A stretch of DNA of 25,293 nt, taken from positions 1 through 25,293 of the IMG/VR virus record IMGVR_UViG_3300035680_000085. One strand, 5' to 3'. The notes under the pieces are model-generated. The model was not told the origin of the DNA, did not search any database, and saw only the letters and a program-made list of their open reading frames with translations. This document shows positions 1-25,293 of this stretch, piece after piece. A program made the position numbers and the translations under genes. Source of the stretch: a virus. Numbering within the stretch: the first letter of the stretch is position 1; the number at the start of each line of letters is the position of its first letter.

Positions 1-430
1 CTGTGTCTCCCTTCGCTCCAGTGGCGCCTGCCGGTCCCTGCGCACCAGTTGCGCCCGTGTCGCCTTGCGCACCCTGCGGACCCTGAGCACCTGTCGCGCC
101 CTGCGGGCCGGTCGGCCCTTGCGGTCCTGTCTCTCCCTGCGGTCCCGTGGCGCCCGTCACGCCTTGCGGCCCCTGTGGGCCTGTCTCGCCTGCTGGCCCC
201 TGGGATCCCGCGTCGCCTCGATCGCCCTTGTCGCCTTTCGCTCCCGTGGCTCCCGCTGGGCCTTGTGGTCCAGTGGCGCCTGCCGAACCCGCCGCGCCTG
301 CTGCACCCTCAGGCCCGACGCCGCCGGACGCGCTCGCCGACGTGCTTGAGCTCGTGACGGTTGCCGACACAGCCGCACCGGATACGGTGGCTGTGATCGG
401 GCTGCTGTTGACGGTTGCGGTGGTCGTCAC
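1..430 (-). CDS. Collagen-like tail fibre/structural protein (partial, runs off left edge)
   Basis: The reading frame opens with GTG at 430-428, overlapping the TGA of the upstream gene as GTGA, with GGAGGT six bases before it. The first 38 residues are Thr/Ser/Ala/Val-rich. From residue 39 to the window edge there are 35 uninterrupted Gly-X-Y triplets, rich in GPQ, GAT, GPA and GAK/GDK/GDT. This is a collagen-like triple-helix repeat, known from phage tail fibres, where it forms trimeric stalks. Its position after the head-tail connector genes fits a virion protein. The C-terminal part, which would show any receptor-binding domain, lies outside the window. The repeat makes the plus strand look open as a Pro-rich frame, which is a shadow. 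The family call is secure; the fibre role is inferred. Confidence 0.85.
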
Positions 431-750
431 CCGACTACCTCCACAAGGCCCTGCAAGGCCGTACGCCGCACGCTGCCCGGTGCATCCCACTCAAGACGCC
501 AGCCATACGTCCCGACCGGCAGAGCCGTGGTCTGCGTCTCAGTCAGGGCAATGCTCACGATGCCAGCCGCTGCGTTGGTCAGCGTGGTCTGGAACGCCGC
601 CACCGTGCTGCCAGTAACGAGCGACGTGATGACGGCCGACACCGTGTAGCCGGTCATCGTCGTCGGCGAGAAATCAATGGTGGTGCCAAGCTCGTCGCCA
701 CGGCGAAGCGAGAGGCCAAGCTGGCCCGGCAGTTGTGTGTAGGTGCTCAT
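427..750 (-). CDS. Small beta-rich phage structural protein
   Basis: A 107-residue protein starting at ATG 750-748, which overlaps the stop of the connector gene (ATGA), with GGGGAG upstream. A longer open frame extends upstream but would overlap the connector gene extensively, so the short start is preferred. The sequence is rich in Thr, Val and Gly, alternates hydrophobic and polar residues, and ends with a pattern (YGWRLEW then a Gly-Leu-Val-Glu-Val stretch) seen in small phage baseplate or neck beta-sandwich proteins. It lies between the head-tail connector and the collagen-like fibre gene and is translationally coupled to both. A virion neck, tail or fibre-adaptor role is inferred from position; no named family is recognised with certainty. 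Confidence 0.75.
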
Positions 751-1358
751 CGGTAGGCTCCCCAGCGACATGAGTCGAGCAGCGACTTCACGCCATACTC
801 GATTTCCTTGGAAACCAGACCGGTCAGGACAGACTCGCGCCGGTCGTGCCAGTGAGCCACGAGCATCAACATCGCGTGCCGGATCTGCGTCGGTACGCTG
901 CGGCCGTCTTCGCCGTAGCCGCCCCACCACGTGATCACCACAGCGTTCTCGTCTCGGCGATGCACAGGCCACGCCTGGTCGAAGAGAGGGCTGATGCTGC
1001 CGGGCGTGGAGTTCCGATCGACCCGGTACTCGTTGGACGGGAACACCACCACAGCACCGCTCTCGGTCGTGTAGGTGATCGCCACCGAAGTGACGGCATC
1101 GGCCGTGGCCATCGGCGGTCGTGGCAACTCAATGTTGTCCATGCCGTTGGGCGGGAATCCGTCCATCCGCATGGTCCACTGCGTGTGCACCAGCGAGCGG
1201 TCCAGATACTCTTCGACCCATGCTCGAGCTGCTGCCACCAGACCCATGATGTAGGTGTTGTCAGCGTCGGTGTCGACGCGCAGGTGGGCCTTGGCATCCG
1301 TGATGGTCACGGGCTCCACGACCGGCTGCGTGGCTCGTGTCAGGCTGCGGTACGTCAT
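747..1358 (-). CDS. Head-tail connector protein (gp6/gp8-like adaptor)
   Basis: 203 residues. The N-terminal pattern (valine-glutamate-proline followed by ITDAKAHLRVD, then a helix with AARAWVEEYLDRSLV) is typical of the phage head-tail connector/adaptor family (HK97 gp6-like, often annotated phiE125 gp8). These proteins form a ring under the portal and close the packaged head. The C-terminal helical part (IRHAMLMLVAHWHDRRES) also fits that family, and the length is usual for it. It starts with ATG at 1358, overlapping the stop of the 65-residue gene upstream, and its own stop overlaps the next start (ATGA). The position downstream of the capsid gene supports the call. Confidence 0.85.
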   Translation of the reverse strand: MTYRSLTRATQPVVEPVTITDAKAHLRVDTDADNTYIMGLVAAARAWVEEYLDRSLVHTQWTMRMDGFPPNGMDNIELPRPPMATADAVTSVAITYTTESGAVVVFPSNEYRVDRNSTPGSISPLFDQAWPVHRRDENAVVITWWGGYGEDGRSVPTQIRHAMLMLVAHWHDRRESVLTGLVSKEIEYGVKSLLDSCRWGAYR

Positions 1359-1552
1359 CGCGTGCGTTTCCTGCGTGGCGTGGCGTCGGCCGTCTTAACT
1401 GGCGTTTCGACAGCAGCGGTTTCAATCAACTGCCGTTGCTTGTCCTCGACTGCAACTTTTCGGGCGATCAGTTCAGCGGCCAGGCCGCCGGGTATGTCGA
1501 CCGTCTGGCCGGAGCAATAGGAACGCCACGACCGTACAAACTGTAGTTTCAC
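1355..1552 (-). CDS. Small hypothetical protein between glycosyltransferase and connector
   Basis: 65 residues from GTG at 1552-1550, which overlaps the stop of the upstream glycosyltransferase gene as GTGA; AGGA lies a few bases upstream. An in-frame ATG further upstream exists but would overlap that gene. The first half contains a Trp/Tyr/Cys-containing strand followed by DIPGGLAAELIARKVAV, a pattern common in small phage proteins next to connector genes. The C-terminal tail is basic (PRRKRTR). It probably has a minor virion or assembly role, judged only from position. Confidence 0.7.
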   Translation of the reverse strand: MKLQFVRSWRSYCSGQTVDIPGGLAAELIARKVAVEDKQRQLIETAAVETPVKTADATPRRKRTR

Positions 1553-2286
1553 GATTGTCCTACGCTCCATGCAGTTTCGGGTGCCTTGTTCGCTTTCATC
1601 CAGTCGCCCGTGTATTGGAAAACAGGCTTGCCGAGATCCCGGCCCGGCCAGGTCACGACGTACTCTCCGTGCCCGATTGACACTCGCGGCGTTACGAAAA
1701 CCTTGTTGCCAGAGTCTCGCCACGTGCGCCAGAAGCCGATGTCCGAGTCCACACGGCCTTGGCCGTAGCTGCCCTCTGGGTCTGGCCGTTCGTAAAACCA
1801 CGGCTTTTTCATTCGCTTCAGGGCCGCCGTCGAAATGATCGTGCAGCCGAAATGAGCGGAGTCCACTTGCTGCACAGGCTCGGCAAACCATGTAGCCGGC
1901 AGGGTGCTTGCACCGCCCTCGGGCGGATTGTCGAGCGTGCCCAGAAGCGTAAGCATCGGCCGCCCGTCTTCCCGTTTCACCTGCAGCGGCGCGAGTGCGT
2001 CACACTGGAACGCCAGAGCCATAGCGAACAGCTGCTCGATGTCCTGCCGGGAGACGAACGTGTCGTAGTCGAGCGTGATGATGTACTCGCACTGGTCGAC
2101 GAACTGTTCCATCATGCGAGTAAGCACCTGGCTCCAGAACGCACCCTGGCCGAGCGTGGGCCGGATCCCGAGCGGCATGAGGGCCTGAGCCCAGCCGAAC
2201 AGGTTGGCCAAAGGGCCGAACCTCGGGCCAGACAGAATCGCTTCCGCACGGATCTCGACCTCGGTGCCGCCGACCTTGATAAGCAC
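1549..2286 (-). CDS. Family-2-like glycosyltransferase in the structural operon
   Basis: About 245 residues. The sequence has a GT-A-like arrangement: an N-terminal segment, then ITLDYDTF with a D-x-D motif for metal/nucleotide-sugar binding, a middle block with HFGCTIIS, and a later DSDIGFWRTWRDSG acceptor-side block. It probably transfers a sugar to a virion protein or host glycan; substrate unknown. A GTG start at 2286 is preferred because GGAG (2297-2294) lies seven bases upstream; a TTG at 2292 in the same frame would sit too close. The gene begins just after a hairpin terminator following the capsid gene, so it needs read-through or its own promoter. Its stop overlaps the next start (GTGA). 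It is the first of three glycosyltransferases in the window. Confidence 0.75.
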   Translation of the reverse strand: MLIKVGGTEVEIRAEAILSGPRFGPLANLFGWAQALMPLGIRPTLGQGAFWSQVLTRMMEQFVDQCEYIITLDYDTFVSRQDIEQLFAMALAFQCDALAPLQVKREDGRPMLTLLGTLDNPPEGGASTLPATWFAEPVQQVDSAHFGCTIISTAALKRMKKPWFYERPDPEGSYGQGRVDSDIGFWRTWRDSGNKVFVTPRVSIGHGEYVVTWPGRDLGKPVFQYTGDWMKANKAPETAWSVGQS

Positions 2287-2297
2287 AGGCAAACTCC

Positions 2298-2337
2298 AAA
2301 AGAGAACGGGCGGTTCTCGCGTGAGAACCGCCCGTTC
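2298..2337 (-). terminator. Intrinsic terminator after the major capsid gene
   Basis: A perfect 15-bp inverted repeat (2304-2318 and 2323-2337) with a four-base loop, followed on the minus strand by TCTTTT. This is a classic rho-independent terminator shape. It lies 25 bases past the capsid stop and directly ahead of the ribosome binding site of the glycosyltransferase. Confidence 0.85.
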
Positions 2338-2362
2338 AGGATTGCACTGCTGTCAAGCTGGA

Positions 2363-3697
2363 TCAGACACCACGGAGGGCGATGACCGGGCCGGCCACCG
2401 TCGAGCTGCCGATCGTGTGGTGGGAAATCCCCACCCGAGCGATCGCACGGATGACGGTCTGATCGGACAGGAAGTTGACCTGGTCGCTGCTCTGGATCTC
2501 CAGACCCGCGCGGGTGCCGTAGATCGAGGAGTTGGCCAGATCGCCGTAGAGGGCCATGACCTTGCCGGTGGCATCGTCGCTGCCCGGCAGCTGGTCGGTG
2601 AACACGACCGGCGAACCGAGGAACGTGAGGCCGAGGCCCTGCGACAGGCCGACCGAACCACCCTGGTTCAGGTCGAGGGCCTGCATGCAGGTAGCGAAGA
2701 AGTACGGCGAGCAGTACCACTTGGCACCCGCCCGGCTGTGCTGCGGAACGGCAGCCATCATGGCGAGCAGGTTCGCCTTGGTCACCTCGTCCGGCGTGTC
2801 ACCGGCAGCGGCCACAAGCGACGCCGCGTAGTCGTAGGTCGTCACCTCGCTCGCCGTGGTGGTCTTGAGCAGACCGCCAGCGTACGAGGTGACAATACCC
2901 GCGACAGCCGGAGCGTTGCTCGGGTTACCGAGCCACGCAGCCGCCTCCACGGCGTTGCTGATGCCGAGGGCCAGCTCAGCAGCGATCCAGTCGGCGATCG
3001 AGACGATCGAGTCCTGGAGCAGCTCGCTGGAGACCACCACGGCGGCGCCCAGCTTCTTGGCCGTCACGGTCACCTGGCTGGCCGAGGGATCGGCCGGGGT
3101 GATCGCGGAGTTTTCCGAGATCCACCCGCCGCTCACGCCCGCAGTGCGCTTCGGGAAGAGCACCACGTCCGACGGCATCTGAACGCTGGTGGCGTTCTGC
3201 GCGAAGGCCGAGTATTGCTCGACGAGACGCAGCACGGTGCTCGACAGCACGTCGGGCACGAAGTTCGCACCGGCACCGGACGCACCACCGAGGGCACGCA
3301 CCTCGACGCCGTGGTCTTCACACCACCGCTTGGCGTGAGCGTCGCCGCTCTTCGCCTTGAACCACATGCCCGCTTTGTAGGCGTCTTCGGCCTTGCCGAA
3401 CGCACGAAGCCGACCGGAGAACGGAACCGCTTCCACGCGTGCCTGCTCGCTGCGAGCCTCGGTCGCCTCGGGCGCCGGCGTGCAGCGGTCGACCACCGCC
3501 CGGAGGTTCTTGGCCGACTCGGCCACGTTCTTCTCGAAATCGATCTTCTTGGAGAGCTTGGAGGCGTCGGCCGTCAGCGTCTCGAGCTCGAGGTCGCGCT
3601 CGGCAATCTTGTCCGCGTCGCCTTCGATTGCTCGCACTGCGTCGATCCGGTTGGCGAGGGCAGCCGCCTCGTCCTGAAGCTTCTTGAGGTTGTCCAT
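2363..3697 (-). CDS. Major capsid protein (HK97 fold) with N-terminal scaffold (delta) domain
   Basis: 444 residues from ATG at 3697, with AGGAG eleven bases upstream; an upstream extension of the open frame has no such support. Residues 1 to about 100 form a charged coiled coil typical of the HK97 delta/scaffolding domain, removed by the prohead protease encoded two genes upstream. The rest matches the HK97-family capsid pattern: a FVPDVLSSTVL-type N-arm, an ITPADPS segment, KLGAAVVVSSELLQDS (spine helix region), and a C-terminal part with GSPVVFTDQLP and GDLANSSIYG. The length is normal. The gene follows portal, protease and a small zinc-ribbon gene, and is followed by a strong terminator. 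A 90-base leader (3698-3787) precedes it and contains a small TGCCC/GGGCA inverted repeat at 3741-3756. Confidence 0.95.
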   Translation of the reverse strand: MDNLKKLQDEAAALANRIDAVRAIEGDADKIAERDLELETLTADASKLSKKIDFEKNVAESAKNLRAVVDRCTPAPEATEARSEQARVEAVPFSGRLRAFGKAEDAYKAGMWFKAKSGDAHAKRWCEDHGVEVRALGGASGAGANFVPDVLSSTVLRLVEQYSAFAQNATSVQMPSDVVLFPKRTAGVSGGWISENSAITPADPSASQVTVTAKKLGAAVVVSSELLQDSIVSIADWIAAELALGISNAVEAAAWLGNPSNAPAVAGIVTSYAGGLLKTTTASEVTTYDYAASLVAAAGDTPDEVTKANLLAMMAAVPQHSRAGAKWYCSPYFFATCMQALDLNQGGSVGLSQGLGLTFLGSPVVFTDQLPGSDDATGKVMALYGDLANSSIYGTRAGLEIQSSDQVNFLSDQTVIRAIARVGISHHTIGSSTVAGPVIALRGV

Positions 3698-3787
3698 GTG
3701 TCGTGAGACTCCTGCGGCGGTATTGCCGATGAGTCCACGATGCCCGCATATGGGCACTCCCTTGCAGTTAGAAGGGCGTGCGGCGTT

Positions 3788-3949
3788 CTACCGTAGAACA
3801 CGACGGAACACGGCGTCGGCCTTCACAACGCATTTACAGCGGGCTCCGCACTTGCGGCACTGCATGTACCGCAGCTGCTGTTCGCCCACGGCGCGGCTGC
3901 TGATCGTCCGCAGTTTGTCGCCGCATTTGCACTGCCGCTTCTCAGACAT
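3788..3949 (-). CDS. Tiny zinc-ribbon-like protein between protease and capsid genes
   Basis: 53 residues, too short for ordinary ORF calling. It starts at ATG 3949, overlapping the end of the protease gene by eight bases, with GAGG upstream. It has six cysteines arranged CKC near residues 7-9, CRKC at 31-34 and CKC at 38-40, plus many basic residues. This suggests a zinc ribbon or a small nucleic-acid-binding protein of the Com/Mu-type translational-regulator kind. Its place next to the capsid gene allows a regulatory or assembly role, but no function is shown. Confidence 0.7.
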   Translation of the reverse strand: MSEKRQCKCGDKLRTISSRAVGEQQLRYMQCRKCGARCKCVVKADAVFRRVLR

Positions 3950-4580
3950 TCCGAAGCCTCAGAGCCGCGGCAGTCGCCGCATCACGGGCCAGTGATCGCA
4001 CGGCCACAACGGAGGCCACAGCCTCGGGCTGCGACTGTGCAGCCAGCCATGCCTCGTACGAACGCATCGCCACGCCCGCCGACGTGCTCGGGTACGCGGG
4101 CACTAGGACCGGACCCACGTCGTAGAGTCCCGACACCTCGCGGATCTGCCGCACAGCCTTGCCGTCGTCGCCCTGGCGGAAGCCCTCGCCAGCCTTATCG
4201 ACTGTGAACGCGAACGACGAGCCGCGAACGTCGCGCCGCTGGATCAGCTCCATCACGTCGGCCCGGCTCACGGGTGGCGTTACTACGTACCGCAGGCCCT
4301 TGTCGTCGGACGAGAGCTCGAGCGTGCCACTTGATGTGCGGCCCAGCACGATGTTGCTGTCGTGGTTGAATAGCGCCACAACGTCTTGGCGGCCTCGCTG
4401 ACGGCTCAGGATCTTGTCGAAGGCACCGGGCAGGATCTCTTCCCGGAAGCCGCCCAGGTCAAGCGAGAGCCGGTTGTAGACCGCAGCGTATCCGATGATC
4501 GCCGCCCGGCCGTCGGCCCGGCTTTCCACGATCAGTTCGTTGTCTTCCTCAAAAGCGAAGTCGCGGCGTTCAATTTCCAT
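3942..4580 (-). CDS. Prohead protease, HK97 family (peptidase S78)
   Basis: 212 residues, the normal family length. The family signature is visible: an N-terminal GYAAVYNRLS strand, EEILPGAF, FNHDSNIVLGR with the catalytic His at residue 73, and RGSSFAF at 119-125 with the catalytic Ser, followed by a VGPVLVPAYP block. The enzyme cleaves the scaffolding domain of the capsid protein during prohead maturation. The start ATG at 4580 has GAGGAGG upstream. The gene overlaps the portal gene's end by 11 bases and sits in the canonical portal-protease-capsid order. Confidence 0.95.
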   Translation of the reverse strand: MEIERRDFAFEEDNELIVESRADGRAAIIGYAAVYNRLSLDLGGFREEILPGAFDKILSRQRGRQDVVALFNHDSNIVLGRTSSGTLELSSDDKGLRYVVTPPVSRADVMELIQRRDVRGSSFAFTVDKAGEGFRQGDDGKAVRQIREVSGLYDVGPVLVPAYPSTSAGVAMRSYEAWLAAQSQPEAVASVVAVRSLARDAATAAALRLRNV

Positions 4581-5856
4581 CTGTGTCGTCCTCCTCGGAT
4601 TGGTCCTCGGCGTCGTCGGCTGGGCTTTCCTCGGCTTCGGCCGGCGGCTCGGGCATCGGCTCCGCAGCGGGCTCCTGACCGACCTGATCGAGCGTGGTCA
4701 TGTTCAACTGCACAAAGTGGCGATCACCGTCCGGCCCGATCGGGTTCAGGTTCTCCAGCTCGCGGATCTCGTTAATCGTCATCCAGCCATTCTGCAGGGC
4801 CGAGACGTAGTAGGCCGACCGGCTGGCGTGGTCTCCACGCAGCAGGCCCGAGACGCTGTGCTCGGCGAAGTAGCGTTCGTCGTCCACGATGAGGTCGCGG
4901 CTGATGGCCGCCTCCCACCGCTTGAGGTGCGGCAGCAGGCAGTGCTGGACGAACTCCGTGCCCTGCACCTCGATGTTCGAGTACGTCGAGCGGGTCAGGT
5001 CTTGAATCATGTGCGGTGGCACACGGAACGCCCGGCAGATCTCGATGACCTGATACTGCCGGGTCTCAAGGAACTGCGCCGCCTCATTGCTGCCGCTGAG
5101 CTCGTGGGCCTTCACGCCGTTGGGCAGGACAGCCGTGCGGTGTGCACGATCCGGCCCGCGGTGCATTCGCTCCCACTGCTCCCGGAGCCGCTCCGACGCT
5201 TCGGCCGGGATCGGGTTGTCAGACTCCAGGACAATGCCGGGCCGGGCACCGTTGCCGAAGTAGGTGGCACCGTGGGCCTCCAACGCCTGGGCCAGGCCGA
5301 TGGCATTGCGGAAAAGCTGGTACGTCGGCACCGGCCGGATACCGTCCTCGGTCGTAAACCGCAGGGCAAAGATCTGATCCTGCGAATAAATCGTCTGCCG
5401 GCCGTTCGGCTCGCGGTAGCGATACCGTACCGTGCCGTCTTCCAGGCGCTCGGCCTCCATCCGCGACGAGTGCAGCGGCCACAACTCCGAGACCGCACCT
5501 CGAGCACCTGGGCGGATCTCCGCGTAGCTGGCGCCGTAGTGCAGATACATGCCGGTCATCCAATCTCGGAACTCCTGCGCCGTCTGCCACGGGTTCGGCT
5601 GCATGTGCAGGAGCCGGTAGACCGGGTTCGTGGCGGCCTTGGCCTTGCCGCCGTTTGGCAGCCGCTCGTAGACGTGCAGCGGCAGCGAGCTCACAGCGTC
5701 AGAGATCACGCGAATACAGGCCGTGTAGGCCGAGCAGGCCATCGACGTATCGGCAGTGACGCGGATGCCGGAGGCCGTGCGGGTGCCGCCCATGTCGTGC
5801 CACTCGATGCCACGCAGGTCGATCATCTTGAAATCGGCGGCAGCGTTTTCGCTCAT
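4570..5856 (-). CDS. Portal protein, HK97 family
   Basis: 428 residues from ATG 5856, which overlaps the terminase stop as ATGA. Family features include SACSAYTACIRVISDAVSSLPLHVY-like N-terminal helices (here MACSAYTACIRVISDA), the LLHMQPNPWQTAQEFRD block, a central wing region with NGARPGIVL, and C-terminal helices with IEICRAFRVPPHMIQDL. The tail is acidic (rich in Glu, Asp and Pro). The portal forms the dodecameric DNA channel at one capsid vertex and docks terminase and connector. Length and gene order are typical. Confidence 0.95.
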   Translation of the reverse strand: MSENAAADFKMIDLRGIEWHDMGGTRTASGIRVTADTSMACSAYTACIRVISDAVSSLPLHVYERLPNGGKAKAATNPVYRLLHMQPNPWQTAQEFRDWMTGMYLHYGASYAEIRPGARGAVSELWPLHSSRMEAERLEDGTVRYRYREPNGRQTIYSQDQIFALRFTTEDGIRPVPTYQLFRNAIGLAQALEAHGATYFGNGARPGIVLESDNPIPAEASERLREQWERMHRGPDRAHRTAVLPNGVKAHELSGSNEAAQFLETRQYQVIEICRAFRVPPHMIQDLTRSTYSNIEVQGTEFVQHCLLPHLKRWEAAISRDLIVDDERYFAEHSVSGLLRGDHASRSAYYVSALQNGWMTINEIRELENLNPIGPDGDRHFVQLNMTTLDQVGQEPAAEPMPEPPAEAEESPADDAEDQSEEDDTDGN

Positions 5857-7454
5857 AGCGTGATGATGTCCCAGGATTGATCGGGTGGCGTCGTGGTAGC
5901 TACGGCATGCAGTCCGAGAGCCATGACCAGCGAAACAATGCCGTCGATACGCTCGGTGCTTTTGGCCTTGCTTGGCTTGATGTTGCCCTGGTGGTCCGAC
6001 TGCACAGCCACGTTTCCGGCCATCCACGACAGCACCGGATGGTTCGCGTGGCGAATACGCTCCGACAGCACAAGGTTTTCCAGTTGCTTGCTCGGGCTCG
6101 ACATCGAGCCATAGCCCTGCCCAAATCCTGTCACTTGTAGGCCATCTCCTTGCAGTTGTGTTGCCAGCTGCGTGGCGTTCCAGCGGTCGATACCCACCTG
6201 CCGGATGTTGAACTTCTGCGACAGTTCGACGATGTCTCGCCGGATCACGTCGTAGTCGGTGACGTTGCCATCCGTGGCCCGGATGTACCCGTCACGAATC
6301 CAGCCGATGTAGTCCACCTTGTCCCGCTGCGTCCGCTCGGCAGCGTTCTCCTGCGGCACCCAAAACCACGGCATCACGTCGAACGAGCCGTCGTCGGCCT
6401 GACTCACAAGCACCAGGGCGCTGAGGTCGTACGTGGTTGCAAGGTCGAGGCCCGCGTACCACTCCCGCTGCTCGAGGTCGGGTGACAGCGGGCCGCCGCA
6501 CTTGGCCCATGTGTCAGGCGAGATCCACCGCACGTCCTGCGTTGTCCAGACGTTGAGCCTGTAGCGAAGGAACGCGTTGAGCTTGGAGGGCGACTGCTCG
6601 GCCTCGCGGGCATCGGCCGCGAACGACTCCACCGTGATCGTCTCGCCCAGCGACGGGTTGGCCTTGTGCCAAGTCTTGGACGCTTTCCAATCGTCTTCCG
6701 GCGCCGCCGCGTAGATACACCCGAAGAAGGCAGGGTCGACGGTCGGGTCGGCGATGCACCGCTCAGCGTAGGCGTGCTGTTCCCAGCAGATGCTCTTGCG
6801 GTCGTAGCCGGCCGTCGTGATCGACAGCAGCAGCGGCGAGCGTCTGGCCGCACCGCCATACCGCAGGGCATCCCACAAGCGACGGTCCCGCTGGGCGTGG
6901 AGCTCGTCGAAGAGCAGGGCGTGGATGTTGAGGCCCTCGGCCCTGAACGCATCTGCCGACAGAACACGATAGAACGAGTTGCTGGCCTTGTGGACGATCG
7001 TCTTCCGGCTGTCGATCACCTCGAGGTGCCGCGACAACGCAGGCGAAGCCCGCACCATCGACGCCGCCTCGCGGTAGATGATGCCAGCCTGCTCGCGGTC
7101 GCAGGCCGCGCCGTAGACCTCGGCACCCGGCTCCGAGTCAAAAGCGGTCATGTACAACGCAATGCCAGCCAGCGTCGTGCTTTTGCCTTGCTTTTTCGGG
7201 AGTTCGATGTACCCGACGCGATGCTTCCGTGTGCCGTCTGGGTGCAGCCGGCCGAAGAGCTCACGCATTACGTGATGCTGCCACGGCAAGAGCTTGAACG
7301 GCTTACCAGCGTTCTGCCCTTTGCTGTGGCGAAGGATCTTCTCGAAGAAGTGAACAACACGCTCGTACTTGGCCTGACCCTCTTTGCAGAGATCAGGCGC
7401 CGTGGAGCTTGAAGAAGTCTTCGACTTCGTCGGTCGGCTTTTCTTGCTTGGCAC
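5853..7454 (-). CDS. terL: Terminase large subunit (HK97 type)
   Basis: 533 residues. The ATPase domain has Walker A PKKQGKST at 86-93 and Walker B LLFDE at 180-184. The C-terminal RNase H-like nuclease has acidic residues in GLDLATTYD (Asp337), GIDRW (Asp423) and RIDGIVS (Asp504). The protein powers DNA packaging and cuts concatemers. The start is GTG at 7454, overlapping the small-subunit gene by about 60 bases. The ribosome binding site is weak, so translation is probably coupled to the small subunit. Its stop overlaps the portal start. Confidence 0.96.
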   Translation of the reverse strand: MPSKKSRPTKSKTSSSSTAPDLCKEGQAKYERVVHFFEKILRHSKGQNAGKPFKLLPWQHHVMRELFGRLHPDGTRKHRVGYIELPKKQGKSTTLAGIALYMTAFDSEPGAEVYGAACDREQAGIIYREAASMVRASPALSRHLEVIDSRKTIVHKASNSFYRVLSADAFRAEGLNIHALLFDELHAQRDRRLWDALRYGGAARRSPLLLSITTAGYDRKSICWEQHAYAERCIADPTVDPAFFGCIYAAAPEDDWKASKTWHKANPSLGETITVESFAADAREAEQSPSKLNAFLRYRLNVWTTQDVRWISPDTWAKCGGPLSPDLEQREWYAGLDLATTYDLSALVLVSQADDGSFDVMPWFWVPQENAAERTQRDKVDYIGWIRDGYIRATDGNVTDYDVIRRDIVELSQKFNIRQVGIDRWNATQLATQLQGDGLQVTGFGQGYGSMSSPSKQLENLVLSERIRHANHPVLSWMAGNVAVQSDHQGNIKPSKAKSTERIDGIVSLVMALGLHAVATTTPPDQSWDIITL

Positions 7455-7863
7455 CTAGCCGCGTCCTGCTGGTAGGAGTCAATCCAAACTCGCCCATTAG
7501 CGAAGCCTGCAGGCTCACTAATCCTCGATATAGCGGCCCGGCCGGGTTCGGTTTCACGCCGCCAAGGTCCGTCCTCATGACCGGACCGGTGGCACGCAGC
7601 TCGAGCAGACACGCCTGCGAAGCAGCGTACACCTCGCACAAAGTCGCCAAGGCTTCGCCGTCGGCCAGCGTCAACGTGCCGAGCTCCAGGAGAAGCGGCA
7701 CAAACTCGTTCCACTTCTCAACTGCGAGCGGCTCGACGAGCAATCGCTTCGGCATCGGCGGCGAGCCCACCGGCGCCGGAAGGTCCGGCCGGATCTTCCG
7801 TTTGCCAGGGTTGCCAGCCAGCTTTTTCACAGAGGCCGGTGTCGGCCTGCGTCCCTTCGGCAT
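7393..7863 (-). CDS. terS: Terminase small subunit (P27 family)
   Basis: 156 residues from ATG 7863. The N-terminus MPKGRRPTPASVKKLAGNPG is a near-signature of the P27/HK97-type small terminase family, followed by Pro-rich and helical segments (LADGEALATLCEVYAA) and a C-terminal EFGLTPTSRTRLG block. It recognises phage DNA and regulates the large subunit encoded just downstream. A slightly longer start (five residues upstream) is possible but disagrees with the family N-terminus. Confidence 0.93.
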   Translation of the reverse strand: MPKGRRPTPASVKKLAGNPGKRKIRPDLPAPVGSPPMPKRLLVEPLAVEKWNEFVPLLLELGTLTLADGEALATLCEVYAASQACLLELRATGPVMRTDLGGVKPNPAGPLYRGLVSLQASLMGEFGLTPTSRTRLGAKQEKPTDEVEDFFKLHGA

Positions 7864-7925
7864 GCGACTACCCCACAAATTGCCGGGAAAAACGTCGTTT
7901 CAATTTGCGGCCGCGCGCTCCGAGG

Positions 7926-8291
7926 TTACGACCGTGGTTCGCCAGACCGCACCCCCCCGTGGTTGGGGCCACCCTCCCCCCTCCGCGACGGCGGGCGCTC
8001 GCGGATGGTCTTGCGTGAATGACACGAGCGACATCGGCACGCGCCGTTGTTCACGTCGTACCGCAGGTCGGGCCGTTGACTCACCGGAACGATGTGGTCC
8101 GCGTGATTGGCTTGGTCGATGCGGCCACAGTCCACGCAGGCCCATGCGTCACGCGTGAGCACGGCTTGCCGCCACCGGCGGTGTCGCTGGTCTGTGTATC
8201 CACGCACTGAGGCGCTCGGCCTGGTGCTATCGTCACGCGTGTAACGCGTACGTAGTCGCGGCGGCCTATGCGTGGGCATCCTGCTGGGCAT
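7926..8291 (-). CDS. HNH endonuclease (terminase-associated)
   Basis: 121 residues. The HNH core is visible: ACVDCG (Cys52, Cys55), HADHIVPVS (His63-His66), VNNGACRCRSCHSRKT (Asn81-82, Cys87, Cys90, His91). This is the small phage HNH type found next to terminase genes, which in HK97-like phages is needed for cos cleavage and packaging. The start ATG at 8291 overlaps the upstream stop (TAATG). A second in-frame Met four residues later is possible. 62 bases separate it from the small terminase start, a GC-rich gap where a packaging site could lie. Confidence 0.9.
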   Translation of the reverse strand: MPSRMPTHRPPRLRTRYTRDDSTRPSASVRGYTDQRHRRWRQAVLTRDAWACVDCGRIDQANHADHIVPVSQRPDLRYDVNNGACRCRSCHSRKTIRERPPSRRGEGGPNHGGVRSGEPRS

Positions 8292-8569
8292 TAGTTCTTT
8301 GTCTCAGCGTCCGTAGATGTCGCACTCGACACATACCCGCTCTCACCTGAGCGTGGCTGCAACGCGTACAGCAAACGAGTCTGCTCACCAAGCGCCTTAG
8401 AGATGTCTTTTTGCGTGTCGCCCAGCTGCTCGAGGAACTTGGTGTGGGCCTGCACAAGAGGCAGCAGGACATCCTGCCGCAGCATCCAGCCGCAGGCTAC
8501 CGCAACCAGTACAGGGAATCCCCATCTTTCGATGATGGTGGCCAGTGTGGCTTTTACTTCGTCGCTCAT
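8291..8569 (-). CDS. Small membrane protein, holin-like candidate
   Basis: 92 residues with one hydrophobic segment at about 16-30 (WGFPVLVAVACGWML), a short charged N-terminus and a C-terminal coiled-coil-like tail (KFLEQLGDTQKDISKALGEQ). Single-pass small membrane proteins of this shape are common in phage lysis regions and resemble YvrJ/holin-like proteins. It is ATGA-coupled to the upstream membrane protein gene and followed by the HNH gene. A lysis role is inferred only from topology and position. Confidence 0.7.
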   Translation of the reverse strand: MSDEVKATLATIIERWGFPVLVAVACGWMLRQDVLLPLVQAHTKFLEQLGDTQKDISKALGEQTRLLYALQPRSGESGYVSSATSTDAETKN

Positions 8570-8925
8570 TTGGTTAGCTCATGCTTCATAACGATAAGAA
8601 ATGCCCGATTGGCTCGCTGCTCAAGCCACCATTCCAGGATCTTCTGGACGATCAATGTCACGAGGCCCTGCAACAGGAACGCCCACAGCATGCCATAGGA
8701 GGCCGAGTCGACATTGGAGCAGGCCTGATGCAGTCGCTTCACTGAACGCTCGATATCGGCGGCCACGATTGCTCGCTCCTCATCCGATGCAGCCGCGTTC
8801 ATGTAGTCAGTGGGCCATGCCTCAATCGTGAGCTGCACCAGGTCGTTTACCGTGGAGCGTCCGGCGAGAAGCCGCCGGGCTGGCAAGGAACGCCACACGT
8901 GCTTTTGCAGGCCGTCGAGATTCAT
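8566..8925 (-). CDS. Small membrane-anchored protein, C-terminal transmembrane segment
   Basis: 119 residues from ATG 8925, which overlaps the lipoprotein stop (ATGA); a longer frame would overlap more of that gene. The soluble N-terminal 75 residues are helical and charged; residues 78-100 (YGMLWAFLLQGLVTLIVQKI and neighbours) form a likely membrane helix, followed by a basic tail. No family recognised. It lies between a lipoprotein and a holin-like gene, so it may belong to a lysis or envelope-interaction group. Confidence 0.7.
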   Translation of the reverse strand: MNLDGLQKHVWRSLPARRLLAGRSTVNDLVQLTIEAWPTDYMNAAASDEERAIVAADIERSVKRLHQACSNVDSASYGMLWAFLLQGLVTLIVQKILEWWLEQRANRAFLIVMKHELTK

Positions 8926-9167
8926 CGTTTGCCGGTTCCTTTGCACTCTGGGCACTTAATCTTGACGGTGCCGTCTCCGATGATGCCTGTCCCGTTGCAG
9001 TTGTCGCACTTGCCCGAGGGCTTTGGTGCAGGCGTTGGCGTGATCTGCGAACGCAGACGCACAACGGCGTATGCCGTCTCACACGCGAGGTCTGCGTACA
9101 TGCCGCTTCGATCGGCAGCAGTGCCGCAGCCGGCCAGGCAGAGCACGAGCAGGCCAGCCCATCTCAT
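8922..9167 (-). CDS. Small lipoprotein with a DnaJ-type zinc-finger pair
   Basis: 81 residues. A short signal sequence ends in lipobox LAGC with the lipidated Cys at residue 14. The C-terminal third carries two CxxCxGTG units (CDNCNGTG from residue 54 and CPECKGTG from residue 72), the zinc-binding repeat of DnaJ. The mature protein would be tethered to a membrane with a small zinc knuckle. It follows the papain-like peptidase gene (ATGA overlap) and precedes two membrane proteins. The position resembles a spanin or lysis accessory, but the zinc motif is unusual for that role, so function is open. Confidence 0.8.
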   Translation of the reverse strand: MRWAGLLVLCLAGCGTAADRSGMYADLACETAYAVVRLRSQITPTPAPKPSGKCDNCNGTGIIGDGTVKIKCPECKGTGKR

Positions 9168-10084
9168 AGCGCTACTCCGGTCCAGTTGGGCATCTTGGAC
9201 GCCTGGAAGCCGCTGTATCCCGCGTATGCGTATGAGTCACGGCCCGACAGCATCTTGTCGCAGACGGCAGCGTCGATCCAAAAGCTGCACGCCTTGACCT
9301 CTTCCGGGATGTTCTCTGGGAAGTGCTTGCCGACCGTGTTGGACCTTCCCCACGAATTGAAACAGAGCAGACCCGGCCGCTTGCCCCAGCGCAGGCCGCC
9401 AAGCGTCATGCAATGCCACCAGACGCCGCCGGGCTTGCAAAACCCATCGTCATCTCGGCTCATCGAGAAGCCCTGGCCACTGCACACCACGACCGGGTAT
9501 CCGTTGGCGATCGCCTTGGCAGCCTCGACAAACGATGTGGCCAGCGTGGTCTCGCTGCAACGTCGCAAGGACGCGAACCGCTCAAGCTCATTCGGCACAC
9601 CATCCCGGCCCCACTCGCGCTCTCTAGCCGAGGAGTGCGAGTCGATCCGAGTGCCGCCGTAGTCCTGGCCGTAGTGCAGACAGCCAAGGTCGCGAACGGT
9701 CTTGGCAGCGTGAAACCCGGTGCTGCCGTCGCCGCCGTTGTTCACCTTCTGCCCGCGGGCCTCGACCCGGCTGAACCCGTAGATGCTCGCCTCTACAGTC
9801 CGGCCGCCCCACTGCTCGGACTCGCGCCGCCAGTGGATGTCGCAGGCCGCCAGCATGTCGATACCGAGAGCGGCACCCCAGCCAACGCATGACCCGACGT
9901 TGCCCTGGCTGCCACGCTTCCACGAGGGCATGCACTTCAGCAGCGACTCGTACAAGAAAACGTCTGTCTTCTCGTCGGTTGTCAGGTCAGGCCCGGCCTG
10001 TGCGAGCGTGGGCCGCGCAAGCGACGAGACAAACGCCTCGGCGCCTGCTGGATCTGGATCGTAGCCAAAGGCGGGAACTGCCAT
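9164..10084 (-). CDS. Papain-like cysteine peptidase (C1 family)
   Basis: 306 residues. All papain-type active-site elements are present in order: Gln60 with Cys66 in GSQGNVGSCVGWG, His224 in WWHCMTLGG and Asn243 in the diagnostic FNSWG block (242-246). No signal peptide is evident. The start ATG at 10084 has AAAGGG upstream. It sits among signal-peptide, lipoprotein and holin-like genes, so it may be a peptidoglycan-stem-peptide or host-protein peptidase used in lysis or entry; a C1 enzyme in this slot is not the common phage endolysin type. Catalytic call is strong, substrate unknown. Confidence 0.88.
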   Translation of the reverse strand: MAVPAFGYDPDPAGAEAFVSSLARPTLAQAGPDLTTDEKTDVFLYESLLKCMPSWKRGSQGNVGSCVGWGAALGIDMLAACDIHWRRESEQWGGRTVEASIYGFSRVEARGQKVNNGGDGSTGFHAAKTVRDLGCLHYGQDYGGTRIDSHSSAREREWGRDGVPNELERFASLRRCSETTLATSFVEAAKAIANGYPVVVCSGQGFSMSRDDDGFCKPGGVWWHCMTLGGLRWGKRPGLLCFNSWGRSNTVGKHFPENIPEEVKACSFWIDAAVCDKMLSGRDSYAYAGYSGFQASKMPNWTGVAL

Positions 10085-10087
10085 GTG

Positions 10088-10558
10088 TCACCCTTTGGCG
10101 ATTCCAGCCCATGCGATCGCCCGACAGACTTCGACATAAGCTTTCCGTACGTCGGCGTCGACCGGCTTGACCTCGAGCGACAGGACCGATTCCATGGCCG
10201 TCTCGACCGCGGTACGCAGGCCGGCGTACGCTCCCGGCTTGTGCTCGCCAATGCGTCGCCAGCCGATGTCCAGAGCAAGGATAGTGAACGCCCGCAGGCT
10301 GCGGGTATCGGTGAAGACAACGTCGGTAGCCACGGCATCGCCGGCCACCACAACGGACGCCTTCTCCCACAGCTGCTGCCACAGCAGCTTGTCGCCAATC
10401 GGTGCAGACTTCAGGGCTTCCACGACAGGCGTAACAAGGCGTTGCATATCGTCACGAGGTGTTTCAACGGCTGGAGGTGCCAGGCTCTTTACGGGTGGCA
10501 GTCCGCCAACGGCAATGGCCGCCAACGCAATCGCCAGAGCAAACCGGAGAGCAGTCAT
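10088..10558 (-). CDS. Hypothetical exported protein
   Basis: 156 residues from ATG 10558, overlapping the upstream stop as ATGA. The N-terminus (MTALRFALAIALAAIAVGG) is a signal peptide or membrane anchor. The rest is helical, with a DIGWRRIGEHKPGAYAGLR segment and a C-terminal helix with YVEVCRAIAWAGIAKG. No family recognised. The gene is directly upstream of the papain-like peptidase with a 3-base gap and is likely co-translated with it, pointing to a shared envelope-related job. Confidence 0.7.
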   Translation of the reverse strand: MTALRFALAIALAAIAVGGLPPVKSLAPPAVETPRDDMQRLVTPVVEALKSAPIGDKLLWQQLWEKASVVVAGDAVATDVVFTDTRSLRAFTILALDIGWRRIGEHKPGAYAGLRTAVETAMESVLSLEVKPVDADVRKAYVEVCRAIAWAGIAKG

Positions 10559-10827
10559 TTGGAGCCCTTGCCATTGCGAAGCATCACGTCGAGCAGCTGC
10601 TGGCACAGTGCCACGCCGTCTTCCATGCCGACGGCCCGCATTTTGTTGGCCAGGTCAAGGACCACACGCATTTCGCCGAGTCCGACCGAGGAGGCTGCGG
10701 CGGGCTCTTCGGCTTTGAGCGTTCGTGCCCAGGCATAGGCTTTACGTAGTCCAGCCATGATTGCTGGCGCAGCAACAAGACCCACAGCCGCCAGCCCGGC
10801 AACAAGTCGAATAGCGGCATCGGTCAT
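10555..10827 (-). CDS. Small membrane protein
   Basis: 90 residues from ATG 10827 (ATGA overlap with the gene upstream; an earlier in-frame Met would extend well into it). A hydrophobic helix covers about residues 5-25, followed by a charged helical region with LGEMRVVLDLANKMRAVGMEDGVA-like amphipathic sequence (residues about 50-75). Topology suits a holin-like or membrane-anchored phage accessory protein, but no family is recognised. Confidence 0.7.
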   Translation of the reverse strand: MTDAAIRLVAGLAAVGLVAAPAIMAGLRKAYAWARTLKAEEPAAASSVGLGEMRVVLDLANKMRAVGMEDGVALCQQLLDVMLRNGKGSK

Positions 10828-11126
10828 CGCTTGAGCGCCTCCGCCTGCAGCAGGCACCACCGAACCATCGACTCTCCCTCGGCCGTACGCAGCACAGCGG
10901 CGAGATGCCGAATGAACTCGTCATCCGCCCGGCTGTTCGTCTTGGACGCGATCCACTCGCAGGCGTCGGCGACGATCAGACCACGCTTGAACGGGTCCGA
11001 CTCCTGGGCGAACCGCTGGCCGTAGCCGATGAGCGGTGCGTACGCCTGCACGAGTGCGATCTTCTGCCAAATGGAAAGGCTTTCGCCGTACTCTGCCGCT
11101 TCCGCGGCTGTCAGTTCGAAACTCAT
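10824..11126 (-). CDS. Hypothetical protein
   Basis: 100 residues from ATG 11126 with GGAGGT upstream, which decides this start against a much longer open frame. The sequence is soluble and helical (SIWQKIALVQAYAPLIGYG, then DPFKRGLIVADACEWIASKT and a final WCLLQAEALKR). It reads like a phage accessory protein but shows no known motif. It is coupled to the small membrane protein gene downstream. Confidence 0.65.
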   Translation of the reverse strand: MSFELTAAEAAEYGESLSIWQKIALVQAYAPLIGYGQRFAQESDPFKRGLIVADACEWIASKTNSRADDEFIRHLAAVLRTAEGESMVRWCLLQAEALKR

Positions 11127-11140
11127 GCGGGCACCTCCAC

Positions 11141-11500
11141 CTACCAATCTGGCTCTAGCCCGGCCATGTCTTGCAGTTCGGCTGGCACTTCGCAGGATTT
11201 CAGCTGAAAGCCCTGCCGCTTCACTACACGCCGCTCTTGCTCCGTGGCCTCGTCCCAGGCTGCCCTGATCCGGCTGGTGGCGTCCCGGATCTCTGCCGGC
11301 GTCGGGTCGCGTTGCTCGCTTCTTTTTGGCTTGAACCGGAATCGCCTGTCGTGCCGAGGAGCGAGCGGCACGACAGACTTCAGCCGAATGAGCTGGTCTT
11401 TGGTTATCGTCCAATGCGTGCAGATCGCCACCATGGCTGAGTGAGAGTCCCACTGAACCCGCAGGAGGTTCAGATCAATCCTCGCCGTGTTGCCCGGCAT
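11141..11500 (-). CDS. Hypothetical protein with a possible helix-turn-helix
   Basis: 119 residues from ATG 11500, with GAGGTGG upstream and a 26-base overlap with the end of the preceding glycosyltransferase gene. Residues 20-45 (MVAICTHWTITKDQLIRLK) could form a helix-turn-helix; a basic stretch HDRRFRFKPKR follows, then an amphipathic helix (IRAAWDEATEQERRVVKRQG). A DNA-binding role is possible but unproven. Not assigned to a family. Confidence 0.65.
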   Translation of the reverse strand: MPGNTARIDLNLLRVQWDSHSAMVAICTHWTITKDQLIRLKSVVPLAPRHDRRFRFKPKRSEQRDPTPAEIRDATSRIRAAWDEATEQERRVVKRQGFQLKSCEVPAELQDMAGLEPDW

Positions 11501-12362
11501 CGAGCCACCTCATGACGCACCTCTGCGACGGGTTCAGATACAACCCAAGCCCGGTCGCCTTGGCGATGCTCTCGTGAAACGGAACGTGCTCGCAGTCGGC
11601 ACCGTCGTAGGTGCCAGCCAGGTAGGCGTCGGTGCGGTAGATGCACAGGCCGCCCATCGCACTACACACAGGCACAGGTGGGCTTCCGACCGGTGGCAAC
11701 CACTGGTGCTTCCATCCGCCGACGCCCGCGGTGTAGTCATCCCAGTAGGAGTTCAGCCGAAGCGCCCAGCAGTCGTAGTGCAGCCACGCAGCAATCGGCC
11801 GTGTGTGACCCTCGGCGTTCGTCTCGTAGGCCGGATGCTGTAGCAGCGACACGCTAGCCATGCCGTAGCATTCCGGCATGTCCATCAGCCAGCCGATGCC
11901 GTTCAAAAAACCATCAGCCGACCAGCCGCCCCACGCGTCGAAGTCGACAACCACCACGTAGTCCGAGTCGGCGGCGCAATCCCGGACCCATCGCTGGCAG
12001 GCCGTGCGGTACTCAGCGAGGGCCTCTGTGCGGCGGCCCGCGAACTCGGAGGAGAACTGCTGGCGGCCGAGCACCTGGTAGCCGAACGTGATCTGCCGGT
12101 GCTTGGCTGCAAACTCCGTCAGCACCTCTACGGTGTCATCCGTGCAGTCGTTCGATTCGATGTGGCACGCCCACTCCCGGCACCGCGATGTTATCTGCCC
12201 GAGCCGCAGGAGGTTTTGCCGCAGCGACAGGCCGCAGTTTCTGGCGAGCCCTACGAACGCCACCTTCGACCTCGCAAGCCTGCCCGAGGCGGCCGCCACG
12301 TGCCGGTCGTACGACTCGACGAACGGCGGCGACGGGCAGAGGAGGTGCTGTGGAATTTTCAC
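11475..12362 (-). CDS. Glycosyltransferase, GT-A type (Anp1/CAP59-like)
   Basis: 295 residues from GTG 12362, which overlaps the upstream glycosyltransferase stop as GTGA and follows GAGG. Motifs: VAFVGLARNCGLSL near the start, IESNDCTDDTVEVL, then RTEALAEYRTACQRW and VVVVDFDAWGGWS with the D-x-D metal site. This layout is seen in GT-A enzymes related to fungal Anp1/CAP59 mannosyltransferases and their bacterial relatives. It is paired with the GT immediately upstream, so both may decorate the same acceptor, a virion protein, phage DNA or host surface glycan. Sugar and acceptor are unknown. Confidence 0.8.
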   Translation of the reverse strand: MKIPQHLLCPSPPFVESYDRHVAAASGRLARSKVAFVGLARNCGLSLRQNLLRLGQITSRCREWACHIESNDCTDDTVEVLTEFAAKHRQITFGYQVLGRQQFSSEFAGRRTEALAEYRTACQRWVRDCAADSDYVVVVDFDAWGGWSADGFLNGIGWLMDMPECYGMASVSLLQHPAYETNAEGHTRPIAAWLHYDCWALRLNSYWDDYTAGVGGWKHQWLPPVGSPPVPVCSAMGGLCIYRTDAYLAGTYDGADCEHVPFHESIAKATGLGLYLNPSQRCVMRWLDAGQHGED

Positions 12363-12985
12363 CGGACTACCTCGTCGAGTGCCCTGGCGATCCACTGCGT
12401 GCGTTCAGCCATCGGAAACACGCCGCACGGGTGGTACACGAAATCTCCCGGCTGCCAGTGGCCGCCGACTTCGTCCCGCTCGTTTGCGGGTCGATTCCAC
12501 ACGCACGAGTTGAACGCCCGAAGCGGCGCCACCGTCAGAACGTCCACGCCCAGCGACGCAACCTCGCCTAGCAGGGTCTGCCACCCACACGGCAATCCCG
12601 CCCAGCGCTCACGGTCTTCGGAGATCGTCTGCAGGAGAGCACGTGCTTTGATTGTGTCGCGCCAGACCATGCTGCCGCAGTTGATCTGGTTCCACGAAAC
12701 GATTCCTTCCTCGCAAACCGTGACGTGCGGCCCGATGCACGCGAGCTCGTGGATTGGCTGCCGCATGTCCGTGATGACAGCGTCACAGTCCAGCGTCCAT
12801 AGCATGTCGAACCGGTCGAGGTAGTGGCACAGCAGTTCGACATTAGCCACCGCCTCTTCGTATGGCTGGTTGTCACAGATCAGCGTGTAGCCGTGCCGAA
12901 GGCAATACTCGAGCTTGTTCGGCACAGTGATCGCGGCCAGGTCGGTGACGTTGGCCGACACGCTCGTGACTACAGCCACCCTCAC
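12359..12985 (-). CDS. Glycosyltransferase, GMA12/MNN10-like (GT34-type)
   Basis: 208 residues. It starts with GTG at 12985, overlapping the RusA stop (GTGA). The N-terminus VAVVTSVSANV and the NKLEYCLRHGYTLICDN block, the LWTLDCDAVITD metal-binding D-x-D motif, an INCGSMVWR strand, and the late HWQPGDFVYHPCG block match the galactosyl/mannosyltransferase GMA12/MNN10 pattern. Shorter than eukaryotic members but complete in motifs. Transfers a hexose to an unknown acceptor; neighbours suggest a role in virion or host glycan modification. Confidence 0.8.
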   Translation of the reverse strand: MRVAVVTSVSANVTDLAAITVPNKLEYCLRHGYTLICDNQPYEEAVANVELLCHYLDRFDMLWTLDCDAVITDMRQPIHELACIGPHVTVCEEGIVSWNQINCGSMVWRDTIKARALLQTISEDRERWAGLPCGWQTLLGEVASLGVDVLTVAPLRAFNSCVWNRPANERDEVGGHWQPGDFVYHPCGVFPMAERTQWIARALDEVVR

Positions 12986-13380
12986 GTGATACGCACGGTG
13001 GTCCGTGCCTCCGTGCCGTAGCTCTTCTCGATCACCAGCCGCCGGACCTGTTTGTCGTTGCCGATGATTGGGCCTATGGCATCCAAAACAGCTTTCGCGA
13101 CGTTGTCCACGTCCGGCAGCGGTGCCTCTGGTGCCGTTGGCTTAAGCCCTTTTTTGTTCGCGTGCGACTTCGGCCGAACGAACACCGCGTCGATCACGAC
13201 CTCTACCGTGGCGGTAGTGGGCCGCAGGCCAGCATCGACCGCGGCCAGCTGCAGCGCCTTGCGGTACGCGTGGACGGCGTGACCTTTCTCGACGTAGGCG
13301 TGCGGGAACTTGCCACGAGTAGTGATCTTTGCCCGAGGCTGAGGAACCGGCTCGCCTGGAACGCTAAACGTGATGGACAT
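12982..13380 (-). CDS. rusA: RusA-family Holliday junction resolvase
   Basis: 132 residues, the normal RusA length. The N-terminus FSVPGEPVPQPR is characteristic, and the catalytic block PDVDNVAKAVLDAI (Asp90, Asp92, Lys96, Asp100) is intact. RusA cuts four-way DNA junctions during phage recombination and replication and helps clear branched DNA before packaging. The start ATG at 13380 has a weak ribosome binding site overlapped by a GCCGCC/GGCGGC inverted repeat at 13381-13398, which could affect initiation. Confidence 0.93.
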   Translation of the reverse strand: MSITFSVPGEPVPQPRAKITTRGKFPHAYVEKGHAVHAYRKALQLAAVDAGLRPTTATVEVVIDAVFVRPKSHANKKGLKPTAPEAPLPDVDNVAKAVLDAIGPIIGNDKQVRRLVIEKSYGTEARTTVRIT

Positions 13381-13434
13381 GCCGCCGATATTGGCGGCCG
13401 TGTCAAGCTAAGCGGGCCAACAGCAAGCGGCGGT

Positions 13435-13480
13435 GTGACAAAACCTAGGCTCTTGTTTCTTAAGACCGAGGTTTTGTCAC
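13435..13480. repeat. 12-bp perfect inverted repeat in an intergenic gap
   Basis: GTGACAAAACCT at 13435-13446 and its complement at 13469-13480, separated by 22 bases. It lies in the 150-base gap between the resolvase gene and the gene upstream. No U-tract follows in either direction, so an operator or a processing/structural element is as likely as a terminator. Confidence 0.7.
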
Positions 13481-13530
13481 GCTTCAGCACCGCGACCACC
13501 GACCATCGCACCGCTGGCACACGCCACAAT

Positions 13531-14073
13531 TCACGGCAGCCTCTCCAGCAGCTTGCGGAGCGTGGCGGCTGTCTGGTCATCCGGCACATACGCAGTCCGC
13601 AGCCTCGCCTCGGCGCGATAGATCGCCGCCCGCTCCGATTCAGTGAGCGCTGGCGATCGGTAGAGCGGGACGACTTCGGCATCGACATAGACGTTATGAG
13701 CCTCGGCGTGTTCGCGGAGAAGGCTGACGTACTGGTGATCGTTGTGCAGAATTGCCCACGCCACTGGCTCCTGCTGCACCGTTTCGCGACTCTCTACGCT
13801 ACAGTTTCGCCGCACACTACCCTCGCCCGGTGTAGCGTGCGTGGCGGGTGTATCCTCGGCGGGCTTGATAGGCTGTGACCTATCAAATTGCCGCAGCCGC
13901 TCGCGGAGCATGGCGTCGGCAAGCTCGTAAGCCATCGTCGCGTAGGAATCATCTGACGCCAGCAGGTCGTCGTGCGGATTGGCAAGAATCCCCGTCAACG
14001 CCGCAGCGGCGAACGTGTCGCGGGAATCGAAACGATCCGGCGATATGTCGCCGTTTCTGTGCTGTTGCGTCAT
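13531..14073 (-). CDS. Hypothetical phage protein
   Basis: 180 residues from ATG 14073, overlapping the upstream DUF551-like stop (ATGA) with GGAGGTGAC ahead. The N-terminal part has RDTFAAAALTGILANP, the common opening of a phage-protein group found in early regions, and the C-terminal half has EPVAWAILHND, AEVVPLYRSPALTESERAAI, another pattern recurring in small phage proteins of unknown function. It may be a two-module protein built from those pieces. No activity can be assigned. Confidence 0.75.
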   Translation of the reverse strand: MTQQHRNGDISPDRFDSRDTFAAAALTGILANPHDDLLASDDSYATMAYELADAMLRERLRQFDRSQPIKPAEDTPATHATPGEGSVRRNCSVESRETVQQEPVAWAILHNDHQYVSLLREHAEAHNVYVDAEVVPLYRSPALTESERAAIYRAEARLRTAYVPDDQTAATLRKLLERLP

Positions 14074-14273
14074 GTCACCTCCGGTGGCTCGGGCAGTGGC
14101 ATCCAGTGGGTGACAAACGGCTCAATCTTCAAGTTTAAGTCGCCTCCCCAGTTGATCGAATCGCCATTTCGCTTGCCCGAGAACACTGGCCACTTCTTGT
14201 CAGCAGGCCGCAGCCACAAAACGAGTTTTCCTTCTGGCGGCAGGCTCTCGTAAATCTCGGTCCAAACGTCCAT
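14070..14273 (-). CDS. DUF551-like small protein
   Basis: 67 residues from ATG 14273 with GGAGG upstream. The C-terminus FVTHWMPLPEPP and the N-terminal SLPPEGKLVLWL pattern match the DUF551 group, small phage and prophage proteins of unknown function. It is coupled to the next gene by an ATGA overlap. The 98 bases between it and the clamp gene stop (14274-14371) hold no gene I can support. Confidence 0.8.
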   Translation of the reverse strand: MDVWTEIYESLPPEGKLVLWLRPADKKWPVFSGKRNGDSINWGGDLNLKIEPFVTHWMPLPEPPEVT

Positions 14274-14371
14274 TTGATCCTCCGTTCATTCCAAATTGTT
14301 TCCACGATCCTAATCTGGCAGAATCAGCGGATGAAGCGGACGGCAGATCCGCCGCTTATCCTGCGTGCTCC

Positions 14372-15475
14372 TTACTCCGCCAGCGGCATGATCACGCCGT
14401 GAACGTCGCCGCACTTGAGCCGCACGGCATCGCCCGGCTTCGCGGCCTGAATCTCCACATCCGGCTCGCTGTCCTTGGCCAAGCCAGCCAGGAAGTCGAG
14501 CAGGAACTTCGGGTCGAGCTTCACTGTGGCAGCGTTGCCGAACTCCACGATGTCGCACGTCACGCTGGACTCGCCAGCCTCGCTGCTCTGAGCGTGGAGG
14601 TGCAGGCCCTCCTTGGAGAACGAGAAGTCCACGCCCTTACTCGACTCGCTCGTGGTGATGGCAGCGGCCCGCGTGGCATCAGCCAGCAGACCGCGGCTCA
14701 CGGTCGTCGCCTTGGTCGAGTTCGTCGGGAATACATCTCGCCATGGCGGAAACCGGCCCTCGACCAGCCGGGCCGTCACCACGGTCGACCCGATGGTACA
14801 GACCAGCGTGTTCGTGCTCGCCTCGAGCTCCACGAGCTCCTCGCCGCCGGCTTCCTTGGCGATCTCGGCCAATAGCTTGGCCACCCGTTGCGGAATCAAC
14901 GTCTCCGAGTCATCGACGGCCAGGTCGTGCTCGGCTTCGGCCATCGTGAGCCGCCGGCCGTCTGTGGCCACGACAGAGACCTTGTCGCCCTTGACCTCGA
15001 CCATCACGCCACCCAGTGCGTACCGGGTGCTTTTCATGTCGCAGGCTTCCACCACGGCATGCACCAGTCCGGCGAACTGGTCGGCCGGAAGCTTGATCCG
15101 GTTGGCCGCGTGCTCGGCCGTCATGGTCGGAAACTCGGCCGGATCTTCCGTCGGCAGCGTCCAGGAGCCGCGCTTGGTCGACAGCACGCAGCTGGTGTCC
15201 TGCGGCGTGATCGTGATCTCGTCGTCGCGGCACTCGGTCAGGATCGACCAGACCCGTGCGAACGGCAGCAAGAGCGCCGGGCCGTCGAACGGCACGGCCG
15301 CCGTCACCTGCACCTCGAGGTCGGTGCCGACCACCTGGCCGCCCGAGATCAGCACGTTGCGCAGAATCGGCCGCGGCGTGCGGTCAGTCACCGCGCTTTT
15401 CACGATCGAAAATGCCGCCTTGAGCGCCGCGACGCTCAACACGATGCCATTGCGATTTCTGGTAGTCGTACCCAT
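14372..15475 (-). CDS. dnaN: DNA polymerase III beta subunit (sliding clamp)
   Basis: 367 residues, the normal length of bacterial beta clamps. Three-domain clamp features are present: PRPILRNVLI near residue 35, a VGTDLEVQV strand, RYALGGVMVE at about 151, the highly conserved ATDGRRLTMAE at 170-180, and a VIMPLAE C-terminus matching the canonical IMPM end. The start ATG at 15475 has AAGGA upstream. The clamp holds the replicative polymerase on DNA; a phage copy would form its own clamp. It overlaps a small membrane-protein gene at its 5' end. Confidence 0.95.
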   Translation of the reverse strand: MGTTTRNRNGIVLSVAALKAAFSIVKSAVTDRTPRPILRNVLISGGQVVGTDLEVQVTAAVPFDGPALLLPFARVWSILTECRDDEITITPQDTSCVLSTKRGSWTLPTEDPAEFPTMTAEHAANRIKLPADQFAGLVHAVVEACDMKSTRYALGGVMVEVKGDKVSVVATDGRRLTMAEAEHDLAVDDSETLIPQRVAKLLAEIAKEAGGEELVELEASTNTLVCTIGSTVVTARLVEGRFPPWRDVFPTNSTKATTVSRGLLADATRAAAITTSESSKGVDFSFSKEGLHLHAQSSEAGESSVTCDIVEFGNAATVKLDPKFLLDFLAGLAKDSEPDVEIQAAKPGDAVRLKCGDVHGVIMPLAE

Positions 15476-15584
15476 GTGAAGAATCCTTTCGCTTGAGGGA
15501 AGCACCCACGGCGATGCCGAGGGCAAAAGTCAATCCGTTGACCAGAACACCAGTTGCTAGAAACACTGCGTTTTCGACAGTCAT
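15384..15584 (-). CDS. Small membrane protein overlapping the clamp gene
   Basis: 66 residues, frame +1 to the clamp gene, which it overlaps by 92 bases. The start ATG at 15584 overlaps the upstream stop (ATGA) after GAGGTGACCAC, a copy of the coupling cassette used at the two preceding junctions. Residues 6-30 form a hydrophobic, glycine-containing helix (FLATGVLVNGLTFALGIAVG); the tail is basic. The 5' half precedes the clamp start and has good coding character, so a real product is likely, but the long overlap leaves doubt about its end. Confidence 0.55.
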   Translation of the reverse strand: MTVENAVFLATGVLVNGLTFALGIAVGASLKRKDSSHGYDYQKSQWHRVERRGAQGGIFDREKRGD

Positions 15585-15597
15585 GTGGTCACCTCGT
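15580..15597. repeat. Translational-coupling cassette, diverged third copy
   Basis: A diverged copy of the 20-bp sequence found at 15801 and 16007, at the stop-start junction of the BPSL0761-like and membrane protein genes. Confidence 0.7.
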
Positions 15598-15805
15598 TCA
15601 GCATGTTCGTCGCCGTCTCCTGGCACAGCGTGTCGCCTTGGGCCAGGTCGAACGTATGCGGGTAGTGCTTGAGCAGCCGCCGGGCCTCCTGCCGGACGAC
15701 CGCAGGGATGCCCTTGAGACCGTCCGACACGTACGGGCTCGATAGCCGCACAAGGAACGCACGCGTCCAGACGATCGCGGCAGTTCGCTCGGATGGCATG
15801 GTCAT
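15581..15805 (-). CDS. BPSL0761-like small phage protein
   Basis: 74 residues from ATG 15805, coupled to the preceding gene by ATGA. The pattern MPSERTAAIVWTRAFLVRL near the start, then VVRQEARRLLKHYPHTFDL, matches the BPSL0761 family of small, helical phage proteins of unknown function. The C-terminus EVTT is encoded by the repeat cassette that also carries the next ribosome binding site. It lies in the replication operon between the initiator and clamp genes. Confidence 0.8.
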   Translation of the reverse strand: MTMPSERTAAIVWTRAFLVRLSSPYVSDGLKGIPAVVRQEARRLLKHYPHTFDLAQGDTLCQETATNMLNEVTT

Positions 15806-15820
15806 GTGGTGACCTCCTTG
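15801..15820. repeat. Translational-coupling cassette copy (exact 20-bp repeat)
   Basis: GTCATGTGGTGACCTCCTTG, identical to 16007-16026. On the minus strand it supplies AAGGAGGT, the last codons (EVTT) and stop of one gene, and the ATG of the next. Confidence 0.9.
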
Positions 15821-16011
15821 CCTCGGCCGGCATTGGCTGCCAAGGCCTTATCAAGCCTTTTTTGCGACGATGCCGACCTATTGGCCCGGCGGGCCTCTTC
15901 GGCCTTTTCGCACACGCCCAGAAGCTGGAGGAGCATGTTTAGTCGCCGAGATGTACGTCGAAACTCCTCGCGGACTTCCTCAGACGTTGGAAGAGATTCC
16001 TCAATCGTCAT
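15802..16011 (-). CDS. Small hypothetical protein
   Basis: 69 residues from ATG 16011, which overlaps the initiator stop within the repeat cassette. The sequence is charged and helical (SEEVREEFRRTSRRLNMLLQ, then EKAEEARRANRSASSQKR), likely a coiled coil, ending in GKEVTT. No family recognised. It lies directly after the initiator gene, where lambdoid phages keep a helicase-loader gene, but it is too short to be a known loader. Confidence 0.7.
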   Translation of the reverse strand: MTIEESLPTSEEVREEFRRTSRRLNMLLQLLGVCEKAEEARRANRSASSQKRLDKALAANAGRGKEVTT

Positions 16012-16026
16012 GTGGTGACCTCCTTG
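16007..16026. repeat. Translational-coupling cassette copy (exact 20-bp repeat)
   Basis: Identical to 15801-15820, at the junction of the initiator gene and the 69-residue gene. Confidence 0.9.
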
Positions 16027-16856
16027 CGCAATTGGTTGACCATCTTCCGCCGCGTGTACTCAAAGTCGTCGGCGTCCTTGCCCTTGAATCCCTCGGCCGG
16101 TGGCTTCTCGTCTGGCGATCGGTAGCCGCCCGCAGGCCGCTGCTCCCGTGGGTTGTCGAACTGGCCGCCCAAAACCTTGTCCACGAAGCCAGGAGCCAGC
16201 AGCTGCGGCAGCGTTACCGGGTCGCGGAAGTATCTGCACCTCGGCAGGGCGTCGATGGCCGCCAGGGCCTTCTCGAACCAGCCCTCCTCGGCCAGACGGT
16301 CGGCCACCTTGTCCGGCGGCGCCGGTAGCTTCCACGGTCGGCCAGTGCCGGTAGCCCAAGCCCTCCGTAGCGTCTCCCAGCCCGCCGGTTCCTCCTGCGA
16401 AAGCGCAGCGCTCCCGTGGGAAGAAGAAGAATTTCTATCTCTTCTATCTCTTCTATCTGGTGCGCTTGAGCGCACGGGTGCGTGCGCTTGAGCGCACGCG
16501 GTAGTGCGCCCACGCGCACCAGAGGCCCGAGAAGCGTGCAAAGCCCGTGATTTTGCGGCCTGCGAGAACCGACGCTCCCATCCGGGGATCGCCACAGTTC
16601 CGTTCTCCGCGTCAATCACCAGCCAGCCGACTTCCTGGACCGCCAACCAGAACGCCTCGTCGCCGCCACAGATCCGGCCGAGGAGCCGGACTGACATCCG
16701 GGCGGTGCCGTCTGCACTGTTCAGCGAGGCCCAGCCCCAGAGCATGAGGAGCCGCCCGACGACCTGGTCGACCGGCAGACCGGTCGAGTCGACGAGCTCG
16801 AGCACCTCGGGCTTCTGCGGTAGGCAAACGTCGTAGGGAACCCACTCACCGGCCAT
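16008..16856 (-). CDS. Phage replication initiator / replisome organizer with internal origin
   Basis: 282 residues from ATG 16856, chosen because AAAGGAGG lies six bases upstream; an upstream in-frame start lacks this. The N-terminal ~110 residues (WVPYDVCLPQKPEVLELVD, VVGRLLMLWGWASLN, RLLGRICGGDEAFWLAVQEVGWL) resemble the winged-helix domain of phage replication initiators. A low-complexity Ala/Arg/Ser linker follows (about 113-160), then a C-terminal domain with PDKVADRLAEEGWFEKALAAI. The linker DNA carries iterons and a 9-bp repeat tract, as in lambda O. It binds the origin and probably recruits the host helicase. It ends in KEVTT. Confidence 0.8.
   Translation of the reverse strand: MAGEWVPYDVCLPQKPEVLELVDSTGLPVDQVVGRLLMLWGWASLNSADGTARMSVRLLGRICGGDEAFWLAVQEVGWLVIDAENGTVAIPGWERRFSQAAKSRALHASRASGARGRTTACAQAHAPVRSSAPDRRDRRDRNSSSSHGSAALSQEEPAGWETLRRAWATGTGRPWKLPAPPDKVADRLAEEGWFEKALAAIDALPRCRYFRDPVTLPQLLAPGFVDKVLGGQFDNPREQRPAGGYRSPDEKPPAEGFKGKDADDFEYTRRKMVNQLRKEVTT
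16433..16519. other. Putative replication origin (iterons plus repeat tract) inside initiator gene
   Basis: Three tandem 9-bp repeats TTCTATCTC/G (16433-16459), AT-richer than the surroundings, abut three palindromic elements beginning at 16460, 16482 and 16504, an exact 22-bp period. The first two are identical (GTGCGCTTGAGCGCACG); the third is GTGCGC-CCAC-GCGCAC. This is the iteron plus unwinding-element layout of a lambda-type origin, placed in the linker of the initiator gene. Confidence 0.75.
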
Positions 16857-17151
16857 CCGTGGCCTCCTTTCCAAACTCTGTTACGGAGCCGTCCTCGTTG
16901 ACTTTCCCGGCCCTCAACGTCAGCCCGTTCATCTTGTCGTATGCCATGCGGATCAGCGCGCGGCACTGCGGAACCGTCAGCCGCCCATTGAGCTCGGCGT
17001 CCAGGATCATCCCTTGGACGCCCATCTCTCTAGTGTCGGTGCTCAATTCAGAAGCCGGCGGGCACCTGAGGTCATCTGGACGAAGAAGCAAGTCCTCATG
17101 CAAGGCATCTTCGATCACTATCTCAAAGTCGCGCACGATGTCATTTGCCAA
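16846..17151 (-). CDS. Small hypothetical protein upstream of the initiator
   Basis: 101 residues from TTG at 17151, with GGGGGTG ahead; the stop is 11 bases inside the initiator start region. The sequence is acidic at the N-terminus (IVRDFEIVIEDALHEDLLL), contains STDTREMGVQGMILDAELNG and IRMAYDKMNGLTL. It is soluble with no recognised motif. It is probably co-expressed with the initiator. Confidence 0.65.
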   Translation of the reverse strand: MANDIVRDFEIVIEDALHEDLLLRPDDLRCPPASELSTDTREMGVQGMILDAELNGRLTVPQCRALIRMAYDKMNGLTLRAGKVNEDGSVTEFGKEATDGR

Positions 17152-17162
17152 AGTCGCACCCC

Positions 17163-18497
17163 CTAGTAGTTGTTCATGTAGTAAGAAGGGACGCCTTTGA
17201 CTCGTTTTTCGGAATCAGCCTCTAATAGCTTCCTGTTTGCTTCGTTAACCCGCCTTCGCTGTACTGCGTCGGTGTCTCGCGGCTTGCCGCCGAACCACCT
17301 AGACGAAGTGATCTCACGGCGTGCAACAACTTGCAGCCTTTCCTGTGCGTCGATCACAAGCGGTGTGCCGCGGCTTTCAGCAACAGACGTAGCGTCAAGT
17401 GGTGTAGTGACGCGGGACTGTTGTGCAATTTCACGCAGCGCGGCGATCTCGTCGGCGGACGCCGAGTGCCGCTGATTTATTCGTGAAAGAACTTCTTCCG
17501 CTGATGCGTGAGCAGGAATCGACGGTGACGCTCGTGGCGAAAGTCTGTTTTTTCTTCCTACAAATGTGCTTGCATCCTCTAGGTCTCGTATCAACTGCCT
17601 AACCATTTCGAGGACGTACTCGCGGTCGCCGTTCCATGTCATAGAAAAATGACCACGGAACCGAAACTTGCTGTCAAACCAAGTCTTGCGGTCAATGTTC
17701 AGCCGTCTGTTTTCGGTCACGACGTGCGAATTGCGCACCTTCATTTTCACCATAAGATGCTTCATGCCGTCGTCCGCGGTAGCTGCCTTTGATAGCGCGT
17801 GGGAGTCGTCGAGCAGCTGCCACCTATCACCCCCTGCGCACCTCCAGATGAGGCCGAGGTAAAACGCGAACAGACACTGTTCGCCGGCCGCCAGAAACAC
17901 ATTCATGACCCTCGGCTTAAACAAGCCCTCGACTACCACGGTCCCGCTTGTTGAGAAGGATGAAATGCAGATTCGCTCGGAGCCGAACTTCGAGCAGAGG
18001 CCTGCCGCAGCCGAGTCAAGTATCCACCAGCAAGTTGCACCACCCGAAGATGTGTGCGCAATTTTTGGCCTATATCTATCGATGCCGCTGCAGACCACCT
18101 CCGCCACGATCGCAGACTCTTTGTGGATCGCGTCCCATATGTAGCCGGATTGACTATCAGTAATCTCGCAGTCGAAGCCAACGCTGTGCAGACCCCGTTT
18201 GATGCACAGATGCGCTGGCGTTTCGCGGCCGGTCGGACAATTTCCTCTTGATGAAGCGTGTGCAAAAAATGGCGTGCCATTCCTGCCGACGTAATGCCTC
18301 ATTTGCCCTTTACATTTCGGGCAGCGAAATCCGCTTGCGTACTGATCGCGTCCCGCAACCCGAACCTCATCCGCAGTGACTAGCTCGCCAGACTGTAACG
18401 CCAGCGCAAACGGGTTAGTTCTTTGCTTTGCTCTGTCGCCATCAGCAAGCGAATCCAGTCGGTCCAGAATGTTTGCGTCGTCCGTAATCGCGTCCAT
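17163..18497 (-). CDS. CoiA-like protein with N-terminal zinc/nuclease-like domain
   Basis: 444 residues from ATG 18497 with GAGG eight bases ahead (a GTG one codon earlier is also open). Residues 56-110 match the competence protein CoiA N-terminal region: FRCPKCKG (Cys59, Cys62), FFAH (His80), then a Cys at 87 and ETPAHLCIKRGL, followed by a YIWDAIH acidic block that may be a degenerate nuclease site. CoiA-type proteins are linked to DNA uptake and recombination. The remaining 300 residues are unassigned. By eye the gene has lower GC than its neighbours, which suggests separate acquisition. Role in the phage is unknown. Confidence 0.7.
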   Translation of the reverse strand: MDAITDDANILDRLDSLADGDRAKQRTNPFALALQSGELVTADEVRVAGRDQYASGFRCPKCKGQMRHYVGRNGTPFFAHASSRGNCPTGRETPAHLCIKRGLHSVGFDCEITDSQSGYIWDAIHKESAIVAEVVCSGIDRYRPKIAHTSSGGATCWWILDSAAAGLCSKFGSERICISSFSTSGTVVVEGLFKPRVMNVFLAAGEQCLFAFYLGLIWRCAGGDRWQLLDDSHALSKAATADDGMKHLMVKMKVRNSHVVTENRRLNIDRKTWFDSKFRFRGHFSMTWNGDREYVLEMVRQLIRDLEDASTFVGRKNRLSPRASPSIPAHASAEEVLSRINQRHSASADEIAALREIAQQSRVTTPLDATSVAESRGTPLVIDAQERLQVVARREITSSRWFGGKPRDTDAVQRRRVNEANRKLLEADSEKRVKGVPSYYMNNY

Positions 18498-18533
18498 CAC
18501 ACGTACCTCAGTTTGCTTTTGACCACGGTTCGC

Positions 18534-18911
18534 TTACTTGCCCCACGCCTCAGCCATTCGTTCCAGTGCGTCGGCGATGCGATGCAACGCGTCCCGGTCG
18601 CCACCAAAGGATGCAATGGCGGAGTCCGCCACCTCTTTTGTGCCGGTCTTGCAAACGCGCTTGGCCTGGCACCGATCGAGCAATGACCTGGCCGCCGCCG
18701 GGTCAACCCACACTGGCCCTATCCGAAACTCACTAGTGGTCCTCACTAGCTTGACTGCCGGTATCACGTCCGAGTTGTGCGCGTCGCTGAGTATCTTTTG
18801 GTCTGTGACGCTGTCAGTAAGGTCCGCTATGCGAACCCACCCCTCCGGAACGTCCGATACGTTTGTGATGATTCGCGCCACGCTTAGCTCCTTGTGTTTC
18901 TGATTTGCCAT
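18534..18911 (-). CDS. Hypothetical protein
   Basis: 125 residues from ATG 18911, overlapping the end of the upstream HTH gene by 28 bases. A much longer open frame upstream is a shadow of that gene. It contains SVARIITNVSDVPEGWVRIADLTDSVTD-like N-terminal sequence (residues 9-36), a SEFRIGPVWVDPAAARSLLD block and a C-terminal helix RIADALERMAEAW. No family recognised, possibly a DNA-binding or replication accessory. Confidence 0.65.
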   Translation of the reverse strand: MANQKHKELSVARIITNVSDVPEGWVRIADLTDSVTDQKILSDAHNSDVIPAVKLVRTTSEFRIGPVWVDPAAARSLLDRCQAKRVCKTGTKEVADSAIASFGGDRDALHRIADALERMAEAWGK

Positions 18912-19216
18912 TCCCTCTCGCCACGCCCGCTCAAGCTCGTCACCGTCCTGCCCGTCTCGACGATCCGGCCAGCCTTGGCCAGCTCGTTGATCCGCTTGCC
19001 GATCTGGTGCGGCAGCAGCCCACACCGTGCCGCGATGCCGCTGGCCCCAGCCGGGCCGTCGAGCAGTGCCGCGAGGATCTGCCGCTGATGCCGTGTCGCC
19101 AGCCCACAGGCCTGTGCCGCAGCCGCGTGCGATGTCGCAGGGTCTGATGCCCTGGCTGCTACAAACAGCGGCAGGGCCTCCTCGATCGGCGGCGTTATGT
19201 AGTGCGGTCTGATCAT
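18884..19216 (-). CDS. Winged-helix DNA-binding protein
   Basis: 110 residues from ATG 19216 with GGAG eight bases upstream. It has the phage-typical ASDPATSHAAAAQA motif, then a helix-turn-helix: RQILAALLDGPAGASGIAARCGLLPHQIGKRINELAKAGRI (about residues 45-85) followed by a beta-wing (VETGRTVTSLSGRGEREW). This is the architecture of small phage wHTH proteins that act as regulators or replication accessory factors. It lies in the early operon, and no classical CI-type repressor was seen elsewhere in the window. Confidence 0.8.
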   Translation of the reverse strand: MIRPHYITPPIEEALPLFVAARASDPATSHAAAAQACGLATRHQRQILAALLDGPAGASGIAARCGLLPHQIGKRINELAKAGRIVETGRTVTSLSGRGEREWQIRNTRS

Positions 19217-19242
19217 TTGCGTTACTCCAAGCGTTTGTATTA

Positions 19243-19259
19243 GCCCGGTTACGCCGGGC
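19243..19259. repeat. Short GC hairpin in the gap before the wHTH gene
   Basis: GCCCGG/CCGGGC six-bp arms with a five-base loop in the 167-base gap 19217-19383, which otherwise shows no gene I can support. No U-tract follows, so a terminator is not claimed. Confidence 0.45.
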
Positions 19260-19383
19260 AGGCGGCTCGGTCACCGGGGAAGGCTTCCCAGCCCGAACTG
19301 CGGTGGTCGGTGCGATACTCCCGCGGAACGACCCATGCGGCGGATGCAGGCGCCGCTGCGGCCAGGGTGGGCCGGTCCGTCGA

Positions 19384-19698
19384 TCACTCGTAGCGAATCA
19401 CTGCGAACCAGCCGCGAGGGCCGCGGGCGACGCCTCGCTCGACAATGCGGTAGCGCCCACGCTGGGCGTCCTGGTAGAAGCAGCAGCTGCGGAACGCAGC
19501 GTCCGGCGAGCTCGAGGAGAAGCCGATTCCCTCCCGACGGCCTCCGGCCCGGCCGCAATGCGCCAGCACGCCGGTACGGGCCATACGCTCGGCCGCTTCC
19601 TGCGCCGACACGATCGTCGTTACCGTGATCACCTGCTCGGCCTTGGCCGTGGCAGCACAGCACGACAACGCACAAACCATCAAAATTGCGAATCTCAT
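19384..19698 (-). CDS. Small secreted cysteine-containing protein
   Basis: 104 residues from ATG 19698; a longer open frame upstream is a shadow of two other genes. The N-terminus MRFAILMVCALSCCAATAKA is a signal peptide with a likely cleavage after AKA. The mature part has a helix with QEAAERMARTGVLAHCGR, then GIGFSSSSPDAAFRSCCFYQ and a C-terminal strand GWFAVIRYE, with several cysteines that could form disulfides. A secreted protein inside an early replication operon is unusual and might act on the host envelope or be a lysogenic-conversion gene. No family recognised. Confidence 0.7.
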   Translation of the reverse strand: MRFAILMVCALSCCAATAKAEQVITVTTIVSAQEAAERMARTGVLAHCGRAGGRREGIGFSSSSPDAAFRSCCFYQDAQRGRYRIVERGVARGPRGWFAVIRYE

Positions 19699-19753
19699 GT
19701 AGATCCCTCCATGGGCAACCAAACCACGCCCGCCGTCCACGACGGGCACACTG

Positions 19754-20017
19754 TCAATCGCTGGCCTCGGCCGGCGGCCGAGGGTCAAACTCTTTCTCTG
19801 GCTGGTACTGCGGCAGCTGCTGCTGCAACGTGACCAACTCCTTGAAGTAGCCGTCCGCTCGCCGGTTGGCCGCAGCCAAGTCGGCGTCGAACCGTTCCAC
19901 CCATTTGGCCATCGCCGGGCGATGCAGCCGCTTGAGTTCTTTGACGATGTCGGCCGAACAGGTGAACGTGTCATCCACGCTGACCGGCGCGACGTATGGA
20001 GATGGCTTCTGGTACAT
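19754..20017 (-). CDS. Small coiled-coil protein
   Basis: 87 residues from ATG 20017 with AGGA upstream. A hydrophilic N-terminus (SPYVAPVSVDDTFTCSAD) is followed by a long helix rich in Lys, Arg, Glu and Gln (IVKELKRLHRPAMAKW, then ADGYFKELVTLQQQL). It follows the SSB-like gene with a 7-base gap and may be a small recombination accessory; function not visible. A short hairpin (19728-19747) lies after its stop. Confidence 0.65.
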   Translation of the reverse strand: MYQKPSPYVAPVSVDDTFTCSADIVKELKRLHRPAMAKWVERFDADLAAANRRADGYFKELVTLQQQLPQYQPEKEFDPRPPAEASD

Positions 20018-20024
20018 GGGCGTC

Positions 20025-20519
20025 CTAAAACGGGATGTCGTCGGAGCCGATCGCAGGCGACGCCGCCCGCACCCGTGCTGCCGGAGTTCGTGCCGGCTTG
20101 GCGGCCTGCGGCGGCACAGGCCCAGGCAGGTACTTCTTGATCACGGCGCTGACCTTGCCGGCCTTGCTCGTGTAGTGCTCGACCATGGCGATCACCACCT
20201 GGCCGAGCACAGCCTCGGGCGACACTCGCAGCGTGTTGCCGTCGGCTTCCAGGCCGATTGCCTTGGCCAACTCGGCACCCATGTAGGGCCTGTGCTTGGG
20301 CAGGTCGTGGTAGATGTGCTTGTGGGTGGCGTCGAGCTCGAGCCGGATCTTCAGGCAAATGCCATCCGGGTTGGTCTTCTCGTCGACCTTCCACTGGTTC
20401 GGGCCTACCTCGGCCGACACGATCTTCAGCCGGTGGGTGCCGACCGGCACGATGTCGTACTCCTCGGGCCTCGTGCCGTGTACGTCCGCCGCCTCGTCCA
20501 TCGTCCATTCGATATCCAT
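20025..20519 (-). CDS. SSB-like/DUF669-type recombination protein
   Basis: 164 residues. The ATG at 20519 is preferred because GGAGAGG lies nine bases upstream; an ATG at 20585 in the same frame would overlap the upstream gene by 14 bases. The middle (VPVGTHRLKIVSAEVGPNQW, then ICLKIRLELDATHKHIYHDLP) has the beta pattern of DUF669/Gp2.5-like phage proteins, and the C-terminus ends in SDDIPF, the acidic tip typical of single-strand DNA-binding proteins that recruit partners. Paired with the Sak4-like ATPase, it fits a phage single-strand annealing module. Confidence 0.75.
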   Translation of the reverse strand: MDIEWTMDEAADVHGTRPEEYDIVPVGTHRLKIVSAEVGPNQWKVDEKTNPDGICLKIRLELDATHKHIYHDLPKHRPYMGAELAKAIGLEADGNTLRVSPEAVLGQVVIAMVEHYTSKAGKVSAVIKKYLPGPVPPQAAKPARTPAARVRAASPAIGSDDIPF

Positions 20520-20571
20520 ATCGTCGTTCCTCTCCTGTGGTGGTTTCTTCCGCTTCATCGATGCCCACGAG

Positions 20572-21513
20572 TCATGCCACGCCATTCGTCACCTCCGGCT
20601 CGATCTGCTGGTGACGCATCGTGATCTGCTTGTCGAGCCGCGCCCGCTGAGTTGGCGACAACTCGCCGGTCGACACGGCCTCGTCCGCCTCATCGCCGAT
20701 GGTGCCGAGCTCCTCGACGGTGGCTGCGGTGTTCACGCGATCAAGCCAGCCGCCTCGGGCAGGCTGGCCGGCCCCTGTACCGCCGGTAGCGTCGGCAGTT
20801 CTTGTAGGCGTCGGCGCCGACGCCACAGGGGACGGGAGCCCGTCCGACAGCCACGCCGCAAGGTCGCGGCCGAAGTCTTCGCCGGGCTTGTCCAAGAGCT
20901 TGTCCTGGAACTTGCCCGTCCGGTCCTTGATCACGTTGGCAACGTGCTCGGTCGAGATCTCGACCAGAAGGTCGAACTCGTACTCAACGCCTTTGCCCTG
21001 CTCGGGAGCGAGGCCGACACGCTGCGGTGTCTTGCGGCCGTTGTTGTCGACGGTCGTCCACTCGGTCTTCGACCTCATGGTGGCGATGACATGGCCAGGG
21101 TAGGTCAGGATGGCCTGCACCAGCCGACGCTGCAGCGGCGTGCCCTCCGACCAGGCCGACCAGGTGTTCCCGCGGTACTTGGCCTTTGCCAGCTTCTCGA
21201 CCTCCTCCAAGAGCGTCTGCCAGCCGTGCGACAGCGAGTCGATCACGAGCACCGTGTAGCCAGCCTTTGCCGCTTCGCCAATCGCGGCCACGTAGCCGTC
21301 AATGGTCTGGTCCTGCAGCTCGAGCACGTCGAACGAGAACCGGTCGGCGTACTTGCTGGCCGAGCCACGCTCGGTGTCGATTACTGCCACCGTGCCGCCA
21401 GCAGCCAGGCCAGAGGCCACCCGCAGGGAAGTGAACGTCTTGCCAGCGCCGCTTGGTCCGAAGATCGCAGCCCTGAGTTTTGCGGCTGCCTTTGTTGCCT
21501 TTGTGAATCCCAT
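20572..21513 (-). CDS. Sak4-like RecA-type ATPase
   Basis: 313 residues from ATG 21513 with AAAGGA upstream. The N-terminal AAA/RecA core has Walker A GPSGAGKT (19-26), VAVIDTERGSASKY (46-56), and Walker B VLVIDSLSHGW (88-98), followed by a TMRSKTEW strand and a KGVEYEFDLLVEI block, the pattern of Sak4-type phage ATPases that work with a phage SSB in strand annealing or exchange. A Pro/Thr-rich linker (about 232-255) leads to a small helical C-terminal domain. It is coupled to the SSB-like gene downstream. Confidence 0.88.
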   Translation of the reverse strand: MGFTKATKAAAKLRAAIFGPSGAGKTFTSLRVASGLAAGGTVAVIDTERGSASKYADRFSFDVLELQDQTIDGYVAAIGEAAKAGYTVLVIDSLSHGWQTLLEEVEKLAKAKYRGNTWSAWSEGTPLQRRLVQAILTYPGHVIATMRSKTEWTTVDNNGRKTPQRVGLAPEQGKGVEYEFDLLVEISTEHVANVIKDRTGKFQDKLLDKPGEDFGRDLAAWLSDGLPSPVASAPTPTRTADATGGTGAGQPARGGWLDRVNTAATVEELGTIGDEADEAVSTGELSPTQRARLDKQITMRHQQIEPEVTNGVA

Positions 21514-21652
21514 TTCCGTGTCCTTTCGTGTTTCGCGAATCTGGAAACCCGCTCCGCTTCCTGCTCGGCGGGCAATACTGTGCGTCCTTGCTTGACGGCC
21601 TCCGGCCGCCTCCTTCCGACCAACGGTTCCACCGCCGGTCGATCCTGTGCGA

Positions 21653-21898
21653 TTACCAGGGCAGTACGTTTCCGACGGGCCACGCCCGCGGGTCGACCTC
21701 CACGATGTCGCTGGCGGTCTCGACGAGTAGCTTGCCGTTGTGGTGGGCGATCACATCGCCGTCGTCGAACGAGCTCTGAGGCCAGCCAGCAAGGCGGAAG
21801 GTGACTCCGGTGCCGATGGCAAAGGCGTTCACGTCGCTGCCGTAGGTTTCGGACATCCCGGCGACTGCGGCGCGGTATTCGTTTTCGTGTGGATCCAT
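21653..21898 (-). CDS. Small hypothetical protein
   Basis: 81 residues from ATG 21898 with GGAG seven bases upstream. The sequence has a helical N-terminus (ENEYRAAVAGMSETYG) and a beta-like C-terminal half (GTGVTFRLAGWPQ, DGDVIAHHNGKLLVE). It lies just downstream of the promoter and operator cluster, so it may be the first gene of the early operon. No family recognised. The 139 bases between its stop and the ATPase start hold no gene I can support. Confidence 0.65.
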   Translation of the reverse strand: MDPHENEYRAAVAGMSETYGSDVNAFAIGTGVTFRLAGWPQSSFDDGDVIAHHNGKLLVETASDIVEVDPRAWPVGNVLPW

Positions 21899-21915
21899 AA
21901 CTCAACTCCATTTGA

Positions 21916-21930
21916 GATGTGGTTAAAACT
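21916..21930. repeat. Operator-like repeat, copy 1 (degenerate)
   Basis: GATGTGGTTAAAACT, matching the two other copies in the AGATGTGG core and right arm; the left arm is degraded. Confidence 0.65.
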
Positions 21931-21940
21931 CTGGTGCGGT

Positions 21941-21962
21941 GTTCTAGGGATGTGGTTAGAAC
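21941..21962. promoter_or_regulatory. Operator-like repeat, copy 2, on a promoter
   Basis: Arms GTTCTA and TAGAAC around GGGATGTGGT form a 22-bp imperfect palindrome. It spans the -10 and spacer of the candidate promoter, so a bound regulator would block RNA polymerase. Confidence 0.75.
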
Positions 21963-21969
21963 TTGTCAA
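21941..21969 (-). promoter_or_regulatory. Sigma70-like early promoter candidate
   Basis: On the minus strand: TTGACA (21969-21964), a 17-base spacer, and TAGAAC (21946-21941) as a -10 element. It points at the 81-residue gene and the recombination operon. The -35 is consensus; the -10 matches four of six. Confidence 0.6.
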
Positions 21970-22108
21970 CAGGGAAAATCCTCGAGGTCCACTGAAGTGT
22001 GTCTACAGCGAGAAATACCGCACGTGCCAGCTGTGAGTCGCTCCCGAGCTCTTGGCCGAGCCGGACAAGAACGAGCGCCCTGACAAGGTCATTCCAATCA
22101 ATTCGCAT
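21956..22108 (-). CDS. Small hypothetical protein
   Basis: 50 residues from ATG 22108 with GGAGG five bases upstream. The sequence is helical (DLVRALVLVRLGQELGSDSQLARAVFLAV region, 7-35) with a short C-terminal tail. Its 3' end overlaps the promoter and operator copy 2, and operator copy 3 lies just upstream. Possibly a small regulator; not recognised. Confidence 0.6.
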   Translation of the reverse strand: MRIDWNDLVRALVLVRLGQELGSDSQLARAVFLAVDTLQWTSRIFPVDKF

Positions 22109-22118
22109 GCTGCCCTCC

Positions 22119-22140
22119 GTTCTAGAGATGTGGCTAGAAC
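22119..22140. promoter_or_regulatory. Operator-like repeat, copy 3 (best palindrome)
   Basis: Seven-base arms GTTCTAG (22119-22125) and CTAGAAC (22134-22140) around AGATGTGG. It lies directly before the ribosome binding site of the 50-residue gene. Confidence 0.7.
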
Positions 22141-22179
22141 TGTATCGGGAGCGAGAGGCCGGCTTCTTCAGAAAATTAT

Positions 22180-22401
22180 TCAGGACGCCTGACGCTTGCG
22201 TGGCCGCCCGGTGGATGGCTTTTCCTTGGCCTTCCGCTTGACCTCGTCGAGGTCGTAGACAAGAGCGCGGTCGTGAAGGTGCCCGCACCAGAGATCACCG
22301 GCCAGGGCCAGCTGCCTGATCCGGCCCATTGTGCAGCCGTACAGGTCCGCCGCTTCACGCGTGGAGATGTATGTCTTTTTCGGGTCAGGCTTGAATGGCA
22401 T
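22180..22401 (-). CDS. Excisionase-like helix-turn-helix protein
   Basis: 73 residues from ATG 22401, chosen for GGAGG eight bases upstream; starts at 22407 or 22464 are in frame and would add up to 21 residues. The motif TYISTREAADLYGCTMGRIRQ followed by WCGHLHDRALVYDLDEVKRKA (split over residues 10-55) is the MerR/Xis winged-helix fold of excisionases and small DNA-binding proteins. The tail is basic (GRPRKRQ). It lies next to attP and the integrase gene, so excision or directionality control is likely. It could alternatively be an early regulator binding the three operator copies. Confidence 0.75.
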   Translation of the reverse strand: MPFKPDPKKTYISTREAADLYGCTMGRIRQLALAGDLWCGHLHDRALVYDLDEVKRKAKEKPSTGRPRKRQAS

Positions 22402-22477
22402 CTTCATGGCCTCCAGCGTATCAACGGCAGTCAACTTGCCAAGCGACCGCGATTTGCCTTTCATGTCCTCGCCCACG

Positions 22478-22584
22478 TACGGTTCCTGTAGGCGAACTAC
22501 ACCCCGCTGGGCTCGAACCAGCAACCTTCGGTTCCGTAGACCGATGCCCTACTGGAACCGTAGGAACCACCTACTGGAACCGTA
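22478..22584. other. attP region with integrase arm-like repeats
   Basis: CCTACTGGAACCGTA occurs exactly at 22548-22562 and 22570-22584 (22-bp period), and an inverted near-copy (14 of 15) at 22478-22492. They flank a tRNA fragment and lie between the excisionase-like and integrase genes, as expected for arm-type integrase sites. Confidence 0.7.
22498..22544 (-). other. 3' part of a tRNA-Arg(ACG) gene, attP core
   Basis: On the minus strand: anticodon stem TCGGT/ACCGA with loop CTACGGA (anticodon ACG), a five-base variable loop, T arm GCTGG-TTCGAGC-CCAGC, then GGGGTGT and discriminator A. The 5' acceptor strand and D arm are absent upstream and CCA is not encoded, so it is a fragment that would restore a host tRNA after integration. 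Confidence 0.8.
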
Positions 22585-22737
22585 CGGCCAACGGTGCCGA
22601 ATGTCGGACTTTCGGGTTTTGCGGGGTGTTTGACAGTCCGCCCGTCGTCAGGAGGATGACACCACCTTCCGCCCCACGATGGGGCGTGGCAGGCGTCAGA
22701 AGGGCCGCAGGCGGCAGCCCGTCTGGCACACCACCAT

Positions 22738-23649
22738 GTGCCGAAGATGTATTGCAAGGCAGGGCCGGCAACGCTCTCAGCGTATGCCGCCAACTACAAC
22801 CTTCTCCGCGACGTGCGGCCGGAGACCGTCCGCCAGTACGAGATCACAGCCCGGCTGTTTGAAGCATGGGCCGGGCACCCCGTGCAGCTGGTGGAGCTCG
22901 ACGAGGGCAGCGTCTCGGCCTGGCTGCGGGACTACGCCGCCTCCGGGGTTGTGCCGGAGACCGTCCGCTCCAAAAAGGTCGGACTGCTGGCCCTGTGGCG
23001 GGCCGCAGCCGACGAGGGCCTGTGCGAGCCTCCCACACGCCGTATCCGGTCCGTACGCGTGCCCTACAAGGCTCCCACGTGCTGGACGTGGGAGGAGGTG
23101 TCCGCCCTCCTGACGGCCTGCCAGGGCCTCCAGCGGTGGCACAAGACGGGCCTCCGCCGGTCGGCTTGGTTCGACCTGGCTATCCGCATGGCTTGGGACA
23201 CTGGGCTCCGTCAGGGCGATCAGTGGCGGCTGCCGGTGGCCGACATCCGACCAGACGGCGGAGTGAGCCTGGTGCAATCGAAGACCGGGCGGCCCGTGGT
23301 GTGCCAACTGTCCCCATCGACAGTCGAGGCCCTGCGGGTGTCGCTCGAGCTCGCGCCGCGGCAGCTGGTCACGCCCTGGCTATCCTCCCACGAGACGTTC
23401 GACGATCAGTTCAAACGGCTGGTCCAGAAGGCAGGCATCCGGCCGGGCACCTGGAAGTGGCTCCGGCGGGCCTCGGCCACCGATGTCGAGCTTCAGCGGC
23501 CAGGAGCCGCGTCGGCCCACCTGGGCCACGTGCCGGGCTCCAGGATCGCAGAGCGGAGCTACATCGACCCCGCCCAGTTCTCGCGCACCGCCACCACGCC
23601 ACGCGAGCTTGTCGTGGCCGCGCTTCAAAATGGGGGGGGGGCAGGCTAA
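22738..23649 (+). CDS. int: Tyrosine recombinase (phage integrase)
   Basis: 303 residues from GTG 22738 (an ATG three codons later is also possible; ribosome binding is weak). It has an N-terminal SAM-like core-binding domain (about 11-95, with TVRQYEITARLFEAWAG) and the catalytic domain with Arg158 (TGLRQGD), Lys182 (QSKTGRP), a KWLRR box (Lys240, Arg243), His264 (HLGH) and Tyr275 (RSYID). The usual first box-II His is Lys here. It catalyses integration at the tRNA-derived attP just upstream. The 3' end contains a run of ten G (23632-23641). It is the only plus-strand gene. Confidence 0.93.
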   Translation: MPKMYCKAGPATLSAYAANYNLLRDVRPETVRQYEITARLFEAWAGHPVQLVELDEGSVSAWLRDYAASGVVPETVRSKKVGLLALWRAAADEGLCEPPTRRIRSVRVPYKAPTCWTWEEVSALLTACQGLQRWHKTGLRRSAWFDLAIRMAWDTGLRQGDQWRLPVADIRPDGGVSLVQSKTGRPVVCQLSPSTVEALRVSLELAPRQLVTPWLSSHETFDDQFKRLVQKAGIRPGTWKWLRRASATDVELQRPGAASAHLGHVPGSRIAERSYIDPAQFSRTATTPRELVVAALQNGGGAG

Positions 23650-23693
23650 GGCTGGGCGAAACAGGGTAGCGTGATCAGCCTAACGGCAGACGG

Positions 23694-23731
23694 CGAGCGG
23701 CGCGGGGAAAGGATATAACCCGCGCCGCTCG
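23694..23731. terminator. Strong hairpin between convergent genes
   Basis: Perfect 13-bp GC-rich arms (23694-23706 and 23719-23731) with a 12-base loop (GAAAGGATATAA). It lies 45 bases after the integrase stop and just past the stop of the minus-strand neighbour. No clear U-tract on either strand, so bidirectional termination is inferred from structure and position. Confidence 0.65.
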
Positions 23732-23745
23732 AGCCGCCGCCCGGA

Positions 23746-24462
23746 TCAAGTGTCTCGCTCCTCGCGGTGCAGCAGCAGGGCCAGCAGGCTGTAAGAGGCC
23801 AGGTCGAAGAGGTTGTCCTCCAGCGACTCGTTCTCCAGCCGGCCAGTGACGTTGTAGGTCGCCAGCCTGGTGACCTTGTCGCTCAGCCGCACCATGGCCG
23901 CTTTCCAAGCTGGGATCCCGACGAACTTGGCACCGTTGCGGATGTTGGCCAACGGGTCGCTGCCACTCGGGCACCCATAGTCAGAGGATTTTCTCCGGTG
24001 CATGTCCTTGATTGCGTCGCAGAGGTCGTAGAACGCTTGGCTGGTCGGGTGCACGTCCGACGTGAGCAGCGACGAGCCGAGGAACCGCTCGGCGGCGTAC
24101 TTCTCAGCAGACGCCTGCGTGATCTCACGCCACCGCTCTGGCGCTTTGTCTTCTGGCGTGTGGCACTTGCCACCGTCGCAGCATCCGCCAGATGTGTTTC
24201 GCATCCAGTCGGCATACTCGCCACCTGCGGCGTCGGTCTCGTCGACGCTGGGCTGGCCAGCCAGCCGGTTCTCGACGGCTGCCCGCAGCTGTGCGTTGGT
24301 GTCCTCGAGGTCCGTGATTGTCCCTTGCATGCGTTTCCTTTCGATGATGAGTCTGGCGACATCGGCCGCCAGTGATCCTGCTGTGCCAGTCCACTGTCCT
24401 TGGTACCGATACGCTCGTTTGCGAGCCTCGGCGATGTAGTCGTCGCTCAAGTCGTAAACCAT
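23746..24462 (-). CDS. Protein with nucleotide-modification-associated C-terminal domain
   Basis: 238 residues. The N-terminal part is a helical region with a coiled coil (ARLIIERKRMQGTITDLEDTNAQL area, 36-62) and a GGCCDGGKCH cysteine cluster. The C-terminal ~95 residues (FYDLCDAIKDMHRRKSSDYG, DPLANIRNGAKF, AMVRLSDKVTRL, LEDNLFDLASYSLLALLL) match the all-alpha phage family called nucleotide modification associated domain 1 / DUF1599-like, thought to act in nucleotide metabolism or modified-base pathways. It follows the phosphoesterase gene with a 3-base gap. The stop lies 15 bases from the hairpin shared with the integrase gene. Confidence 0.8.
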   Translation of the reverse strand: MVYDLSDDYIAEARKRAYRYQGQWTGTAGSLAADVARLIIERKRMQGTITDLEDTNAQLRAAVENRLAGQPSVDETDAAGGEYADWMRNTSGGCCDGGKCHTPEDKAPERWREITQASAEKYAAERFLGSSLLTSDVHPTSQAFYDLCDAIKDMHRRKSSDYGCPSGSDPLANIRNGAKFVGIPAWKAAMVRLSDKVTRLATYNVTGRLENESLEDNLFDLASYSLLALLLHREERDT

Positions 24463-24465
24463 GCG

Positions 24466-25293
24466 TCAACGCGTCCGTAGGTCGCGGTCGCAGAACAGCG
24501 GATACGCACGCGTCACCTCGTTGCGGCCGTGGTCGATGATTGCCATGCCTTGGCATGGCCGCTCTGGTGAGGCGACCCTCTCAGCGTATGGGCTGTGTCC
24601 AATCACGCTCCCGTTCGCCACGTAGCGTGCACCACGCAGCCAGCCGAACGAGTGGTAATGGCCAAAGATCGTCAAATTGGCCTTGCGTCCCGCGTCCCAC
24701 CGGGCGATGGCCTTGGAGGCCGGTAGGGCCAGTCCGTAGACACCACCAGCGAACCGGATTGAGTGGCCGTGGGTCGTGCGTACGAGGAACCCGTCGAGGT
24801 CGACGTAGCCGAGGTGCCCTTCGGCGATTCGCCACGCCACGTTCTTGTTTCGCTCCTCGCGGGCCAGCGTGAAAAACATCAACTGTTCCCAGGAGTGGTC
24901 CAACTCTGTGGCGATGCGATTCTTCTCGGTGCTGCGGCCGTGGTTGCCTGCGTTGGTGGCGACCACCACCTCGTCGGCGTGCTGTGCCACGCTGTCAATG
25001 AGTCCACGCAGCCGCTCGGCAATCCACCGCGTCGCGTTCATCGGCGATAACTGTGCCACCTCCACGCAGTCCGGGTGGATGTGGCCCGTAATGAAGTCGC
25101 CGCCCAGCCAGATGAGCACGCGGCGGATGTCGGCCTGGTTGCGTTCGTGGTGCAAGCAATCCAGAAACCGCTCCTCAAGCTCGGCCAGCCGGGCCTGGCA
25201 TACGTCGAGCGAGTAGTCGTTTTCGCCGTTGACCGTCTCAGCAAGCACCCGCTCCTCGCAGTGCACGTCCGACAGCATGAGGATCGCCGTGGC
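24466..25293 (-). CDS. Calcineurin-like metallophosphoesterase (partial, N-terminus cut)
   Basis: At least 275 residues; the frame is open to the window edge and the first Met inside (25278) follows ATAIL, so the true start lies outside. Metal-binding motifs are all present: LSDVH, WLGGDF, TNAGNHGR, a THGH site and FGHYHS. This is the metallophosphoesterase (SbcD/Mre11-type calcineurin-like) fold; phage versions act in DNA processing or repair. The gene lies next to a nucleotide-modification-type protein, supporting a DNA-metabolism role. A nuclease versus phosphatase function cannot be decided from sequence alone. Confidence 0.88.
   Translation of the reverse strand, partial: ATAILMLSDVHCEERVLAETVNGENDYSLDVCQARLAELEERFLDCLHHERNQADIRRVLIWLGGDFITGHIHPDCVEVAQLSPMNATRWIAERLRGLIDSVAQHADEVVVATNAGNHGRSTEKNRIATELDHSWEQLMFFTLAREERNKNVAWRIAEGHLGYVDLDGFLVRTTHGHSIRFAGGVYGLALPASKAIARWDAGRKANLTIFGHYHSFGWLRGARYVANGSVIGHSPYAERVASPERPCQGMAIIDHGRNEVTRAYPLFCDRDLRTR

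Follow-up and report, generated by a model that had tools for sequence, protein, structure and literature searches.

Replication origins that lie inside the gene of their own initiator are already known from phage lambda O and from RepA_N plasmids, and the swapping of an origin together with its DNA-binding domain is known from PLE satellites. In lambda the origin occupies the central part of the initiator gene O (PMC7466680), the position that we propose for the origin described here, and its four iterons, spaced at 20-24 bp, are imperfect palindromes. Analysed in the same way as our locus, lambda O has its iterons inside the gene and, immediately downstream of them, the least stable tract of the locus, which is 73% purine on the coding strand. 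In the RepA_N plasmid pSK41 the Rep boxes lie centrally in the rep gene, are bound by the winged-helix N-domain, and the origin encodes the linker, while the ∼500-bp exchange in the hybrid pPR9 comprises N-domain and origin (PMC5703833). The PLE satellites of Vibrio cholerae carry a RepA_N protein and an ori; origin and DNA-binding domain co-vary and were repeatedly swapped, and specificity for the cognate origin has been shown experimentally (PMC8263062). What we regard as new is a putative origin that is like that of lambda but belongs to another family of initiators, and in which the unit that sets specificity and can be exchanged is unusually small. In the literature searched, with subscription journals mostly outside its scope, we found neither a mapped origin for this initiator family nor a report of a cassette made of a helix and its sites.

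The window, i.e. the whole 25.3-kb stretch of viral DNA that was analysed, has ∼63% G+C and belongs to a phage genome with a clamp-like protein, a RecA/Sak4-like ATPase, integrase, terminase, portal and capsid. The initiator gene and its parts are as follows:

16008-16856, minus strand: initiator gene, 282 aa from ATG (MAGEW), PHROG 2509 'replication initiation protein'
16587-16856, minus strand: N-terminal winged-helix-like domain, aa 1-90 (AlphaFold2), conserved whatever the iteron type
16503-16562, minus strand: terminal helix of the AKxR type, aa 99-118 (AlphaFold2, pLDDT only 65-75)
16536-16538, minus strand: H107, position +3, candidate base-reading residue (half-site covariation)
16524-16526, minus strand: A111, position +7, candidate base-reading residue (half-site covariation)
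16008-16379, minus strand: C-terminal domain, from aa 160 (AlphaFold2)

The MAGEW start is common to the relatives; an alternative TTG start at 16874 would give 288 aa. A profile match to PHROG 2509 (E 1.3e-22) covers residues 7-160, that is N-domain and linker, and places the protein in this family. Pfam gave no match even at E 1, and PDB searches by sequence and by fold gave no significant match. AlphaFold2 predicts, in this order, the winged-helix-like N-domain (pLDDT >90 for most of aa 11-90), the terminal helix, a disordered linker and the C-domain. Among the relatives K102 in the terminal helix is invariant, and R104 and R110 are nearly so. The C-domain probably recruits the helicase or a helicase loader. 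Many PHROG 2509 initiators have a DnaT C-domain or an adjacent dnaC-like gene, unlike the window, in which neither was seen.

By sequence the protein belongs to neither the lambda O nor the RepA_N family. No match to PF04492 (Phage_rep_O) was obtained, while lambda O itself scores 5.7e-36, and the two N-domains have no detectable relation (hhalign probability 0.9%). The iteron sequences are also unrelated to those of lambda; the first-pass annotation had described the same logic with unrelated sequence. A RepA_N protein is not indicated either, since PF06970 is missing (no Pfam match) and the fold matches are weak, with 4pt7 and 5kbj, which we take to be plasmid Rep structures, at E about 0.4-0.6. 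RepA_N plasmids differ from the window in the initiator family and in exchanging the whole N-domain with the origin instead of a terminal helix with iterons; in PLE satellites the origin lies outside repA and the whole domain is swapped.

The following elements were found within the gene, between the coding regions of the N- and C-terminal domains:

16504-16519: iteron 1 in reading order, GTGCGC-CCAC-GCGCAC on the plus strand, GTGCGCCCACGCGCAC
16482-16497: iteron 2, GTGCGC-TTGA-GCGCAC, GTGCGCTTGAGCGCAC
16460-16475: iteron 3, GTGCGC-TTGA-GCGCAC, GTGCGCTTGAGCGCAC, adjoining the easily melted tract
16433-16459: three 9-bp repeats, TTCTATCTC/G on the plus strand, abutting the iterons
16420-16459: candidate unwinding element, by nearest-neighbour energies less stable than any other 40 bp of the window, abutting the array

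Because the gene is on the minus strand, the reading order is helix, iterons, 9-mers. The iterons are three 16-bp inverted repeats with a pitch of exactly 22 + 22 bp, and the 9-mers are TTCTATCTC at 16433 and 16442 and TTCTATCTG at 16451, which form a mostly purine tract on the coding strand (AGATAGAAGAGATAGAA). Coordinates, pitch and the abutting tandem repeats had thus been given correctly in the first-pass annotation, as had the location between the two domains, where the iterons lie inside the gene and a disordered linker is predicted. Its description of the iterons as perfectly palindromic does not hold: the arms are 6-7 bp and flank a non-palindromic centre of 2-4 bp that does not pair. 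Within the 25.3-kb window, GTGCGC-N4-GCGCAC with 0 or 1 mismatch occurs only in these three iterons. Since the linker is of low complexity and the window rich in G+C, codon bias or a repetitive peptide might be thought to have produced the array as a by-product. Synonymous recoding with the protein fixed, however, gave an equal three-palindrome array in one of 60,000 trials, so that chance does not account for it; a period-9 run as good as the real one arose in 5 of 20,000. Computation shows that the array is selected as DNA. As relatives moreover keep the DNA while the peptide changes, a by-product is already contradicted, and we give it practically no credence.

The duplex-stability profile, proposed as a check by the first-pass annotation, placed the least stable 40 bp next to the array, and the same tract is the least stable stretch of the window at lengths of 30 and 50 bp. 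In 89 of 96 relatives the corresponding tract is within the least stable 1% of the locus, and the relatives' tracts are 72% purine compared to a background of 54%; in one 43.8-kb relative (G003) it is absent from the eight least stable sites. Two features of a lambda-type in-gene origin are present here, palindromic iterons between N- and C-domain and an easily melted tract that abuts them on the C-domain side. GC skew in the window drifts steadily and follows gene direction (the records are linear fragments), and in three relatives of 40-55 kb it likewise follows gene direction, with no turning point at the initiator gene. Palindromic protein sites would fit equally well an operator, at which the initiator or another DNA-binding protein controls transcription of the gene while replication starts elsewhere, and from a change of the sites together with the helix it follows only that they are read by the protein. 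The array is, however, ∼300 bp inside the gene, away from the promoter, with a low-stability, mostly purine tract after it as in the lambda origin. We thus consider an operator instead of an origin improbable, although the sites may have a second role of this kind.

Scans of viral contigs yielded about 110 relatives with more than 100 distinct linkers, while a search of genome contigs gave only two, on ∼3 kb contigs binned as Planctomycetota and Burkholderiales. Arrays of half-sites are retained in all main clades, and in nearly all of the relatives the AKxR helix is followed by an array and this by a low-stability, mostly purine tract. Palindromes and pitch persist although the linker amino acids differ completely, the opposite of the outcome that the first-pass annotation had named as speaking against its reading, namely a linker peptide kept while the palindromes are lost. 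The arrays, scored with a centre of 3-4 bp and a pitch of 21-23 bp allowed, mostly exceed the synonymous-codon null; the GGGCGC and ACGCGC types have iteron centres of 3 bp and are both missed by a 4-bp/22-bp score. Decayed or ambiguous iterons are found in few relatives (L007-L016, in the third unit; L040; L092-L094). Helix, array and tract follow one another in this way, with half-sites GTAACG or GTCCG, in the annotated relatives CP2, PAN70, ctnlZ23, TL-2011b, epsilon15 and phiPSA1, and further in VW-6S, CBW1004C, a Klebsiella prophage, 673R7, Rac-type ydaU, Carin1 and SAC. Epsilon15, TL-2011b and Rac-type YdaU also match the PHROG 2509 profile. The initiators of this family (epsilon15, CP2, TL-2011b, Rac-type YdaU) resemble that of the window in the AKxR-type helix, the half-site array and the mostly purine tract, but differ in their GTAACG or GTCCG half-sites, which often stand as two forward and two reversed.

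The latter arrangement is found in epsilon15, TL-2011b and CP2 with a spacing of about 11-13 bp, and among these phages and the GTCCG type arrays with three forward copies and then reverse also occur. Due to these other orientations, the common unit is a half-site about once per helical turn, and the 22-bp palindrome, judging from the relatives, is one arrangement of this unit. The first-pass annotation had taken the palindromes to imply one initiator dimer per iteron, spaced by two turns; this does not follow, because the relatives space the same half-sites by about 11-13 bp and orient them differently. The same arrangements bear on the possibility that the palindromes fold into hairpins once transcribed into RNA and serve in termination, pausing or translational control. 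Inverted repeats that are kept in many clades while their sequence changes could be expected of hairpins, but forward-forward-reverse-reverse or forward x3-reverse arrays (epsilon15, TL-2011b, CP2, GTCCG type) cannot form the same compact structures, and half-site sequence and pitch are kept even there. Hairpins also need neither identical copies within each phage nor a match to protein residues, and an Rfam search gave zero matches, which leaves this explanation very unlikely.

Among the phages nine half-site types were distinguished (GTGCGC, GGGCGC, ACGCGC, CTGCGC, CGGCGC, TGGCGC, GTGACG, GTAACG and GTCCG), and within one phage every copy is of one type, as in concerted change. Each phage was typed from the counts of a fixed set of half-sites, with a separate check for GTCCG; automatic picking was unsuited, as it sometimes took 6-mers of the purine tract or a palindrome on its far side and failed on the GTCCG group. 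The type table leaves out L092-L094 and one Vibrio phage. On the N-domain tree, whose forks are weakly resolved, the type changes at least 21 times, compared to a minimum of 8 for nine types. Phage pairs with 97-99% identical N-domains differ in helix and half-site together, e.g. L022 and L027 (97%; GGGCGC and GTGCGC) and L187 and L203 (99%; GTCCG and GTGACG). In such pairs the genes have a DNA identity of about 0.8-0.96 over the N-domain; it drops to 0.33-0.68 at the helix end and iterons, and recovers partly or fully past the iterons in the tract. The N-domain alone can therefore not set the specificity.

A first look at the N-domain columns gave just one weak column that discriminates iteron types, so attention moved to the helix after AKxR. 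When 103 columns of the N-domain and 11 positions of the helix were compared, +7 predicted the half-site best (normalised information 0.93), which is partly because helix and sites are linked. Position +10 is second (0.90), but was discounted since in the GTGCGC type its codon may fall within the first iteron, while the codons of +3 and +7 overlap the iterons in no type. Position +6 is always R. The residues at +3 and +7 correspond nearly one to one to the half-site:

+3 H, +7 A: [G/C]TGCGC
+3 H, +7 Q: GTGACG
+3 H, +7 S: CGGCGC
+3 A/S/T, +7 H: GGGCGC
+3 E, +7 N: ACGCGC
+3 D/E, +7 K: GTCCG
+3 T, +7 V; +3 A, +7 Q; or +3 G, +7 T: GTAACG
+3 K, +7 Q: TGGCGC

The match could in principle reflect linkage in a true origin, if recombination swaps all that is downstream of AKxR and the winged-helix domain does the reading. 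The helix adjoins the iterons, so that linkage alone would give a correlation, and in a partial Mantel test, which favours the helix (0.34), the N-domain distance keeps its own correlation with site type (0.56), for which reason the N-domain may contribute to site choice. Near-identical N-domains do, however, occur with different half-sites, and far clades with a common half-site agree at +7 (and in the +3 type) but differ elsewhere in the helix: GGGCGC goes with H at +7 in clades whose N-domains are 64% identical, and GTCCG with K at +7 at 24-25% identity. Linkage without reading by the helix is thus unlikely in our view. We favour, with moderate confidence, an in-frame cassette of ∼100 bp that encodes the DNA-reading helix and its sites and is swapped as a whole to change origin specificity, with +3 and +7 as a near one-to-one half-site code across N-domains down to ∼25% identity.

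Taken together, the feature is very likely a phage replication origin inside its own initiator gene, with half-site binding, adjacent melting and helicase recruitment, in which the helix after the winged-helix domain reads the sites. The match to the initiator family, the domain layout and the least stable tract at the array support the lambda-O-style origin suggested initially. We infer that binding, melting, helicase recruitment and the start of replication take place here. Copies of the initiator would bind the six GTGCGC half-sites, and since these are about one helical turn apart, the copies would sit on one face of the DNA, a lining-up that is supported by the covariation of helix and sites. 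Strain of this complex would then melt the adjoining least stable 40 bp, and the C-domain would bring in the host helicase, two steps that we propose by analogy to lambda (PMC7466680). The half-sites would be read by the helix chiefly via +3 and +7 after AKxR. As the coding sequence of this helix lies directly 5' of the sites, the two would together make up a single ∼100-bp cassette that phages exchange. If true, this places the origin for a large initiator family, including epsilon15-like, CP2-like, Rac-like and many environmental phages. It would also provide a rare natural data set, in which DNA-reading residues are encoded beside their targets and were switched together at least about twenty times; due to this adjacency and repeated co-switching the sequences allow a recognition code to be proposed. 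A switch of origin is relevant to phage compatibility and to the escape from origin-targeting agents, as reported for PLE satellites (PMC8263062).

Some further observations were made on the relatives and on the neighbourhood of the gene. The N-domain of Rac ydaU in E. coli K-12 (L278, 120-977) differs from that of the Rac-type phage copy, while the C-domain is the same. Its linker has TGTTCAAAC repeats at 512, 545 and, reversed, 569, followed by a low-stability tract. This is a candidate location for oriJ, the Rac origin, which has been called active (PMC3945230). Due to this different N-domain allele with TGTTCAAAC repeats, MG1655 ydaU was dropped as evidence. Relatives L081-L226 of the GTGACG and GTCCG types carry a conserved palindrome, AACCGGC-tgc-GCCGGTT, beyond the purine tract, ∼135-150 nt after AKxR, and in all types inverted repeats with arms of at least 6 are commoner beyond the tract than elsewhere in the genes (32% vs 6%). 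In the window, a beta sliding clamp-like protein (14372-15526, minus strand; PF02767 E 7e-17, PHROG 947 E 6e-53) is encoded a few genes downstream of the initiator. The ORF at 17163-18500 (minus strand), a stretch with ∼55% G+C and thus below the window average, has a sub-threshold match to the N-domain of the competence protein CoiA, and an HNH endonuclease (7926-8291, minus strand) has a weak match, far below the cut-off, to the HNH part of IscB. The ORFs at 11475-12395 and 1549-2292 (minus strand) are by eye perhaps glycosyltransferase-like and have no family match, whereas the glycosyltransferase-like protein at 12359-12985 (minus strand) matches PF05637 above the cut-off.
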